From Aminivibrio sp. (GTDB taxonomy: Bacteria; Synergistota; Synergistia; Synergistales; Aminobacteriaceae), in contig NZ_JAESIH010000025.1 in NCBI RefSeq assembly GCF_016756745.1, positions 1-64,000 on the forward strand: a stretch of DNA of 64,000 nucleotides, written 5' to 3'. The position numbers were made by a program, and so were the translations under genes. The notes below the pieces were generated by a model. It did no database searches, had not been told where the DNA came from, and saw nothing but the letters and a program-made list of their open reading frames with translations. Within the stretch, counting starts at the first letter, position 1, and every line of letters begins with the position of its first letter. Shown here one piece after another: positions 1 through 64,000 of this stretch.

Positions 1-540
1 GATCTTGCCCTTGTTTGTCATCCTGAGGGTTGTACTACCACCCGAAGGATCTGGTTTTTGCTCCTGAAGGGCCTTAAAATCGAGGTCCATTCGGCCATTA
101 ACCCGGCCTCAGGACGACAAGGCGAGGTCCATTCGGCCATTAACCCGGCCTCAGGACGACAAGGCGAGGTCCATTCGGCCATTAACCCGGCCTCAGGACG
201 ACAGGCAAGGGCAAGAACGAGGGGGAGGGTCCGCTTTTGGCTGTCGTCTTAAGGCCGTGGAGGCCGGCCCTTGCTGTCAGGGGCACTTGTTGTAATGACC
301 CTGCTGTCATCCTGAGGCCGTGGTCATGGCCGGAGGATCTTGCCCTTGTTTGTCATCCTGAGGGTTGTACTACCACCCGAAGGATCTGGTTTTTGCTCCT
401 GAAGGGCCTTAAAATCGAGGTCCATTCGGCCATGAACCCGCCCTCAGGACGACAAGGCGAGGTCCTCCCCTCGCTATGCTCGGGATGCTGCGCGATTCGG
501 GCGTGGAGCCGCCCTCAGGACGACAGGCAAGGGCAAGAAC
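1..540. repeat. Direct and tandem repeat field
   Basis: The first ~131 bases recur at 336-466 with about two mismatches. Inside this unit a 42-bp block starting GAGGTCCATTCGGCC is tandemly repeated at 82-123, 124-165 and 166-~205; the last copy diverges. The wider field contains several copies of an imperfect palindrome of the form GTCATCCTGAG...CGAAGGATCT (about 17-53, 305-340, 352-388), a type of interspersed repeat common in environmental bacterial genomes. The tandem block happens to be open in one frame because its length is a multiple of three, but there is no ribosome site and I do not call a gene. From 540 to 825 I see no further feature. Confidence 0.85.
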
Positions 541-825
541 GAGGTCTTACCCTCGCCTCGCTATGCTCTGGGTGGTCAGATTTAGGATACCAAAACCACC
601 ATCCGTCTCAGGAAAGAAGGATAATGGTTTCAGAGTAGGATCGGCTGGATCTGAAAACGGCATGCTGAACCTGTCCGGATAATCTGTTTTTGATATCAGC
701 CTGGACAGGAAGAGAAAGAAAAAGGGGAAAGAGCGCACAGACCGAAGATGAAATTCGGAGGAAAAAAGGTCGAATAGTTTTATTCTTTCCTTGGTCCTCA
801 TGGCAATGCATTCCTTCCTTGAATT

Positions 826-1617
826 TTAATGGTTGGCGAGGGGCGTGAGCCTGCCCATCCAGAGATACCCCCATACGGCAGCCTGGTGGGCTAGAAGGGG
901 AGTGTCGCTGTCGTTCCAGTATACGTTGTTCCTATGCACCATCCTTGTGAGGGTGTACAGATGGTCCTTCAGTATCTCGGAAGGCTTTTCCGGAATATCC
1001 ACCGAAGATGATGTCATTTGGTACCAGCTTCTCCCGGTCCATGCGTAGATGGCTTTCGGTCGGTCTCCTTTCCAAGCGATGGGAACTCTTGGGTTACCAA
1101 GTATGCCCATTCTGTCTACGAGTCGGTCCCACGAACCAATTGCGTTGAAAGATGGATTCACAGCCCAGGAAGGAACGGCTGTCGGAAGCAGCATTCTCCC
1201 TGATGGCGGCAGTGATGGCGGAACGGGCTGCTGAAGTCGGTGCGGGGAAACGGCATCAAGGGGAAGGACCTGAACATGGTTAAAAGAGGACACCGCAGCT
1301 GGGACCGGGTACTGAAGAAGGGGAAGGGATGCGGGATTGATCGATCCGACGACGAAGGCAGTCGGTACAAGTCCGTTTTGGCTCATTGCGCCGTAGACCC
1401 AGGCTCCTGATGAAGTCCGCACAACAGGATATCCGTCAAAGGTGACATACCATCCCGCCGGGAGGTTGTAGGGGCGATATACGTAAAAATTCATGCCGGC
1501 ATAGAGCGGCTGGTTTACGAGAACAGGTTCCACGACATAAACGGAAGAAGCTCCGCAGGGTGCTGCCGGTAGAGAAAAAGAGAGAAGGGCAAGAAGAACG
1601 AGTGTAAGTCGTTTCAT
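826..1617 (-). CDS. Exported protein of unknown function
   Basis: A 263-residue protein with a clear signal peptide: MKRLTLV, then a leucine/alanine-rich core ending at a small-residue site near residue 24. The mature part is rich in Pro, Tyr and Trp, with a motif around YVYRPYNLPAGWYVTFDGYP, and shows no catalytic signature I recognise. The start at 1617 is chosen over an in-frame codon seven residues upstream because AGGAGG lies about 10 nt before it, whereas the upstream codon overlaps that site. It probably acts outside the inner membrane, perhaps at the cell surface. It lies downstream of the TPR and FlgT-like genes on the same strand with a gap of about 95 nt, so it may be co-transcribed with them. 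Confidence 0.7.
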   Translation of the reverse strand: MKRLTLVLLALLSFSLPAAPCGASSVYVVEPVLVNQPLYAGMNFYVYRPYNLPAGWYVTFDGYPVVRTSSGAWVYGAMSQNGLVPTAFVVGSINPASLPLLQYPVPAAVSSFNHVQVLPLDAVSPHRLQQPVPPSLPPSGRMLLPTAVPSWAVNPSFNAIGSWDRLVDRMGILGNPRVPIAWKGDRPKAIYAWTGRSWYQMTSSSVDIPEKPSEILKDHLYTLTRMVHRNNVYWNDSDTPLLAHQAAVWGYLWMGRLTPLANH

Positions 1618-1713
1618 GATCGGGAGTCCTCCTTTCAAAGAATGCGTTCATTTCCCTGTACAAAAGAAAGGGGGAACCTTCCTGGCCTGCATTTTACAGG
1701 GAGAAAACGTCAA

Positions 1714-2574
1714 TCAGTCCGTTTCCCCTTCCGTAGCAGCGGGATCGGGAGGAATATACACAGGGCTTGGGAAGTCTGGAACCGCGTCCGGTGAAGGCGC
1801 TGTTTCCAACTGTGCCGGGTCGGTGTTTTCTTCGTTCTGCGGGGCTATTACAATGCGCACCGGCACGAAGGGGCGCAGTTTTCTGTTCGTCTTGTCAGAA
1901 GGGAACTGCCCGGGCACGGGGGCAGCGTCCGGGGTGCTTTCTGTCGTCATTTCTTTCGGTGCTGCCTCGGGAGGAAGATGCGGGCTATCCGGAGCTTCCT
2001 GATTCGGGGCTTTATCAGGAGGAAGAATTGAAAATCCTCCGGTCGCTGCCGACAGGGCCTCGATTCTTTCCGGCCGTTTTGGATCCCAGAGAGGTTTTCG
2101 TCCGTCGCCCGGAGGATAGGCAAGAATCCTGGAGAGCGGCGGGTATTCAGGTTCCGCTTCCAGGGCCTTTTTGTATGCTTCCTGCGCCCTGGAGAACAAC
2201 CCTCTTTCGTGGTATGCCCTTCCAAGGGCATGCCAGGCTACTGGATTGTCCGGCTCTTCAAGAACAGCCCGTTCAAGGAGAGGGGTTGCCCTGGAGAAAT
2301 ATCGCTGTCCAAGAAGAAGAATCCCCTGCTGAAGAGAAAGGTTCATGGGGGGGAGGGAATCAGGTTCTCTCTGCACCTCCTTTTTCGCTGCCGGAGCGGT
2401 GTTTTTGGATGGGGAGGCTTTTTTTGCCGGTTTCGGTTTTTTTTGTTCCGTTGCCCTTCCTTCCGGCTCGGTAACGACCACTCCATTTGCCCCTGCCGGC
2501 AGAATTTCAGAAAACAGGGGAAATGCCCAGAGAAAAAGAACCGCCCAAATGCTGATACATGCTGTTTTCTTCAT
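1714..2574 (-). CDS. Exported TPR-repeat protein
   Basis: A 286-residue protein with an N-terminal signal peptide (MKKTACISIWAVLFLWAFPL) followed by a low-complexity Lys/Pro/Ala linker at residues ~40-70. At ~78-150 there are two tetratricopeptide-like repeats, including PVAWHALGRAYHERGLFSRA and the following AQEAYKKALEAEPEYPPL. The C-terminal third is Pro/Glu-rich and probably disordered. TPRs mediate protein contacts, so an envelope scaffold role is likely, but no partner is visible. Its start overlaps the stop of the FlgT-like gene upstream by four bases (ATGA), showing translational coupling and suggesting the two proteins work together. Confidence 0.75.
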   Translation of the reverse strand: MKKTACISIWAVLFLWAFPLFSEILPAGANGVVVTEPEGRATEQKKPKPAKKASPSKNTAPAAKKEVQREPDSLPPMNLSLQQGILLLGQRYFSRATPLLERAVLEEPDNPVAWHALGRAYHERGLFSRAQEAYKKALEAEPEYPPLSRILAYPPGDGRKPLWDPKRPERIEALSAATGGFSILPPDKAPNQEAPDSPHLPPEAAPKEMTTESTPDAAPVPGQFPSDKTNRKLRPFVPVRIVIAPQNEENTDPAQLETAPSPDAVPDFPSPVYIPPDPAATEGETD

Positions 2575-3593
2575 TTCAGGGGAGCCGCCTTTTTCGTCCC
2601 GAACCTCGAAGTTCGTACCAGGTCGTTGAGCTGGACGGGATCATTGGGTTTTTCGTTGATCAGTACCACGACCGATTCGGAATCCATGAGTTTCGTGACT
2701 TTCACGTTGCCCACTACCCGGGGAACGATTACCACCGGATTTTCCGGGTCAACGGTGATGTATGAATCGCCCCGGATCACCTGGAGAATATCTCCCACAG
2801 CCAGGGAATTTTTCCGTCCGAGGGTGATGATGTACTCTCTTCTCTTTAGCGTCGAATCTGCGGTTGGGGCGATGATCCTGCCGATGAGGGAAAATTCATC
2901 GTCGCTGACCCCTGATATTTCTCCCGCCGCATCGGCGATTGCGTTCTTGAAGGCTTGCCAGTGTGAAGTGGAAGAAAACTGCTTCCATGTCGGCCGGCTC
3001 ATTTTCTGTCCCTTGTCGGGAGGTGTCAGCCGGAGAAGGTCGAGCCCATCCTTGTGTATCCGGTCGAAAAGGTTGGTCTGGAGTATTTCCAGCACCGGGT
3101 ATTCCCTGGCGTTCAGAAAATACAGTCTGTCGTCTCCGGGATTGAAAGTGTACCGCTGGTCACTGCCCGAGGCAATTCTGGAATCCTGCATTTCCCCGTT
3201 TCCCCCGTCATACATTCTGACACGGAGAGAGACATCCGTATTCTCGAAGGAACCCAGCGTCTCCCTCTCTTTCGCGAGAACGGAAAAAAGCTCCATCCGG
3301 ACTGCAAAATCTCCAGGTCGGCGTTCTCCGGCGAACCATCGTTCTGCCGCCTCTTCATCGAGAATCCGGACATCTGTGAAAGGATCCCTTCGAAGCAGAG
3401 ATGCCAGATATTCTGTCATTTTCCGTTCCAGGACATTGACGGGGTAAAATTTGCTTTCCCAAATTTCATAATCAGTAAAATTCAGCGTCGGCAGAAGAAG
3501 CACCGTTTTATTTCCCGATGCAGCCGCATCAGATGAAAAGAAAAAACAAAGAATTACAAGGGCAGCGACGCCCGTTTTCAGGGTCGGTTTCAT
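2571..3593 (-). CDS. FlgT/CsgG-like exported protein
   Basis: A 340-residue protein with a signal peptide (MKPTLKTGVAALVILCFFFS). After it comes a CsgG/LpoB-like start (KTVLLLPTLNFTDYEIWESK), which in those families begins a domain building periplasmic assemblies. The C-terminal ~90 residues (GRIIAPTADSTLKRREYIIT to the end, with AVGDILQVIRGD) resemble the C-terminal beta domain of the flagellar protein FlgT. No flagellar genes are nearby, so the role is probably a general envelope one. Start 3593 is preferred over a GTG at 3608 because GGAGG at 3601-3606 would otherwise lie inside the gene. It is the first gene of the coupled pair with the TPR protein and divergent from dfx. Confidence 0.6.
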   Translation of the reverse strand: MKPTLKTGVAALVILCFFFSSDAAASGNKTVLLLPTLNFTDYEIWESKFYPVNVLERKMTEYLASLLRRDPFTDVRILDEEAAERWFAGERRPGDFAVRMELFSVLAKERETLGSFENTDVSLRVRMYDGGNGEMQDSRIASGSDQRYTFNPGDDRLYFLNAREYPVLEILQTNLFDRIHKDGLDLLRLTPPDKGQKMSRPTWKQFSSTSHWQAFKNAIADAAGEISGVSDDEFSLIGRIIAPTADSTLKRREYIITLGRKNSLAVGDILQVIRGDSYITVDPENPVVIVPRVVGNVKVTKLMDSESVVVLINEKPNDPVQLNDLVRTSRFGTKKAAPLK

Positions 3594-3703
3594 GGTTTCA
3601 GCCTCCACAAAGTTTGGTGCTATCTCCGATATATGTATCGGCGGGCGGAAACCTTGAATGAAGCCATTCTGCGCCTCTCGAAGGGGAACCTCTTCCGACT
3701 TCT

Positions 3704-3732
3704 CTGTGAAAAGAACAAATAAATGCTATAAT
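3704..3732 (+). promoter_or_regulatory. Sigma-70 type promoter for dfx-ferritin
   Basis: A perfect TATAAT at 3727-3732 sits about 55 nt upstream of the dfx start. The hexamer 17 bp further upstream (CTGTGA, 3704-3709) matches the -35 consensus only weakly. No operator for a peroxide or iron regulator could be recognised. Confidence 0.5.
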
Positions 3733-3787
3733 GAATCCGTTTACAAATAACAACGTCATTTCATATCAAAAGGAGGAAAAATACGGG

Positions 3788-4150
3788 ATGAAGAAGCTGG
3801 ATGTGTTTAAATGCGATCTGTGCGGCAATGTGGTAGAACTCCTTCACGTAGGAGGGGGAGACCTTGTGTGCTGCGGACAGCCCATGAAGCTCCTCGAGGA
3901 AAAAACCGCCGATTCGGCCACCGAGAAGCATGTTCCGGTTGTTGAAGGCAACAAGGTCAAGGTGGGAAGCGTTCCTCACCCCATGACGAACGAACATTAC
4001 ATCGAGTTCATCGAGATCATGGATGGTAACAGGATTTGCAGGAAATTCCTGAATCCCGGAGAGCCTGCCGAAGCCGTCTTCGAGACTTTTGCTCCAACGA
4101 AGAGCAGGGAATACTGCAATATTCATGGTTTATGGAAGGTGGATCTCTAA
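3788..4150 (+). CDS. dfx: Desulfoferrodoxin (superoxide reductase)
   Basis: A 120-residue two-iron superoxide reductase that reduces superoxide to peroxide in the cytoplasm without releasing oxygen, as is usual in anaerobes. The N-terminal desulforedoxin domain has its four cysteine ligands (CDLCG and VCCGQP, residues ~10-30). The catalytic centre has the expected histidines and cysteine: EKHVP, HPMTNEHYIEFIE and the C-terminal CNIHGLW. Length is normal for the family. The start is set by AAGGAGG nine bases upstream; an in-frame ATG at 3731 lies at the promoter and is rejected. Ferritin begins two bases after the stop, so the two are one oxidative-stress and iron operon. Confidence 0.95.
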   Translation: MKKLDVFKCDLCGNVVELLHVGGGDLVCCGQPMKLLEEKTADSATEKHVPVVEGNKVKVGSVPHPMTNEHYIEFIEIMDGNRICRKFLNPGEPAEAVFETFAPTKSREYCNIHGLWKVDL

Positions 4151-4152
4151 GT

Positions 4153-4647
4153 ATGATAAGCAAAAAGATTGAAGACGCCTTCAACGATCAGATCAACGCT
4201 GAGCTCTATTCTGCCTATATCTATCTCTCCATGTCCGCGTATCTGAACTCTGTTGACCTCAACGGCATGGCTCACTGGATGAAAGTCCAGGCCAAGGAGG
4301 AATTGGAACATGCCACGAAATTTGCCTCCTATATCGTAGCGCGAGGCGGACGGGTTAAATATAAGGCCATCGAATGTCCCCGGGAAGAATGGGCATCCGC
4401 TCTTGAAGTCTTTAAAGGAGCTTATGAGCATGAACGGTATGTCACCAGGCGGATCAACGACCTCATGGACCTTGCCGTGACGGAGAAAGACTATGCAGCC
4501 CAGGTCTTTCTCCAGTGGTTTGTAAGCGAACAGGTCGAGGAAGAGGCCAATACCGACGGGATTGTGAAAAAGATGGAGATGATAGGAGAGGGCAGGCACG
4601 GCATGTACATGATTGACAAGGAACTCGGGGAGAGAAAGGCCGACTAG
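4153..4647 (+). CDS. ftnA: Ferritin, iron storage
   Basis: A 164-residue non-haem ferritin. The ferroxidase ligands fall at the canonical positions: E17, E50, H53, E94, Q127 and E130, so the protein should oxidise Fe(II) and store Fe(III) in a 24-mer shell. The motifs INAELYSAYIYLSM and KEELEHATKF are typical. The start follows the dfx stop by two bases with GGAAGGTGG upstream; dfx and ferritin are therefore co-expressed. This makes sense because ferritin removes the free iron that would react with the peroxide produced by superoxide reductase. A strong intrinsic terminator follows. Confidence 0.95.
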   Translation: MISKKIEDAFNDQINAELYSAYIYLSMSAYLNSVDLNGMAHWMKVQAKEELEHATKFASYIVARGGRVKYKAIECPREEWASALEVFKGAYEHERYVTRRINDLMDLAVTEKDYAAQVFLQWFVSEQVEEEANTDGIVKKMEMIGEGRHGMYMIDKELGERKAD

Positions 4648-4693
4648 GCTGGTTTCCCCCTGCTTTCCCCGCAGTGCGAATGTGGTGTATCAT

Positions 4694-4726
4694 TGAGCAG
4701 GAGCCTCGTGTTCCTGCTCATTTTTT
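4694..4726 (+). terminator. Intrinsic terminator after ferritin
   Basis: The stem TGAGCAGGA (4694-4702) pairs perfectly with TCCTGCTCA (4712-4720) across a 9-base loop and is followed by six T. Confidence 0.9.
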
Positions 4727-4745
4727 CATCAAAGGGAGGACGACC

Positions 4746-5273
4746 ATGGACGCTCAGATTGACCCAAGGGCCCTGTTCACTCTGAATTATGGAGTGTACA
4801 TCCTCAGCACAAGGTACGAAGGAAAAAAGAACGGCCAGATCATCAACGCCCTCATGCAGCTGACAGCAGATCCCATCTGCATGGCGGCGTGTCTGCACAG
4901 GGATAATTACACCACCGAGCTCGTGGAAAAAAGCGGCAGGTTTTCCATTTCGGTCCTCGAAGATGCCGTCCCGCTCAAATTCATAGGAGTGTTCGGGTTC
5001 CGCTGCGGTCGCGAATTTGACAAGTTCGGCGAATGCACTTATGAAATCAGCGAGAGCGGCCTCCCGCTCGTGACTGAATACTCCCTTGCCGGTATTGAAC
5101 TCAAGGTGCTTTCCGTGCAGGAAGTATTCACCCACAAGCTGATCGTCGGCCAGGTGGAGAAGGCTCAGCTCTTGAAGGAAGGAACCCCTCTCACTTATGC
5201 CAACTACCATACTGTAAAAAAAGGGAAGTCTCCGGTGAACGCACCATCCGCCGTTTTTAACCAAGTTAAGTGA
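4746..5273 (+). CDS. Flavin reductase-like FMN-binding protein
   Basis: A 175-residue protein of the flavin reductase/flavoredoxin fold, close to the N-terminal part of high-molecular-weight rubredoxins. Features seen are the opening LFTLNYGVYILSTRYEGKKN, the segment GQIINALMQLTADP that contacts FMN in the family, and FSISVLEDAVPLKFIGVFG. It has no rubredoxin domain of its own. It probably transfers electrons between a reduced carrier and oxygen- or superoxide-handling partners, which fits the neighbouring dfx-ferritin operon. The start is set by GGGAGG just upstream and it follows the ferritin terminator, so it needs its own promoter, which I could not locate. Confidence 0.85.
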   Translation: MDAQIDPRALFTLNYGVYILSTRYEGKKNGQIINALMQLTADPICMAACLHRDNYTTELVEKSGRFSISVLEDAVPLKFIGVFGFRCGREFDKFGECTYEISESGLPLVTEYSLAGIELKVLSVQEVFTHKLIVGQVEKAQLLKEGTPLTYANYHTVKKGKSPVNAPSAVFNQVK

Positions 5274-5306
5274 AGGGCCTGCCCGTTTTTCGGAGATATT
5301 AGGAAG

Positions 5307-6182
5307 GTGAGACGGCTGAAAAAGGAGAATGTCCTGTCCGCAGAAGCACGGAATCTGGCAGGATTTCTGCCCCGCTTCGAGGATGTATACCGCAGGATGA
5401 ACCGCCGGGAGTTCATATCCCCCGATCCCCTGGAAAAACTCTACCTTTACGACACGGTGGAGGAAAGAGAAGTCGTGGGGCTTGCCGTATCGTCCATTGC
5501 CTACGGAAGGGTAGCCCAGATTCTCAGGAATGCGGACAGGCTGCTGTCGGTCATGGGCCCCTCTCCCAGGTCCTTTCTTATGGAGACACCGGCAGGGGTA
5601 CTTTCCCGTCTCCTTGGCGGGTTTCGTCACAGGTTCACATCCGGGAACGAAATGGTCTCCTTTCTTGCGGGAATAGGGAAGATACTCAGGGAATACGGCC
5701 GTCTCGAATACTTTTTTCAAGACTGTCTCAACAGAACCGGGGATTTCCTGGATGGCGCCGCACTCTTCTCCGGCGGAATCCGGGCAAGAGGTGGTCTGGG
5801 GAAGAGCTTCCTTCTCCCCTCGCCCGGCGACGGAAGTGCATGTAAAAGATTGTTCCTGTTCCTCAAATGGATGGTCCGGTCTGACGAAGTTGACCCCGGA
5901 GGCTGGAAGGTGCTTGGGCCGGAGACCCTGGTTTTCCCCATGGACGTTCACATGTTTAGGATGTGTTCGTGTCTCGGCCTGACGAAACGGAAAACTCCGG
6001 ACCTGAAAACGGCTCTTGAGGTCACTGGACTTTTCAGAAAGTATATTCCGGAGGATCCGGTGAAGTACGATTTTGTGCTCACCAGGTTCGGGATTCGCAG
6101 CGAGATGGACGCGAAAGCGTTCGTCAAAACGTGCCTGGAAGGTGATGAACTGTGGAAGGAAAAGGATCGTACCGGAGAGTGA
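5307..6182 (+). CDS. DUF2400 (TIGR02757) family protein
   Basis: A 291-residue protein matching the DUF2400/TIGR02757 family, whose function is not established. Motifs seen include YLYDTVEEREVVGLAVSSIA near the N-terminus, FRHRFTSGNEMVSFLAGIG in the middle and a C-terminal FPMDVHMFRMCSCLGLTKRK. The last resembles DNA-glycosylase-like helical folds with a conserved D-x-H. The start is a GTG with only AGGAAG directly before it, so the true start is less certain than for its neighbours. Its stop overlaps the GTG of the next gene, indicating a two-gene unit. Confidence 0.8.
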   Translation: MRRLKKENVLSAEARNLAGFLPRFEDVYRRMNRREFISPDPLEKLYLYDTVEEREVVGLAVSSIAYGRVAQILRNADRLLSVMGPSPRSFLMETPAGVLSRLLGGFRHRFTSGNEMVSFLAGIGKILREYGRLEYFFQDCLNRTGDFLDGAALFSGGIRARGGLGKSFLLPSPGDGSACKRLFLFLKWMVRSDEVDPGGWKVLGPETLVFPMDVHMFRMCSCLGLTKRKTPDLKTALEVTGLFRKYIPEDPVKYDFVLTRFGIRSEMDAKAFVKTCLEGDELWKEKDRTGE

Positions 6183-6850
6183 AGAAGCGGTCTGCGGCAG
6201 TATGGTGTTTCCCTGTTTTCTTTTTGGTCTTCGGTTTGTTCGGCGCTTCCGCTGTCCACGGCGGGCTCCGGGAAGCCCTGCTGAAGGCGGCGGCGGCGCC
6301 CGGCGATGCCGCCGCCCATGCAGAACTCGCCAGGGCGTACAACCTCAACAATGAACCGGGCAAAGCTTTCTTGGCGGCGCGGCAGTCCCTTGACCTGATG
6401 CCCGGATTCCCTCCAGCGGTCCTCGAACTTGCCCATGCTTCCCGGATGAAGGGAAACCACGAGGAAGCGGTGAAACTGTACGAAATGTATCTATCCGACG
6501 ACCCCGTGTCGGTGGAAGCGCTCGCAGGAAACAGCGAAAGCCTTGCCAGGCTCGAGCGCTGGGATGAGTCCTTCGCTTCGGCCATGGCGGCTATCCGGGA
6601 GGCGCCGAAAAGAGCGGAGGGGTACGGTGCCCTGGGACGGGCGTACAGAATAGCCGGCCGTTTCGAGGAGGCCGTGGAGGTTCTCAGGCAGGGACTTGTT
6701 TTCCGGAGCGATTCCGTCGACATACTGTACGATCTCGGACTCTGCTGCGTTGAACTGGGAGACCGTACCTCTGCTCTGGTTCAATACGAAAGGCTCCTTG
6801 AACTGGACCCGGAGAAGGCATCCTTTCTATTCCGGACGATTTACCCCTGA
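6179..6850 (+). CDS. Exported TPR protein
   Basis: A 223-residue protein with a signal peptide (start VKKRSAAVWCFPVFFLVFGL) and four or five TPR units, for example AAAHAELARAYNLNNEPGKA, PAVLELAHASRMKGNHEEAV and VDILYDLGLCCVELGDRTSA. The GTG at 6179 overlaps the upstream stop (GTGA); a GTG at 6152 is also possible but would extend the protein with charged residues in front of the signal peptide. The 3' end overlaps the convergent asparaginase gene by 24 bp. It is probably a periplasmic scaffold. Confidence 0.7.
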   Translation: MKKRSAAVWCFPVFFLVFGLFGASAVHGGLREALLKAAAAPGDAAAHAELARAYNLNNEPGKAFLAARQSLDLMPGFPPAVLELAHASRMKGNHEEAVKLYEMYLSDDPVSVEALAGNSESLARLERWDESFASAMAAIREAPKRAEGYGALGRAYRIAGRFEEAVEVLRQGLVFRSDSVDILYDLGLCCVELGDRTSALVQYERLLELDPEKASFLFRTIYP

Positions 6851-7867
6851 GAGAGGATCTCCCCCGGGGGTGATCTCGTCGCAGAAATTCTCGTGAAGGA
6901 GGGCTTCGAGTCGGTCGGGTTCCGTCGCCGGGAGGGTAATCATGAGTTTTGCGATAATTGCCTCCCTGGTCATGTCCTTACCGGAGATCGCCCCCAGTTC
7001 CAGGGTTTTCCTCCCTACTTCGTAAACGCTCAGGTCCACTCCCCCGTAAACGCACTGGGTTGTAATGACTACCGGAATATTCTTCTCCCTGCACCGTGCA
7101 ATAGGCGGGAGGAGATTCTCGCCAAGATAAGGCACACCGCCGAGGCCTAGGGCCTCCAGGACGATGGCCCGGGGCTCTGCGTCCGTCAGGTGTTCCAGGT
7201 ACCGTGCCCGGAAACCGGGAAACAGGGTGACAAGGAAAATGGAGTTCTCCACGGAGAGGGAAGAAACGTCCACGGGGTAGGTTCCCGCGAGGAATGGTTC
7301 TTTCCCCAGGACTGCCTTTCCCGATAGGATGCAGCCCAGTTCATGGTAATTAATGCTTGAAAAAGCGGTTGAGTCGTGGCTCAGGATCTTCTGGGAACGG
7401 GGGCCGTGGATGAGATGCCCGTGGAATGCAATGGAAATGCCTTTTCTTCCTTGTTCCGCCAGGGCGCTGAGAAAAATGAAACCCTCCAGGATATTGGTTT
7501 CGGCGTCGGAACCTGGATCACCCATGGGAAGCATGGACCCTGTAATGACGACCGGCCTCGAAAACCCCGGCAGAAAAAAGGAGAGGGCCGAGGCGGAATA
7601 AGCCATGGTGTCCGTTCCGTGAAGAATGAGAAATCCGTCATATTCGCTTTCCTCGGCCCTGAGACACGCCGCCATCATCTTCCAGTCCTCCGGGGACATG
7701 TTTGAACTGTCCTTAGAGAGCAAATCCAGAACCGTGACTCGGCCGAATCGCTCCAGGCCCCTGACGCCGGAAAGAAGTTCCTCTCCCGGAAGGGATGGTG
7801 TCAGACCGTGCATTCCAGGCCGGGATGCAATTGTACCCCCTGTGGAAATAACCAGAAACTCAGCCAC
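6827..7867 (-). CDS. ansA: L-asparaginase, type I-like
   Basis: A 346-residue asparaginase hydrolysing asparagine to aspartate and ammonia. The two catalytic threonine regions are present: LVISTGGTIAS at residues ~4-14 and the LHGTDTMAYSASAL motif near residue 85. The family motif VVITGSMLPMG follows. There is no signal peptide, so it is a cytoplasmic type I enzyme. A GTG at 7867 preceded by AGGGAGAT is the start; codons further upstream run into the deacetylase gene. It is the last gene of the UMF1 transporter-deacetylase-asparaginase operon and fits a peptide- and amino-acid-fermenting lifestyle. Confidence 0.92.
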   Translation of the reverse strand: MAEFLVISTGGTIASRPGMHGLTPSLPGEELLSGVRGLERFGRVTVLDLLSKDSSNMSPEDWKMMAACLRAEESEYDGFLILHGTDTMAYSASALSFFLPGFSRPVVITGSMLPMGDPGSDAETNILEGFIFLSALAEQGRKGISIAFHGHLIHGPRSQKILSHDSTAFSSINYHELGCILSGKAVLGKEPFLAGTYPVDVSSLSVENSIFLVTLFPGFRARYLEHLTDAEPRAIVLEALGLGGVPYLGENLLPPIARCREKNIPVVITTQCVYGGVDLSVYEVGRKTLELGAISGKDMTREAIIAKLMITLPATEPDRLEALLHENFCDEITPGGDPLSGVNRPE

Positions 7868-7880
7868 GAAATCATCTCCC

Positions 7881-8609
7881 TCACATGATACTGAACGGGA
7901 CTTTCGCTGCACCCGCTAGAAATAGGGCATTCGCCATGTAAGCGGAAAACATTTCGTCCAGCGTCACGAATTCAAATCCGTTCTTCCTGAGACGGTCGAT
8001 TATTACGGGCAGAGCGTCGATGGTCGCCTTTACTCCCGAGTGAAAGAGAAGGATGGAACCAGGGACTGCTCTCCGGACCATCCTGTTTGCGATGTAGGAA
8101 GGAGAAACTCCAGTATAGTCCCGGCTGTTGATGTCCCAGAGCACCAGTTTCATCCCGTTCTTTCTTACTCTTTCCACCGTCTTCCTGTCGTACTTTCCTC
8201 CCGGAGGACGGAAAAAACGGACCGGAACGGACGTGAGCGCCTCGAGAACAGCTGAGCATTTTAGTATGTCTTCCTCCAGCTCGTCCGCCGAAAGCGAAAG
8301 ACAGCTCCTGTGGGAATAGGAATGATTCGCCACCGTATGTCCTCTGGAGCGGATTTCCCGAACGAGCCCCGGGTTCTTTTCCGCCATGGAGCCGACAAGA
8401 AAAAAGCTCACCTTCACTCCGAGGGAGTCCAGTATGTCGAGAAGAGGAGGCGTGAGCTTTTCGTTGGGACCGTCATCAAAAGTAATTGCCACCGTCCTGA
8501 CAAGACTGCTTCCGGAGGCGAGCACCGTCGCTCCCTCGAGCCGGAGCGGGCCGGCAAAAACAAACACCGCAGAAAGAAGAACAACCGTCAGGCTACGGAA
8601 TAATGCCAC
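7881..8609 (-). CDS. Polysaccharide deacetylase (NodB family)
   Basis: A 242-residue exported carbohydrate esterase 4. All five NodB motifs can be seen: AITFDDGPN (catalytic base and metal Asp), NHSYSH (metal His pair), RFFRPPGGKYD, LWDINSRDY and SILLFHS. The signal-anchor VALFRSLTVVLLSAVFVFAG follows the chosen GTG at 8609, which has GAGGAG upstream and lies six bases after the stop of the MFS gene. It probably deacetylates peptidoglycan or another envelope polysaccharide. Nothing else in the operon tells the substrate. Confidence 0.9.
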   Translation of the reverse strand: MALFRSLTVVLLSAVFVFAGPLRLEGATVLASGSSLVRTVAITFDDGPNEKLTPPLLDILDSLGVKVSFFLVGSMAEKNPGLVREIRSRGHTVANHSYSHRSCLSLSADELEEDILKCSAVLEALTSVPVRFFRPPGGKYDRKTVERVRKNGMKLVLWDINSRDYTGVSPSYIANRMVRRAVPGSILLFHSGVKATIDALPVIIDRLRKNGFEFVTLDEMFSAYMANALFLAGAAKVPFSIM

Positions 8610-8614
8610 TGGTA

Positions 8615-9853
8615 TCAGCTCCTCACTTTCCTGAGGATGACGATGCCGAGAATAAAGGTGTAGGAAAGAACGGCTATGGCCAGCCTGATGGAACCGGTGG
8701 CCTGGGTGATGAAGCCGAATACGGCGGGTCCGAATATGCCGGAGAATTTGCTCGAAATATCGTAGAATCCGAAAAATTCGGCCGTTCTTCCTGGGGGAAT
8801 CATTGACGCAAAAAAGCTCCGGCTGATTGCCTGGGTACCGCCCTGAACCATTCCTACCGCTATGGCAAGGGCCCAGAAATGCCATATTTCCCTTACGAAA
8901 ATGGCTGCGAAGGTAATGCAGAGGTAGAAGAAAAGCCCTGCGAGGATCGATCTTTTGCTGCCGATTTTCGAGGCAAGGGAACCGAAGGCCAGGGAAAATG
9001 GAATCCCCACGAACTGGGTAACCAGGAGAGACCCCACCAGGTGGAACATGGGTATGCCCAAGGTGGCTCCATAGATTGTCGCCATGCGGATGATGGTCCC
9101 TATGCCGTCGTTGTAAAACCAGAAAGCCAGGAGGAAAACAAAAAGGTTCTTGTAGTTCCTGATTTCCATGAAAGTCGCCCTCAACCTTTCCAGCCCCTTC
9201 AGGAAAAGGGGCGCCCCGGAAAGGTGCTTCCCTTCCGGCGAAGAGGGAGGTTCATCCACGAACAGAAACACCGGGATGGAGAAAAGGGCCCACCACAGGG
9301 CGACGGAGAGGAAGGAAAGCCGGGCTCCTGCGGTTCCGGGAAGATAGCGGATGAAAAGAAGGTTTGCCGCGAGGAGAATCCCTCCACCAAGGTAACCCAG
9401 AGCGTATCCCTGGGAAGAAACGGTGTCTATCCGGTGTGCCGGAACGAGGGAAGGAAGAAGGGCATCATAGAATATCAGGGAAGCTGAAAAGCCTATGGTC
9501 CCGCCCATCATGAGAAACAGGGCCAGAACCCAGTTACCCGGTCCTACGAAGGCCATGCATCCCGAGGAGATGACACCGACCAGTGTAAAGATAAAAAGCA
9601 TTCTTTTTTTCGATCCCTTTACATCGGCCGCCGCACCCAGGATCGGGGCGAAAAAGGCGCTCAGAAAGAGGGAGATGGCAGAGGCATATGCCCAGTAGGC
9701 GGTGGAAATGTTCGGTGCCAGCCCAAGGGCGGCGACCTCCTTGAAATATACCGGGTAGACTGCAGCCATGATGGTGGTCGCGAAGGCTGAGTTCCCCACG
9801 TCGTAGGAGCACCAGGAGAAGACTTTTCGATCAATGTCACGGAAAAAAAGCAT
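8615..9853 (-). CDS. UMF1/Atg22-type MFS transporter
   Basis: A 412-residue integral membrane protein with about 12 hydrophobic segments. The N-terminus (SWCSYDVGNSAFATTIMAAV) is the signature of the UMF1 branch of the major facilitator superfamily, related to the vacuolar effluxer Atg22. Other markers are ILGAAADVKGSKKRML between segments 2 and 3 and GGTQAISRSFFASMIPPGRT. Family members are linked to amino-acid efflux in yeast; bacterial substrates are largely unknown. The start has AAAGGAG upstream. It leads the three-gene minus-strand operon with the deacetylase and asparaginase. Confidence 0.9.
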   Translation of the reverse strand: MLFFRDIDRKVFSWCSYDVGNSAFATTIMAAVYPVYFKEVAALGLAPNISTAYWAYASAISLFLSAFFAPILGAAADVKGSKKRMLFIFTLVGVISSGCMAFVGPGNWVLALFLMMGGTIGFSASLIFYDALLPSLVPAHRIDTVSSQGYALGYLGGGILLAANLLFIRYLPGTAGARLSFLSVALWWALFSIPVFLFVDEPPSSPEGKHLSGAPLFLKGLERLRATFMEIRNYKNLFVFLLAFWFYNDGIGTIIRMATIYGATLGIPMFHLVGSLLVTQFVGIPFSLAFGSLASKIGSKRSILAGLFFYLCITFAAIFVREIWHFWALAIAVGMVQGGTQAISRSFFASMIPPGRTAEFFGFYDISSKFSGIFGPAVFGFITQATGSIRLAIAVLSYTFILGIVILRKVRS

Positions 9854-9947
9854 AAAGGCTCCTTTTCGCCAGGGAGTATAAGTCCGGGTAATGAAATAAC
9901 CTTCCGTATCATATCATTAGAGCAGGGAGAATCTCCACATCCTGAAT

Positions 9948-10179
9948 CCTAAATCCGCTAATTTTTCAGGCAGAGGGAGTGCCGCCGGGCATAAGGTGAA
10001 TTAGCCCTCCCCAGGGGCGAAGAGATTATCCCCTAGGGGGGGAGGGCGCCTGAGGTGAGAGAAACCGACACGGAGGTCGGGTTTCACAGGCAGGCAGCCG
10101 GCGAACGCAGGAAACCGCGGGACTCGCCTGGGCAGTTGTCACGGACGACAATCCGCCCCCCGCGGGGGGCGGATTTAGG
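9948..10179. repeat. Intergenic repeat family, copy A
   Basis: A 232-bp element bounded by CCTAAATCCGC at the left and GCGGATTTAGG at the right (perfect inverted ends). It shares with copies B, D and E the left segment TTTTTCAGGCAGAGGGAGTG and a right arm containing GTTGTC...GACAA. An internal arm pairs CCCTCCCC with GGGGAGGG. It carries no transposase and no convincing gene. It fills most of the gap between the MFS gene and the dCMP deaminase; nothing else is seen in 9854-10250. Confidence 0.85.
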
Positions 10180-10250
10180 CGGAAGAGTTGGTGAGAAAGG
10201 GCTTCTCCGGGTGCTATAATCGTAATCGACGGAAAAACGGAGGATGAGAC

Positions 10251-10760
10251 ATGACTATTCAGCGGCCGGAATGGGATATTTACTTCATGATGATAGCCGG
10301 GGTAGCTGCTTCGCGAAGCACGTGTCTCCGGAGGCGTGTCGGTGCGGTAATCGTGAGGGAAAATCACATTATCAGCACGGGGTACAATGGTGCTCCAAAG
10401 GGACTGCCCCATTGCGGCGAAGTCGGCTGTCTCAGGGCGATACTCGGGATACCGTCGGGAGAACGCCACGAAATCTGCCGGGGATCCCATGCTGAAATGA
10501 ACGCCATCGCACAGGCTGCCTCCGTGGGAACGAGTACGGCAGGCGCGGCGATTTACTGTACCCATGAACCCTGCTCCTTTTGCACGAAAGCGATACTCAA
10601 CGCCGGAATCCGGAGAGTGGTGTACGTGCACCCCTATCCCGACGAGCTCGCAAGGAGCATGCGGGCGGATGCGGCCGTTACGGTCGACAGGCTGCCGGAA
10701 AACGTTTTTTCCATGGTTTCCCCCCTGCTCGAGGGGCTGTTTCAACCGGCGTCACAATAA
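10251..10760 (+). CDS. dCMP deaminase (ComEB family)
   Basis: A 169-residue zinc deaminase converting dCMP to dUMP, the precursor for dTMP. The zinc and catalytic motifs are complete: SHAEMNA (His and Glu) and the CTHEPCSFC Cys pair. The N-terminal PEWDIYFMMIAGVAASRSTC and RRVGAVIV are typical of dCMP deaminases rather than tRNA or cytidine deaminases. AACGGAGGATGAG precedes the start. The HD-hydrolase gene follows after 19 bases with its own strong ribosome site, so the two are likely co-transcribed. Confidence 0.92.
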   Translation: MTIQRPEWDIYFMMIAGVAASRSTCLRRRVGAVIVRENHIISTGYNGAPKGLPHCGEVGCLRAILGIPSGERHEICRGSHAEMNAIAQAASVGTSTAGAAIYCTHEPCSFCTKAILNAGIRRVVYVHPYPDELARSMRADAAVTVDRLPENVFSMVSPLLEGLFQPASQ

Positions 10761-10779
10761 ACTTCGAGGAGGAAACACG

Positions 10780-11358
10780 ATGAACATTTCACGAAACCAG
10801 GCTCTTGAACTGCTGAAGAAATACAACAAAGAAGACAGTCATATCAAGCACGCCCTTGCTGTTGAGGCCGCCATGGGTTTTTTTGCCTCCAGGATGGGAG
10901 GTGACGTGGAGAAATGGAAACTTGCGGGGCTCCTTCATGATATAGACTGGGAAATCACCCAGGAGAACCCGGAGAGGCATACCCACGAGGGAGCTCGATG
11001 GCTTGCCGACGCGGGGTATCCCGAAGACATCTCCAGGGCTGTCCTTGCCCACGGTTGGAGCATCTGTTCAGACACAAAACCGGAAAGTGACATGGAAAAG
11101 GTGCTCTTCACCGTAGACGAACTTACGGGACTGGTGATCACGGCGGCCCTGGTTCGCCCCAGCAGATCGGTCATGGACCTCGAAGTCAAATCAGTGAAGA
11201 AAAAGTGGAAGGACAAGGCCTTTGCGAGGGGAGTGGACCGGGACCTCATCGTCAAGGGGGCTGAAATGATACCCATGCCCCTGGATACCGTCATCGAGTG
11301 GGTTATCCTGGCTCTCAGGGAAGTGGAGGCCGAAATCGGCCTCGGGAGCGGGGCGTAG
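10780..11358 (+). CDS. HD-domain phosphohydrolase
   Basis: A 192-residue HD-superfamily protein. The metal-binding motif KLAGLLHDIDW (His-Asp) lies at residues ~47-57. An upstream histidine is in KHALAVEAAMG, a further histidine in VLAHGWSICS and an Asp in FTVDELTGLV. Short HD proteins of this kind usually cleave nucleotides or other phosphoesters; the substrate is not known. The start has GAGGAGGAAAC upstream. Its place behind dCMP deaminase hints at nucleotide turnover, but this is inference only. Confidence 0.85.
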   Translation: MNISRNQALELLKKYNKEDSHIKHALAVEAAMGFFASRMGGDVEKWKLAGLLHDIDWEITQENPERHTHEGARWLADAGYPEDISRAVLAHGWSICSDTKPESDMEKVLFTVDELTGLVITAALVRPSRSVMDLEVKSVKKKWKDKAFARGVDRDLIVKGAEMIPMPLDTVIEWVILALREVEAEIGLGSGA

Positions 11359-11412
11359 AAAAAGTATTTCACGCCGTTCCACTAGGCGGCTTTGTCGATG
11401 CGGATGTCCTCC

Positions 11413-11694
11413 CCTAAATCCGCTAATTTTTCAGGCAGAGGGAGTGTCGCCGGGCATAAGGTGAATTCGCCCTCCCCAGGGCGCGAAGAGATCTCGCTCC
11501 GCGCTCCTTGCGGAGAGGCCCCTGGGGAGGGCGCCTGAGGTGAGAGAAACCGACACGGATGTCGGCTTCACAGGCAGGCAGCCGGCGAACGCAGGGAGCC
11601 GCGGGACTCGCTTGGGCAGTTGTCACGAACGACAATCCGCACCCCCCGCCCAAGCGAGTTCCGGTGACGCTCCCAGCTGAGGTGCGGATTTAGG
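11413..11694. repeat. Intergenic repeat family, copy B
   Basis: A 282-bp element with the same CCTAAATCCGC/GCGGATTTAGG ends as copy A. The internal arm is perfect here: GCCCTCCCCAGGG pairs with CCCTGGGGAGGGC, enclosing a second hairpin (CTCCGCG...GCGGAG). The right arm GTTGTC...GACAA is present. The terminal ~50 bases on the right also occur, inverted, as copy C. It occupies the space between the HD-hydrolase gene and the response regulator. Confidence 0.85.
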
Positions 11695-11775
11695 CCTCCG
11701 GTGCCGGTATGATCAAAAACCGGATTTCGCTTTTCCCCCCCGGGGGGATAAAAAGCATGGAAGGAGATGAAAACG

Positions 11776-12411
11776 ATGCCCATACGGGTTGTACTTGCCG
11801 ACGACCACCCTTTAACAAGGGCGGGAATTTCCGCATACCTCGCCCGGGAAAGTTCGGTTGAACTGGTCGGAGAGGCTGAAGACGGGCACGAAGCATGGAG
11901 ACTAATCGACGAACTGCGGCCGGATGTGGCCCTTCTCGATATCCGAATGCCGGGTGAAGACGGAGTCGCCGTGGCCCGGAAGGTGAAAGAGTCGTCCCTT
12001 CCGGTTTCTGTGGTCATGCTTACCTCCTACGATGCCCAGCAGTATGTTCTGGCATCGCTCAGGGCCGGAGCAAGGGGATTCATCCTTAAAACCGCCACCC
12101 CCGAAGAGATTTCCCGGGCCATTTCCACCGTGGCCAAGGGAGGCTTTTACCTTGACTCGGAAGTGGCCTCGGCCGTCGGGGAAAGGGAGTTCGCTCCCGA
12201 AGCCCTTTCGGCCAGGGAGAGAGAAGTGCTCATACTCGCCTCGAAGGGGCTTTCAAGCAAGGAAGTGGCTGCCCGTCTCTTTATCAGTGAGCGGACAGTA
12301 CAAACCCACTTGGCCTCCATCTACGACAAGCTTGGAGCGAAAAACAAGACCGAGGCCCTTCTCCTGGCGCTGAAGTACGGTGTCGTTACCCTTGAGGAAT
12401 TGCTTGAATGA
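11776..12411 (+). CDS. NarL/FixJ-type response regulator
   Basis: A 211-residue two-component regulator. The receiver domain (~1-120) has the acidic pair ADDH, the phospho-acceptor Asp in VALLDIRMPGEDG, the Thr/Ser position VVMLTSYD and the Lys in GFILKTATPEE. A LuxR-type helix-turn-helix follows at ~145-205 (LSAREREVLILASKGLSSKE, then RLFISERTVQTHLASIYDKL). The second of two close ATGs is chosen because AAGGAG stands nine bases before it. Its stop overlaps the start of the sensor kinase gene, so the two form a coupled pair. The signal sensed is unknown. Confidence 0.93.
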   Translation: MPIRVVLADDHPLTRAGISAYLARESSVELVGEAEDGHEAWRLIDELRPDVALLDIRMPGEDGVAVARKVKESSLPVSVVMLTSYDAQQYVLASLRAGARGFILKTATPEEISRAISTVAKGGFYLDSEVASAVGEREFAPEALSAREREVLILASKGLSSKEVAARLFISERTVQTHLASIYDKLGAKNKTEALLLALKYGVVTLEELLE

Positions 12412-13781
12412 GGCGGCACCTCCTCCTGATCATAACCTTCGCGATCCTTTTGCCCGCTCTCGCGGTGCTCCTGGTCTCAGGTTTCGGCCTGATGCAGCAC
12501 GAATGGGCCATGAAATCCGTGGCCCGTTCCTACGTGCAGGACATGGCGGAAAACGTGGCTTCGAGGCTCGGAGGCATCGAGACCAGAAAATGGGGGAGCG
12601 AACTCACGTCAATCGAAATTCGGAGATTCAGGGTCTTTACCTGGGGCCCTTCGCTCCCCGGCTGGGTGGCCGTGGTGTCGGCAGACGGAAGAATTCTTTT
12701 TTCATCGCCCGGAGCTGATAATCTTGCAGCAATCTGGCGGCCGTCCATCCCCATCGGCCGGGCAGTAGAGATAAGAGACAGCGAGGGAAACCTCTATACC
12801 ATCGCGGTGAACCCTGTGAGCGGGGGAGACCGGTATGTCATAGCCGCAGTCGCCTGGGACCAGCTTCTTGGCCCTCTGGTGCGGGTGGGGCGACTCTGGC
12901 CCATTTTGATTCTTCTTATGGGCGTAGGTATTCTCCTCGCCCTTTGGGCCCTCTGGAAATGGCTCATCGTTCCTCTCAAGGACCTCGTTGAGGAGATCGA
13001 AACCCTCCGGTGGGGAAAAGACCTGCCCGCTCTTCCTGATCCTGTGGCGGTAAGCGAGATCGGAAGTCTGAGAACGGTTCTTTACAGGCTTGCAAGAACC
13101 GCCGTGGAGCGGACTCTCCTGCAGAACAGGTACGTGAATGACATCGTCCGGGTCCAGGAGGGGGAAAAATCCCGCATAGCCAGGGAACTTCACGACGGTC
13201 CCATCCAGAACATCACCGCCATGATCCAGCAGATCCGCCTGTCCCGAATGGCCGGGGACGGCCAGGAAATGGACAGGCATCTCGCAATAGCTGAAGAAAC
13301 TGCCCATGTTGTTGTACGAGAACTGAGGGAAATGTGCGATGAACTCTCCCCTCCGTGGATCGACCTCGGTCTTGAGCAGGCCATGACTGAGCTGGCCAAC
13401 CGCCTGGCCCGGCATTACAATATTTCCATCTCTATGGATGTGGACGACTCGGTGGAACTTGGAAGGGAACGGCTGCTTTCCCTGTTCAGGATCTTTCAGG
13501 AGGGGGTTTCCAATGCTGTTCGGCATGGGCAGGCAACGGAGATGCGGGCGGAGGTTTTCCGGAAGGACGGAGCTGTTGTCTTCGAGTTCCAGGACAACGG
13601 AAAGGGATTTGAACCCGACATGAATTATGAAACGCTGCGGGTGGAAGGACACAGAGGGCTCGCCAATATGCTTGAACGCATGATGCTCGTGGGAGGCAGG
13701 CTAGAAGTGGTATCAGGGCGCGGGAAAGGGACCCTGGTGCGGTGCGTCATGCCTGATTTGCCGGAAGCGGCGGCGGTGTGA
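12408..13781 (+). CDS. Sensor histidine kinase (HisKA_3)
   Basis: A 457-residue membrane kinase and partner of the preceding regulator (ATGA overlap). It has a transmembrane segment at ~4-28, an extracytoplasmic sensor region to ~160, a second membrane segment at ~167-190 (WPILILLMGVGILLALWALW) and a HAMP-like linker. The HisKA_3 dimerisation/phosphorylation site is RIARELHDGPIQNITAMIQQ. The ATPase domain has N-box EGVSNAVRHG, G1 FQDNGKGF and G2 HRGLANMLERM. This kinase class controls NarL-type regulators in response to envelope or redox cues. A two-gene operon is likely; the next gene starts 48 bases on. Confidence 0.93.
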   Translation: MRRHLLLIITFAILLPALAVLLVSGFGLMQHEWAMKSVARSYVQDMAENVASRLGGIETRKWGSELTSIEIRRFRVFTWGPSLPGWVAVVSADGRILFSSPGADNLAAIWRPSIPIGRAVEIRDSEGNLYTIAVNPVSGGDRYVIAAVAWDQLLGPLVRVGRLWPILILLMGVGILLALWALWKWLIVPLKDLVEEIETLRWGKDLPALPDPVAVSEIGSLRTVLYRLARTAVERTLLQNRYVNDIVRVQEGEKSRIARELHDGPIQNITAMIQQIRLSRMAGDGQEMDRHLAIAEETAHVVVRELREMCDELSPPWIDLGLEQAMTELANRLARHYNISISMDVDDSVELGRERLLSLFRIFQEGVSNAVRHGQATEMRAEVFRKDGAVVFEFQDNGKGFEPDMNYETLRVEGHRGLANMLERMMLVGGRLEVVSGRGKGTLVRCVMPDLPEAAAV

Positions 13782-13829
13782 CCCGTAAAAAGACGCAGCG
13801 CCTTTAGTCAAAGAAGGAGGAATTTTTCG

Positions 13830-15428
13830 ATGTTGCTGAAAATCATCGGCGCCGCCGGAGAAGTGACCGGATCAAGCTATCTTATCGAGTGCGGAACGAG
13901 CAGAGTGCTCGTAGACTGCGGCATTTTCCAGGGAAAAGACGACGACAGAAAAAACAGCGAGCCGTTTCCCTTCGCTGCCGGAAGCCTTGACGCAGTCCTT
14001 CTTACCCATGCCCACATGGATCATTCGGGCAGAATACCCCTCCTGGTGAAGGAGGGCTTCAAGGGAAAAGTCTTCGCCACTCTTCCCACCCTCGAACTGG
14101 TGAAAGTGCTCTGGTATGATTCCGCCAACCTGATGAAGGAAGAGGCGGAATGGAAAACAAAAAAGAATTCCAGAAAAGGGCTCAAACCCGTGGAGCCTCT
14201 GTATAGTGCCGAGCATGTGGACCAGGCAATCCGCCACCTTGCGGCCTCCAGCTATGACGACAGGATAACTGTGGCTCCAGGAGTCTCCGTTCGCTTCCGG
14301 GATGCAGGTCACATCCTCGGGAGTGCCATCCTCGAGATCTGGCTCACGGAAGACGAAAAGGAAGTGAAAATCGTCTTCAGCGGCGACCTCGGTCCCCAGA
14401 AAACGGTCATGGAACGAAATCCGGCCATCATTCCCGATGCCGATTACGTGGTCATGGAATCCACCTACGGCGACAGGCTCCACAGGACAAATGTCGAGAG
14501 CCGGGAGGAATTCCGGGAAGTCTTCACCAAGGTGCTTAAAAACAAGGGGAAGGTATTTATCCCCAGTTTCGTCGTGGACAGGGCCCAGAGAGTGCTCTAC
14601 GAGCTTTCTCTTCTCAAGGACGAGGGAATCCTTGGAGAATCGGTCCCCATATTCTTCGATTCCCCAATGGGAGTCAAGGCGACGGAAATCTACAGAAAAC
14701 ACATGAATCTTCTCTCTTCGGAAATACAACAGTATGTCAGTGAGGGGAAAGATCCTTTTTCGCCGGGAAAACTGAAATACGTTTCCAGTGTCGAAGATTC
14801 ACGGGCCATAAATGAAATTCGGCACGCAGTGGTCGTTGCCGGCAGCGGAATGGTCAACGGGGGAAGGATCGTCCACCATCTGAAGCACGGCATCTGGGAT
14901 CCCAAAAACCACGTTGTGTTTGTCGGTTACCAGGCCAGGGGCACCCTAGGCCGCAGGATCGTCGAAGGAGAAAAGAATATCCGCATCGCCGGCGAGGATG
15001 TGACGGTGAAAGCGGAAATTCACACCATCAACGGCTTTTCGGCTCACGCAGACCGTGACGACCTACTCGCCTGGGCGTCAAACTTCACCACGCCCCCCCT
15101 GTTCCTCATCACCCACGGCGAACCTGAATCCTCTCTCGCCTTTTCCCAGACGCTCGAAAAGGCCGGGATGAAATCCGTTATCCCCTCCGCAGGACAGGAA
15201 ATCCAGCTCGAGCCCAACGGTGCCGCCAAAGCGGTGAAACTTCCCGAACAGCCCGTGCTCCTGCGGGGTGAGGAAGTTCCGTCGGTGCTCACGGAGATCC
15301 TGACATTGGCTTCCGGCCTGAGGGAATCGGTTTCAGGCAAAGAAGACGAGGACATTCTTCCCCTGCTGCAGTCGACGAAGATTCTTCTTGAAACGGCCAG
15401 GGGAAAAATGTCGGCCAAAAAGGCCTAA
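13830..15428 (+). CDS. Beta-CASP metallo-beta-lactamase RNA nuclease
   Basis: A 532-residue MBL-fold/beta-CASP protein of the bacterial RNA-processing exonuclease (YSH1/CPSF-like) type. The zinc motif LLTHAHMDHSGRIP, the later DAGHILGSA and the Asp in VFSGDLG are the MBL ligands. The beta-CASP motifs are visible in VMESTYGDRLH, FFDSPMGVKATEIY, VVAGSGMVNGGRIVHHL and the C-terminal INGFSAHADRDDL. It probably degrades or matures RNA in the cytoplasm. About 80 C-terminal residues (from ~455) beyond the core are unassigned. AAGGAGGAATTTTTCG precedes the start. Confidence 0.9.
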   Translation: MLLKIIGAAGEVTGSSYLIECGTSRVLVDCGIFQGKDDDRKNSEPFPFAAGSLDAVLLTHAHMDHSGRIPLLVKEGFKGKVFATLPTLELVKVLWYDSANLMKEEAEWKTKKNSRKGLKPVEPLYSAEHVDQAIRHLAASSYDDRITVAPGVSVRFRDAGHILGSAILEIWLTEDEKEVKIVFSGDLGPQKTVMERNPAIIPDADYVVMESTYGDRLHRTNVESREEFREVFTKVLKNKGKVFIPSFVVDRAQRVLYELSLLKDEGILGESVPIFFDSPMGVKATEIYRKHMNLLSSEIQQYVSEGKDPFSPGKLKYVSSVEDSRAINEIRHAVVVAGSGMVNGGRIVHHLKHGIWDPKNHVVFVGYQARGTLGRRIVEGEKNIRIAGEDVTVKAEIHTINGFSAHADRDDLLAWASNFTTPPLFLITHGEPESSLAFSQTLEKAGMKSVIPSAGQEIQLEPNGAAKAVKLPEQPVLLRGEEVPSVLTEILTLASGLRESVSGKEDEDILPLLQSTKILLETARGKMSAKKA

Positions 15429-15460
15429 CCTTGCCAGGCCTGAAGGAGGATAACAAGCGA

Positions 15461-16972
15461 ATGGGTGAGGGAAAAACGATGCGCCGGGCAGTTGCCTTTC
15501 TTGGAGCGCTCGCCTTGGCTGCCATGCTTTTTACCCTTGCCGGAAGCGTGCCTGAAGGGAAAAAACTTCCTTCGGCCATTCCCCCGCCCGGGGAGGGGGT
15601 TCCTTTCCTTTTCATCGAAGCCCGGGGTGATGTCTTCGCTTCAGTGCCGTCGGCATCACTACCCGGTGAATCAGGGAAAAATGCTCCGGTCCTCAGGGGG
15701 CTCCGGAGCCTTTTCCCCCTTTTAGCGGAGGCGGAAGAAGTTGCAGTGCTATTTTCCCTGGAACGGGGGCGCATACTAACAGACGGTGTGCTCCGTTTCA
15801 GCGGAGATGAATCGGAGAGCATCGCCCGGGGAACAGTCCCTGAAAGCTGGGGGACCTCGCTGGAGGCTGAGAAAGTACCCGGTGAGGGGCTTTTCGAGCT
15901 GAAGGGCGGCCCGACACCGCTTTTCCCCCTGTACTTCCGGGGCTGGAATGGGCTCACACTCGTCGGGACGACTCCGGACAGAGTGAACGCCATGATTGCT
16001 CTTCTTGAAAAGGGCACCGGAGGAATGAACATTTCATGGTCCGTGGAAAAAAGGTGGCCCAATCATTTCCTGTTCTTTGACGGCGGACTTTTCTCTCACT
16101 TCGCCTCGCAGGAGGGTATTTCCGTCGAGCCTGGAGGAATATCGGTGACTGCGGCCTGGAGGGGAGATCGCTCAGGGGGGCGGCTGAAATGGGAGGCCGA
16201 CGGACTTGAAGCTCTGTTCCGCCGCGGCGAGCCGAAAAAAATAGCTCCTGTCATGTGGGACGACCGCTTCCTTGCCCCGGAACCCTTTATCGCATCCTTC
16301 GGAATCAGCCTGCCGGAAATACCCCCGTCTCTCTTCAGAAGGGCCGGCGCCGGTGAATGGAGTCTTCAGGACACGGTCGGCATCGGAGGAAAAGAACTGA
16401 ATGAATTCTTGCCGGGGCCCGTAATGGTTTCTCTCGGTGGCACAGGCAAGCTCCTTGTCTTCTCACTGCCGGGAATCCTCTTCCAGCTTCCTGACAGGGG
16501 GACCGCCGGAACGGCGTTTGCCCGGTCCTTCTGGAGCCGGGAGTGGACCTCCCTTGTGCCTGCCGTTGAGAAACTCGAAGGGTTTCCCGAGGGAGGAACC
16601 GCCTCCATACCGTTCTCCATTGTGTGCGCGGCGAATTCTGAAATGCTCAGGATCGGTGTAATCGACGGGGAATCGCTGAAGTCCGAAAGGAAAAAGAAAA
16701 TAACCGATTTCGTTCCCTTGATGAGGGAAGGGAAACGGGCAGTGTTTTGGGCTTTTCTGGACGGTCCCGCTTTTGCCGAAGCCATCCGGAGCCTGGCGAG
16801 AACCGGGAAGATCGTTGAAAGAATGGGCCGGACCATAGGCGTGAATATGAAAATGGTGGTCCGCGCATCAGAAATCCTTGAAAATTCTGGAGTGCTGACG
16901 GTTGTCATGCCTTCTCTTGGAGAAGGTGTCCTCGAATGGACGAAACCCCCCTCGCCGGCGAAGGGGAAATGA
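15461..16972 (+). CDS. Exported protein of unknown function
   Basis: A 503-residue protein with a signal peptide (core AVAFLGALALAAMLFTLAGS). The remainder is a mixed alpha/beta sequence with no motif I recognise; it contains repeated short stretches such as FFDGGLFSHFASQEG and PGPVMVSLGGTGKLLVFSLP. The general pattern resembles periplasmic DUF3352-like proteins, but this is a guess. Start 15461 has AGGAGG about 11 bases before it; ATG at 15479 would leave a tighter signal peptide and is an alternative. It lies between the beta-CASP nuclease and tyrS with gaps of 32 and 58 bases, so all may share a transcript. Confidence 0.65.
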   Translation: MGEGKTMRRAVAFLGALALAAMLFTLAGSVPEGKKLPSAIPPPGEGVPFLFIEARGDVFASVPSASLPGESGKNAPVLRGLRSLFPLLAEAEEVAVLFSLERGRILTDGVLRFSGDESESIARGTVPESWGTSLEAEKVPGEGLFELKGGPTPLFPLYFRGWNGLTLVGTTPDRVNAMIALLEKGTGGMNISWSVEKRWPNHFLFFDGGLFSHFASQEGISVEPGGISVTAAWRGDRSGGRLKWEADGLEALFRRGEPKKIAPVMWDDRFLAPEPFIASFGISLPEIPPSLFRRAGAGEWSLQDTVGIGGKELNEFLPGPVMVSLGGTGKLLVFSLPGILFQLPDRGTAGTAFARSFWSREWTSLVPAVEKLEGFPEGGTASIPFSIVCAANSEMLRIGVIDGESLKSERKKKITDFVPLMREGKRAVFWAFLDGPAFAEAIRSLARTGKIVERMGRTIGVNMKMVVRASEILENSGVLTVVMPSLGEGVLEWTKPPSPAKGK

Positions 16973-17030
16973 TAGAACTCCGCCCGGAAACATACAGCCC
17001 GGAAGCGGTATACAATCAGGAGGGAGTACT

Positions 17031-18311
17031 ATGTTCTCAGATGCGCTACAGGTCCTCAGGGAAAGGGGACACATCGAATGGTGCAGTAACGACGAGGAAC
17101 TCGGGGCCCTGTTCCGGCGGGAGATGGTCACCGCCTATGTCGGATTTGACCCTACGGCGGACAGCCTTCACGTGGGACACCTGATCCCCATAATGGCTCT
17201 CGCATGGATTCAAAAATGCGGCCATCGTCCCATACCTCTTGCAGGCATGGGCACGGGGCTCATCGGTGACCCCTCCGGGAAAAGCAAGGAGAGAAACCTG
17301 CTCACCCTGGAAAAAGTAAAGGAAAATCTCGAGGGAGTGAAAAAGCAGCTAGCTTCCTTTCTCGATTTTGACAGCGGAGCAAACTCCGCCCTCTTGATCA
17401 ACAATTACGAATGGCTCGGGAAGCTCACTTTCTTGGAAGTACTCCGGGATGTGGGGAAACACTTCTCGGTCAACTCCATGATTTCAAGGGAATACGTCAG
17501 GAGTCGTCTCGAAGACCCGGAGAAGAGCATTTCCTACACTGAATTTTCCTACGTCCTGCTCCAGGCTTACGACTTCCTTTACCTTTTCTCGAACTTCGGC
17601 TGCAGGCTCCAGATGGGCGGAAACGACCAACAGGGCAATATCATTTCCGGAGTGGATCTCATCCGGAAAAAAACCGGGGGAGAAGCCTTCGGGGCAACCC
17701 AGCCCCTCCTTCTCACGTCATCCGGAACAAAATTCGGAAAGACGGAAGAAGGGGCCGTATGGCTTGACCCCGCAAGAACCTCGCCCTACAAGTTCTACCA
17801 GTTCTGGATGAATGTGGAAGACCAGTCGGTGGAAAAACTGCTGAAGCTTTTCACGTTCCTGCCTCTCGACGAAATAGCCGGAATCATGACACTTCACGGA
17901 AAGTCTCCGGAGCGCCGGGAAGCCCAGAGACGCCTCGCCTGCGAGGTTACTGCCATCGTTCATGGTGCCGCAAACGCCGAAACGGTGAAGAAAGCCAGTT
18001 CGATTCTCTTCGGGGAATCTTTCGAGCCCAGGGAACTGTCGGACAACATGCTCCGGACCCTTTCGGCGGAAGTCCCCACGGGCGAGGTTCCCAGAGAATT
18101 TCCCCTTCCCCTGGTGGACCTTCTCACGTCTTCAGGCGCCTGTCCTTCAAAAAGCGAAGCCCGCCGCCTGATCAAAGGGGGCGGACTCTACGTGAACGGC
18201 GAACGGATCGTTGAAGAAAACCGTCAGGTCAAGGAAGAGGACGTACTGGGCGACCGGTATCTCTTTGTTCGGCTGGGAAAAAAACGGTTTTTCATGGTTC
18301 TTTTCCGGTAA
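17031..18311 (+). CDS. tyrS: Tyrosyl-tRNA synthetase
   Basis: A 426-residue class I aminoacyl-tRNA synthetase of normal length that attaches tyrosine to tRNA-Tyr. The HIGH-equivalent HVGH is in DSLHVGHLIPIMAL and the KMSKS-equivalent is KFGKT. The tyrosine-binding signature runs TEFSYVLLQAYDFLYLF and QMGGNDQQGN. An S4 RNA-binding domain occupies the last ~70 residues (SKSEARRLIKGGGLYVNGER). AGGAGGGAGTACT precedes the ATG. No T-box leader is visible in the 58 bases upstream, so it is probably expressed from a promoter further up or constitutively. A glycosyltransferase-like gene follows after 25 bases. Confidence 0.95.
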   Translation: MFSDALQVLRERGHIEWCSNDEELGALFRREMVTAYVGFDPTADSLHVGHLIPIMALAWIQKCGHRPIPLAGMGTGLIGDPSGKSKERNLLTLEKVKENLEGVKKQLASFLDFDSGANSALLINNYEWLGKLTFLEVLRDVGKHFSVNSMISREYVRSRLEDPEKSISYTEFSYVLLQAYDFLYLFSNFGCRLQMGGNDQQGNIISGVDLIRKKTGGEAFGATQPLLLTSSGTKFGKTEEGAVWLDPARTSPYKFYQFWMNVEDQSVEKLLKLFTFLPLDEIAGIMTLHGKSPERREAQRRLACEVTAIVHGAANAETVKKASSILFGESFEPRELSDNMLRTLSAEVPTGEVPREFPLPLVDLLTSSGACPSKSEARRLIKGGGLYVNGERIVEENRQVKEEDVLGDRYLFVRLGKKRFFMVLFR

Positions 18312-18336
18312 ACCTCCTCGGAGGGAGGGAATAAAA

Positions 18337-19224
18337 ATGGCGAAGATCGAATGCTGCTGGTACATCGGAGAATCCCTCCTGCCCTGGGAGGCCTCAGTTG
18401 CGGGAACCCTTGCCAGGGCGCTGATACGAAGCGGGACTGTTCTTCACGCCTATTCCGGGTCGGGAACGGATCTCCTGAACATTCCAGGGCTTCTCTCATG
18501 GCGCTCAATGCACACCATAGAAAGGGCAGCGGCGGCCGGGACCAGGGGAAGGCTGTGGCATCTGTGGGGAACCCCTCCTTTCTGGTGGGGGCTGGTCAGG
18601 CTCAGGGCGAGAACCGTACACACCCGCTTCTCCCTGAAAACGGAATGGAAAGGCCATCCCACGGTGTTTTCCGCTACCGAGTGCTCCGGAGGAGAAACCT
18701 ATATCCCCCCGGCGTTCGAGGTCAAGGTGAACTGGGGAGGAGAAGGTCCGGGAGAAACTTCCCCGGGAGATGAGTCTCTTCTCTGCCTTCTTGCGGGAGA
18801 GACTTCGGGAGAAAACGACTATTCTTCCCTTCTCGGAAGCATGGGGGCGGACTTCCGTCTGCTCGGCCGGGCAAGCGAGGAGACGATGCAGCTTCTCTCC
18901 CTCGGCAGGACAATGCTGCTCATAGAAAACCCTGTTCCCTCTCTTGCCCTTCTTTCGGCCAACGGGGCCCTTATGGGAGTCCCGACGGCGGCCCCTCGGT
19001 CGCCGGTCATGGATGAGCTCCTCGGGAAGGAAGGGTATGTCTATCTTGATCCATCTGCGGGAGCCGATGAAAAACGGTGGGTTCTGACCCGGCTCGCCGG
19101 TGAGGAAGGAAGAGCCGCTTCCGCTGCCGCAAGGCGCCATGTATCCGAACAGTTCACCCCTGAAAAGGGAGCGAAAAAGCTGGAAAACCTCTATATCTCT
19201 CTTTCCGGGGGGGACGCCCGTTGA
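18337..19224 (+). CDS. Divergent glycosyltransferase-like protein
   Basis: A 295-residue protein without a recognisable N-terminal domain. Its C-terminal third keeps the layout of GT-B/GT4 glycosyltransferases: ENPVPSLALLSANGALMGVP, then a turn to PVMDELLGKEGYVYLDP, ending in ARRHVSEQFTPEKGAKKLEN. The second acidic residue of the usual E-x7-E donor-binding motif is not acidic here, so activity is uncertain. It may act with the coupled LpxL-like acyltransferase on envelope lipid or glycan. GAGGGAGGG precedes the start, 25 bases after tyrS, and its stop overlaps the TTG start of the next gene. Confidence 0.5.
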   Translation: MAKIECCWYIGESLLPWEASVAGTLARALIRSGTVLHAYSGSGTDLLNIPGLLSWRSMHTIERAAAAGTRGRLWHLWGTPPFWWGLVRLRARTVHTRFSLKTEWKGHPTVFSATECSGGETYIPPAFEVKVNWGGEGPGETSPGDESLLCLLAGETSGENDYSSLLGSMGADFRLLGRASEETMQLLSLGRTMLLIENPVPSLALLSANGALMGVPTAAPRSPVMDELLGKEGYVYLDPSAGADEKRWVLTRLAGEEGRAASAAARRHVSEQFTPEKGAKKLENLYISLSGGDAR

Positions 19225-20066
19225 AAGGTCGGGCAGCTGTTCTCAACGGTATCAGGGAATGGATCAGGCCAGGCTGGCGGGCTTTGGCAGTGGCGTCCTT
19301 TTTTTCCGGCGGGCTCAGGATCATCAGGCCGAGGCGGAATGTGGCCCTCGAAAATCTCCGGCTGGCCTTTCCGGACTCCGATGAAACATGGAGAAGAGAT
19401 ATACTGACGAAGTGTTACCAGCACATCTCCTGGATGGTGGCCGAATATCTCTCCCTTGTCTCGAATCCCTCCCTGGTGCATTCCTGGGTCGTGGAAATCG
19501 AAGGGAAAGAAATCCTGGACACATTACGGGATTCCGGCAGGGGGGCCATCATCCTGACCGGCCACGTGGGAAACTGGGAACTCCTGGCGGGATGGCTCGC
19601 TCAGGCGGGCTATCCTCTTACGGCAGTGGTCCGGAACCCGGACGACCCCAATCTCTCCGAACTTATTGAAACCTACCGTGCCGCGCTGGGAGTAAGAACC
19701 ATCCAGAAACATTTCATAATGAAAGATGCCGTCCGCCTTGCGAAAAGAGGGGGGTTTATCGGACTTCTTCCGGACCAGGCATGGCATTCCACCGGAGTCC
19801 ACGGTCCCTTTTTCGGCCGGATGTGCTACACGGCTGGAGGTCCGGCCGCCATTGCCCACCTGGCAGGAGTGCCTGTCGTTCCGGTTGTCTCCTACAGGCT
19901 TGCCCCCTTCAGGCACAGGGTGGTCATCTCCCCGCCGGTTCCCATGGCCGAAGGCGAGAGAAACGCAGCCATTCAGGAAAACACGCTTCGCATGAACAGG
20001 GCAATTGAAGAAATGATCCGTCCTTTTCCCGAACAGTGGCTCTGGCTTCACAGGCGGTGGAAGTAA
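19221..20066 (+). CDS. Lipid A-type acyltransferase (LpxL/HtrB family)
   Basis: A 281-residue membrane-associated acyltransferase. The catalytic HX4(D/E) motif is TGHVGNWELLAGW; other conserved segments are NVALENLRLAFPDS, FIGLLPDQAWHSTGVHGPFF, VPVVPVVSYRLAP and the C-terminal PFPEQWLWLHRRW. Family members add secondary acyl chains to lipid A on the inner face of the inner membrane, so its presence argues for an LPS-like outer membrane. The start is a TTG overlapping the upstream stop (TTGA), meaning translation depends on the glycosyltransferase-like gene before it. Confidence 0.9.
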   Translation: MKGRAAVLNGIREWIRPGWRALAVASFFSGGLRIIRPRRNVALENLRLAFPDSDETWRRDILTKCYQHISWMVAEYLSLVSNPSLVHSWVVEIEGKEILDTLRDSGRGAIILTGHVGNWELLAGWLAQAGYPLTAVVRNPDDPNLSELIETYRAALGVRTIQKHFIMKDAVRLAKRGGFIGLLPDQAWHSTGVHGPFFGRMCYTAGGPAAIAHLAGVPVVPVVSYRLAPFRHRVVISPPVPMAEGERNAAIQENTLRMNRAIEEMIRPFPEQWLWLHRRWK

Positions 20067-20128
20067 AACCTCCCTGGGCAGAGAAAGGAATGAAGCCTGC
20101 GAAACTAGTCCTGTTCCGTATTTTTCTC

Positions 20129-20157
20129 TTGATACTCCGATCTTTTGATGCTATTCT
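20129..20157 (+). promoter_or_regulatory. Promoter for the 20190 gene
   Basis: TTGATA (20129-20134) and TATTCT (20152-20157) are separated by exactly 17 bp and lie about 30 nt upstream of the start codon of an otherwise isolated gene. Confidence 0.6.
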
Positions 20158-20189
20158 ATTGCAAAACATCAGAAGAGGAGGGGTTGGTC

Positions 20190-21110
20190 ATGATATTCGA
20201 GCTCATGTCGAGAGGAAACATCGCGCGCCTCCCTGACGACATGACTGTTGACGGCCTGCCCGACGGGCCGTTTCCGAGGGTCCTCCTTCTTCTCCCTTAC
20301 AACAGGTATCTCGTGGGTTCCGCGACCATGAAACACTATGAACGCTGGACTCTGGGGAAACTCGGAACGGATGAATCTACGGAAGTTTTTCTATACGAAG
20401 GAAAGCCGAAGACCCTTCTGCTCGGTGAAGTGGAGAAGGCGACCATTTCCGCCGAAGTGGTTTCACAGCTGAAAGCATTCCTTTCCGGGCAAATGCCTCC
20501 TCCGGGGGAACACATGCCTTCGGCTCTTATTCTCAGGGGGCTTATAGGGGAGGAACACCTTCTGGGAGAAGGAGAATTTCTCCAGAACGAAGAAGCCTTT
20601 TTCGATGTACTGGAAAAGGACGTTACGGCCAAGATGGCCTATTGGGCCATAAGGCTTGCCCTTTTCAGGAACGATTATGAAGCCGTATCCAGGGTCAAGA
20701 CCTGGATGAAAAGTGCAGCGGATGTATTCGAGGGCGTAACCCAGCCTCCGAAGATCTGGTTTTCTCTGACAGATTTGCCCGGGAAAAAGGACATCGAGGA
20801 GATGGAAGGGCTCGCATTCTCCCTTGACGACCTCCAGAGAATGAACTCCCAGTCCTCGCGGCCGGTTGTGCTGTACAGCAAGTCGGGATACCTCATTCTC
20901 TCCGATTTTGGAGGAGAAGGCCCAGATTCAGCTTTCAGGATATGGATGTTTCTCCCCATTACTCTCTGGAATGAAATGCGGGAACGGAGAAAGCTTTCCA
21001 TCCGGGAGATTGTCATGGCATCATGGGGATACCTGGACGGCCTGGGTGCGGAAAAAGAGCGGTCCCGGTACTCCCAGCGGACTGCGGCACAGGGAACAAG
21101 AACGGTATAA
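20190..21110 (+). CDS. Conserved-looking cytoplasmic protein, function unknown
   Basis: A 306-residue soluble protein with no signal peptide or membrane segment. I recognise no family. It opens MIFELMSRGNIARLPDDMTV and contains a hydrophobic strand FPRVLLLLPYNRYLVG, an acidic helical middle and a C-terminal region with VVLYSKSGYLILSDFGGEG. Codon use matches neighbouring genes and the ribosome site AGAGGAGGGG is strong, so it is real. It forms its own transcription unit: a 17-bp-spaced promoter lies upstream and a bidirectional terminator overlaps its stop codon. Confidence 0.8.
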   Translation: MIFELMSRGNIARLPDDMTVDGLPDGPFPRVLLLLPYNRYLVGSATMKHYERWTLGKLGTDESTEVFLYEGKPKTLLLGEVEKATISAEVVSQLKAFLSGQMPPPGEHMPSALILRGLIGEEHLLGEGEFLQNEEAFFDVLEKDVTAKMAYWAIRLALFRNDYEAVSRVKTWMKSAADVFEGVTQPPKIWFSLTDLPGKKDIEEMEGLAFSLDDLQRMNSQSSRPVVLYSKSGYLILSDFGGEGPDSAFRIWMFLPITLWNEMRERRKLSIREIVMASWGYLDGLGAEKERSRYSQRTAAQGTRTV

Positions 21111-21153
21111 AAACAGGAGAGAGGCTTTTCGGCCTCTCTCCTGTTTTTATACC
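21104..21153. terminator. Bidirectional intrinsic terminator
   Basis: A 22-bp perfect stem (21104-21125 with 21132-21153) with a short loop. Its arms begin GGTATAAAAACAGG and end CCTGTTTTTATACC, so each strand has its own T-run. It overlaps the stop of the 20190 gene and serves the convergent ABC permease. Confidence 0.93.
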
Positions 21154-21171
21154 GGCTTTGGGAAAACCCGT

Positions 21172-21825
21172 TCAGCTGACTTTCCATTTCTTTTCCACAC
21201 ATTGAAGGGAAAAGCTCGTTACGCTCGTCATCACAAGGTAAATTATTCCCACCGCGATGAACGTTTCGAAGGACGCATAGGTAACGCTCCTCACCTGCTG
21301 TCCCACCATGGTAAGTTCTGTTATGGCAAGGGTGGACAGCAGGGAAGATTCCTTGATGAGGGTGACGAACTCGTTCCCGATGGCGGGGAGCATGTTCCTG
21401 ATAGCCTGGGGAAGGATTATGAAGCGCATGGTCTTCAGGTACGAAAGACCGAGCACCTTGGATGCTTCCCACTGTCCCTTCGGCACCGCTTCAATTCCTC
21501 CCCGGACAATTTCACCCACGTATCCCGACGAATTGATTGAAAGGCCGATTATGCCGGCGGTAAAGGCAGGCAGATTCAGCCCGAGGGAGGGAAGTCCGAA
21601 GTAAATCAGGAAGAGCTGGATGAGAAGCGGTGTCCCTCTTATAATATAAATATAGGTCGCTGCGGCAGCCCGAACGGGCGCAAAGGGAACCACCCTGAGG
21701 GCACCGACGAAAATGCCGAGAATTGCCCCGAACAGGACGGAGAGAGCAGAGGCCTGAATAGTCACCTTCGCTCCGGTAAGCAGCATATGGAGATATGGGA
21801 CGATGGCGGAAAAATCAAGCGTCAT
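21172..21825 (-). CDS. Polar amino-acid ABC transporter permease
   Basis: A 217-residue inner-membrane permease of the HisM/GlnP family with about five membrane segments. The start is [20 protein letters not shown]. The sequences [20 protein letters not shown] and the EAA-loop [20 protein letters not shown], which docks on the ATPase, are diagnostic. Its start overlaps the end of the ATPase gene by 11 bases. Together they import an amino acid, but no substrate-binding protein gene is adjacent, so the complex must use one encoded elsewhere. Confidence 0.93.
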
Positions 21826-22645
21826 GCCGGCATGCCTCCTTTTTGTCTCCTTCGGTAAGCTCTTTCCCGAAGTGTACGAGCATTCTCTGGAGGAAGAGCT
21901 TTGTCCTGGGAAGTTCCGGACAAGAGAAGATTTTTTTCGGGTGTCCCTGTTCGACGATATTGCCGTCTGCCATGAAAAGCACTCTGTCAGAGACTTCTTT
22001 TGCGAACATCATCTCGTGGGTGATGATCATCATGGTCATACCGGAATCGGCGAGGCCTGCGATTACATCAAGCACTTCGCCCACGAGCTCCGGGTCGAGG
22101 GCGCTGGTCGGCTCGTCAAACAACATGATTTTGGGATTCATCGCCAGAGCTCTTGCAATGGCCACCCTCTGACACTGGCCTCCAGAGAGTTCGTTCGGCC
22201 GCGCGTTTCTCTTTTCTTCCAGCCCGACCCTCTTCAGAAGGGCCATGGCGTTCTCAAAAGCGTCTTCCCTCGAAAGTCCGAGAATTTGGATGGGGCTCAG
22301 CGTGAGATTGTCCAGGACAGAAAGATGAGGGAAGAGATTGAACTGCTGGAAAATCATACCAACCAGGCGGGCGATATCGCGGTTGGAATGGCTTGCCCCG
22401 TCGGTCCTCTTCCCGTAAAGGTAAATCTCTCCGGCGTTTATTTTCTCCAGTCTGCAGATGCACCGCGCAAGGGTGCTTTTCCCCGAACCGCTTGGTCCGA
22501 TAACCGAAACCACTTCCCCTTCCCGCACTGAAAGAGAAACGTCCCGCAACACGGACAGACTGCCGAAGGATTTATGAAGACCCCGCACCTCAATTGCGGG
22601 AAGGGAAGCGGAAGAATCTGAAGGGATCGCTTCGTTATTGGACAC
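21815..22645 (-). CDS. Polar amino-acid ABC transporter ATPase
   Basis: A 276-residue ABC ATPase of the GlnQ/HisP type. It has Walker [11 protein letters not shown]-loop [15 protein letters not shown], signature [17 protein letters not shown], Walker [15 protein letters not shown] and the switch His in [12 protein letters not shown]. About 25 residues precede the conserved start of the domain; the GTG at 22645 with AGGAGGTGACGGGT before it is the chosen start. It is the first gene of a two-gene operon with the permease. Confidence 0.95.
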
Positions 22646-22715
22646 ACCCGTCACCTCCTGATTAACTGGAACATTATAGCGCAACCGGAGGCAACGTCAA
22701 AGAAAAAAACCGCCC

Positions 22716-22780
22716 CCTAAATCCGCACCTCAGCGGGGAGCGTCACCGGGGAACGCTTGGGCTGGGGGTGCGGATTCAGG
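22716..22780. repeat. Intergenic repeat family, copy C (short, inverted)
   Basis: A 65-bp copy with ends CCTAAATCCGC and GCGGATTCAGG (one change). Its body (GGGAGCGTCACCGG then CGCTTGGGC) is the reverse complement of the right end of copy B, so it is a minimal version containing only that arm, inserted in the opposite orientation. It lies between the ABC ATPase start and the small gene at 22794. Confidence 0.8.
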
Positions 22781-22793
22781 GGGGCGGCTCGTT

Positions 22794-22919
22794 CTACTGG
22801 TCGTACCGGGATCTGTAAGTATCGTGATTCAAATCGGACATCAGGTTGTTGAAGGTATCGGAAGAATCGTCCCGGGAAGTGCTTTTGCCGCCTTTCAGTT
22901 CAAGTTCCGTCTTTTCCAT
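22794..22919 (-). CDS. Small 41-residue protein
   Basis: A short gene with a good ribosome site (AAAGGAG, seven bases before the ATG at 22919). The product starts MEKTELELKGGKSTSRDD and ends NHDTYRSRYDQ; it is hydrophilic, rich in Asp, Ser, Lys and Arg, with no cysteine and no membrane segment. I recognise no family. The nearest genes are a divergent MBL hydrolase and the ABC transporter on the same strand about 150 bases downstream, separated from it by repeat copy C. Evidence is the ribosome site and clean frame only. Confidence 0.5.
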   Translation of the reverse strand: MEKTELELKGGKSTSRDDSSDTFNNLMSDLNHDTYRSRYDQ

Positions 22920-23077
22920 GATGCATCTCCTTTGCTGCAGAATAAAGAATTACAAAAATGGTCCGTACCAAAGGTGAGCAAATTATAGCACATGGTCCGG
23001 ACTGCGCAAGGGGGATTGCCAAGACTTTTCGTTTGCCTCACAATAAACGCAGTATACGGAATAAGGGGGACAGGCTT

Positions 23078-23962
23078 GTGGAAACAGTAAAGCTGGGAGC
23101 TGCGACGGAGTACATTCCGGGACGAGTGAACGTGGGGGTTTTTCTGTATCAGGACGGGGCAAGGCTGGTTGACAGCGGACTGGATGACGAAGCGGGAAGA
23201 AAAATCGCCCGTATGCTCGAGGAGAGAAAAATTCCTCTCCGGAGAATCGTGACGACCCATTCCAATGCGGACCACTGCGGAGGAAACGCCTTCCTGAGAA
23301 AAAGGACCGGCTGCTCGGTAGCGGCGACCCGCCTTGAGTCGGTAGTCATTGAAAATCCGGTCCTCGAACCTCTTCTGCTCTGGTCGGCTTTCCCCTTTGC
23401 GGAACTGGGGAACAAGTTTCTCCAGGCGAAACCGTCGGAAGTCGACATGCTCATAGAAAACAGGGGGGTGTTCGATGAATCCGGACTGGAAGCGGTACCC
23501 CTGCCGGGGCATTTTCTCGACATGATCGGCGTCAGGACGCCCGATGATGTTTTTTTTGTTGCGGACTCCGTCTTCTCGGAAGATCTCATCGAAAAATATG
23601 CCGTTATGTTCGTCCTCGATGTGGGTGCGGCCCTGGAAACCATCGACCGGCTGGTCGAGGCCCAAGCCGCCTGGTTTGTTCCAAGCCACGCGGCCGCCAC
23701 CGAAAACATCGTTCCTCTTGCCGAGGCCAATCGGAAGGGGCTGCTCCGGGTGAGCGAGGCGGTTCTGGACTGCTGCGGGGAGCCGGCCGGCAGGGAGGAA
23801 ATCCTTCGGGGCCTGGCGGACCGTTTTTCCCTTTCCATGTCGGTGAGTGAGTACGTTCTGAACAGCGCTGCCGTAGGAGCGCATCTTTCATGGCTGAGAA
23901 AGCAGGGGCAGGTTTCTCCCCTTGTGGAGAAAGGGGTTTTGCTCTGGCGGAAAACTTCCTGA
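23078..23962 (+). CDS. MBL-fold metallo-hydrolase
   Basis: A 294-residue metallo-beta-lactamase-fold hydrolase. The zinc motif reads TTHSNADHCGGN, with Ser and Asn at positions where many members have His, so the metal site is slightly unusual (HxNxDH). Downstream ligands are probably PLPGHFLDMIG and VFFVADSVFS. The C-terminal ~90 residues are helical and resemble a winged-helix tail (EEILRGLADRFSLSMSVSEY). The GTG at 23078 with AAGGGGGA upstream is chosen; the frame is open further upstream but the extension does not look coding. Substrate unknown. It ends five bases from the convergent AEC gene. Confidence 0.82.
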   Translation: METVKLGAATEYIPGRVNVGVFLYQDGARLVDSGLDDEAGRKIARMLEERKIPLRRIVTTHSNADHCGGNAFLRKRTGCSVAATRLESVVIENPVLEPLLLWSAFPFAELGNKFLQAKPSEVDMLIENRGVFDESGLEAVPLPGHFLDMIGVRTPDDVFFVADSVFSEDLIEKYAVMFVLDVGAALETIDRLVEAQAAWFVPSHAAATENIVPLAEANRKGLLRVSEAVLDCCGEPAGREEILRGLADRFSLSMSVSEYVLNSAAVGAHLSWLRKQGQVSPLVEKGVLLWRKTS

Positions 23963-23967
23963 AACAG

Positions 23968-24894
23968 TTAAATGCCGAGGAGCCTGATCCAGAAAGGAAG
24001 GGAGATTGCCGAAAAGATGGTTGTTACGGCAATCACTTCTCCGGCGTACTTGTCGTCCATACCCATTCCCTGGGCCACCACGAGAGAGTTTACAGCCACA
24101 GGCATGGCGCTTACGAAAACCACTACCTTAAGCATAACGGGATCCACCGGCCACACGAGAAGGAACGCCCATACCACCGCAGGCTGAACCATGAGCTTGA
24201 TCAGAGTGTCCCTCCATGTTTTCCGGAGCATGGCGGGAACGGACCTGAAAGACAGCCCCGCTCCCACGGCGAGGAGCGCCATTCCCGTCCCGATGTCGCC
24301 CAAGACCTTCAGGGTGACATCCACCGGGCGCGGAAATTCGTTCACTCCTGCAAACGAAAAGCCTATCCCGACGAAGCAGGCGATCACCATGGGATTGCCG
24401 GCGAGCTTCTTTACCGAGTTGAGAATGGACTTCGGTGAAATTCCCCCGGAGAGGACAATCTGGGATGCCGCGATGGAAATTATGTGGTAGCCTACAAGGC
24501 TCATGGCGAAATACAGGGAGAGGCTCTCGAGTCCCGTTGAGCCAAGGGCGATCGAAACGGCGGGAATGCCCATGAAAACCTGGTTTGAACGCATGGAGAC
24601 GAGCGCGGAGATGGCGAGCCGGTGCCGTTCCTCACCGGCTCGCCTGCCTGCGGCCCAGGCAATCAGGGGCATAAGAAGATAGCTTGCATGGACTGCCGGA
24701 AGAAGGTTCAGATTCCCTGCGGCCGTAAGGTCCGCCCTGGCAGTGAGCCGGACAAGAAGGGCAGGGATCGAAAGCCAGTAAAGAATCTTGTTGTTTTCCC
24801 TGAACGTGCTCCTCGGGATAATTCCAAACTCGGTGAAAGCCCACCCGATAAGGATGATTGCGGCAATAGGGAATATGATGGCAATTTCATTCAT
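23968..24894 (-). CDS. AEC-family (auxin efflux carrier-like) transporter
   Basis: A 308-residue membrane protein with about ten hydrophobic segments in two five-helix halves. It begins MNEIAIIFPIAAIILIGWAF, and the polar crossover helices PALLVRLTARADL and PAVVWAFLLVWPVDPVMLKV are typical of the family. Bacterial members export or import malate, other dicarboxylates or amino-acid derivatives. It is monocistronic and divergent from the phosphomannomutase gene; the shared 117-bp gap contains TATAAT at 24954 on the plus strand. Confidence 0.9.
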   Translation of the reverse strand: MNEIAIIFPIAAIILIGWAFTEFGIIPRSTFRENNKILYWLSIPALLVRLTARADLTAAGNLNLLPAVHASYLLMPLIAWAAGRRAGEERHRLAISALVSMRSNQVFMGIPAVSIALGSTGLESLSLYFAMSLVGYHIISIAASQIVLSGGISPKSILNSVKKLAGNPMVIACFVGIGFSFAGVNEFPRPVDVTLKVLGDIGTGMALLAVGAGLSFRSVPAMLRKTWRDTLIKLMVQPAVVWAFLLVWPVDPVMLKVVVFVSAMPVAVNSLVVAQGMGMDDKYAGEVIAVTTIFSAISLPFWIRLLGI

Positions 24895-25011
24895 GAAATA
24901 AACTCCTTGTACCCCTCATCGGGCTTTTTTTCAGTGAAGTAATATTGGTCGATTATAATACAGTCGCAGGTTTCAAGGCACAACAAAAGTATACACAAAG
25001 GAGGATCGTTT

Positions 25012-26394
25012 ATGCAAATCTCACCTGTCATTTTTCGCGAATACGACATTCGGGGTGTTGCCGATTCCGACCTTCCCGATCCGGTGGTGGAAGCCGTAGG
25101 AAAGGCCTTCGGTACCTGGCTCCGCCGCCGCGGCGTGGACAAGGTCGCTGTCGGAGGAGACGTCAGGCTCTCCACGGCAAGAATAGAGCAGGCTGCGGTG
25201 AGGGGCCTGACCTGGGCCGGGCTCGACGTGGTCAGGCTCGGAACGGTTACCACGCCCATGCTGTACTGGAGCATACCGGGGCTCTCTCTCGGCGGAGGAG
25301 TCATGATCACCGGGAGCCACAATCCGAAGGACATGAACGGCCTCAAGCTTGCCTGGGGAACGTCGACCCTTTACGGCGACGAAATTCGGGAGATTCTCCG
25401 CATGATCCTCGAGGACGATCTCCAGAAAGGTTCTGCTGAAGGCAGGGTGGAAACAGCAGATATTTCCGGCTTATACCTCGAGATGCTGCAGTCAAAAATC
25501 ACCCTCGGTCCCAGAAAGCTCAAGGTTGTGGCAGACTGCGGGAACGGAACCGCCGGCCTTCATGCCCGCTCATTTCTGGAGTCCCTGGGGGTCACTGCGG
25601 TCCTGCTTTTTGAAAAGCCTGACGGGACATTTCCCAACCATCACCCCGACCCGCAGAAACGGGAAAACCTCGTTTCTCTCATGGAGGCCGTCGTCAGGGA
25701 AAAGGCCGATCTCGGCATCGCCTTCGACGGCGATGCCGACAGGCTGGGCGTGGTGGACGAACGGGGAGAGATAATTTGGGGAGATATCCTCATGACTCTA
25801 TTCTGGAAGGAGATACTTCCGAAGTACCCGGGAGCGGAAGCCATTGTGGAGGTAAAGTGCTCCCAGTCCCTTGTGGATGAAATTCTCAGGCTCGGTGGAA
25901 AACCGCTTTTCTGGAAATCGGGGCACTCCCTCATCAAGGCGAAGATGAAGGAGATTGGTGCCGTTTTCGCCGGTGAGCTTTCCGGCCATTTCTTTTTCGC
26001 GGACGAGTATTACGGTTTCGACGACTCTTTCTATGCTGCGGGAAGACTCCTTCGGATACTCTCTCACGGCACGGGAAGCCTTTCTGCCATGATCTCCCAT
26101 GTGCCGGTTTACCTGAGCACGGCCGAAATCAGGATCGACTGTCCGGACGAAAAAAAATTCGCCGTGGTGAACGCAATTCGTGACAAGGCGCTGAAGGATC
26201 ATGAAGCCATCACCGTGGACGGGGTCCGGATACTGTACCCCGAGGGGTGGGGGCTGATCAGGGCCTCGAACACCCAGCCCGTGATCGTTACCCGGTGTGA
26301 GGGAAAAACCGAGAAAGCCCTTGAAGAAATCGGGGCCGACGTAAAAATGAGGCTCCTCGCCGAAGGACTGCCCGATTTCGAGTGGACCTTCTGA
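25012..26394 (+). CDS. manB: Phosphomannomutase/phosphoglucomutase
   Basis: A 460-residue alpha-D-phosphohexomutase of normal length, interconverting 1- and 6-phosphates of mannose or glucose for polysaccharide precursors. All four active-site elements are visible: the phosphoserine loop MITGSHNPKDMNG, the magnesium loop GIAFDGDADRLGVV, the sugar-specificity loop FAGELSGHFFF and the phosphate-binding loop RASNTQPVIVTRCEG. AAAGGAGGATCG precedes the ATG. Sugar preference between Man and Glc cannot be decided from sequence. It is likely monocistronic. Confidence 0.92.
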   Translation: MQISPVIFREYDIRGVADSDLPDPVVEAVGKAFGTWLRRRGVDKVAVGGDVRLSTARIEQAAVRGLTWAGLDVVRLGTVTTPMLYWSIPGLSLGGGVMITGSHNPKDMNGLKLAWGTSTLYGDEIREILRMILEDDLQKGSAEGRVETADISGLYLEMLQSKITLGPRKLKVVADCGNGTAGLHARSFLESLGVTAVLLFEKPDGTFPNHHPDPQKRENLVSLMEAVVREKADLGIAFDGDADRLGVVDERGEIIWGDILMTLFWKEILPKYPGAEAIVEVKCSQSLVDEILRLGGKPLFWKSGHSLIKAKMKEIGAVFAGELSGHFFFADEYYGFDDSFYAAGRLLRILSHGTGSLSAMISHVPVYLSTAEIRIDCPDEKKFAVVNAIRDKALKDHEAITVDGVRILYPEGWGLIRASNTQPVIVTRCEGKTEKALEEIGADVKMRLLAEGLPDFEWTF

Positions 26395-26418
26395 AAAAAT
26401 ACAGCGAAAGGGAGGTCG

Positions 26419-27123
26419 TCAGATCTCCCGTATCCCCTCGAGGGCAATTCCGTTCTGCAGGGTGCGGTATACCCTCTGAACATGAGCGGTCATGAGCCTG
26501 GTTACCCTGTCCAGGTCCCTTACGACGATGGCGTCGTACACGTCTTCGTGTTCTCTCAGGAAAATTTCCTTATCGTCGAGGAGCGCGTAGATTCGTTCGT
26601 GGGTGGCCATGATGAGGTTGAACGTCATCTTCACGATATTGACGAAGATGAAGTTGTGGGTGGACTCGGCAAGAACAAGGTGAAAATCGTAGTCGCACTG
26701 GGCGCGGTGTTCCAGGGATTCCACGTCTTTCCCGGTCTTTGTCAGGATCCGTCTGATTCTCGTCAGGTCCGAAGGCGAAGCGTGCTTGGCTGCCTCCACA
26801 GCGATGGCGGGTTCAAGAACGAGCCTGGCCTCAACCAGTTCCAGGATCGCTTCGTCCTGGAGAGGCACCTTTCCCATGCCGCCCCCCTCGCCCCGGGACC
26901 TGCGCACGAAACGCCCCTTCCCGGGGATGCTTTCGATAAAGCCCATCATTTCAAGGATTCGGAAACCCTCCCTGAGGGAGCTCCGACTGACGTTCAGTTC
27001 CTCGATGAGCTGCCGCTCAGGAGGAAGAGCCGACCCCTGGGGCAGGGCTCCCTCGGCGATCATTCTCTTTACCGTTTTAACGACCTGATCGTAAATCTTT
27101 GTTTTTCCTCTTCCGTTCTCCAT
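26419..27123 (-). CDS. FadR-type GntR regulator with FCD domain
   Basis: A 234-residue transcription factor. The N-terminal winged helix-turn-helix reads LPPERQLIEELNVSRSSLRE and LEMMGFIESIPGKGRFVRR. The C-terminal FCD ligand domain (~90-225) carries metal-type histidines in CDYDFHLVLAESTHN and LMTAHVQRVYR. FCD regulators respond to organic acids or sugars. It is divergent from the nucleoside kinase gene with a 108-bp gap, its likely place of autoregulation. No palindrome there was convincing enough to list. Confidence 0.92.
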   Translation of the reverse strand: MENGRGKTKIYDQVVKTVKRMIAEGALPQGSALPPERQLIEELNVSRSSLREGFRILEMMGFIESIPGKGRFVRRSRGEGGGMGKVPLQDEAILELVEARLVLEPAIAVEAAKHASPSDLTRIRRILTKTGKDVESLEHRAQCDYDFHLVLAESTHNFIFVNIVKMTFNLIMATHERIYALLDDKEIFLREHEDVYDAIVVRDLDRVTRLMTAHVQRVYRTLQNGIALEGIREI

Positions 27124-27231
27124 GGGCTTCTCCTCACAGTGTTAGGCTGATAGGAATATGATAAGATACAGCATAGTCTACTTTATACATCAAGGCAACA
27201 TCCTTTTTCCCACCTGAGAGGAGGAGTCTTC

Positions 27232-28875
27232 ATGGCGTTTACCGTCCATGTGAAAAACGGGCCCGTTTTTTCGAGCGACGTTCCCGTTACAGGAAAGGCA
27301 GTTCTCTCCGAAAGCCGCCCAGAAGGCGGAGACGCTGTCGTAGCCTGGAGAGTAAATAATTATCTCAGATCCCTCGACTGGGTCATCGAAGACTCGGCGG
27401 AAGTCGAGTTCATCGACACCTCGTCCTTTGAAGGAATGGAAGTCTACCGGCGTTCCCTCAGCTTTCTCCTTGTCCTTGCCTGCCGGAAAGCCCTGGGCCG
27501 AAACATTGTCCTCAGGCATTCCATCAGTGAAGGGTATTACTGGGAAGACCCGGAAGGCGATCTTTCAGGGGAGGATCTCCAGTCCGTCAAAATAATGATG
27601 GCGGACCTGGTATCCAAGGACCTTCCCTTCGTCAGGAAAGTCGTCTCCCTCGACAAGGCACGGAAGATTTTCGAACGGCAGGGAAGCTGCGAAGTGGCGA
27701 GGCTCTTCAAATGGGCAGGGGTCGATCCGGTTGAACTGTACCGCTGCGCCGACATGTACGGCTATTACTACGCTCCCCTGGCACCGTCCACGGGATACTT
27801 GAAGCTTTTCGACCTCAAGCCCCTCGATCCGGGAATGGTGCTCCAGTTCCCGACGATCAACTACCCATCCACCCTTCCTCCTTTCAGAGCATCGAAGAAC
27901 CTTTCCTCGGTGTTCCTCGACTATGCGCGGTGGCTTGAAGTTCTCGACCTGCGAACCATGGACAGTCTCCACAAGAAAGTCGCAGAGGGCAGGGCTCTCG
28001 AAGTCATTCTTATTTCCGAGGCTTTCCATGCCCGAAACCTCGGGAAGATTGCGGAAGAAATTTCCTCCAGGTCCAAGGTCAAGATCGTCGCCATTGCCGG
28101 CCCCTCGGGATCGGGGAAGACCACAATCTCGGAACGGTTGAAGATTCAGCTTCAGGTTTGCGGAAAAAATCCCGTAACCCTGGCAATGGACAACTATTTC
28201 GTCGATCGCGAGAACACCCCGAAGGACGAGGAGGGCAACTACGATTTCGAGGTTATCGAAGCTCTTGAACTCGAGCTTCTCGAGGACCACCTGAAACGCC
28301 TCCTCGCCGGTGAGGAAGTTAATGTTCCCCAGTTCGACTTCATCGAAGGAAAGAAGTGGCCCGGAAAGAAAGTTCGCCTCCATCCCCGGGACATTCTTAT
28401 CATGGAAGGCATTCACGGCCTCAACGACAGGATTACCGACGTCATCCCGAAAGAAGAGCGCTACGGAATTTTCGTATCCCCCCTGACAGGCGTCTATCTT
28501 GACGACCACAACCGGACGAGCACAACCGACAACCGGCTTCTGAGGAGGCTCGTGCGGGATTCCAGAACCCGGGGACATTCCGCAGAATCGACGCTCACCA
28601 TATGGCCGAAGGTCATCAGGGGAGCCATGAAATACGTCTTTCCCTACCAGAAACGGGCGGATATCATGTTCAATTCATCCCTTCCCTACGAACTCTCCGC
28701 TCTCCGGGCTTATGTCGATCCGATTCTGCACACCGTCCCGGAGGAATCTCCTGTCTACGGGGACGCCCAGCGCCTTCTTTCCATGCTTCGTTTTATTCCC
28801 ATGATTCCGTCTGAAAACATTCCCAATAATTCCATAATCAGGGAATTCATCGGCGGATCCTGCTTCGACGTATAG
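27232..28875 (+). CDS. Long nucleoside (uridine-type) kinase
   Basis: A 547-residue protein of a known bacterial class in which a uridine kinase/phosphoribulokinase domain follows a ThrRS-like N-terminal region. Residues ~55-245 include FIDTSSFEGMEVYRRSLSFL and HSISEGYYWEDP, related to the TGS/SAD part of threonyl-tRNA synthetase. The kinase starts near 280: Walker A AIAGPSGSGKTT, then AMDNYFVDRENTPKDEEGN and MEGIHGLND. It phosphorylates nucleosides, probably for pyrimidine salvage, in the cytoplasm. GAGAGGAGGAGTCTTC precedes the ATG. The LacI-type gene follows 19 bases on, so they may form one unit. Confidence 0.88.
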   Translation: MAFTVHVKNGPVFSSDVPVTGKAVLSESRPEGGDAVVAWRVNNYLRSLDWVIEDSAEVEFIDTSSFEGMEVYRRSLSFLLVLACRKALGRNIVLRHSISEGYYWEDPEGDLSGEDLQSVKIMMADLVSKDLPFVRKVVSLDKARKIFERQGSCEVARLFKWAGVDPVELYRCADMYGYYYAPLAPSTGYLKLFDLKPLDPGMVLQFPTINYPSTLPPFRASKNLSSVFLDYARWLEVLDLRTMDSLHKKVAEGRALEVILISEAFHARNLGKIAEEISSRSKVKIVAIAGPSGSGKTTISERLKIQLQVCGKNPVTLAMDNYFVDRENTPKDEEGNYDFEVIEALELELLEDHLKRLLAGEEVNVPQFDFIEGKKWPGKKVRLHPRDILIMEGIHGLNDRITDVIPKEERYGIFVSPLTGVYLDDHNRTSTTDNRLLRRLVRDSRTRGHSAESTLTIWPKVIRGAMKYVFPYQKRADIMFNSSLPYELSALRAYVDPILHTVPEESPVYGDAQRLLSMLRFIPMIPSENIPNNSIIREFIGGSCFDV

Positions 28876-28894
28876 CGGGAAGCGGGACGGCGGA

Positions 28895-29743
28895 ATGGCG
28901 AAGGCGACCATGGAGGACGTCGCCCGTCTGGCCGGTGTGAACAAAGCCACGGTCAGCCGGGCGCTGCGGGGTGACTCCCGCATATCCCAGGCAACAAGGG
29001 AAAAGGTCTGGAAAATCGCGAAAAATCTGGGCTACAGGCTTGATCTGGCTGCAAGCAGCCTGTCGGGAGGAAAAACGGGGATTGCCGCTCTTGTCCTTGA
29101 TGAAATGGATCCCTGGCTGACCGGTCCTTTCCTTGAGGGGCTCAATAGAGTGCTCTCAAGGACCGGAATGGATCTTCTCCTGAAGCTTCCCGGCTGCAAT
29201 CCGGGAGAACTTTTTTCCTCCCTCGAAGCACGGCACGTAGATTGCATACTCTGGGCAGGAAGGGAGGAACGCTGTCTTGAACATAAGGGGACGTCATCTA
29301 CTACTCCCATGGTCACCGCCGGCTTTTCTCTCCCCCCAAAACCCGCAGTCCTCATTTCTCCTGAAAGAACTATGGAACGCCTGAAAACTCTGGCAGGAGA
29401 AACCGGAACACTGAGATACTGGAACAGCGGAGGAGTCCCTCTCTTTCCTTTTCTCTCCCGGATGATCGTGCCATGGAAAACGGGAGAGAAAAAAATAACG
29501 CTCGTGATTGACGGAGAGGACCAAACTCCCCTGCCCGGCGAACGGTGTGTTTTTTGCACGCGGCCGGGAACACATCCTCCGCTTGGTATGTATTCCATCG
29601 AATGGCCTGCTTTTGAATTCGGCGTTACGGCGGCGCGCATCCTCGTCAATGTCCTCCATGGCCAGTCACCCGTGCCGGAAGTTACGTACCTGGTACCTAC
29701 CCTGAAATCACCGGAAGGGGATACATTACCCTACGTAAAATAA
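28895..29743 (+). CDS. LacI-family regulator with shortened sensor domain
   Basis: A 282-residue regulator. The N-terminal LacI helix-turn-helix and hinge are intact (MEDVARLAGVNKATVSRALR, then YRLDLAASSLSGGKTG). The ligand domain is about 50 residues shorter than in a typical LacI protein: the first lobe is present (IAALVLDEMDPWLTGPFLEG) but the middle is condensed and the sugar-contacting Asp and Arg positions are not evident. The C-terminus keeps FEFGVTAARILVNVLHGQSP. It may bind DNA with an altered or lost effector response. The strong promoter at 29780 lies immediately downstream, a plausible target. Confidence 0.82.
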   Translation: MAKATMEDVARLAGVNKATVSRALRGDSRISQATREKVWKIAKNLGYRLDLAASSLSGGKTGIAALVLDEMDPWLTGPFLEGLNRVLSRTGMDLLLKLPGCNPGELFSSLEARHVDCILWAGREERCLEHKGTSSTTPMVTAGFSLPPKPAVLISPERTMERLKTLAGETGTLRYWNSGGVPLFPFLSRMIVPWKTGEKKITLVIDGEDQTPLPGERCVFCTRPGTHPPLGMYSIEWPAFEFGVTAARILVNVLHGQSPVPEVTYLVPTLKSPEGDTLPYVK

Positions 29744-29779
29744 ACAACGGTTCACCAGAAAAAAATACATCAACCCATG

Positions 29780-29808
29780 TTGACAGATTCGAATCCTGAT
29801 GTTATAAA
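29780..29808 (+). promoter_or_regulatory. Near-consensus sigma-70 promoter
   Basis: TTGACA (29780-29785), a 17-bp spacer and TATAAA (29803-29808): eleven of twelve consensus bases with ideal spacing. It is the best promoter in the window and points at the 62-codon gene at 29855. Confidence 0.88.
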
Positions 29809-29811
29809 TAG

Positions 29812-29846
29812 CCCGTAAGAGAAACTAAGGTTTACATTACGGGAGG
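29812..29846 (+). promoter_or_regulatory. Symmetric hairpin overlapping the ribosome site
   Basis: CCCGTAA (29812-29818) pairs with TTACGGG (29837-29843). A symmetric 3x3 internal loop is followed by AAAC/GTTT (29822-29825 with 29830-29833) and a TAAG loop. The ribosome site GGGAGG (29841-29846) overlaps the 3' arm. As the expected transcript start is near 29814-29816, part of the 5' arm may not be transcribed; the palindrome could equally act as a DNA operator next to the promoter. Confidence 0.55.
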
Positions 29847-29854
29847 TCTTCGAC

Positions 29855-30043
29855 ATGATGTGGATAAAGGATGCTAACGGAAATTGGTACTGCGACAGTC
29901 CTCTTTGCACATGCTCCCCTAAGGCTTCCGCATGTGTATGGGACAAAAACGACGAAGGATCCTGGTTTCTCGCCCAGCCGGCGGCTTCTATCTCCGGGAT
30001 GCCTTCTCTCCACTGCGGCAGCGCCATGGTCCTTGCGGGCTAA
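29855..30043 (+). CDS. Small cysteine-rich protein
   Basis: A 62-residue protein with five cysteines at 13, 18, 20, 27 and 54 (NWYCDSPLCTCSPKASAC is the dense part) and two Trp-aromatic turns (NGNWYC, EGSWFLAQ). The spacing CX4CXCX6C suggests a metal or Fe-S site or disulfides, but matches no family I know. GGGAGG is eight bases before the ATG, and a near-consensus promoter lies upstream, so it may be highly expressed. Its stop codon overlaps the stop of the convergent hexosaminidase gene. There is no signal peptide. Confidence 0.65.
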   Translation: MMWIKDANGNWYCDSPLCTCSPKASACVWDKNDEGSWFLAQPAASISGMPSLHCGSAMVLAG

Positions 30044-31722
30044 GGGGCAGGAGGCTGGAATTCTTCCTCTCCCCACCCCATCGGGTAAAGTCCGGGCAGT
30101 GCCACAGGCAGTTTGCCTCTGGGCGGTGAATTGCCGTTGAGGATTTGGCCAAGGGCCTTCATTGTGGAGGGTATGTCGCTGTAGAGCGCGAAAAAGCCTT
30201 TCACTCCGGGAAGAGACAGCAGTGAATAAGGGGTTCGGGCGGAGAGCAGGAATAATTTGTCCTGGCCAAGGGATCTCAGAAGTTCGAGCCATCGTTCATT
30301 TTTCCAGCAGTCGTAGTCGGCTGCGAAAATCACTTTCTGGCCCCCGAGTTTTCCCGACAGGAGTCTGATATCTTCGGTTTCCGGATTCATCGGGATGGTA
30401 AAAAGGGAAAAAAACGGGCAGGCATCCACGAGGATTTCTGCGGCGGCTTTCTGTTCTTCCGGCCAGACCAGCGGGATTTTTCCCCTAATTCCTATTTTTT
30501 CCGCTGCCTTCTTCCAGCTGCGAACAAGAGTCACGCTTTCAGCTGCCGTTCTGTCTGCCACCAGTTCTCCTTCAGGATCAGGCACACGGGCATTCCGCGT
30601 TTCTTTCACCTCCCTGAAGAGACCAGCCTCAGTCTTGAGTTCGAATATTCTTCTCACCGCTTCATCGAGCCTCTGCGCTGGGATGGTTCCCCTCCGGCAG
30701 GCTTCCAGGATTGTCTCGAAAATGACGAAATGCTCCTGTTCTTCGTACCCCTTGTCCGCACCGAAAAGAAGAATATCCGCACCCGAATTGAAAGCCTCTA
30801 TGGCCGCCTCGGCAATGGTCCTTCCTTTTTTCAGGGCACCCATGCCCATGGAGTCAGTGATGATGACACCGGAAAAGCCCATTTCTTTTCTGAGCATGCC
30901 GAGGATGGACGGGGAGAGGGTGGCAGGCCGTTCAGGGTCGAGAGCCGGGACAAGCACATGGGCTGTCATGACCACTGGCACTCCTGATTTTACGAGGGTG
31001 CGGAAGGGAGGAAATTCCGTTTTCTCCAGTTCTTCTCTTGTGGAAGAAATAAGGGGCAGCCCGGAATGGGAGTCCGTTTCGGTGTTCCCGTGTCCCGGAA
31101 AATGCTTTGCCGACGGAATGACTCCCTCTTTTGCAAAAGCTGATGCCATAGCACCGGAGAGCCTTGAAACCAGTTCAGGGGAGGACCCGAAGGAGCGCAC
31201 ACCGATGACCGGATTGAAGGGGTTGTTGTTCACGTCCGCCACGGGAGCAAAATTCATGTTGATGCCCAGGGCGGAAAGTTCCCTTGCGATCACGCCTGCT
31301 GCTTCGGCGGCGAGTTTTTCGTCGTTTGCCGCTCCGAGGGCCATATTGCCGGGGAAGCGGGTGACTCCCTCCGTAATCCGCTGTATGAGACCTCCTTCCT
31401 GGTCAATCCCGATAAGAAGAGGCCATGCACCCGATGACGAGGCAAAGGACTGCAGTCTCCTGGAAAGACCGGCAACCTGTTCCGTCGAAACGATGTTTCC
31501 CCGACTCGAATAGAGTATAACTCCTCCTATCTTCAGATCGCCGATCAGCCTTTCGAGATTCGTCGAGAGTCCCGGACCCTCAAAATAACACATCATGATC
31601 TGCCCGACCTTTTCTTCGAGGGACAGACTGCCGGTCCGTTCTCCTGCTCCCGTATGCCGGATGCCCGAGAGAAGCAAAAAGAACATGAGCAGGAGAAGAA
31701 GGATATTCCGGTTCCCTGTCAT
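30040..31722 (-). CDS. GH3 beta-N-acetylhexosaminidase (NagZ-like)
   Basis: A 560-residue exported glycoside hydrolase family 3 enzyme. It has a signal peptide (LLLLLMFFLLLSG), GVILYSSRGN near ~67, substrate-site segments IGIDQEGGLIQRITEG and the NagZ-type KHFPGHGNTETDSHSGLP. The latter carries the His-Asp pair used as acid/base, and the nucleophile Asp lies in VIITDSMGMGAL. The C-terminal ~200 residues form the second GH3 domain. It likely releases GlcNAc from peptidoglycan fragments in the periplasm. Its ATG overlaps the stop of the degenerate GGDEF gene upstream. Last gene of the envelope operon. Confidence 0.9.
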   Translation of the reverse strand: MTGNRNILLLLLMFFLLLSGIRHTGAGERTGSLSLEEKVGQIMMCYFEGPGLSTNLERLIGDLKIGGVILYSSRGNIVSTEQVAGLSRRLQSFASSSGAWPLLIGIDQEGGLIQRITEGVTRFPGNMALGAANDEKLAAEAAGVIARELSALGINMNFAPVADVNNNPFNPVIGVRSFGSSPELVSRLSGAMASAFAKEGVIPSAKHFPGHGNTETDSHSGLPLISSTREELEKTEFPPFRTLVKSGVPVVMTAHVLVPALDPERPATLSPSILGMLRKEMGFSGVIITDSMGMGALKKGRTIAEAAIEAFNSGADILLFGADKGYEEQEHFVIFETILEACRRGTIPAQRLDEAVRRIFELKTEAGLFREVKETRNARVPDPEGELVADRTAAESVTLVRSWKKAAEKIGIRGKIPLVWPEEQKAAAEILVDACPFFSLFTIPMNPETEDIRLLSGKLGGQKVIFAADYDCWKNERWLELLRSLGQDKLFLLSARTPYSLLSLPGVKGFFALYSDIPSTMKALGQILNGNSPPRGKLPVALPGLYPMGWGEEEFQPPAP

Positions 31723-32843
31723 TCCAATGTTCCTTCCAGGTTTGAATATAATTTTTCCAGGAACTGGTCTTTGGTCATGGGGTAATTCCCGCTGTAGTAC
31801 ACAAATCCGTATTCGATTTCCACGGAGAACGGGAAGGTCTTCTTGAGTTCCTGAAGGGAGTCCGGCAGATCCAGGAGCTTCAGGCTGGCGTCCTTGGCTC
31901 CCTGCTGCGGAGTTTCCGGGAGGAGAATGAGTATTTTCCTGTCGCCGAGATAAAACGCCATGTCACTGGCCCGTATGGTACTGCGAACGAAGGCGGAGTA
32001 GGCTTCAAGGAAGGAGTTTTCCTTCTCCTCCTGGTAGTTCAGTCCGGGAATATAAGTGAATTCTACGTCCAGAAGGATGCCGGAGAGCCACCTCCTGTAG
32101 CGGAAAGCCCTGTTGAGTTCCTCCGGAATACGGATGGAAGCGTATTCCGGAGAATAGAGACCGGTTACCGGGTCGTGAAGGGCAATCACTCCCCCGGTCG
32201 AGGCAGGTTTTTTCCGCTGTTCCGGCAATTCAACAAGGGCGAAAAAGAACAAATCGTCGAGAGGTGCCTTGAATATGGCGAATTCCTTGTTGCCAAGGCT
32301 GACGGAGTCTTCCCCGGGAATAAAAAAGTCGGTCACCGGCTTTCCCGCCGGCGCTGCGACCTGAACCAGGGAGGCAAATGCATCGTTTCCTTCAAGAATG
32401 ATGCCCTGGGAGTCCGCGGTAAGAACGGGGAGAGGGAGATTCGCAATAGTCGGACCGGCGGGCCGGTCATAGACAGTTGCGGCCGGAAGGGGGTCAATCT
32501 CCCGGGAATGAGGTTTTCCCCGAAGAAAATGATTGAGGAGGATAATGGCACCGGAGACGGCGGAAAGCACCCCAAGCCATGAAATGATGGGGAGGGTACC
32601 TGATTCCAGGGAAACAACCGTGGCAATCATTCCCTGGGAAAGGAGCTGGATAGGATAGAGGAGATGAAAATTTTTCCTCCTGATGGCCGAGGCGTATGCG
32701 GCGCACAGAACAAAATAGACTGTCATAAGGAGCGCCCAGAAGGGCGCTCCTGTTTTCAAAGGCGCCGATTGTCCTCCGAGGAGGAAGAGCGCAACGGCGA
32801 TCGGAAGGGATATGAACGGCGGGAAAGTGATCCAGGCGCTCAT
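31719..32843 (-). CDS. Membrane protein with degenerate GGDEF-like domain
   Basis: A 374-residue protein. Three or four membrane segments occupy residues 1-110 (ITFPPFISLPIAVALFLLG, then FWALLMTVYFVLCAAYASA and others). A PAS-like stretch follows (PVLTADSQGIILEGNDAFAS). The C-terminal domain opens like a GGDEF domain (HDPVTGLYSPEYASIRIPEE) but the GGDEF signature itself is absent: the matching place reads AFYLGDRKILILLPET. It is therefore probably not a cyclic-di-GMP synthase and may bind a nucleotide or act structurally. It sits between the DUF4139 and hexosaminidase genes, with a gap of 36 and an overlap of 4 bases. Confidence 0.65.
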   Translation of the reverse strand: MSAWITFPPFISLPIAVALFLLGGQSAPLKTGAPFWALLMTVYFVLCAAYASAIRRKNFHLLYPIQLLSQGMIATVVSLESGTLPIISWLGVLSAVSGAIILLNHFLRGKPHSREIDPLPAATVYDRPAGPTIANLPLPVLTADSQGIILEGNDAFASLVQVAAPAGKPVTDFFIPGEDSVSLGNKEFAIFKAPLDDLFFFALVELPEQRKKPASTGGVIALHDPVTGLYSPEYASIRIPEELNRAFRYRRWLSGILLDVEFTYIPGLNYQEEKENSFLEAYSAFVRSTIRASDMAFYLGDRKILILLPETPQQGAKDASLKLLDLPDSLQELKKTFPFSVEIEYGFVYYSGNYPMTKDQFLEKLYSNLEGTLE

Positions 32844-32879
32844 CGTGTGTACAGCTTCTCCGTCCTCATAACGGTGCCG

Positions 32880-34406
32880 TTACCTAAAAACGACGGTCTC
32901 CTCCGCAGGGAAGCTGATTCTGAAGAGGACCTCCACCCTTTTCTTCTCGCCGGGAGCAAGAGAAAGTTTCCACGACAGGATGCTTTCTTTATCCTGTTCG
33001 TCCGGCTTGGGTTCGATCTTTATGGTCTCGACCGAAATCTTTTCCCGGGCCGATACAGGAATTCTGTCCTTGAGGACCACGGAAATTTTCTTTTCAAGAC
33101 CGTTGGTGATTTCAATGAAATAACCGTCTTCAAGCCGTCCCTTCCCTGTCCAGGTGCTCCCCTCCTTGGACACCATCTTCTCCCTGACGGCCTTTACCAG
33201 TGGCATCTTCCCGAAGGCCAGCAGGAGATCCGTTCCGGCCCCCTGTTCAGCGAGGCGTGTTTTCGCCGATAGCCTCCCGTCAACGGAAAGCTCTGCCGGA
33301 CCGGGAAGGAGGGGAGTGGGGAGCTTCTTTGTTTCGGCCGTAATCCATGCCTCTTCAGAAAGCACGGGAACCGACACTATTGAAACGTCGCTTTTCAGAT
33401 CGAATTCTCCAAGAAGAAATTCCGCTTGTCGGTTGTCTCCGGGAAGCGTCCCCTTGGCCATGGTGGTCATGTCCGTCATAGCCGTGAGAATTTCCGGCGG
33501 GGCGGCCGGGGCGGGAACAGCAAGCTCGAAATTGGCCCTCGAGGATATCTCAGCCATTTCCTTCATCACGTCACTCCGTCTCACTTTTTTCGCCGCAAAA
33601 TCGGCTACGAGCGGAGGAAGATCGGGAGGGGCAACCGTAGTGGACGGCACCGCGGTATGAAAAAAAAGGTCCCCTTCCAGAACAATCCCCGTATGCTGAC
33701 GGGCTCCGGCTAGGAGGGATGAGTGGATGGCGCCTGAAGGAGTATCGAGATTCATCCTGTAAAAGGGGTTCCACCCTGCCTGCTGGGTCCATGCCTCCAC
33801 GAAAAGCTGATCCCCGCCCTCGACCCGGGCGGAAATCCGGACGGCCGTGTCGGAATTCGGTGGCATCCGGGAAGAAAAATCTGCCGTCAGGGCGTCAAGG
33901 ATTTTCTTCGTCTCGTCCATCTCCGCGGAAACGGCGATAAGTTCCGTTTCAAGGTTCTCTCTGGTCTTCCTGGCGGCATCTACGTATTCCGGCATGTCAG
34001 ATCCCTTGAGGTCTTTTGGCAGAGGCCCGGAAAGAAGCTCGAAGGACTGCTTTATCGCCGAGGTTCTGCCCGTGAGAACGGCGAGTTTTTTTTCGTTTTC
34101 TTTAATTTGGGCATGGAGATCCCTCAATGCCTCAGGAATCCACCCCGGTCGGGGAACGCCGGTCGCCTCGAAAGACATGATTTTCTGCCCGTCAGCGGGG
34201 AGAGGGCGGACTGTGGACGGGTCGAAGCTTCCCGGTAGATCAAAGTTTACGTGAGGAGCGACGGGTACCGAGAAGAGGACGCGGGCACCCCTCGGATAGA
34301 GGTCGACTTTCGCTACGTCGGGAAGAATGGGTTCAGCAGAGCCAAAGCCGGCGAAACCAAACAGGACCATAGCGTATGTTGCCAGTACAGTGCAGGCAAA
34401 TTTCAT
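32880..34406 (-). CDS. DUF4139 (MuiA-like) exported protein
   Basis: A 508-residue protein with a signal peptide ending near AEPILP. It then has the start typical of DUF4140/DUF4139 proteins (VAKVDLYPRGARVLFSVPV), a coiled coil at ~105-185 (DLHAQIKENEKKLAVLTGRT and following) and a beta-rich domain with QQAGWNPFYRMNLDTPSG (the YxW-like motif of DUF4139). The tail reads LEKKISVVLKDRIPVS and LSWKLSLAPGEKKRVEVLF. The family includes the so-called mucoidy inhibitor A and is of unknown activity. Start 34406 has AAGGAGG upstream. First gene of the envelope operon, divergent from ychF. Confidence 0.85.
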   Translation of the reverse strand: MKFACTVLATYAMVLFGFAGFGSAEPILPDVAKVDLYPRGARVLFSVPVAPHVNFDLPGSFDPSTVRPLPADGQKIMSFEATGVPRPGWIPEALRDLHAQIKENEKKLAVLTGRTSAIKQSFELLSGPLPKDLKGSDMPEYVDAARKTRENLETELIAVSAEMDETKKILDALTADFSSRMPPNSDTAVRISARVEGGDQLFVEAWTQQAGWNPFYRMNLDTPSGAIHSSLLAGARQHTGIVLEGDLFFHTAVPSTTVAPPDLPPLVADFAAKKVRRSDVMKEMAEISSRANFELAVPAPAAPPEILTAMTDMTTMAKGTLPGDNRQAEFLLGEFDLKSDVSIVSVPVLSEEAWITAETKKLPTPLLPGPAELSVDGRLSAKTRLAEQGAGTDLLLAFGKMPLVKAVREKMVSKEGSTWTGKGRLEDGYFIEITNGLEKKISVVLKDRIPVSAREKISVETIKIEPKPDEQDKESILSWKLSLAPGEKKRVEVLFRISFPAEETVVFR

Positions 34407-34576
34407 TTCACTTCCTCCTTTCATCCCCTGTGCGGGGGGAGATCTTTTTCAAATGATATCAGAAAACACCCCGGAAGAACCGGATATGTCCGTCGATTCT
34501 TGTTTTTTTGTTTTTCCCCGGAAACGGGTATAATGCTTTTCGGGCAGCAAGCCCGGAAGCAAAGGAGGGGAGCAGC

Positions 34577-35668
34577 GTGCTCAAATGTGGAATAATAGGC
34601 CTTCCCCTGAGCGGAAAAAGTACTGTATTCAATGTGGTCACCCGCGCGGGCGCCGAGGTAAAACCCTATGCAAGCGGAAAAACAGACCCTAACAGGGCGA
34701 TGGTCAACGTGCCGGATGAACGGTTCGACAACCTGGTCCGGATTTTTGGACCGCGGAAAGAAACGCCGGCGACGGTGGAATTCGTGGATCTCGCCGGGCT
34801 GTCGAGGAATGCGAGCAAGGGAGAAGGTCTGGGGAATTCTTTTCTCTCCTTCGTCTCCGAATCTGACGCTCTTGTTCATGTGATACGCCTGTTTGAAAAC
34901 CCGGATGTGCCTCACCCGGAAAATACCATCGATCCAGTAAGGGACTGGTCGATAGTGGAAATGGAGCTTATTTTCCGGGACCTTGGCGTCATCGAGAACA
35001 GGCTTTCCAGGCTCAAGGCGAAGAAAAAAAACATCCCCTCCGAACAGGCCGAAGAAGTCCTGCTGGAAAAATGCCAGGCCTGTCTCCTGGAAGAGCGCCC
35101 GCTGAGGGACCTCCATCTCACCCAGGAAGAAATTCGCACCTTGAGCGGTTTTGCCTTTGTAACGCTGAAACCGGAAATGATCGTGGCCAATCTTGACGAA
35201 AGCCAGACGGATGAACACCTCCCTCTTCTGGAATCACTCCGTTCCCTCGCCACGGAAAAAGGTCTGAGCTTCGTCAGGGTTTTCGGGAAAATGGAAATGG
35301 AACTTGCGGACCTCACGCCGGAGGAGCAGGCCGAATTCATGCAGGACCTGGGAGTGAAAGAACCCGGACGAAACCGGCTTATCACCGAAGCCTACAAGCT
35401 TCTCGGCCTCATCTCCTTTTTCACTTCCGGCAAAGACGAGGTAAAGGCCTGGACGCTCCGCCAGGGAGAGACAGCCGTTGATGCGGCAGGAACGATCCAC
35501 TCCGACCTGGCGCGAGGGTTTATCCGCGCCCAGGTGGTTTCCTACGACGATTTTGTCGCCCATGAAGCGTCCCTGGCGAAGTGCCGCGAAAAAGGCGTTC
35601 TTCGTCTCGAGGGGAAGGAGTACAAAGTCCTCGACGGGGACATGATAGAAATACGCTTCAATGTCTAG
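34577..35668 (+). CDS. ychF: Redox-regulated ATPase YchF (Obg/OLA1 family)
   Basis: A 363-residue P-loop protein of the Obg-related YchF/OLA1 group, which prefers ATP. G1 is GIIGLPLSGKST, the G3 region VEFVDLAGLSRNASKGEGLG, and the G4-like site MIVANLDES lacks the NKxD motif, as expected for YchF. A coiled coil at ~135-190 and the C-terminal TGS domain (FFTSGKDEVKAWTLRQGETA, FIRAQVVSYDDF) complete it. It binds ribosomes and affects translation and stress responses. The start is a GTG with AAAGGAGGGG upstream. Confidence 0.95.
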   Translation: MLKCGIIGLPLSGKSTVFNVVTRAGAEVKPYASGKTDPNRAMVNVPDERFDNLVRIFGPRKETPATVEFVDLAGLSRNASKGEGLGNSFLSFVSESDALVHVIRLFENPDVPHPENTIDPVRDWSIVEMELIFRDLGVIENRLSRLKAKKKNIPSEQAEEVLLEKCQACLLEERPLRDLHLTQEEIRTLSGFAFVTLKPEMIVANLDESQTDEHLPLLESLRSLATEKGLSFVRVFGKMEMELADLTPEEQAEFMQDLGVKEPGRNRLITEAYKLLGLISFFTSGKDEVKAWTLRQGETAVDAAGTIHSDLARGFIRAQVVSYDDFVAHEASLAKCREKGVLRLEGKEYKVLDGDMIEIRFNV

Positions 35669-35716
35669 TATGGTAAAATCAGATTTCAAATTTTCCATAA
35701 AGAGGAGGCGCTTCTA

Positions 35717-36157
35717 ATGGCCATGCCAATGCAGGTAAGTCTCGACGAAATTCTCTCCATGCTTCTCGCGAGGGTGGACAGCCTCGCCCTGAGCGACGAG
35801 AATTCGAAAAGCAAGTTCAATATCATCACCCGCGTACTTTACAAAAAAGGAATAATCACCGACCAGGACGTGATTGATTCCATCAGGGAAGAGCACAGAA
35901 TGCTGAAGAGCCTCGGCCTGATTGCCGAAGAACCTGAAGAGGATGTTGTTTTAGCCATCGCCGAGAACATTCTCCAGTGGATCAAGGGTGACGTGAACGC
36001 CCTGAAGAAGGGCATGGAAGAATACGAGAAAAAGATGCAGGAAGCCATGAACAGGCAAAACCAGAAGCCCAAGATCGACATCGCTTCCCCGGCGGTGCTG
36101 CAGCAGCTCAACCGCATGGGGGGAAAGCAGGGAGGCGGCAGCAAGCTGATCCTGTAA
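35717..36157 (+). CDS. Small helical protein, function unknown
   Basis: A 146-residue soluble, mostly helical protein. It begins MAMPMQVSLDEILSMLLARV, has a central YKKGIITDQDVIDSIREEHR and a charged Lys/Glu/Gln helix at ~90-115, and ends in a Gly/Gln-rich segment (MGGKQGGGSKLIL). I recognise no domain. AGGAGG lies eight bases before the start. It begins 48 bases after ychF and is followed by a strong terminator, so it is probably the second gene of the ychF unit. Confidence 0.78.
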   Translation: MAMPMQVSLDEILSMLLARVDSLALSDENSKSKFNIITRVLYKKGIITDQDVIDSIREEHRMLKSLGLIAEEPEEDVVLAIAENILQWIKGDVNALKKGMEEYEKKMQEAMNRQNQKPKIDIASPAVLQQLNRMGGKQGGGSKLIL

Positions 36158-36179
36158 AGCCTGACTGACCCGAACATGA

Positions 36180-36213
36180 GGGCCCGCCGTTCTTTCCGGC
36201 GGGCCCGTTTTTT
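36180..36213 (+). terminator. Intrinsic terminator after the ychF unit
   Basis: GGGCCCGCCG (36180-36189) pairs perfectly with CGGCGGGCCC (36197-36206) and is followed by GTTTTTT. Confidence 0.93.
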
Positions 36214-36215
36214 CG

Positions 36216-36911
36216 TTACTGACTTTTTGCCGTCCGGATAATCCGTTCGATTTCAGAAAGCAGTGGTTTGACCTTTGGGTTGGAAGCTCTTTTGTTGAAC
36301 GCCTGGGCTGGGGTGACCGGTGCTCCCCAGTAGACCTGGTTTGCGTTCCTGTCGACGGTAATGCTCGCCCCTTCCAGGGATAGCCCCGCAAAAAGCCCTT
36401 TCGACATGGAATAGCTGTAGATCGATGCCCTCAGCCTGTAGTCCGTTCCCAGCTCTCCCCGCCTTCCTACGGGCCCGGCAGCCACAGCCAGGTCACCTCC
36501 GAGCTTGACGTTGTTTCCCTTGAAGCCGTCAAGCCCCCTGTCATTGGTAATGACCAGCACAAGGGCTATGGACTGCGCTCCTATCTGAAGCCCCCAGGAA
36601 GCCCCGGCGATAGTGGCGAAAGAAGGACCGTACCATTTTTTCGTCCCGTGATCCCTCCTCAGAACGAGACCTTCTCCGTACTGGCCCCCGAAAACGAGGC
36701 CCGCCTTTATCACCGAAGGGAAAATGGCAACCCCTTTCGCCTGTTCCAGAAGCTCTCCCATGGTTTCGGCATCCTTCTGCCGTGCCATTTCCCTGAGGAT
36801 CCTGATAGAATCCTCTATTCTCCCTGCCGGGGTGGAAGCCTCTCCGAAAGAGGGCGCCCAGAGAAAAAGAATTGAAAACAGAAAGAGTGCCGTCAGGCAT
36901 TTGCTTCGCAC
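36216..36911 (-). CDS. SYLF-domain (YSC84-like) exported protein
   Basis: A 231-residue protein with a signal peptide (CLTALFLFSILFLWAPSFG) and a SYLF lipid-binding domain. Family features are LLEQAKGVAIFPSVIKAGLV, GGQYGEGLVLRR, WYGPSFATIAGASWGLQIG and KLGGDLAVAAGPVGRRGELG. SYLF domains bind phosphoinositides in eukaryotes; the bacterial role is unclear and probably periplasmic. A GTG at 36911 is the chosen start because GGAGGGG stands eight bases before it; an ATG five codons upstream would contain that site. Confidence 0.88.
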   Translation of the reverse strand: MRSKCLTALFLFSILFLWAPSFGEASTPAGRIEDSIRILREMARQKDAETMGELLEQAKGVAIFPSVIKAGLVFGGQYGEGLVLRRDHGTKKWYGPSFATIAGASWGLQIGAQSIALVLVITNDRGLDGFKGNNVKLGGDLAVAAGPVGRRGELGTDYRLRASIYSYSMSKGLFAGLSLEGASITVDRNANQVYWGAPVTPAQAFNKRASNPKVKPLLSEIERIIRTAKSQ

Positions 36912-37047
36912 ATTCAACCCCTCCATTCCATAAATCTCTAAAAAGGGACTTTAGCACAAAGTGTTCTTTCCCGACAGGGGAAATTACCGTTCGGGCAGTA
37001 ACCTTCAAGCACATTCCGCAGAACAGGGTATATCATGCGGGGTAGGA

Positions 37048-37323
37048 CTAAATTCGCAGTTTTTCAGGCAGAGGGAGTGTCCGCCGGGCATAAGGTGATT
37101 TCGGACCGTCAGGGGCGAAGAGATCCCGCTCCGCGCACTTTGCGGCCATACCCCCTTGGGGACGGCACGGGGCGGAAAAACGGCATGGATGTCGGTTTCA
37201 CAGGCAGCCATCCGCCGAACGAAGGGAGCCGCGGTGATCGATTTGGCGGTTGTCATGGACGACAACCCGCGCCCCCCCGCCCAAGCGAGTTTCGGTGACG
37301 CTCCCGTTGCCTGCGGATTTAGG
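37048..37323. repeat. Intergenic repeat family, copy D
   Basis: A 276-bp copy with slightly worn left end (CTAAATTCGCAG) and intact right end (GCGGATTTAGG). The internal arm differs in sequence from copies A and B but still pairs (CCGTCAGGGG against CCCC...GGGGACGG), and the right arm has become GGTTGTC/GACAACC: changes on one side are matched on the other. Nothing else is seen in 36912-37410 apart from a ribosome site before the next gene. Confidence 0.82.
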
Positions 37324-37410
37324 AAAGGATAGGGTATTTGACTCTCTCCATGCCATGGGATACACTTCCAATCGGTAATTATCCCGCCGACAGACGGAGG
37401 TAAACATACA

Positions 37411-38331
37411 ATGGACACCATGGACCGTATTGAAGACCTGCTGGATGAAGCTTATTCCACGGACGACCCCGAAGAGATGGAGCACCTTGCAAGGGAAGTG
37501 CTCGCCCTTGACGAAAATAACGTGGAAGCCCTCATTCTGTTGGCTGACACCCTTGAGTATTCGCAGGAAAAAATCGACATGCTTGAAAAAGCAAGGAATG
37601 CCCTGGCTGACGATATGGAGAATATACACCTTGTCTCCGGAGAAAGCCTCCTCGAAGACGAATCGGGAATGCTGTATATTGCGGTAATGCAGCGCCTGGG
37701 ATTCGCCCTCTTTTCCGAGGGAAAGAACGATGAAGCACTCGCCATCGCACGGGAAATTGACCGTTATGACCCGGATAGAGAAACCCTCGGCAGAACCCTT
37801 CTGTATCGTGTTCTCCTCGAAATGGGGAAAGATTCGGAGGTCCTCCAGGAGACACTGCGCGACGAGGAAACGAGCCCTGCCATGGCTCACAGCAAGGCCA
37901 TAGCGTCATTCCGTCTTTCAGGTGCCGGACGGACATCTTACAGGGCGCTCTGGGAAGCATTTGCCGCCGGACCTGACATCCCCTTTTACATTCTGGGATA
38001 TTTCGACGAGCCTGAAGATGAGTCGGAAGAACTGGAGGAAGAGTACAATTTTGCTCTCCTTTTTGAGGATATCTGGTCTTCGGAAAACGAGCTGATCAAA
38101 TGGCTTACACGGGGAACAATCCTCCTTGGGCTTACTGCATCCCTTTTTCCCCGGGAGACGGCGGAAAAAATGCTCATCCTGGCTGATGCCCTCGACATCG
38201 CAGATCTGGCCGAGGAAGCCATGGTCAAGGCTGAAAGCAGGGGGGACTGGGGAGTGCTTTCCAGGGAAGAGCGTATCGCCGAAGCCCTGAAAATCATTTC
38301 CGAGGGCACTTACCTTCCGCTGACGGAATGA
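37411..38331 (+). CDS. Acidic TPR-like cytoplasmic protein
   Basis: A 306-residue, strongly acidic helical protein. Helical-hairpin repeats resembling TPRs occur at ~15-60 (MEHLAREVLALDENNVEALI), ~90-125 (LGFALFSEGKNDEALAIARE) and towards the end (ADLAEEAMVKAESRGDW). An acidic stretch lies at ~195-205 (EPEDESEELEEEY). This resembles ST7-type TPR proteins, but I make no functional claim. GACGGAGG precedes the start. The hydrogenase relics begin immediately after its stop. Confidence 0.7.
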   Translation: MDTMDRIEDLLDEAYSTDDPEEMEHLAREVLALDENNVEALILLADTLEYSQEKIDMLEKARNALADDMENIHLVSGESLLEDESGMLYIAVMQRLGFALFSEGKNDEALAIAREIDRYDPDRETLGRTLLYRVLLEMGKDSEVLQETLRDEETSPAMAHSKAIASFRLSGAGRTSYRALWEAFAAGPDIPFYILGYFDEPEDESEELEEEYNFALLFEDIWSSENELIKWLTRGTILLGLTASLFPRETAEKMLILADALDIADLAEEAMVKAESRGDWGVLSREERIAEALKIISEGTYLPLTE

Positions 38332-38349
38332 TACCTCCGGAGGGAATGT

Positions 38350-38608
38350 ATCATCAGAGTCTGCAGGGGAACTGTCTGCCACGTGCGCGTAAGCGCCAAG
38401 ATAGCCGAGATAGATAATGGAAAAGATAATGAGCATGCTCGGTATTGAGGAGAACGGGACTACGGACGATCTTCGCTTCACGCTGAAGCCCGTCCCGTGC
38501 CTTGGATGCCGGGGACTGTCCCCGGTCGTCATGATCGTTGATGACATCCACGGAAGGCTTGCTGACGATCCGGCGAAACTTCGGGCATGTCCCGACGATT
38601 ATTCCTGA
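38350..38608 (+). pseudogene. NuoE/HndA-type [2Fe-2S] subunit remnant
   Basis: Two frames together give the C-terminal part of a thioredoxin-like [2Fe-2S] subunit of NADH dehydrogenases and electron-bifurcating hydrogenases. From 38350 the frame reads IIRVCRGTVCHVRVSAKIAE, matching the first cysteine pair region. A one-base shift near 38413 then leads into MEKIMSMLGIEENG and LKPVPCLGCRGLSPVVMIVD, with the second cysteine pair (CLGC). About 70 N-terminal residues are missing, since the previous gene stops at 38331. The gene is both truncated and frameshifted, so it is not functional unless the reading has an error. Confidence 0.8.
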
Positions 38609-38610
38609 TT

Positions 38611-39171
38611 ATGCTTGAAGACCTTTCCCACCATATCCTTGATATCGCGGAAAACGGAGTGAACGCCGGAGCCGATGAAATATCGGTGGAAATCGACGAT
38701 TCCGCAGAAAGACTTCTTTTTTCCGTGAAAGACAACGGGCGGGGAATGACGGAAGAAATGGTGAAGACCGTTGTGAATCCCTTCTATACCACGAGGACTG
38801 AACGACGGGTGGGACTCGGTCTTCCCTTTCTCAAACAGCTTGCTGAACTGTGCGGCGGAACCTTTTCCATCGACTCGGAACCCGGCAGGGGGACGGTAGT
38901 GACGGCCACCTTCCTGAAGTCGTCCATTGATTTGCCCCCCCTCGGAGACATCCCTTCGACCCTCATGACCCTTTTCATCGGGAACCCGAATATTTCATGG
39001 AAATATACCCACCGGCGGAACGGGAAAGAATTTACAGTGGACAGCAAGGAGCTCAGGGAAGCCCTCGGGGGAGGGAATCCCTTTCTCGAACCTGCGATCG
39101 CCCTGGGAGTCAGGGAATTTATCAAAACGAATATAGACGAACTGTACGAAAAACCTGGAAAAACACTCTGA
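38611..39171 (+). CDS. HATPase-domain protein of hydrogenase operons
   Basis: A 186-residue protein consisting of a GHKL ATPase domain: N-box HHILDIAENGVNAGADEI, G1 FSVKDNGRGMTEEM, and G2 RRVGLGLPFLKQLAELCGG. A ~65-residue C-terminal extension follows (SSIDLPPLGDIPSTLMTLFI). It has no sensor or phospho-acceptor domain. Genes of this type commonly stand right after the NuoE-like subunit in operons for NAD-linked [FeFe] hydrogenases, which matches its position here behind a NuoE remnant. The frame is intact, so it may still be made, but its partners are gone from this locus. Confidence 0.8.
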   Translation: MLEDLSHHILDIAENGVNAGADEISVEIDDSAERLLFSVKDNGRGMTEEMVKTVVNPFYTTRTERRVGLGLPFLKQLAELCGGTFSIDSEPGRGTVVTATFLKSSIDLPPLGDIPSTLMTLFIGNPNISWKYTHRRNGKEFTVDSKELREALGGGNPFLEPAIALGVREFIKTNIDELYEKPGKTL

Positions 39172-39175
39172 TCAC

Positions 39176-39331
39176 ATGGGTGAAATGAATGACCGGCAAA
39201 AAATTCGAAGCCCGGGCGCTCTAAGGAAGTTCTTGTCATCACCGCCGGCTGCCTTGACGTCGTCCCGGGTTAGATCCTGCCTCCAAGACCCCGGGATTCA
39301 AGCCGGCGCTGTCAGGGTGGAAAAATCATAG
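39176..39331 (+). other. Possible relic of a further hydrogenase gene
   Basis: A 51-codon frame begins MGEMNDRQKIRSPGALRKF and ends DPGIQAGAVRVEKS. The start resembles that of HndB-type ferredoxin-like subunits and GIQAGAVRV resembles their GIAAGA element, but the cysteines are missing and there is no ribosome site. The rest of 39172-39428 shows no gene. I give it only as a possible decayed neighbour of the NuoE remnant. Confidence 0.25.
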
Positions 39332-39428
39332 CCCTCGAATGAGTTAAAAAAGAGAAATCCGGGAAATTGTTCCGGATTCCTCCAAAGAAAAATTTCAATC
39401 ACAATACGTACAGGAGGAAGGAAAGAGT

Positions 39429-40250
39429 ATGAAAACACCTGCAGAACTTGCAAAAGCGGCGTGCGCGGTATCAAAGGTTAAGGGGAATCTTTCGGTCCGC
39501 CAGATGATGCTCATGGGTATTCTAGCGGGAGCGTACGTTGCCTTCGCAGGATGGCTGATGACGGTTGTTTCCCACGACATGACCCAGCACTTCGGCAGCG
39601 GATTCACCCGCTTTATGTCCGGCGCCGTGTTCAGTGTGGGGCTCATGATGGTGGTCATAAGCGGTTCGGAACTTTTCACGGGGAACTGCATGATGCCCCT
39701 GGGCTATTTCGCCGGCTGCACTCCACTGAAAAAGATCCTCAGGAACTGGGGATGGGTTTACACCGCCAACCTTATCGGCAGCATCCTCATCGCAGTCCTG
39801 ATTTATTTCTCCGGCCTTGCGGACAACGCGGTCGGCGGAAGGGCACTCCAGGTTGCGGCGGGCAAGATGTCCCTCCCGGTCATCCAGGGATTCTTCCGCG
39901 GAATCCTCTGCAACTGGATCGTGGTCCTCGCCGTCTGGATGTCCATGGCGGCCGGTGACATCATCGGAAAGGTCTGGGCGATCTTCTTCCCCATCATGGC
40001 CTTTGTTGCAGGCGGTTTTGAGCACTGCATCGCCAACATGTACTTCATGTCTCTCGCCCTTCTTCTCAAGGGGACTCCCGCAGCGGTCAGCGCCTCCGGG
40101 CTTACGGAGCAGGCGATGTCCAGTATTTCTCTCGGCGGGTTCTTCAACAACCTCATCCCCGTGACTATTGGGAATATGGTCGGCGGCATCCTGTTTGTCG
40201 CTGTCTTTTACTACTTTATTTTCCAGGACGGCCTGACCGATCTCGAATAA
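39429..40250 (+). CDS. Formate/nitrite channel (FocA/FdhC family)
   Basis: A 273-residue pentameric-channel protein with six membrane segments. Family signatures are present: ILAGAYVAFAGWLMTVVS (segment 1), SGSELFTGNCMM (omega loop and second segment), GILCNWIVVLAVWMSM and FVAGGFEHCIANMYFM with the central gating histidine. It moves formate or a similar monovalent anion across the inner membrane, useful for a fermenter. AGGAGGAAGGAAAGAGT precedes the ATG. Its presence behind hydrogenase relics suggests that formate metabolism was once encoded here; that is inference. Confidence 0.92.
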   Translation: MKTPAELAKAACAVSKVKGNLSVRQMMLMGILAGAYVAFAGWLMTVVSHDMTQHFGSGFTRFMSGAVFSVGLMMVVISGSELFTGNCMMPLGYFAGCTPLKKILRNWGWVYTANLIGSILIAVLIYFSGLADNAVGGRALQVAAGKMSLPVIQGFFRGILCNWIVVLAVWMSMAAGDIIGKVWAIFFPIMAFVAGGFEHCIANMYFMSLALLLKGTPAAVSASGLTEQAMSSISLGGFFNNLIPVTIGNMVGGILFVAVFYYFIFQDGLTDLE

Positions 40251-40290
40251 AGGCCGGCAGAAGGTAATTCCATGGAGGGGCGTCCCTAAA

Positions 40291-40502
40291 CCTAAATCCG
40301 CAGGTTTTTCAGGCAGAGGGAGTGTCGCCGGGCATAAGGTGAATTCGCCCCGCCAGGGGCGAAGAGATTATCCCCTGGGGGACAGCGCCCGGGCCGAGAA
40401 ACCGACACGGATGTCGGTTTCAGGTGCAGTTGTCAAGGACGACAATCTGCACCGGCGGCCCAAGCGAGCACCGGTGACACTCCCGCTGCCTGCGGATTTA
40501 GG
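40291..40502. repeat. Intergenic repeat family, copy E
   Basis: A 212-bp copy with intact ends CCTAAATCCGC and GCGGATTTAGG. The left block TTTTTCAGGCAGAGGGAGTG and the right arm GTTGTCAAGGACGACAAT are conserved; the part between them is about 50 bp shorter than in copy B. It lies between the FocA gene and the promoter of the structured RNA. Confidence 0.85.
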
Positions 40503-40527
40503 CTAAAGGCGTCTCTCCTTTTTTATA

Positions 40528-40536
40528 TGGTATAAT
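40528..40536 (+). promoter_or_regulatory. Extended -10 promoter for the structured RNA
   Basis: TGGTATAAT is a perfect extended -10 element (TG, one base, TATAAT at 40531-40536). No good -35 hexamer is seen, which extended -10 promoters tolerate. The same nonamer stands before the 45760 gene. Confidence 0.65.
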
Positions 40537-40542
40537 ATACAC

Positions 40543-40770
40543 AAAGAAAGAAGACGATACCCTGCGATGCCCGTGATCGTGATATTTGTCTTGAGCCAAC
40601 ACTCGAACCTTGCGGGGCTGACAGTTTGGGCCGGTGAAGGAGATGCTCCGGCATTGACGGAACTGAGGCTCAACAGGCCCCAAACGTTAAGGACCGGGTC
40701 AAGACGTTCATGACACGACATTGCGGGGGAGGTAGATACAGGGGCGGGGAGAAACAACCTCGCCCCTGTC
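40543..40770 (+). ncRNA. Structured RNA, possibly 6S RNA
   Basis: A region without open frames folds on itself as a long rod. CCCTGCGATG (40560-40569) pairs with CATTGCGGGG (40719-40728). CGTG..CGTGA pairs with TCATG..CACG further in, GTCTTGA (40588-40594) with TCAAGAC (40699-40705), and GTTTGGGCC (40624-40632) with GGCCCCAAAC (40676-40685). Large internal bubbles separate the stems. A 12-bp hairpin (ACAGGGGCGGGG with CCTCGCCCCTGT, 40738-40769) closes the region but has no T-run. The rod with a central bubble and the size of about 190 nt suit 6S RNA, but I see no decisive consensus; a leader regulating the downstream HAD gene is the alternative. Confidence 0.45.
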
Positions 40771-40793
40771 TAGTGTAAAAAGGAGGCGCACCC

Positions 40794-41774
40794 ATGTCCG
40801 CAGGCATCACCGCGCCGTTCTGGCATCCGGCTTTTTCTGAAGGTTTCATCCTCGACTGGGATGGAGTTCTTGCTGAAACACGGCTGAACTTTGCCCCCAT
40901 ACGCGCCAAATATTTTGACGGAAAGTTCGTCCCCCTTTTCGAGGCGGTGGAAACCCTCCCTCCCCCTCTTGGAGAACAGCTCAGAAAAGACATCTATGAC
41001 GTGGAAATGGCGGGCGCTGAATCGGCGGTGGCCGTCGAAGGAGCCCGGGAATTGGTTGAATGGCTCGAAGGGGAAGATATCCCCTGGTGCGTTGTCTCAA
41101 GAAACTGCATGGACTCCATATCCCTTGCCGCCGAAAGGGCAGGTCTTACCCTTCCTCCGGTGGTCCGGAGCCGGGACGTGCCGCCTCTGAAACCTGCTCC
41201 CGAAGCACTCTGGTCTGCGGCGGAACAGATCGGCGTGCCCTCAAAGAAATGCGTCATGGTGGGAGATTTTGTCTACGATCTCGTGGGTGCCCGCCGGGCA
41301 GGAATGCGGGCCGTGCTCGTTCAGCGTCCTGAAGCGGAGTGGAAACACTGGGCGGATGTTTCCTTCGATCGGCTTTTCGAGTTCGTGGAATCCCTCAAAA
41401 ATCCGGAAGCCCTGGTTCCCTGGGAGTATGCTTCTCTCGTTTCCCAGAAAGGGGCTGACAGCCTTCTCTCGGGACGAAAAAAAGGGGCGGTGCTTTCATC
41501 GAAAGCGCCGGACGTTCTTTCCCGGCTCCTGGAAAAAGCGGAGGAGGGAATGCTGTTTTTCCAACTTGACGATCAGGCCGCTCATCTTTCTCCGGACCAG
41601 TGGAAAAAACTGCCCGGCCTTTCCCCTGTCTGGCTGGACCAGCCTTTGAAAATGGCGGCTGAATACGTCCTGGAAATCCGTTTCCCCCTTGCCTCCCTTG
41701 TAGAGAAAGAAACATCCCCGGACGGGCTGGAGTGGGAAACCCTTTCCGAATGTACAGGAGGGAGCTTGGAATGA
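40794..41774 (+). CDS. HAD-superfamily hydrolase with extra C-terminal domain
   Basis: A 326-residue protein. The HAD phosphatase core (~1-190) has the nucleophile motif ILDWDGVLAE (DxDG, slightly unusual), motif II VVSRN, the Lys in PPLKPAPEALW and the acidic motif MVGDFVYDLVGARRAGM. Residues ~200-326 form an extra domain of unknown role (FEFVESLKNPEALVPWEYAS and onward). It dephosphorylates a small metabolite; the substrate is unknown. AAAAAGGAGGCGCACCC precedes the start. Its stop overlaps the ATG of rarA (ATGA). Confidence 0.85.
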   Translation: MSAGITAPFWHPAFSEGFILDWDGVLAETRLNFAPIRAKYFDGKFVPLFEAVETLPPPLGEQLRKDIYDVEMAGAESAVAVEGARELVEWLEGEDIPWCVVSRNCMDSISLAAERAGLTLPPVVRSRDVPPLKPAPEALWSAAEQIGVPSKKCVMVGDFVYDLVGARRAGMRAVLVQRPEAEWKHWADVSFDRLFEFVESLKNPEALVPWEYASLVSQKGADSLLSGRKKGAVLSSKAPDVLSRLLEKAEEGMLFFQLDDQAAHLSPDQWKKLPGLSPVWLDQPLKMAAEYVLEIRFPLASLVEKETSPDGLEWETLSECTGGSLE

Positions 41775-43054
41775 ACTCCCCGGGTACAAACCGGTGGGAA
41801 GTCCCCCTTGCGGAACGGATGCGTCCGAAAACCCTCGACGAGTTTACGGGCCAGGGGCATCTTCTCGGACCGGGGGCGCCTCTCCGGAAGCTCCTGGAGT
41901 CAAACCGGACGCCGAGCTGCATTCTGTACGGCCCCCCCGGGGTTGGAAAGACGACCCTGGTCAGGCTCATGGCTTCGGAAACAGGAAGAGACATCCTGGA
42001 GATCAACGCCGTCTCGGCGAAAGTGTCGGAACTCCGTGACCTCGTAGCCGAGGCGTCCAACCTCAAGGCCATGAGAGCGGGTCACGCCGCTATCGCATTT
42101 GTGGACGAAATATACCACTTCAACAAGAGCCAGCAGAACGCCCTTCTGCCGTCGGTGGAGAAGGGAGACCTCATCCTCGTGGGCACCACCACTGAAAATC
42201 CGTGGTTTGAAATCAACAAGACCCTTCTTTCCAGGATGGTTGTTTTCCAGCTCAACCCCCTTTCGGAAGAGGAGCTCGCAACGCTGTTGAAACGGGCTCT
42301 TGCCGATCGGGAACGGGGGCTCGGGAACCTGGAAATCGACGCCGAGGAAAAAGCCTTGCGGCGGATTGCGTCCATGGCCGGGGGAGACGCCCGGCAGGCC
42401 CTCACCCGGCTTGAATTCATCGCCGCTTCCGTCGCGGCACGGGGCGGTACGATCCTTACCGAAGAAGGGGTGCTCTCCGCCCTTCCCCTGGCGGCAGTCC
42501 GGTTCGATAAGGCTTCCGAAGACCATTTCGCCGTAATTTCCGCCCTAATAAAAAGCATCAGAGGATCCGACCCCGATGCAGCCGTATACTGGCTGGCACG
42601 TCTGCTGGCCGGAGGGGAAAACCTCCGGTTCATTTGCAGGCGCCTTCTCATTTCCGCCGCTGAAGACGTGGGGCTCGCCGACCCGAATGCCCTCACTGTC
42701 GCGGCCGCCGCGGTCCAGGCCGTCGAAATGACAGGCATGCCCGAAGCCAGGATCATCCTCGCCGAGGCGGTCATCTATCTAGCCGCGGCTCCGAAGAGCA
42801 ACAGCGCCTATCTTGCCGTCGACGGCGCATCCAAGGCCATCGAAAAAGGAGACCTCCAGGAAGTCCCTTTCCACCTGCGGCCCGACGGTTCGGGGTATGT
42901 CTACCCCCACGACGATCCCAGGCACTGGGTGCCCCAGAGGTACATGGACATGCAGCGCAGGTTCTATTTTCCTGGAACGCTTGGAATCGAGGGGCAAATG
43001 GCTTCCCGTCTGCGGAAATTCTGGAGACGGTTCAGCAAAGAAGAGGACTCCTAG
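41771..43054 (+). CDS. rarA: Replication-associated recombination protein A
   Basis: A 427-residue AAA+ clamp-loader-like ATPase of the RarA/MgsA/WRNIP1 family acting at stalled replication forks. The N-terminal RPKTLDEFTGQGHLLGP, Walker A LYGPPGVGKTT, Walker B AFVDEIYHFNKSQQNALLP and sensor 1 LVGTTTENPWFEIN are all typical. The C-terminal tetramerisation domain contains DPDAAVYWLARLLAGGE and APKSNSAYLAVDGA. Length is normal. It is translationally coupled to the HAD gene upstream. Confidence 0.94.
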   Translation: MNSPGTNRWEVPLAERMRPKTLDEFTGQGHLLGPGAPLRKLLESNRTPSCILYGPPGVGKTTLVRLMASETGRDILEINAVSAKVSELRDLVAEASNLKAMRAGHAAIAFVDEIYHFNKSQQNALLPSVEKGDLILVGTTTENPWFEINKTLLSRMVVFQLNPLSEEELATLLKRALADRERGLGNLEIDAEEKALRRIASMAGGDARQALTRLEFIAASVAARGGTILTEEGVLSALPLAAVRFDKASEDHFAVISALIKSIRGSDPDAAVYWLARLLAGGENLRFICRRLLISAAEDVGLADPNALTVAAAAVQAVEMTGMPEARIILAEAVIYLAAAPKSNSAYLAVDGASKAIEKGDLQEVPFHLRPDGSGYVYPHDDPRHWVPQRYMDMQRRFYFPGTLGIEGQMASRLRKFWRRFSKEEDS

Positions 43055-43055
43055 C

Positions 43056-43853
43056 TTACAGGCCTTTCAGGGTGCCGAAAAGTTCGTAGGCGAGAATGCC
43101 TGCAAGCTCCCGTAGGGCGAGAGAAGTATTTCTCAGCCCCGCTGCTGAGGGAAGCAGATCGGTGGCATTGATCCTACCGGCTCCTTCAAGGCGCCCGGAG
43201 GAAAGAGCGCGCACGGGGATAGACCCGAGAAACCGGGCAGCCGAATTCATGGACCGGCGAAGATGAAACCCGGACGTCACCAGAATGACTTCATCAAATC
43301 CCCTCTCCCTGATTATCTCCGACGAGAAAAGAAAATTCTCCCAGGTAGTTCTTGACTGTCCTTCTACAAGCAGCTCGCCTGAAAAACCGATTTTCTCCGC
43401 CGTCCGCCGGACCATTTCTTCTATCCGACCGCCTGCCGCCTTTTCCGGATACCCCCCCGAATAGAGAAGGGGAGCGCCCAGTTTCCGTGCGACAGAGGCG
43501 CCTGCAACAAATCGCTGAAGGGTTTCCGGGCTCATGGTGAAGACGGTATCGCTTTCGTCGGCGGACCAGATCCCTCCCGCCGGCACAAGCACGACAGGGG
43601 CTCTTCCCTCCGCGCCGTTTATTTCCAGCGGATAGGGTTCTTCCAGGGGGATGAGGAAAAAACGGGCTGTCAGCGGAATGGAAAAGACATACAGAAAAAA
43701 GGCAAAGAAAAAAGCGAAAGAAGAAGGGGAAACCCCCTTCCTTTCGCTTTTGCGGTAAAAAAACAGTCCTCCGAGAAGTGCGCCGGTCACAAAAACCCCG
43801 GGAAGGGTCAAAAAAGCCCCGATTGCCTTGTAAAGAAAATAGGTAAAGGTCAT
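43056..43853 (-). CDS. ElyC/YdcF-family (DUF218) membrane protein
   Basis: A 265-residue protein with two N-terminal membrane segments (AIGAFLTLPGVFVTGALLGG and SFAFFFAFFLYVFSIPL) followed by a DUF218 domain. Its motifs are VVLVPAGGI, LLYSGGYPEKAAGGR, VEGQSRTTWENFLFSS and LVTSGFHLRRSMNSAARF. In other bacteria ElyC supports peptidoglycan precursor handling, especially lipid-carrier use. Its ATG overlaps the stop of the GntR-type regulator (ATGA), so both are one operon. Confidence 0.9.
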   Translation of the reverse strand: MTFTYFLYKAIGAFLTLPGVFVTGALLGGLFFYRKSERKGVSPSSFAFFFAFFLYVFSIPLTARFFLIPLEEPYPLEINGAEGRAPVVLVPAGGIWSADESDTVFTMSPETLQRFVAGASVARKLGAPLLYSGGYPEKAAGGRIEEMVRRTAEKIGFSGELLVEGQSRTTWENFLFSSEIIRERGFDEVILVTSGFHLRRSMNSAARFLGSIPVRALSSGRLEGAGRINATDLLPSAAGLRNTSLALRELAGILAYELFGTLKGL

Positions 43854-44542
43854 TCTCCGTAGTTATATTCCATGGAGAGTTCAGCCCTGTGGCTCTTCAG
43901 GAATTCAAGAAGGCTGTTCTTACTTGTTGTAATGTGCGCCCTCGTTTCCTCCCTCGCCTTCGGTCTGTCTCCCGAAAGGACGGCGTCTATGATCGCAAGG
44001 TGTCCCCAAGTGAACCGGGTGATCGGGGACCGCTCGACGGAAAAGGGTCTGCAGAGGTTGATCAGGTCGGAGATATTGTTCAGCATCAGTGCAAGGAAGC
44101 GGTTTGTGCAGGCCTGATAAATCATCAGGTGGAAGGCCCTGTCCTCTCTGACGTAGGTTTCTGCAGGTGTGGCATCGGTCATTTCTTCGAAAATTTTCCG
44201 GTATTTCAGAAGTTCGTTCTTCGGCGGCCGGGTACACAGATTTTCAACGGCGAGAATTTCCAGTTCCGTCCTCAGCTCGTACAGGTCGGCCGCATCCTTC
44301 ATGCTCGGCAGGGTAACAAAAGCTCCACGCCTGGGGGTCAGCGTCACTAGGCCGGTCTGGGCCAGCTGCCGGATTGCCTCGCGAACGGGGGTTCGTGAAA
44401 CCGCCATCTGCTCGGCGAGTTCGATCTCTGAAAGCTTCGATCCCGGCCGGATGGCCCCGTTGACAATGGCTTCCCTCAGTTTTTCATACACAATCTGTCG
44501 CAGCCCCTGATTGAATGCCGGCGACAATGGATTCTTTTCCAC
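43850..44542 (-). CDS. GntR-family regulator with FCD domain
   Basis: A 230-residue transcription factor. The helix-turn-helix reads KLSEIELAEQMAVSRTPVRE with LAQTGLVTLTPRRGAFVT after it. The FCD domain shows the three-histidine metal layout (EDRAFHLMIYQACTN and RAHITTSKNSLLEF, with GHLAIIDAVLSGD between). The GTG at 44542 is chosen because GGGGAGG lies upstream. It is coupled to the elyC-like gene and may control it or an organic-acid pathway elsewhere. Confidence 0.9.
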   Translation of the reverse strand: MEKNPLSPAFNQGLRQIVYEKLREAIVNGAIRPGSKLSEIELAEQMAVSRTPVREAIRQLAQTGLVTLTPRRGAFVTLPSMKDAADLYELRTELEILAVENLCTRPPKNELLKYRKIFEEMTDATPAETYVREDRAFHLMIYQACTNRFLALMLNNISDLINLCRPFSVERSPITRFTWGHLAIIDAVLSGDRPKAREETRAHITTSKNSLLEFLKSHRAELSMEYNYGE

Positions 44543-44620
44543 AAGAATTGACCTCCCCTTACAGCACAATGTACTCATTATACTGCATGAGAAGTACTTG
44601 TAAAAGTGCCTGAAACGACC

Positions 44621-45154
44621 TTACGGACAGGTCGTTGGTTCTCCTTTTTTCTCCCGTTCCAGGTGGTCGTACCACAGGGAGAGGGCGTATATCCCGTCCG
44701 AGAGGCGGTTGACATATTGATACGCATCCTCCGCGAGCTCTCCTGTCCGAAAAAGCCTCACCGCCGCACGCTCAGCCCTTCGCGCCACGGTCCGGGCCAC
44801 GTGCAGTGCTGCCCCTGGCGTGGAATCGCCGGGCCGGACAAAATGGAAATTCTTGCCCGTCACTTCCCCAACCTTCTCAGTAATTTCCTCCAGCATACGG
44901 ATATCCGGGCAGGAGAGTCCCGGATAGAGGGCTATATATCCCATGAGTTTCCCCAGTTCCTGCTCGAGCATACACAGCCGTTCGCAGATCTCGGGGTATT
45001 CGCACAAAGACCGGGCCATTCCGATGTGTGCCTGGCATTCATCAAGAGTCCCGTAGGTTTCCACTCTCGGATGGTCCTTCGGAATTCTCTCGCCGTTTCC
45101 AATGGACGTTTCTCCCTTGTCCCCTCCTTTTGTGGTGATCCAGACATCTCCCAT
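44621..45154 (-). CDS. Cob(I)alamin adenosyltransferase, PduO type
   Basis: A 177-residue PduO-family ATP:cob(I)alamin adenosyltransferase producing adenosylcobalamin. Diagnostic segments are the N-terminal ITTKGGDKGETSIGNGERIP (ATP site), VETYGTLDECQAHIGMARSL, FVRPGDSTPGAALHVARTVA and RRAERAAVRLF. A slightly short C-terminus ends soon after YVNRLSDGIYALSLWYDHLE. It supports B12-dependent amino-acid fermentation enzymes. It follows the DUF2703 gene by 16 bases and shares its transcript. Confidence 0.93.
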   Translation of the reverse strand: MGDVWITTKGGDKGETSIGNGERIPKDHPRVETYGTLDECQAHIGMARSLCEYPEICERLCMLEQELGKLMGYIALYPGLSCPDIRMLEEITEKVGEVTGKNFHFVRPGDSTPGAALHVARTVARRAERAAVRLFRTGELAEDAYQYVNRLSDGIYALSLWYDHLEREKKGEPTTCP

Positions 45155-45170
45155 GGCTGACACTCCCGTC

Positions 45171-45641
45171 TCAGTCCTGTATGCAGCCCGCGCAGGTATC
45201 GCAGCTTCCTCCTCCGCAGCTCTCAAAGGTGGAAAACACCACACGGATGAGAGCGTCGGTCAGCACTCCGGGGGGCAGAGCCTGATACTCCCTGCCTTCA
45301 ATCCCCAGGGTTCGCGTCTTGAAGGATGTGCCGTCCGGGAGGAGGCATCCCTCGCACATTTCGTAGCTTACCGGAACTCCGAGAACTTCCTCGATGCTTT
45401 TTTCTTCTGGGATTCCCGTTTCCGGCGAGAAGAAGGAAATAAAGTTCAGTTTCCCCGCGTTTCTCTCCGTTATAGTGTGGATCTCCATAACCTGGAGATC
45501 CGGCTGTATGTTCAGGTTCGCCAGCTTGGGCGAAAGATTTTCGATCACGGAAAGAAGATGCGTTTTTGTTTCTTCGCAGGGAGCGCAGGAAGCCCCTGAA
45601 TCCCCTGACGGAACGTACTGTCGTATTATCAGTTTATTCAT
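45171..45641 (-). CDS. DUF2703-like cysteine-rich protein
   Basis: A 156-residue soluble protein. It has a CAPCEET motif at ~27, a middle SIEEVLGVPVSYEMCEGC and TLGIEGREYQALPPGVLTDA resembling DUF2703, and a C-terminal cysteine cluster CGGGSCDTCAGC. The clustered thiols suggest metal or arsenic binding, or a thioredoxin-like role as proposed for DUF2703; the reaction is unknown. AGAGGAGG stands before the ATG at 45641; an ATG further upstream would overlap it. Its operon partner is the cobalamin adenosyltransferase. Confidence 0.65.
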   Translation of the reverse strand: MNKLIIRQYVPSGDSGASCAPCEETKTHLLSVIENLSPKLANLNIQPDLQVMEIHTITERNAGKLNFISFFSPETGIPEEKSIEEVLGVPVSYEMCEGCLLPDGTSFKTRTLGIEGREYQALPPGVLTDALIRVVFSTFESCGGGSCDTCAGCIQD

Positions 45642-45714
45642 CAGTTTAACCTCCTCTTTGAATTTCTTCATTATACACTCCATGCAGGCCGGGGGGAATG
45701 AAAACCGAGCAATA

Positions 45715-45723
45715 TGGTATAAT
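45715..45723 (+). promoter_or_regulatory. Extended -10 promoter for the 45760 gene
   Basis: TGGTATAAT (TATAAT at 45718-45723) lies 37 bases before the start codon, with no evident -35 element. It is identical to the nonamer before the structured RNA. Confidence 0.6.
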
Positions 45724-45759
45724 TAAATCAATGTATAACCATACCAATTAACAAAGGAG

Positions 45760-47523
45760 ATGATTTCCATAAAAAAATTCCTGAAAATCCAGCTTCTTTT
45801 CATCATTGCTGTGGCTGCAGCTTCTCTTCTCTCTGCAGCCCCCTCTCACGCGGCCATGGGAGAGATTCAGGGTTTTTCCTTTTCCGGTTTCGGCCCCGGG
45901 GAAAGTTCCGCCCCCGACGGCAATCCCGACGCAGTGTTTTCAGTTTCAATTACCGGCTTTGGCGCCCTTGCCGACTTCTCAATCCGTTCCGAAGACGGAA
46001 AATCCGCATGGGACACCACACCAGGAAATAACATACCCGGGATTCACGTTCAGGACGGCGCCGGGAAACTGTTGACGGACAGCAGCAGAAGTCTTCCCAT
46101 TACCCCTTTCCTCCTTGGGGCTTCCTTCGTCCTCACTGTGCATGACGACGGTTCCTTGGCCAGGGGAGGCAAATTCACCCTGACCGCTCTTTTTGTCGAC
46201 GGATCGCAAAGTTCGGCGACGGTGGAAATACCTCCATCCGTGAAGGAGGAACCCGCGCAGTCCGCCCAGGTACGAATCCTTTCCGCCCGGTGGAGCGATG
46301 AGGCAAAACGGGATCTCACGGGAGATTACGAAAAATTGGCGGGGGACGGTGTTCCTGACGAGGCTATACGGGTCGTGATCCAGGGCAGCGGAAAACTGAC
46401 CGGCGTTACCGTGAGAAGCATCAAGGGTGACGCAGCCGAATGGGACACTCTCCCCGGAAACAGCGCCTGGCTCGTGGCTGTCACATCCTCGGAAAAAGTG
46501 CTGAACCGCAAGGACGGAAGCATCGAAGCCGACCTGAAGGGAAGAACCACCCTCGATCTTCGCCTGACCGACAACGGTTCCATCAAAAGGGGAAGATCAA
46601 CCTTCGAAGTGAACCTTGCTTTTTCCGACGGCTCTGTGGTGAAACGCGAAGTGACCGCTGCACAGGCCGGGCATTCCGGAGACGCTTTCGAAGGGAGTGC
46701 GGCGCTCCTCGGCCCCGGCAACCGTGACCTTACGGGAAGAAATGAACAGAGAGCCGGCAACGGCAAGCCCGACCTCGAGGCGGAACTCAGGGTGGAAACA
46801 ACGGGAACCATAGTGGCAGTAAAAATTCATACCATTTCCGGAGCCTCTGGTGAATGGGACACCATACCGGGAAACGGCAAATGGCTTGTAGTACTCACAG
46901 GTGCTGACGGCGCCATTCTCAACCGGGCGGATGGATCCGTGTCCATACCGGTGTCCGGGCCTTCGGTATTTCATCTCTGGTTTGAGGACAACGGAGCCTT
47001 TCCCGAGGCAGAGACAAGGGCCGCGGTGACATTAACATATGATGACGGCCGCGTCCTCTCCCGACAGATTCAGTCCCCTTCATCGGGACGTCCCCAGAGG
47101 GACCCCGTGCAGGATGTTCAAAAGGGACAACGGGAGATACTGCTTTCCTCTCCAAGGCAGGCATCGAGCAGCGACTACGTGGACAAGGGTGAACGCCCCG
47201 GAAGGAGCGGGAAAAAGGACTGGGTTTTCGAACTCCAGATCAAAGGAAAGGGGAGGATTGAGAGCATGTCTCTCCAGGGCACTTCCTCAACCGGCATGGC
47301 AATGTGGGACACCATAACGGGCAACGGATTTTCCCTTCTGGGCGTAAGCGCTCCGGGAAAGGGCCTCCTCAACAGGGCTGACGGAACAGTGTCCTTCGAT
47401 GTGCCCCCGCACAACAACCTGACGCTCTTTGTGGAAGACGACGGATTCCTCCGCAGAAGAGGGCAGAAACAATTCAAAGTCACGGTGACATGGAGCGACG
47501 GAACCGTCACCGAAACAAACTGA
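45760..47523 (+). CDS. Exported protein with four internal repeats
   Basis: A 587-residue protein with a signal peptide (QLLFIIAVAAASLLSAAPSH). Four copies of a domain of ~130 residues are visible, each with a WDT-x-PGN-like turn (AWDTTPGN, EWDTLPGN, EWDTIPGN, MWDTITGN). In most copies an LNR-x-DGS strand, a DNG/DDG loop and a ...SDGS ending follow. This looks like a beta-sandwich tandem exposed outside the cell, perhaps adhesive. I know no name for the domain. The start is odd: AAAGGAG abuts the ATG directly, whereas the in-frame ATA at 45769 would have normal spacing. A 40-bp palindrome follows. Confidence 0.78.
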   Translation: MISIKKFLKIQLLFIIAVAAASLLSAAPSHAAMGEIQGFSFSGFGPGESSAPDGNPDAVFSVSITGFGALADFSIRSEDGKSAWDTTPGNNIPGIHVQDGAGKLLTDSSRSLPITPFLLGASFVLTVHDDGSLARGGKFTLTALFVDGSQSSATVEIPPSVKEEPAQSAQVRILSARWSDEAKRDLTGDYEKLAGDGVPDEAIRVVIQGSGKLTGVTVRSIKGDAAEWDTLPGNSAWLVAVTSSEKVLNRKDGSIEADLKGRTTLDLRLTDNGSIKRGRSTFEVNLAFSDGSVVKREVTAAQAGHSGDAFEGSAALLGPGNRDLTGRNEQRAGNGKPDLEAELRVETTGTIVAVKIHTISGASGEWDTIPGNGKWLVVLTGADGAILNRADGSVSIPVSGPSVFHLWFEDNGAFPEAETRAAVTLTYDDGRVLSRQIQSPSSGRPQRDPVQDVQKGQREILLSSPRQASSSDYVDKGERPGRSGKKDWVFELQIKGKGRIESMSLQGTSSTGMAMWDTITGNGFSLLGVSAPGKGLLNRADGTVSFDVPPHNNLTLFVEDDGFLRRRGQKQFKVTVTWSDGTVTETN

Positions 47524-47532
47524 GAAGCCGAT

Positions 47533-47572
47533 AAGATCAGGGAATGAAGGGGCCCCTTCATTCCCTGATCTT
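47533..47572. repeat. 40-bp perfect palindrome, possible terminator
   Basis: AAGATCAGGGAATGAAGGGG is followed directly by its exact reverse complement, with no spacer. As RNA it would form an ~18-bp hairpin, but the bases after it (CAAAAGG) are not a T-run on either strand. It lies between two exported-protein genes on the same strand and may terminate or attenuate transcription or protect the 3' end. Confidence 0.8.
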
Positions 47573-47590
47573 CAAAAGGGGATGGTACCG

Positions 47591-48184
47591 ATGAAACGCC
47601 TCGCATTCTCGTTGCCTGCCCTAGTCCTCCTCTTTCTTTTTCTTTCCGCCTGTCCGGCATCAGCGTACAGCGGCTACCCCCTGGGGGGAGTATGGGAATA
47701 TTCAGGAACCGTCACAGTTACCATTGATGGAAAACAGGCAGTACTCAGAGATAGCGGCAGAATCACCATCGACTCCGGGTATTCCTATGACTGGTGGAGC
47801 GATGATTTCGACGAGAAAATCAGGACATTTGGAGCGAAAGGGACTTTTTCCCTTTCTCTTTCTCCGGAGATCAGGGAAGACTACAACCATTTCAGGCAGG
47901 TTTACCAGTGGTATAATTTTCGCTCCTTTGAAATCTCTGTTGATGATGCGCTGTATTTTATGGAAGTAACAGGCCGAACCCGGGCAGATCTGAAAATTAC
48001 GAGGACTATCGGCGGACGTCGGGTTTCGGCGGTTTTTTCAGCGGTCCGTATCAGGTGGGACGAGGACTGGGATGACGATTACGGGGATGGATTGTTTTTC
48101 GGCGTCGGCGGTGGATGCAGTACCGGAACCCGACTTTCCGTTTTCTTCCTTCTTCCGCTGCTTTTCCTGAGCCGGAAAAAATGA
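47591..48184 (+). CDS. Exported protein with Synerg-CTERM-like tail
   Basis: A 197-residue protein with an N-terminal signal peptide (LAFSLPALVLLFLFLSACPA; start at 47591, ribosome site AAGGGG). Its C-terminal tail has a Gly-Gly-Gly-Cys-Ser turn, a hydrophobic stretch (LSVFFLLPLLFLS) and a final basic RKK. This three-part tail matches the Synerg-CTERM sorting signal of Synergistota, in which the protein is probably processed at the membrane and released or anchored. The body is beta-rich (WEYSGTVTVTIDGKQAVLRD) with aromatic and acidic stretches and no known catalytic motif. Confidence 0.8.
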   Translation: MKRLAFSLPALVLLFLFLSACPASAYSGYPLGGVWEYSGTVTVTIDGKQAVLRDSGRITIDSGYSYDWWSDDFDEKIRTFGAKGTFSLSLSPEIREDYNHFRQVYQWYNFRSFEISVDDALYFMEVTGRTRADLKITRTIGGRRVSAVFSAVRIRWDEDWDDDYGDGLFFGVGGGCSTGTRLSVFFLLPLLFLSRKK

Positions 48185-48250
48185 CCCTGAGCAGGGCCCT
48201 GTTCTGCGCTGGACATCCACAGGAGAGTATGGTAAAAATTACCAGTGCCG

Positions 48251-48336
48251 GCCGGGGTGGCGGAATGGTAGACGCAGCGGACTCAAAATCCGCCGTGGGC
48301 GACCACGTGGGGGTTCGAGTCCCCCCCCCGGCACCA
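48251..48336 (+). tRNA. tRNA-Leu (anticodon CAA)
   Basis: The 86-nt cloverleaf includes acceptor GCCGGGG pairing with CCCCGGC, an anticodon stem GCGGA/TCCGC around loop CTCAAAA (anticodon CAA, reading UUG), a long class II variable arm CGTGGGCGACCACG, a T-arm with GTTCGAG, and an encoded 3' CCA (48334-48336). The long variable arm is expected for leucine. Confidence 0.96.
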
Positions 48337-48352
48337 GTTCAGTAATACCAAG

Positions 48353-48390
48353 GGTTTCCCGACATCCACAATGTACGGGAAACCTTTTTT
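48353..48390 (+). terminator. Intrinsic terminator after tRNA-Leu
   Basis: GGTTTCCCG (48353-48361) pairs with CGGGAAACC (48376-48384) and is followed by six T. Confidence 0.9.
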
Positions 48391-48434
48391 GTCTTTTTGT
48401 CCATGAAACATCGTTATTTCGTCTTCGAATCCGC

Positions 48435-48690
48435 TGGGGTTGATTTTCCACAGTGAACCGCCGCGGTTATTGAATCAGTCCACCCATTCCAGTGTCGCGA
48501 ATTCCACCTCTCCAAGACCTCGCCAGAGACCGCTTCTTTTGATGACCCCGCATCGCCCAGCCTGCCGCTGTGATGGATCAGGCCTTTTGCGTCTTCCCGG
48601 GCATTGAGGGGCAGATTTGCCTTCTGTAACGTTGGGGGCGCACCCCCCAGTGTCAATGGACACACACTTTCCCGCAGGAGCACACGTCAG
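48435..48690 (-). pseudogene. IS3-family transposase remnant
   Basis: On the minus strand one frame reads KRSGLWRGLGEVEFATLEWV followed by Asp, a stop (TCA at 48475) and then FNNRGG in the same frame. Intact IS3-group OrfB proteins have WRGL...EFATLEWVDWFNNRR there, so a Trp codon has become a stop. In another frame, upstream on the same strand, the catalytic-core piece AKGLIHHSG (from the family's GLIHHSDRG) is still recognisable. Roughly 40 residues between the two pieces are missing. The remnant is therefore deleted, frameshifted and nonsense-mutated. Confidence 0.75.
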
Positions 48691-48709
48691 CTCGTGACCA
48701 TACAGATGC

Positions 48710-48852
48710 AATTCAGGGAACCTCTGAAAAAGCCCCGTGAAATTGCACCTTCCCTCGGTGGAGGCGTTCGCGAGCGTTTTTTCAGCGGCTCATTGATCCT
48801 CATCTCCCTGTAAGGCAATGTTCCGGAAACTTTTTCAGAGGTTCCCTGAATT
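48710..48852. mobile_element. 143-bp element with 23-bp inverted ends (MITE-like)
   Basis: Bases 48710-48732 (AATTCAGGGAACCTCTGAAA and three more) are the exact reverse complement of 48830-48852. The ~97 bp between them hold no gene. Perfect terminal inverted repeats around a short non-coding core define a miniature inverted-repeat element or the joined ends of a deleted insertion sequence. No flanking target duplication of more than two bases is visible. Confidence 0.8.
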
Positions 48853-49266
48853 TACAAGCATTAGCGTTGATGATATCATTTAGAGGGTTCAAAAAAATAA
48901 TGCAAAGTTTTTGCCAGCATATATCATGCAATATCGAGAGGAAACATAATTTCAGCTCATAAAATTTCCAAATCACGGTTGCTGCCCCTTGAACAGACAG
49001 ATTAGCTGATTGTTGCAACGGATTGTATGTTTTTGAAAAAACAAACAGTGCATGAAACATCAGTAGCAGAGAATTCCAGAATATACCCACTTTACCCATG
49101 CAATGCATTCATAAGAATATGTTTTTATGCTCAATTGGCAAATGAGGCAATGATTTTAATAGCATTAGCAGCATTTAATATTAGCAGCTTTAAAAGATTT
49201 TTCCTCTCTTCAGTTGCAGCTCGACTAGAAAATTTTAATAAAGTGGTCAATGGAGGTTTTTATGTC
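48853..49266. other. AT-rich leader, no gene recognised
   Basis: This 414-bp stretch is clearly AT-richer than the flanking chromosome. Frames through it encode nothing recognisable. An in-frame ATG at 49027 could extend the next gene by 80 residues, but that extension is not like any gamma-glutamyltransferase and lacks a ribosome site. It probably carries the promoter of the following operon. Confidence 0.5.
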
Positions 49267-50874
49267 ATGAATTTTGATTTTTATTATTACCCCAATCCCT
49301 CCCAACGGATCGTTACAATTTCGAAAAATGGTATGGTGGCTGCTTCACAGCCTTTGGCGGCACAGGCAGGTCTTGATGCAATGAGAAAGGGCGGCAACGC
49401 GATAGACGCCGCAATTGCTGCTGCGGCCTGTTTAACTGTTGTGGAACCCACTTCGAACGGAATTGGAGGAGACGCTTTCGCCATTGTCTGGACGAAAGGA
49501 AAGCTTTTCGGGCTGAATGCGAGCGGTTATGCCCCAAAAGGTGTTTCCATTGAGGCCATGCTCAAACTAGGGTATAAGGAAATACCCAAACACGGAATTC
49601 TTTCAGTCACAGTACCGGGAATACCATCCGCCTGGGCTGCCCTTACTCAAAGGTTCGGCATTCTGCCTTTGAAAGAGACAATCAAAGATGCTGTGAAATA
49701 TGCTGCTGACGGATATCCTGTATCTCCCTCCGTTGCGTCAAATTGGGCTTCAGCTAAAAAAGAGTACGAAAAATATACCGGTGATTTATCCTTCCAGCCC
49801 TGGTTTGAGACCTTCGCGGAGGGAGGCAAAACACCGAAAGCCGGAGAGATCTGGTCGTCAAAAGCTCACGCTGAAACGCTACAGGCAATCGCTGATACCA
49901 ACGGAGAAATTTTCTATAGGGGAGCATTGGCGGAAGCCATAGCAGATTTCTCAAAAAAACACGGAGGATTCTTGACAGTTGCTGATCTGGCTGAATATCG
50001 ACCGGAATGGGTAGAACCGATAAAAATTCGCTACCGCGGATATGATGTGTGGGAAATACCGCCGAATGGGCAGGGGATAGTCGCGCTTATGGCTCTGAAC
50101 ATTCTCCAGGGATTTGAATTTCAGGCTGACTCTGTTGAAACAGTCCACCGGCAGATAGAAGCAGTCAAAATTGCTTTTGCTGACGGATTTGAGCACATTA
50201 CGGATCCTGCACATATGACCCTTTCGTATTCGGACCTGCTTTCTGCAGCTTACGCTGCCAAGCGCCGTTCACTTATTTCGGAACGGGCAGTTGTGCACGA
50301 AGCAGGTGAACCTTACGGAAGCGGAACAGTTTATCTGGCAACGGCAGATGGCGAAGGAAATATGGTCTCGTACATTCAAAGCAACTACAAAGGTTTCGGT
50401 TCAGGAATTGTAGTGCCCAATACAGGAATAGCGCTCCAGAACAGAGGATGGGAGTTCTCTCTCAACCCTTCAGACCGAAATGCTCTTAAAGGAGGGAAAA
50501 AGCCATACCACACAATTATCCCCGGGTTCATTTCAAGGGATGGAAAACCTGTGGGACCTTTTGGTGTAATGGGAGGTTACATGCAGCCCCAGGGACATTT
50601 GCAGGTTGTCATGAATCTCATAGATTTTTCCATGAACCCCCAGGCTGCGCTCGATGCTCCAAGGTGGCAGTGGATGAAAGGAAAGGAAGTTAAAGTAGAG
50701 CCGAGGTTCCCTAACCATGTTGCTCAGGCCTTGGCCCGAAGAGGACATGAAATTATTTCCTCTCTGGATTCAAATGGGTTTGGAAGAGGGCAGGTTATCA
50801 TACGAGATCCGGAAACAGGAATCCTTGTGGGAGGGACGGATCCAAGAGCTGATTGTCAAATCGCCGCATATTGA
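49267..50874 (+). CDS. Gamma-glutamyltransferase family protein
   Basis: A 535-residue Ntn-hydrolase of the gamma-glutamyltranspeptidase family. The large-subunit signature is GGNAIDAAIAAAACLTVVEP with GIGGDAFAIVW. The probable autoprocessing and catalytic Thr begins the small subunit at GSGTVYLATADGEGNMVSYI, and SNYKGFGSGIVVPNTGIALQ plus GGKKPYHTIIPG follow. There is no signal peptide, so unlike E. coli Ggt it may be cytoplasmic. GGAGG stands ten bases before the ATG. Base composition is lower in GC than the window average. It precedes a tctCBA set, suggesting uptake and cleavage of a gamma-glutamyl or related compound. Confidence 0.9.
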   Translation: MNFDFYYYPNPSQRIVTISKNGMVAASQPLAAQAGLDAMRKGGNAIDAAIAAAACLTVVEPTSNGIGGDAFAIVWTKGKLFGLNASGYAPKGVSIEAMLKLGYKEIPKHGILSVTVPGIPSAWAALTQRFGILPLKETIKDAVKYAADGYPVSPSVASNWASAKKEYEKYTGDLSFQPWFETFAEGGKTPKAGEIWSSKAHAETLQAIADTNGEIFYRGALAEAIADFSKKHGGFLTVADLAEYRPEWVEPIKIRYRGYDVWEIPPNGQGIVALMALNILQGFEFQADSVETVHRQIEAVKIAFADGFEHITDPAHMTLSYSDLLSAAYAAKRRSLISERAVVHEAGEPYGSGTVYLATADGEGNMVSYIQSNYKGFGSGIVVPNTGIALQNRGWEFSLNPSDRNALKGGKKPYHTIIPGFISRDGKPVGPFGVMGGYMQPQGHLQVVMNLIDFSMNPQAALDAPRWQWMKGKEVKVEPRFPNHVAQALARRGHEIISSLDSNGFGRGQVIIRDPETGILVGGTDPRADCQIAAY

Positions 50875-50906
50875 TCAAGAGCAAGCGCTTGCTCTTGATC
50901 AATATG
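50867..50906. repeat. 40-bp perfect palindrome across the GGT stop codon
   Basis: The arm starting CATATTGATCAAGAGCAAGC (50867-50886) is directly followed by its exact reverse complement to 50906, with no spacer. The GGT stop codon (50872-50874) lies inside the left arm. It could form an intercistronic hairpin that limits readthrough into tctC or stabilises mRNA ends. There is no T-run. Confidence 0.85.
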
Positions 50907-50955
50907 GCTTACTTAGGTAGTCAGAAATACAATATAATTCAGAGGAGGTAAAAAA

Positions 50956-51939
50956 ATGATAACTGTGAAAAAAGTTTTTGCAATTTTGTTGCTGTGTGTT
51001 CTGGTGCTTGCAGGAAATGCTCCTGCAGCGCCTGTCGAGGCAGGTCCGGCAGATGATTATCCTAACAAGGCCATAAAGCTTGTGATCCCGTACGCACCCG
51101 GGGGAGCAACTGACATAATCTACCGTATCGTAGCAGAGTATGCACAGCAGGAATTGGGACAGCCCATTGCAGTAATCAATATGGGAGGCGCGTCCGGAAC
51201 CATTGGTTCAAGAAATGTTAAAGATTCCGCACCTGATGGATATACAGTCCTCGGGAGCCACGATGTTATTGCGACAGCTTTTTACTCTCAAGTCGTGGAT
51301 TACGCTTTTGATGCCTTCGAACCGGTTTGTCTGCTTACTTCTACTCCGAACATAGCAACAACACACGCAAAAGAGCCCTGGCACAATATGGCTGAACTTT
51401 TGGAAGACGCTGCCAAAAGACCGGGAGAAATTGTATGGTCGGTAACATTAGGTTCAACTGATCACTTTTTCCTGATGGGACTCCTGAATGCAGCAGGACT
51501 TCCCATAGATGTTCTGCGAATTGCAGGCTATGACGGAACAGGGCCTCAGATCACGGCTCTTCTCGGAAGACATACAAACGGATGCATGACGAATGTTACT
51601 TCGGGTCTTTCATACGTAAAAAGCGGAGACCTGAAATTCCTCGGGGTCGCCCATCCTGTACGTATGCCTCAAATTCCGGACGTCCCCACTTTGAGAGAAC
51701 AGGGGATTCCTTTCGACCACGGAACAAACAGAGGTGTTTTCCTCCCCAAGGGAACACCGAAAGAGATTGTTGACAAACTCGCCGGTGTTTTTGAGAAAGT
51801 GATGCAACATCCCGACGTTGTAAAAAAGATCAGTGATCTTGGTACGATAGTGAACTATAAAAGCCCGCAAGAGTACAAGACTTTTCTTGACGAGACCATG
51901 AAACTTTATGGAGAGCTCAGTAAAATAGCAGACCAATAA
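50956..51939 (+). CDS. TctC-type solute-binding protein
   Basis: A 327-residue periplasmic binding protein of the tripartite tricarboxylate transporter (Bug/TctC) family. It has a signal peptide (FAILLLCVLVLAGNAPAAP), then the family opening YPNKAIKLVIPYAPGGATD and the ligand-region segments GASGTIGSRNVKDSAPDGYT and GTGPQITALLGRHTNG. The substrate is not predictable; the class binds citrate, other carboxylates, acidic amino acids and more. AGAGGAGG precedes the start. A terminator-like hairpin after it would keep its level above that of the membrane subunits. Confidence 0.93.
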   Translation: MITVKKVFAILLLCVLVLAGNAPAAPVEAGPADDYPNKAIKLVIPYAPGGATDIIYRIVAEYAQQELGQPIAVINMGGASGTIGSRNVKDSAPDGYTVLGSHDVIATAFYSQVVDYAFDAFEPVCLLTSTPNIATTHAKEPWHNMAELLEDAAKRPGEIVWSVTLGSTDHFFLMGLLNAAGLPIDVLRIAGYDGTGPQITALLGRHTNGCMTNVTSGLSYVKSGDLKFLGVAHPVRMPQIPDVPTLREQGIPFDHGTNRGVFLPKGTPKEIVDKLAGVFEKVMQHPDVVKKISDLGTIVNYKSPQEYKTFLDETMKLYGELSKIADQ

Positions 51940-51944
51940 ATCCG

Positions 51945-51984
51945 AATGGCACCGGGAGACAGGGCCGGCTCTCCCGGTGCCATT
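51945..51984 (+). terminator. Intercistronic hairpin tctC-tctB (attenuator)
   Basis: A 15-bp perfect stem AATGGCACCGGGAGA/TCTCCCGGTGCCATT with a 10-base loop. The trailing bases are not T-rich, so partial termination or 3'-end protection is more likely than full termination. Confidence 0.7.
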
Positions 51985-52016
51985 AAGCTGAATATAGACG
52001 GGAGGGTGAGTTTGTC

Positions 52017-52460
52017 GTGAAAAAAGATGTCGCTCTCGGCACGGTAATGGTCATTATCTCATCAATCATGATTTGGCAGGCAAACTTGCTGCCGCGGGGG
52101 AACAAATGGGACATGCTCGGCCCTGCGGCCTACCCGAAGTGGATAAGCTGGGCATTGCTGATTCTCTCTGTCATTCTCATTTTATCCTCGCTTCGCAGGA
52201 ACGGAAAAGAATCCTGGAACTGGACAGCATTAATACTTCCCGGATTCACTTTTTTGATCCTTATAGGATATGTTTTTATTATGCCGAGGATGGGATTCAT
52301 CATTTCAACTCTCCTCTTCCTGGTTATCCTTCAGGCGCTTTTATCTCCTTCACAAAAAAAACCATGGCTTTATATAGCCTGTGTATCTCTCTTCTTTACC
52401 TTTGCTCTTTACCTGGTGTCTTCTTATTTGAACATTCAGCTTCCAGTCCTTGCACTGTAG
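52017..52460 (+). CDS. TctB-type small membrane subunit
   Basis: A 147-residue protein with four membrane segments, typical of the small TctB subunit: VALGTVMVIISSIMIWQANL, WALLILSVILILSSL, ALILPGFTFLILIGYVFIM and YIACVSLFFTFALYLVSSYL. The GPAAYPKW motif after the first segment is characteristic. The start is a GTG with GGGAGGGTGAG upstream. It assembles with TctA in the inner membrane. Confidence 0.9.
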   Translation: MKKDVALGTVMVIISSIMIWQANLLPRGNKWDMLGPAAYPKWISWALLILSVILILSSLRRNGKESWNWTALILPGFTFLILIGYVFIMPRMGFIISTLLFLVILQALLSPSQKKPWLYIACVSLFFTFALYLVSSYLNIQLPVLAL

Positions 52461-52479
52461 CCAATGGTAGGTGAAAAAA

Positions 52480-53997
52480 ATGGATGTTTTTGTTGCAGCT
52501 TTAGGCGAGGTTTTTACTTTCAGAATCATGGGATTAATGACGGTCGGGACCCTGGCAGGCATTGTAGCAGCGGCTATTCCCGGTTTTACGATTACCATGG
52601 CAGTGGTGCTCACATTGCCATTCACTTTCGGTATGACTCCGATAGAGGGCTTATCCACGATGATGGCTGTATATGTCGGAGGGTACTCGGGAGGTCTCGT
52701 ATCAGGAATACTGCTTGGAATACCGGGGACACCCTCTTCTGTATGCACCGTTTTCGATGGTTTTCCCATGACGAAAAAAGGACAGCCCGGGAGAGCTCTC
52801 AGCCTCGGTGTATGGGCTTCCTTTTTCGGAGGGCTTATAGGCGCCGTGATTTGTATCCTTTTGGCCGTGCCGATCGCTCGTTTCGGCCTGAGATTCGGGC
52901 CATGGGAAATGGCTTCACTCATTTTCTTCGCCTTGACTCTTATGGCAAGCCTGGGATCCAAATCAATAATCAAAGGGCTTATGGGAGGTCTTCTTGGTCT
53001 TCTCCTGGCTACCGTCGGCATTGATCCCATAGGGGGAAGGCCTCGGTTCACGTTTGGGCAGTATAATCTGACAAGCGGATTTGCTTTTTTGCCTGTTCTT
53101 ATAGGTCTTTTCGCTGTTCCGGCAATGATTCTGGCCGTTCATGAAATACAGGAATCAAAAAGAAAAGGTGAAACCAGGGCTGAATCATATGTGCCAAAGA
53201 ATTTGGCAATTCCCTGGATTCAGTCTTTAAAAGAAATATTGCATCAATGGGTGAATGTGCTGAGATCAGGAATTATCGGTGTGATTGTCGGAGCGCTTCC
53301 CGCTGCAGGCGGCAATACGGCAACGTTTCTTGCATACGACCAGGCGCAAAAGTTTTCCAGGAGATCGGACGAATTTGGAACAGGTATACCTGACGGGATA
53401 ATTGCTTCGGAGGCGGGAAATAACGGCGTTGCTGGAGGGTCATTGATTCCTACGATTGCTCTTGGGGTGCCCGGAAACTCAATTACGGCTGTTATGATCG
53501 GGGTTCTGATTCTTCACGGAATCACTCCGGGTCCTCTGTTGTTCCGTGAACAGCCCACGCTTGTCTACGGTCTCTTTATTGCACTGGTCATTGCTCATTT
53601 TTTCATGTTGGCAATCCATTTTGCGGGTATACGCTGGTTTATCCGGGTTGCCCAGGCACCCAAATATGCACTTGTAGCGGTTGTTCTTGTAATGTGTGTT
53701 GTTGGTTCGTTCGCTTTGAATAACAGGTACTTTGATGTTTGGGTATTTACCTTTTTCGGGTTGATCGGATATATCCTGAACGGGGCTGGCATGCCGCTCG
53801 GGCCGGTAGTTTTAGGCCTGATTCTCGGCCCGCTGGCAGAGTCGAATCTTCGACGGGCACTAATGACAAATCCAGACCCAATGTTGTTCTTCACGCGCCC
53901 CATTTCCATGACCCTTATACTCCTATCTTTGCTGTCCATCGTTTATTCTGGTCTGCAAATCTGGAGAGCCGAAAAACGAAAAAAACCGAAATTCTGA
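52480..53997 (+). CDS. TctA-type large permease subunit
   Basis: A 505-residue permease with about twelve membrane segments. The TctA signature is complete: GIVAAAIPGFTITMAVVLTL, VYVGGYSGGLVSGILLGIPG, TPSSVCTVFDGFPMTKKGQP, and the second-half repeat IGVIVGALPAAGGNTATFLA with GGSLIPTIALGVPGNSITAV. The ATG at 52480 (AGGTG seven bases upstream) is chosen over a GTG nine bases before it. It completes the tctCBA transporter energised by the ion gradient. No terminator follows it that I can see. Confidence 0.93.
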   Translation: MDVFVAALGEVFTFRIMGLMTVGTLAGIVAAAIPGFTITMAVVLTLPFTFGMTPIEGLSTMMAVYVGGYSGGLVSGILLGIPGTPSSVCTVFDGFPMTKKGQPGRALSLGVWASFFGGLIGAVICILLAVPIARFGLRFGPWEMASLIFFALTLMASLGSKSIIKGLMGGLLGLLLATVGIDPIGGRPRFTFGQYNLTSGFAFLPVLIGLFAVPAMILAVHEIQESKRKGETRAESYVPKNLAIPWIQSLKEILHQWVNVLRSGIIGVIVGALPAAGGNTATFLAYDQAQKFSRRSDEFGTGIPDGIIASEAGNNGVAGGSLIPTIALGVPGNSITAVMIGVLILHGITPGPLLFREQPTLVYGLFIALVIAHFFMLAIHFAGIRWFIRVAQAPKYALVAVVLVMCVVGSFALNNRYFDVWVFTFFGLIGYILNGAGMPLGPVVLGLILGPLAESNLRRALMTNPDPMLFFTRPISMTLILLSLLSIVYSGLQIWRAEKRKKPKF

Positions 53998-54149
53998 AAA
54001 GCGGTATAGTGGTCTATAGTGGTCGGAACGATGGAATACCCGTCCGGTGAGGGATCTGTAGGAGGACAGGGTGGTGTGGCTCGATCCTGAGAAGGATGAA
54101 AGAAAGCGGGAAACTTTAACCCCGGAAAAGCGACAAGTCGGTTGACAGA

Positions 54150-54425
54150 CACCGCTGTCCTTGCCACGCTTCTGGACTCGTTTTACATCTCGCTTGAACT
54201 GGCTGGAATGTACCGGGTCAGCATCACACGCCCAGGTCCTCGAACAGAGCATCCGCGCTATCAAAGCGCTTACCCTTGCCAGCCTCCGGCTCTTCCATAG
54301 CTTTGGCCGTGGTGGCATTTGGCACCTGCACAGCAAAGGGCAGGCGTTTTTCATCGGCAATCCGCTCCCCGAGTTCCGCTTCGTTGAGCGCGTGGGTCTC
54401 CAGTACGATCAGGAACTTGTCCTCG
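54150..54425 (-). pseudogene. Decayed RelB/DinJ-YafQ toxin-antitoxin pair
   Basis: Minus-strand frame ending at 54224 encodes the C-terminal half of a RelB/DinJ antitoxin: DEKRLPFAVQVPNATTAKAM, then GKGKRFDSADALFEDLGV and stop. Directly after the stop, MLTRYI in one frame and HSSQFKRDVKRVQKRGKD in the next match the start of a YafQ/RelE-type toxin, broken by a frameshift and truncated after ~20 residues. The antitoxin lacks its DNA-binding N-terminus. Both genes are dead here. A 10-bp tandem duplication (TATAGTGGTC, 54005-54024) lies nearby. The rest of 53998-54727 holds nothing recognisable. Confidence 0.7.
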
Positions 54426-54727
54426 GAACTCCACCGTTCAGGCCGCCCTCCGTTTCCAGGCGCGGCTTCGCCGCTGCGCGCTTCTTCCCGCCATTTCGCC
54501 AGTTTTTTTCAATATTTCCGGACCGGGTGTCTGGGAAAAAAAACCGCCTTCATGCTATCATGCTGACCGTAACCGATCACAAGGAGGGAACCTTCGTTCC
54601 TCGAAGGTCTTCAAGGTATTCCGTCGCAACTGCGGAACCATCCCGTCCTCCAAGATTGTTCAGCTGGATGCGGCCTTGTGAGCTATCGCAAAAATCCTCG
54701 CCATAGACCCGGGAGGTTCAATTGACC

Positions 54728-56800
54728 ATGAAGCCGTTTCTGCCGAAAATCATTCTGCGTTTCATCGTTCTTATCCTCTGTTTTCTCCCCGCCTCCTCTT
54801 ATGCTACTCCTTCTCGAGAAGAAGCTGAAAGGCTGTTTGCCGAAATGCTGCTCGAGATCGAGGTGGCGGCAAAAACAGCCGAGGCAGAAATTGAAAAACT
54901 TCCGAGCATTGTGGACGATGAACGTTCGCGGATCAAAAACGCTCTTGACCAGTGGGCGAATACTCGGCTGACGGAGATTGTCGAGGAAAATTACGCGGAC
55001 GTGGAGAAGGCATTGGCGGAGACAAGGCTTCCCCAGGAAGAGGGGACGTTCAGCGTCTGGTGGAAGCAGACCAAGGCAGGAGCGGGCAGCCATGACGACC
55101 TGAAGAAGCTCGTGGAGCTTTTTTTCGCCAATCTGCAGCCCCGTCTGTCCTCCGTCAGCGAGGAATTCCAGAGGAAAATACTGCAAAGTCTTGAAGAAGA
55201 GACGCAGACTCATCTCAAAGAATCCATGGAAAGAATACGGAAACCCTTTCTCGGTATTCTCAGACAGCGTCTTCCTGTTTACAATACGATTCCCATTCCG
55301 AACACAGACAGGGCAGTCATGTCCTACAGTTCCTCAGGAAAAAAGAACGCCCATTCCGAAGGGACCATCCCTCTGAAAGGCCTGGTGGGCGCGGCCCTTG
55401 TGCTTCTCGGAAGAAGAATTATCACCAGGATTATGAAATTCATTGTCATCAAAATCGCCGGGAAGGTTCTCGCGAAGCTCGTCCCTGTCATCGGATGGGC
55501 CCTTTTGGCCTTTGAAGTCTATGACATGGCCGGAGCCCGTGACCGACTAGAAGAGGAGATGCGAAAATCCTTCCTCGAGGAATACAAGGCGGAAATCAGC
55601 GCGGAGACGCTGTGGTGGAAAAGTGAAAACGGAACCGGCCCTTCCATGCGGGACGAGGTGGACCGGAACATCGGGTCGCTGCTGAAAAACTGGGAACGGA
55701 TCTGCCGGTCCGAAGCGGACTCCATGATCCAGAGCGCCCACATCCTTTCCTTCTCCGATGAGGTCAGAGAGTACGTTTCGCGTCAGATCAGCGAAGGTGC
55801 TGAATTTGGGACGGTGCTCCAGAAAATGAGCATCCTCTGGGACGTATTCGGCCAGCTGCTGGCCCAAGGTCAGGTCCAGGTTTTCGAATCCATGCTCGTT
55901 TCAGCCCCTGACAGGAGCGAACTGCGGCTTCTCGCAAAAAGTCTCGGCCCGAAACTTCCGGAGCTGTACGAAAAGTACGGGAGGGACTTCTTGCAGGCGG
56001 TCGGCAAGATCGGAGTGCAGAATTATCTCTCTTCCGAGGAATGGAACAGGAGAGAGATCGACTGGCACCTCCTCAACGAAAATCTAATTTCTCTTCCCGA
56101 CATCGGAGACAACAGGGAGGCGGCAGCCGGTCTGCTGACCCTCCTACTGGAAGGAGCACCTCTTCAGGGGATGTCACCCGATACTCTGGCAACCATAGCG
56201 GGACAGAAGGGCCTCTTCGGGAAAATGTGGCAGATCCTCAAGCCCGACATAAACAGGACAATTCTCCTGCTGGGGAACAGAAGAGCAGCGGCCCACATCG
56301 CTGAAAGCCTGGAGCTCTATCCTGCGGCTGCATCCGTTTTCCTGAAGAGTTACGGCCCGGAGTTCTGGAGCGCATGGTCCCGGGAGGAAATCATCGACCT
56401 GCTGCAGATCACCGATTTTCGGTCGGTCAATTCCGGAAAGACCCACGAGACGGTCCTTGTTCAGCCGGAGGACCGTGCGGAACTCGTCAACATTTTCCGC
56501 ACGGCGGGGAAACCGGGGATCGCCCTCTGGGACATCTATGCCGCGGAAGGCACCGGGGCGGTGGGGAAGAACCTCGCAAGGCAGAGCATAGAATGCCTTG
56601 CCGACGGATATCCTTTCGAAGACCTGAAAGAAAAAGACAGGCTCGAGTTTGCCGTTTTGTGCAGGAAAATTCCCCTGTTGGGTAAATTTTTCTACGACAC
56701 CTTCAAGAATCTGGGATTCCTTCCCCGTTTCCTCGTCATTCTTGCTGGAATCCTCGCAGTGTTTTCCATGTTCTTCTTTTTCTTCAGAAGGAGAAAATGA
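54728..56800 (+). CDS. Exported, membrane-attached helical protein (system gene 1)
   Basis: A 690-residue protein I cannot assign. It has a signal peptide (IILRFIVLILCFLPASSYA), a coiled-coil-rich region at ~28-185 and a hydrophobic, glycine-spaced segment at ~218-266 (GLVGAALVLLGRRIITRIMK, continuing through VIGWALLAFEVYDM) that could insert into or lie in a membrane. A long helical middle follows, and a C-terminal membrane segment with a basic tail (FLVILAGILAVFSMFFFFF, RRRK). GGGAGG lies 11 bases before the ATG; a TTG six bases earlier is possible. It is the first of three plus-strand genes leading to a membrane GTPase. Confidence 0.75.
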   Translation: MKPFLPKIILRFIVLILCFLPASSYATPSREEAERLFAEMLLEIEVAAKTAEAEIEKLPSIVDDERSRIKNALDQWANTRLTEIVEENYADVEKALAETRLPQEEGTFSVWWKQTKAGAGSHDDLKKLVELFFANLQPRLSSVSEEFQRKILQSLEEETQTHLKESMERIRKPFLGILRQRLPVYNTIPIPNTDRAVMSYSSSGKKNAHSEGTIPLKGLVGAALVLLGRRIITRIMKFIVIKIAGKVLAKLVPVIGWALLAFEVYDMAGARDRLEEEMRKSFLEEYKAEISAETLWWKSENGTGPSMRDEVDRNIGSLLKNWERICRSEADSMIQSAHILSFSDEVREYVSRQISEGAEFGTVLQKMSILWDVFGQLLAQGQVQVFESMLVSAPDRSELRLLAKSLGPKLPELYEKYGRDFLQAVGKIGVQNYLSSEEWNRREIDWHLLNENLISLPDIGDNREAAAGLLTLLLEGAPLQGMSPDTLATIAGQKGLFGKMWQILKPDINRTILLLGNRRAAAHIAESLELYPAAASVFLKSYGPEFWSAWSREEIIDLLQITDFRSVNSGKTHETVLVQPEDRAELVNIFRTAGKPGIALWDIYAAEGTGAVGKNLARQSIECLADGYPFEDLKEKDRLEFAVLCRKIPLLGKFFYDTFKNLGFLPRFLVILAGILAVFSMFFFFFRRRK

Positions 56801-56828
56801 CCATGAACCGAAGACAGGAGACAGAAAA

Positions 56829-57179
56829 ATGCAGAAAACCAGTGTTCCCGTTCTCACCGTGGACAGCCTTCCCGGAAGAAACTTCCAATACCTTGGCTGC
56901 GTAACCGCTTCAAGCTGCCTCTCGAAATCCTTTGTCCAGGACCTCTCTTCCAACCTGAAAAACTGGACTATCGGAGGGGAACTGAACCAATACCGGGCCA
57001 TGATTGACCAATCGGTGGCCCTGGTGATGGAACGAATTGCCGAAGAGGCAGGAAAAATCGGAGCGGATATGGTGCTTGGCTTCAAGTTGTCTACGACCAG
57101 CGTTTCTTCCGGAGCCGCAGAAGTTATCGGGTACGGGACGGCCGTAAAGCTGGAGAAACAAAAAAGTGCTGCAGATTGA
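56829..57179 (+). CDS. YbjQ-family protein (system gene 2)
   Basis: A 116-residue protein of the YbjQ (DUF74) family, small proteins that form pentamers and have been annotated as possible heavy-metal binders. Family features are the start PVLTVDSLPGRNFQYLGCVT, the central GGELNQYRAMIDQSV (where many members read GGRS), IAEEAGKIGADMVLGF and the closing GYGTAVKLE. It carries two cysteines (residues ~24 and 30) not usual for the family. AGGAGA precedes the start, 28 bases after gene 1, so they are co-transcribed. Confidence 0.85.
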   Translation: MQKTSVPVLTVDSLPGRNFQYLGCVTASSCLSKSFVQDLSSNLKNWTIGGELNQYRAMIDQSVALVMERIAEEAGKIGADMVLGFKLSTTSVSSGAAEVIGYGTAVKLEKQKSAAD

Positions 57180-57482
57180 TTCTCCAGAAAGTCCCTCCGG
57201 AGGTAGGGTGGGTCATAATGAATTCTGAATATTTGGTAGAAAGCCGAAATCGAATTTTCCTGCCGAATCTGTCTCAAGCAGCTCCGCAAAGTCCTTCAAA
57301 TTCAGGGGGCTATTTCAGTTTTTGATTTATTTTGTGCAACTACTGATACTCCCGAATCTATGGTATTCTTTTTGGGGTGAGAAGAGGAAATCCCCCGGCT
57401 CTTTCCCCGTTGTTCCCTGTATCATGGCGGCTGATGTCAATATCGGACTTTGCATAGACAACCGTATGGAGGGGGAATAGGT
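57180..57482. other. Intergenic region, no gene recognised
   Basis: This 303-bp gap before the GTPase gene contains no credible frame, terminator or repeat shared with the rest of the window. Composition is more AT-rich than the flanking genes. It may hold a separate promoter for the GTPase gene; only the ribosome site GGAGGGGG just before 57483 is evident. Confidence 0.5.
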
Positions 57483-60179
57483 ATGGCCAAAAAAAAGTAC
57501 AGAATAGCGATCATGGGCGCATCCGGCGCCGGGAAAACCGTCTTTCTGGGTTCCTATTTCAATTTGGTCACCAATCTCGGCCATGGTAAGCCCGTATCCC
57601 TGAATACTCCGGAAGCGGACGGTGAGGTCGGCCGGATCATCCGTACACTCTTCAAGCAGCAGGTTCCGGTGAAGGAAAAGGCAAAAAAAGACCTTATCTC
57701 TTATTCTGTGGTTCCTCTTGATATGGATGCCAGTTTTATCGAAGTACCGGAGGGCGGTTCCCCAAAACAGCGGAACTGGCAGGATCACAAATTTCTTCCC
57801 GAATTGAAATCCGCTGACGGTGTGCTTTTTTTTCTTCCTGCAGACGACCTGATGAAAAACCCTGAAAGAATTGCGCGAGAAAACGGAACCTTTCAGGAAG
57901 CTCTTTCCTTCCTTCTTGAAAACAATTCTTCACGATGGGGCAGCGGGGAAAAGGTCCCGGTAGTCTTTCTCTTTACAAAGGGAGACACCGTTCCTGATGT
58001 TTCCGTCGAACAGCTTACAGAAAGAATGATAGAGGTCCTGGGCAAAGACCGGCAGAAATCCTCCGCCCTGTCAATCTTTCTTTCCGCCGGCAGCGGAAAC
58101 ATCAAGGCTTTCAGGGTTGTTGCCATCGGCAAATGGCCGGACCAGAAAACCCTTCCGAGAGAATACGAACCTCAGAATGTCATAAAACCAATGGAGGAAC
58201 TCTACAAAATGATGAGCAGCCAGGAGAACGAACGCAGAAAGATCAAGTCCGCCGTCCTTGCCGTGGTCGCCCTTCTCGTCGTATCGACGGCCGTTACCTG
58301 GGGCATGGACCACTACCGGTGGAGGAGCACCAAAAACGAGGCCCGGAAGCTCGCGGCGAACTCGAAATATGAGGATGCCCTGAAGATCGTGGATTCTTTC
58401 GGGAAAAGCTATATCTTTCCCGACCCCATCCCCCTCATTCCCTCGGCCCTGCGGGGAGGAGCGGACAAGGACGCTTTTCGGAGCAGAATTCTCAGATCCT
58501 ACGAACAGGCTCTGTTTGACCGGCTTCTGCCGCTTATCCGGGACCTTGACACCGTAAAAATGCCTGACGTGACGTCGGGGAAGTACCTGGACGCATCCGG
58601 TAAAGTTGAAGAGTACCTTGCAAATTCCGCCTTCCGGACAGTAAACCAGGCCAACTATGACAGGGTCCAGTCCATTCGGTGGTACTTCGAAGCCGGGCAG
58701 GCGCTTCTGGGGAAAACCGCCGATGAAACGGAAAATGCGCGCGAAGCCTACAGCCTCATTGAAAGCTGGCTTGATTTTCTGCCGAAGCTTCCCGAACAGT
58801 GGAAGACCGAAGGGGCACAAAAGGCGGCTGACCTCTTCTCCTTCTGGGCAGATATGGTTTCCCCTGATGCGGAAATCGAAGAAGTGGAGGCTTTCGCTGC
58901 CTCAGCCGCACGGCTTTCCGACAATCCCAACGCGTCGGAAGAGCTGAAAAAACTCATAGCCGACCGGTGTGCGGCATGGAAGGACATGATTTCCGCCAAG
59001 TGGACAGAGCGGGGAGCCGCATGGGTTCAGGAGGCTTCCGCCCTTGTACCGGAAGAAGGGATCGAAAAAATCAAAGCTCTCATGGAGAGAGAAGGCCTTC
59101 CCGAAGACATCGGCAAAACCCTTTCAGACGCCCTGGAAGGCCAGTATATCCGCCTTGCCGAAACTCTTGCCGGGGACGAAGGCGCGGACAGCGAGAAAAT
59201 CAAGGGAATTCTTTCCCGTTATCCGGAAATGCCCGGGCAAGCCAGGCAGATCCTCTCTGACCGCATTCTCACCATTGCAAAGAATGAAGTCTCCGTCGTC
59301 TCCGCAGGGATAGAGGCTTCCGAGTCCCTGGAAGCTCTTGGAGCCAGGCTCTCCGACCTGGAGCGTTCCTGGACGGACTACCCGGCCGGAAAGGAAGAAG
59401 TGGCGCAGAGTTTCGAAAAGACCTTCTCCAGGCTCGTGACTTCCGAATGGGAGAAAATTGCCGAAGAAGGGGCCGCCCTTGCGGACAAGAAAGACTTCGC
59501 CGGCGCAAGGGATTTGTATATATCTTCCGTCGAAACCCTCACCGCCAAGCTTGAAAAGGCAGGGCTCGGAGCATTCGGAGACGGCGCCGTGGCCGAAGCG
59601 GCTGAAGTCCAGGGCAAAAAGCTCGGGGAACTTCGCCAGGCCCACCTCTCTGCCTGCAAATCAGCTTTCGAAAGGCTCAAATCCTCCAAAAACAAAGAAG
59701 ACATAGCAGCTGCATCAGAAACACTAAAGGATTTCGCCTCCCTCTGGCCGGATACGGAAGAAGGGGCGGAAGCCGGAAAGACCGCCCTCTTCCTTGACGC
59801 GGCCAGCAACGGGGCCAAAGCCGTCCTGACCATAGTCGGCGGCGACTTTACTTCTGCCGATTCGCTTCTTGACACCCCCGACATGAAGATTCTCCTGAAA
59901 AGGGACGGCACAACGCTGCTAGAGACCAAAACGGCGGACAACGAGGTCCGGCCGGTTTTCGGCGAAAAGCACGAATTTACCTGGGACGTGGACTCCCGCT
60001 TCACATTCATCGGAATTGAAACAGGGGGCATTCTCGGCTCTGACAAGGAAGTCTTCAACGTAACGGTTGATGCCGGGGGAATCTTCGGTTACGAAAAGCT
60101 CGGCGGAACCCTCAAAAACGGCGGTAATTCCATCACCATAAAACTGGACATCGACCTTCCGGAATCTCCCTGGAAATAG
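57483..60179 (+). CDS. Membrane-anchored GTPase with large helical domain (system gene 3)
   Basis: An 898-residue protein. Residues 1-245 form a P-loop GTPase: G1 GASGAGKT (12-19), a G4-like TKGD at 165-168 after VPVVFLF, and SAG at 201-203 in the G5 position. The G3 motif is not clear. A membrane segment follows at ~256-274 (SAVLAVVALLVVSTAVTWGM). The remaining ~620 residues are helical and TPR-like (for example NSKYEDALKIVDSFGKSYIF), then end in a beta-rich domain (~780-898, with ILGSDKEVFNVTVDAGGIFG). So a cytoplasmic GTPase is tied to a large domain on the other side of the membrane. I know no named family with this layout. Confidence 0.82.
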   Translation: MAKKKYRIAIMGASGAGKTVFLGSYFNLVTNLGHGKPVSLNTPEADGEVGRIIRTLFKQQVPVKEKAKKDLISYSVVPLDMDASFIEVPEGGSPKQRNWQDHKFLPELKSADGVLFFLPADDLMKNPERIARENGTFQEALSFLLENNSSRWGSGEKVPVVFLFTKGDTVPDVSVEQLTERMIEVLGKDRQKSSALSIFLSAGSGNIKAFRVVAIGKWPDQKTLPREYEPQNVIKPMEELYKMMSSQENERRKIKSAVLAVVALLVVSTAVTWGMDHYRWRSTKNEARKLAANSKYEDALKIVDSFGKSYIFPDPIPLIPSALRGGADKDAFRSRILRSYEQALFDRLLPLIRDLDTVKMPDVTSGKYLDASGKVEEYLANSAFRTVNQANYDRVQSIRWYFEAGQALLGKTADETENAREAYSLIESWLDFLPKLPEQWKTEGAQKAADLFSFWADMVSPDAEIEEVEAFAASAARLSDNPNASEELKKLIADRCAAWKDMISAKWTERGAAWVQEASALVPEEGIEKIKALMEREGLPEDIGKTLSDALEGQYIRLAETLAGDEGADSEKIKGILSRYPEMPGQARQILSDRILTIAKNEVSVVSAGIEASESLEALGARLSDLERSWTDYPAGKEEVAQSFEKTFSRLVTSEWEKIAEEGAALADKKDFAGARDLYISSVETLTAKLEKAGLGAFGDGAVAEAAEVQGKKLGELRQAHLSACKSAFERLKSSKNKEDIAAASETLKDFASLWPDTEEGAEAGKTALFLDAASNGAKAVLTIVGGDFTSADSLLDTPDMKILLKRDGTTLLETKTADNEVRPVFGEKHEFTWDVDSRFTFIGIETGGILGSDKEVFNVTVDAGGIFGYEKLGGTLKNGGNSITIKLDIDLPESPWK

Positions 60180-60202
60180 TCCCCTAGAAATATTGGAAGC
60201 GG

Positions 60203-60240
60203 AAAAAAGGCGGCACCCTGCAACGGGGGCCGCCTTTTTT
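60203..60240 (+). terminator. Intrinsic terminator after the GTPase gene
   Basis: AAAAAAGGCGGC (60203-60214) pairs with GCCGCCTTTTTT (60229-60240), giving a T-run on both strands. It can also serve the convergent gene at 60373. Confidence 0.93.
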
Positions 60241-60372
60241 CCGTCTTTTCATGGAGCGGGTGTCACTTCTCGGCGTATTCTCTTATAAATTCCCCAATAA
60301 GCTCTGCCGCATCTTGGAATTCAACAACTATTGACTTTTTATAGCTAGCTTTTTTGACATTAATTTTGTTGA

Positions 60373-60876
60373 TCAGTTGACCCTCTCCCAGGCATCCTGC
60401 GTCAGCATGTATACCACGGTTTGTCCGAGCTCTTTGTTGTCCTGTACCGCAACTCGGATGGATTTTCCCGTTCGTGTGTGCTGTATCCGGAATATCTTCC
60501 CAAGCCCTGTCGTGCCGACAGGAAAACCTCCCTGGGATTCAAGCTCGTCACAGACCTCATATCCTGACATGTATCCCTTCTTGTAAATTTGCCCTAAAAC
60601 ATTGATTGTACCGTCAAGGCCATACGACACAAAGTACCAGTCGAAATACGATGAACCGGAAATCCTGTACATTTCAAGTTCTGCCTTGAAGGTAGTATTC
60701 CAGTCAATGGTATCCGGCTCGCCCACGTTGTTGTACACCCAGCTTCGTTCCAGAAAAAAGTCGAGCCGCTCGGCAAGATCCTGGGAAATGGAAGCCAATG
60801 CGGTGGAAGCCGAAAGACAGAGAAGAAAAACCGTAACGAAAACAATTGTGCGATTTGCGGCGTTCTTTTTTGGCAT
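60373..60876 (-). CDS. Exported protein of unknown function, possibly frameshifted
   Basis: A 167-residue protein with a signal peptide (TIVFVTVFLLCLSASTALA; start at 60876, GGGAGG upstream). The body is a mixed alpha/beta sequence (RSWVYNNVGEPDTIDWNTTF, SYFDWYFVSYGLDGTINVLG, TGKSIRVAVQDNKELGQTVV) with no family I recognise. It ends DAWERVN at 60373. In another frame immediately beyond, a protein-like stretch NKINVKKASYKKSIVVEF and DAAELIGEFIREYAEK runs to a stop at 60263 without a start codon of its own. A frameshift near 60375 may therefore have shortened the gene by about 36 residues. Confidence 0.7.
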   Translation of the reverse strand: MPKKNAANRTIVFVTVFLLCLSASTALASISQDLAERLDFFLERSWVYNNVGEPDTIDWNTTFKAELEMYRISGSSYFDWYFVSYGLDGTINVLGQIYKKGYMSGYEVCDELESQGGFPVGTTGLGKIFRIQHTRTGKSIRVAVQDNKELGQTVVYMLTQDAWERVN

Positions 60877-61004
60877 GAGAGCAACCTCCCTGAAAATTAT
60901 TTCAGATATACCAAATATAGTATATCGAAAAGCATGGAAAGAAACAACCAAAAAAGACCGCGTTGCCTTTTCCGCAACTCTTTTCCCAGGGCACATCACT
61001 CAAA

Positions 61005-61050
61005 AGCAGAGGGAGGAAAAGGGTGTGAATTCACTTTTCCTCCCTCTGCT
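61005..61050. terminator. Strong hairpin between the 60373 gene and BREX
   Basis: AGCAGAGGGAGGAAAAG (61005-61021) pairs perfectly over 17 bp with CTTTTCCTCCCTCTGCT (61034-61050). There is no T-run on the plus strand; on the minus strand the stem is followed by TTTTG. It may insulate the BREX operon. The rest of 60877-61491 contains a 13-bp direct repeat (TTTGTAACACCAC, from 61159 and 61172) and no gene. Confidence 0.65.
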
Positions 61051-61491
61051 CCAGTATAAAGGCAAAAAAATGGCGGAGAAGGAGGGATTCATTACCATTT
61101 TCCTCTCTTTTTATGAATTGTTGCAAACACTGCATTCTTCAAAAGCCCGTTGTGCAGTTTTGTAACACCACTTTGTAACACCATATCAGACCCCGCAACG
61201 GTTTTATTCTACATTACGGAACACCAAGGTTCAAGAAGCAAGACCGATTTTTCGTATGGTAATCAGAAAGTTCAATATGACTCTGAGCTGTTCTTTGACA
61301 AGATTTTCCAACTGAATTTGGAACTTTTGAAGCTGAGTGTTTCGATGAAAGAAATGATTTTTTATTAGCCGTTAAATTTGGGCATGAAATTGTGTTTTTT
61401 TTCCTTCATCCCTCTTTCACTTCACTTTTTTTCAACTCGAAGAGATACTTCTAAAAATTGGGCTTTAGCAACCTATATTATGTTGTAGGGG

Positions 61492-61524
61492 TTGACAGCA
61501 GCTGATGATCACAGTAAATTGTGA
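61492..61524 (+). promoter_or_regulatory. BREX promoter with palindromic operator
   Basis: TTGACA (61492-61497), 17 bp, then TAAATT (61515-61520) form a sigma-70-type promoter about 65 bases before brxF. TCACA (61509-61513) and TGTGA (61520-61524) make an inverted repeat with a 6-bp centre that covers the -10 hexamer, and the symmetry continues outward with TG/CA at 61506-61507 and 61526-61527. A repressor bound here would block RNA polymerase. Confidence 0.6.
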
Positions 61525-61588
61525 GCATTATATGTTGTGTTTTTTTATTTGGTGAAATAAATCTATCAATTTCTCAGAAAGACATGTA

Positions 61589-62137
61589 ATGTTTGATCGT
61601 CAGGAAATCCCGTCCTTTCTGAAGCAGCAGCTCAAGCAGCCTAGGTTCAGGAGGAGATTCAAAATGGCAGAACCTCTCGCCGATATCGTAATTCACAAAA
61701 TGGAGCAGGCGGCAGAGTTGTATCACCGCCTGGTCATTCTTGTGGCTTCTGCTGGTTCGGGTAAGACCGCTGTTCTTCTGGACGTCCATAAACGCACTGC
61801 AGCTCCCTATATTAATGTAAATCTGGAACTCTCCAGGCGCATGCTCGATCTCACCGAGCGGCAGAGAGCATTGCAGATACCCCGTCTTCTCTTGGATATT
61901 GTGGGAGAAGACCCTGTCGTCTTGTTGGACAATATCGAAATTCTCTTCGACGTCTCGCTCAAGCTGGACCCGCTGCGGCTTTTACAGGGACTCTCCCGGA
62001 ACAGGACGGTGGTTGCCGCGTGGAGCGGATCCATTATCGGCGAAAATTTAGTCTACGCAGCGCCGGATCATCCTGAATACAAACGGTATCCTGTGCAGGC
62101 CCTTCTCGTAGTCAGCCCCGAGGCGATTGCATGGTGA
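61589..62137 (+). CDS. brxF: BREX-3 P-loop protein BrxF
   Basis: A 182-residue P-loop ATPase. The Walker A motif is [14 protein letters not shown] at ~50-63, Walker [13 protein letters not shown] at ~110-121, and [12 protein letters not shown] follows. Size, sequence style and position directly before brxC match BrxF, the first gene of BREX type 3 phage-defence systems. It probably works with BrxC and the methyltransferase in distinguishing self from phage DNA. The ribosome site is weak, which is odd for a first gene. The next gene starts 31 bases downstream. Confidence 0.85.
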
Positions 62138-62168
62138 ACCGGAAAGAACTCACAAGGGGGCAGACGCA

Positions 62169-64000
62169 ATGAAATACGGAGAGCTCATCCAGTTCGAGCC
62201 CATTGAGACTACCATCCAGCTTCGGGACGCCGATAAGGCTTCAGCCGCGCAACATCTTGTTCAAACTTACGTCATCTCGGGGGAGATGGCCGAAAGGCTG
62301 GTGAACCTTGTCATTCCCCAGCTTCAGTTCGATCATCCCATGGACAACAAGGGCCTGCTGGTTGTGGGCAACTACGGCACAGGCAAATCCCATCTCATGT
62401 CGGTATTATCAGCCATTGCAGAAAACGATAGCCTGCTCCCGAACCTGAACGACAGAAACGTGGCTGCTGCGGCAGCCGGGATCTGCGGTCGCTTCAAGGT
62501 TATCCGGACCGAGATAGGGGCCACCACAATGTCTCTCCGGGACATACTTGTCGCCGAACTGGAGGAACACCTGACAGCCATGGGCGTACCCTATTTATTC
62601 CCGGCTGCTGACAAGGTGCCCAACAACAAACGTGCCTTCGAGGAAATGATGACGGCCTTCCACCAGGTTTTCCCCGATCACGGACTGCTTCTTCTGGTGG
62701 ACGAACTGCTCGATTTCCTTCGCACTCGAAAGGACCAGGACCTGATACTCGACCTCAATTTTCTTCGGGAGGTCGGGGAGGTATGCAAAGACCTTCGTTT
62801 CCGCTTTATCGCCGGTGTCCAGGAAGCCATTTTCGACAGTCCCCGTTTTTCTTTCGTGGCCGACAGTATCAGAAGGGTAAAGGACCGCTTCGAGCAGGTA
62901 CTCATTGCCCGCAGGGACGTCAAGTTCGTGGTGGCCGAACGTCTGCTCAGGAAAACAGCCGAACAGCAGTCAAGGATTCGTGACCACCTGAAACCTTTTA
63001 CCAAATACTATGACCGCATGAACGAGCGCATGGACGAATTTGTCCGGCTCTTCCCCGTACACCCTGACTATATAGATACTTTCGAGCGTGTGACTGCCGT
63101 TGAAAAACGGGAAGTGCTCAAGACTCTGTCTCTGGCCATGAAGAAGATGCTTGACAAAAATGTGCCACAGGACGAGCCCGGCCTTATCGCCTTTGACAGC
63201 TATTGGAGCACCCTTCGAGAAAATGCCTCGTTCCGTGCCATTCCAGATATCCGGGCCGTCATCGACTGCAGCCAGGTGCTTGAATCCCGTATAGAGAGCG
63301 CTTTCCCGCGCAAACAATATAAACCTATGGCTCTGCGCCTTATCCATGCGTTGTCCGTGCACCGCCTAACCACCGGCGACATTTACGCCCCCATGGGAGC
63401 GTCCGCGGAAGAACTGCGCGACCGACTCTGCCTTTTCGATCCAATGATTGCCGAACTGGGCAGCGATGAACCGGACAAAGACCTGCAGACACATGTGGAA
63501 ACTGTTCTTCGGGAGATCCATAAAACGGTCAGCGGGCAATTCATCTCGTCCAACCAAGACAACCGCCAATATTACCTGGACCTTAAAAAAACAGACGACT
63601 ACGATGCCTTGATCGAAAAACGGGCCGAAAGTCTCAATGCCTCCCAGCTCGACCGATACTATTATGAAGCCCTTCGCCGTGTTATGGAGTGCACAGACCA
63701 GACCTACGTGACGGGCTACAAGATATGGCAGCACGAACTCGAATGGCTTGAACGCAAAGCGGCCCGCCTCGGGTATCTATTCTTCGGTGCTCCCAACGAA
63801 CGCTCCACCGCTGTGCCGCAGCGGGATTTCTATATCTACTTCATCCAGCCGAACGATCCTCCTCGGTTCAAAGACACGAAAGAACCGGATGAAGTCTTTT
63901 TCCGGCTGAAAGACATCGACGAAGAATTCCAGATCGCACTGAAAAGCTATACTGCCGCCCTGGACCTTTCCGCCACGTCATCGGGCAATGCCAAGGCCAC
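62169..64000 (+). CDS. brxC: BREX system ATPase BrxC (partial, cut by window end)
   Basis: The first 610 residues of a large P-loop protein; the frame is still open at the window edge. It starts [20 protein letters not shown], with Walker [16 protein letters not shown] at ~60, Walker [16 protein letters not shown] near ~178 and sensor-like [14 protein letters not shown]. This matches BrxC of BREX systems (DUF6079 type in BREX-3), normally about 1,100-1,200 residues. AAGGGGGCAGACGCA precedes the ATG. The expected downstream genes (pglX-type methyltransferase, brxHII, pglZ, brxA) lie outside the window. Confidence 0.88.

Follow-up and report, generated by a model that had tools for sequence, protein, structure and literature searches.

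Three co-directional genes in Aminivibrio sp. (Synergistota)—encoding an exported helical protein (gene 1), a YbjQ-family protein and a membrane GTPase—lie next to a BREX-3 operon, and the locus raises the question of whether they constitute one membrane system, possibly devoted to defence, or separate units that happen to be neighbors. The window is the stretch of DNA that was analysed, 64,000 nucleotides of contig NZ_JAESIH010000025.1. The three genes were compared with those of 188 Synergistota genomes, Synergistota being the phylum to which the window belongs.

The locus and its chromosomal setting

The genes, their parts and the adjoining features are listed in Table 1. As described in an earlier note on this DNA, the three reading frames are intact, run in one direction with a 303-bp gap between ybjQ and the GTPase gene (57180–57482), and finish at a strong terminator. 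Relative to the congeneric genomes G025 and G026, dN/dS is 0.075–0.081 for gene 1, 0.10 for ybjQ and 0.16–0.17 for the GTPase gene, and homologues of all three are also present in other genera; these are intact, real genes under purifying selection. Folding reveals no terminator within the 303-bp gap (z=+0.95), matches from a terminator scan are at chance level, and no ncRNA was found there.

Table 1. Coordinates of features at the gene 1, ybjQ and GTPase locus, as positions in the window
Feature	Coordinates	Strand	Description and basis
Gene 1	54728..56800	+	690 aa, ATG 54728; exported all-helical membrane protein; ORF, AF2 pLDDT 80, superfamily across phylum
Gene 1 membrane hairpin (residues 216-267)	55373..55528	+	Alignment; hhalign 97%
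ybjQ, partner of gene 1	56829..57179	+	116 aa, ATG 56829; PF01906, paired-YbjQ clade 95/88
Stretch non-syntenic with G025/G026	57162..57342		blastn breakpoints
GTPase upstream region, conserved in G025/G026	57343..57482	+	blastn
Membrane GTPase	57483..60179	+	898 aa, ATG 57483; ORF, AF2 pLDDT 81
GTPase domain (residues 1-230)	57483..58172	+	DO-GTPase2/SR-beta-like; PF19993, Foldseek 1nrj_B, alignment
GTPase single TM (about residues 253-276)	58239..58310	+	Hydropathy, alignment
GTPase long helical stalk	58311..59810	+	Predicted periplasmic; AF2 secondary structure
GTPase C-terminal C2 domain (residues 778-890)	59814..60152	+	Predicted periplasmic; Foldseek, hmmsearch, Pfam in relative
Intrinsic terminator 3' of GTPase	60196..60249	+	-38.2 kcal/mol, z=-7.8 (folding)
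Small exported protein adjoining GTPase	60373-60999	-	Syntenic in G025/G026; synteny

The surroundings of the locus were compared with G025 and G026 using blastn. Positions 47504–48340 of the window, including a tRNA-Leu gene (48251–48336), run straight into the gene 1 region in both genomes, so that 48340–54506 is an insertion of 6.2 kb directly on the 3' side of the tRNA. An exact direct repeat of the tRNA end was not found at its far side. The insert carries a gamma-glutamyltransferase-like gene and a TctC/TctB/TctA transporter. Between ybjQ and the GTPase gene, a short non-syntenic stretch replaces a beta-lactamase-family gene of G025 and G026; synteny resumes after the GTPase gene and ends at 61267, just before the BREX-3 operon, which has BrxF at 61589 (PADLOC E=8.5e-70), 1.4 kb downstream of the trio, and extends as far as about contig position 79376. 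By synteny with G025 and G026 the locus is chromosomal backbone and both islands are later arrivals, and because the insert and BREX-3 arrived separately on either side, the adjacency to BREX is incidental. An association of the trio with BREX is rejected on these grounds.

The gene 1–ybjQ pair

The gene 1 product, whose gene has the ribosome binding site GGGAGG, is composed of a Sec signal peptide (about residues 1–26), a helical domain (30–190), the hairpin (about 216–267), a second helical domain (267–650), a transmembrane segment (about 664–685) and an RRRK tail. The hairpin comprises two hydrophobic segments flanking a K/R-rich stretch and is the best-conserved core of the superfamily in the alignment. 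An AF2 model built on 17 sequences is all helix (pLDDT 80, pTM 0.54) and has no fold match in PDB or BFVD. Searches of Pfam, NCBIfam, PADLOC and PHROGs gave no match to gene 1 that passed the threshold, and the view that the trio corresponds to no named system stands in that none of these four collections names the gene 1–YbjQ pair. Narrow gene 1 patterns scanned against public contigs matched Synergistales only (entries named as Synergistaceae, Synergistales or Synergistetes MAGs), and tblastn of gene 1 and the GTPase against plasmids gave no matches.

Divergent forms of gene 1, of about 650 aa, occur elsewhere, two of them in tandem in several genomes and some with a cytosolic WCX tail. They are joined to the window form by hhalign over the hairpin (97% probability), and judged by sequence all gene 1 forms are one superfamily. 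The WCX domain is an accessory domain of WYL regulators. As a predicted cytosolic tail of gene 1 relatives WCX (PF25583) is found in two genera (E=7e-12 and 1.3e-12), and it is absent from the gene 1 of the window. The likeness to WYL-WCX transcription regulators is confined to this domain, which in the gene 1 relatives sits on a membrane protein without a WYL domain; two examples of WCX fused as the tail of an exported membrane protein are at L072:8015-10036 and L094:926-3019.

The YbjQ protein of the window matches PF01906 over its full length (E=1.4e-20; 74.3 bits against a cut-off of 23) and is a member of that family (UPF0145). It is without a signal peptide, and the PDB entries related to it in structure, 1y2i, 2gtc and 1vr4, list five chains each. 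Where it departs from the family at large, which has matches in 10 of 14 control genomes, is in its dedication to an exported membrane protein and in its placement in a clade apart from standalone YbjQs.

This dedication is evident across the phylum. Gene 1 homologues of substantial length are present in 38 of the 188 genomes as 39 long copies, and ybjQ lies directly downstream on the same strand of 34 of these copies, in 33 of the 38 genomes, the two ends often overlapping by a few bases. Five copies are exceptions: that of G048 is at a contig end, G036 has no YbjQ, and in the remaining three (G070, G111 and G113) a YbjQ belonging to the paired clade is encoded on the strand of gene 1 at a distance of 1.4–9 kb. 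In a tree the paired YbjQs form a single clade (95/88), distinct from the YbjQs that stand alone in this phylum; 29 of its 31 rows adjoin gene 1 directly and the other two are within the same neighborhood. Given the 34/39 downstream pairing, the single YbjQ clade and the one gene 1 superfamily, the conserved system is gene 1 plus ybjQ, a previously undescribed two-gene module across Synergistota. The earlier supposition that these two genes belong together is thereby borne out. No description of a membrane-protein partner for YbjQ was found in the literature searched. At one locus (L101:4885-5748) a SHOCT-DUF1232 protein is encoded directly 3' of ybjQ, which hints at membrane-associated oligomer partners.

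The membrane GTPase and its relatives

Homologues of substance to the GTPase were found in 13 of the 188 genomes. The GTPase has G1 (GASGAGKT) and G4 (TKGD) motifs, and its G3 is degenerate, reading EVPEG in the alignment where relatives have DxPGG. In the AF2 model (pLDDT 81, pTM 0.37, built on 13 sequences) an SR-beta-like GTPase domain (1nrj_B) is followed by the TM region, a helical stalk of about 500 residues and a C-terminal beta-sandwich. The match of the window copy to PF19993 is local to the P-loop and at 19.6 bits is below the 27-bit cut-off, so that it is not itself a DO-GTPase2 member by that measure; the GTPase domains of relatives pass the DO-GTPase1/DO-GTPase2 cut-offs, reaching 28–37 bits against PF19993, and a GTPase paralogue in G026 scores 36.7 bits for DO-GTPase2 and 30.0 for DO-GTPase1.

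The tail of this protein had been described as helical and beta. The helical part holds, and the beta part can now be refined to a C2 domain: the modelled beta-sandwich matches the C2 domains of cPLA2, Munc13, PKC and others (Foldseek probability 1.00, TMt 0.64–0.70), a profile of the 13 homologues matches a synaptotagmin C2 by hmmsearch (E=0.0017), and Pfam C2 is matched in the relative at L082 (E=0.00098), the window copy scoring below the Pfam cut-off. An acidic pattern in loop 3 of the relatives' C2 is partly lost in the window copy. The window GTPase is a switch of DO-GTPase2-like type, though a divergent one, and has one predicted membrane span, a helical stalk and, unexpectedly, a C2 end. 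Since positive residues precede the TM segment, the GTPase domain is predicted to be cytosolic, with the stalk and C2 domain in the periplasm. A nucleotide-driven switch might then extend across the membrane, its helical stalk ending in a C2 tip that binds membranes or partners; we put this mechanism forward as plausible, although somewhat short of probable.

The relatives of the GTPase have a companion of their own. A gene designated C3, encoding a protein of about 470–600 aa with one TM segment near residue 200 and no Pfam match, is directly 3' of the GTPase gene in all eight cases (8/8), and no full-length C3 was found without the GTPase; one further match, in G075, is short and marginal (E=4e-4). 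C3 is absent from the window genome, where the GTPase has no such dedicated downstream partner. The relatives may thus work with C3 as a dedicated downstream TM protein that the window copy would have lost. Some GTPase–C3 loci add further exported or TM proteins. An exported helical protein beside GTPase relatives (C14) was considered as a gene 1 homologue, a kinship that would have saved the three-gene reading, and rejected (hhalign 0.1–0.6%). In the G081 relative two GTPase matches are within a single reading frame, and at L087:6445-9909 DO-GTPase2 is matched twice in one frame, apparently a fusion of two GTPases, with C3 following it. A scan of public contigs with the GTPase domain confirmed nothing, and it also missed relatives known to exist.

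The arrangement of a GTPase, a TM segment, a periplasmic helical part and a beta C-terminus resembles that of TssM/IcmF of type VI secretion, and C3, with one TM segment near residue 200, would be placed like the TssL partner; GTPase relatives also give a weak IcmF-related_N match (E 0.017–0.09). That GTPase and C3 are a minimal TssM/IcmF-like and TssL-like pair, remnants of a type VI-like membrane complex, is nevertheless highly improbable: VipB/TssC and IcmF_C are found in none of 11 GTPase-bearing genomes with a positive E. coli control, the GTPase ends in a C2 domain, its best family match is DO-GTPase2, and C3 has no Pfam match to TssL/DotU. With neither IcmF_C nor sheath genes, TssM/TssL membership is effectively refuted, and an analogy of architecture may still hold.

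The closer comparison is with DO-GTPases (PF19993/PF19975). Kaur et al. 2020 (PMC7159879) describe these as the switches in conflict systems situated near the membrane, which include GAP1 partners and, in certain cases, Hsp70 proteins, and a part in membrane stress has been predicted for them (PMC11237479). Relatives of the window GTPase resemble these in passing the family cut-offs, in having a direct downstream partner and, in G094, in adjoining two Hsp70-like proteins. They differ in having a helical stalk and C2 at the C-terminus in place of the described zinc ribbons, the window copy falls below the cut-off, and the copy of the window's genus has no partner gene. GAP1-N2 (PF20013), the one GAP1 family searched, was found in none of the 188 genomes with a positive control and is rejected as the GTPase partner. 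At L082:5627-13188 two genes for Hsp70-like proteins flank the GTPase–C3 pair, and one of their products has Sel1/TPR repeats; the setting recalls the Hsp70 theme known from DO-GTPase conflict systems.

The statement that GTPases recur in conflict systems is borne out in part, for the window GTPase's own relatives (PMC7159879), and does not extend to the trio. That the trio is a phage-defence module of the BREX-3 island could be argued from the start of BrxF 1.4 kb downstream, from the proposed conflict role of DO-GTPase systems (PMC7159879), and from the two Hsp70-like neighbors of GTPase–C3 in G094, and the earlier note had raised a defence module as one possibility. However, BREX-3 and the 6.2-kb island were inserted separately, and gene 1, ybjQ, the GTPase gene and the small gene that follows it keep their synteny in G025 and G026, the aligned backbone ending ahead of BREX. 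No PADLOC family matches any of the three products, which are thus not assigned to a known anti-phage system. Among the 115 neighbors of 20 gene 1 loci, each defence family has at most 2 matches (PADLOC, no random control), and around GTPase relatives there are only single scattered matches (again with no random control); at its other loci the pair has no recurrent defence family near it. A defence role for the trio is unsupported, and membership of the BREX-3 island is very unlikely.

Relationship of the GTPase to the pair, and proposed roles

Outside the window's genus the GTPase is present in eight genomes and gene 1 in 33, with one genome in common where about 1.4 are expected by chance; in that genome, G049, the two genes are on different contigs. 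Conserved synteny of GTPase and gene 1 in distant genomes, which the earlier note had looked to for support, is thus absent. Of the two findings it had named as counting against a system, rare co-occurrence is seen for the GTPase and gene 1, and a terminator in the gap was not found. Within the genus the arrangement varies: an opposite-strand beta-lactamase-family gene (PF00144) separates ybjQ and the GTPase gene in two of five genomes (G025 and G026), gene 1–ybjQ and the GTPase gene are on different contigs in G028, where the GTPase gene again adjoins a beta-lactamase-family gene, and in G027 all three genes adjoin, with a gap of 63 bp. The 140 bp upstream of the GTPase gene are conserved together with the gene start (87% in G025, 81% in G026), and are probably the GTPase gene's own promoter. 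A three-gene operon across genomes is rejected, with co-occurrence at chance and C3 as the GTPase partner.

A link confined to the genus may exist, since the trio is contiguous in G027, and read-through could occur because in both the window and G027 the genes follow one another in the same direction and no terminator intervenes. On this basis one may imagine a three-gene transmembrane relay in this genus, as the earlier note had in outline, in which the GTPase senses or drives on the cytoplasmic side, its periplasmic C2 and stalk contact the exported helical domains of gene 1, and YbjQ serves as a cytosolic adaptor. Besides the contiguity and the lack of a terminator in the window gap, the common neighborhood of the three genes in G025 and G026 and the large periplasmic helical parts predicted for both GTPase and gene 1 are compatible with such a relay. 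We consider it unlikely, however, as the genes are unlinked in G028 and interrupted by an opposite-strand gene in G025 and G026, co-occurrence outside the genus is not above chance, GTPase relatives have another partner in C3, and about 30 genomes have gene 1–YbjQ without any GTPase relative. The locus is in all probability two separate units side by side, the gene 1–ybjQ pair and an independently associating membrane GTPase; inclusion of the latter in a three-gene system is not supported, given C3 and the intervening gene.

As predicted from sequence, gene 1 would be exported and would span the inner membrane by its hairpin and C-terminal anchor, with the long helical domains outside. A cytosolic YbjQ ring could dock on the K/R-rich loop of the hairpin, on the cytosolic tail of gene 1, or on both, and to judge from the WCX tail in relatives, the cytoplasmic side may be where a ligand or signal is read. 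The gene 1 complex would thus monitor the envelope, its state being read by YbjQ in the cytoplasm. Because the relatives' tail carries WCX, an envelope-monitoring scaffold or sensor would be the likeliest role of the gene 1 complex; that the pair forms a scaffold or sensor in the inner membrane, served by a YbjQ ring of its own in the cytosol, is a tentative proposal. The account as a whole—two independent units, the pair as scaffold or sensor and the GTPase as a C2-tipped switch—we hold to be right by a narrow margin. A broader picture is offered with as much reserve as the scaffold or sensor role: a phylum-wide, undescribed complex with gene 1 capped by a ring of five YbjQ subunits, in some lineages via the WCX tail, and with the C2-tipped transmembrane GTPases a new DO-GTPase branch whose C2 domain would be used on the inner membrane's outer face.

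The locus illustrates that adjacency to BREX can mislead, the defence operon being the newcomer by synteny. With a C2 domain at its end, this bacterial transmembrane GTPase would link DO-GTPase switches to membrane or envelope contact. YbjQ proteins are widespread and are assigned no clear role in the literature searched; their strict lineage-wide pairing with gene 1 makes a role directly testable, and the complex proposed here, if true, would provide the first physical partner and a membrane role for the YbjQ family.
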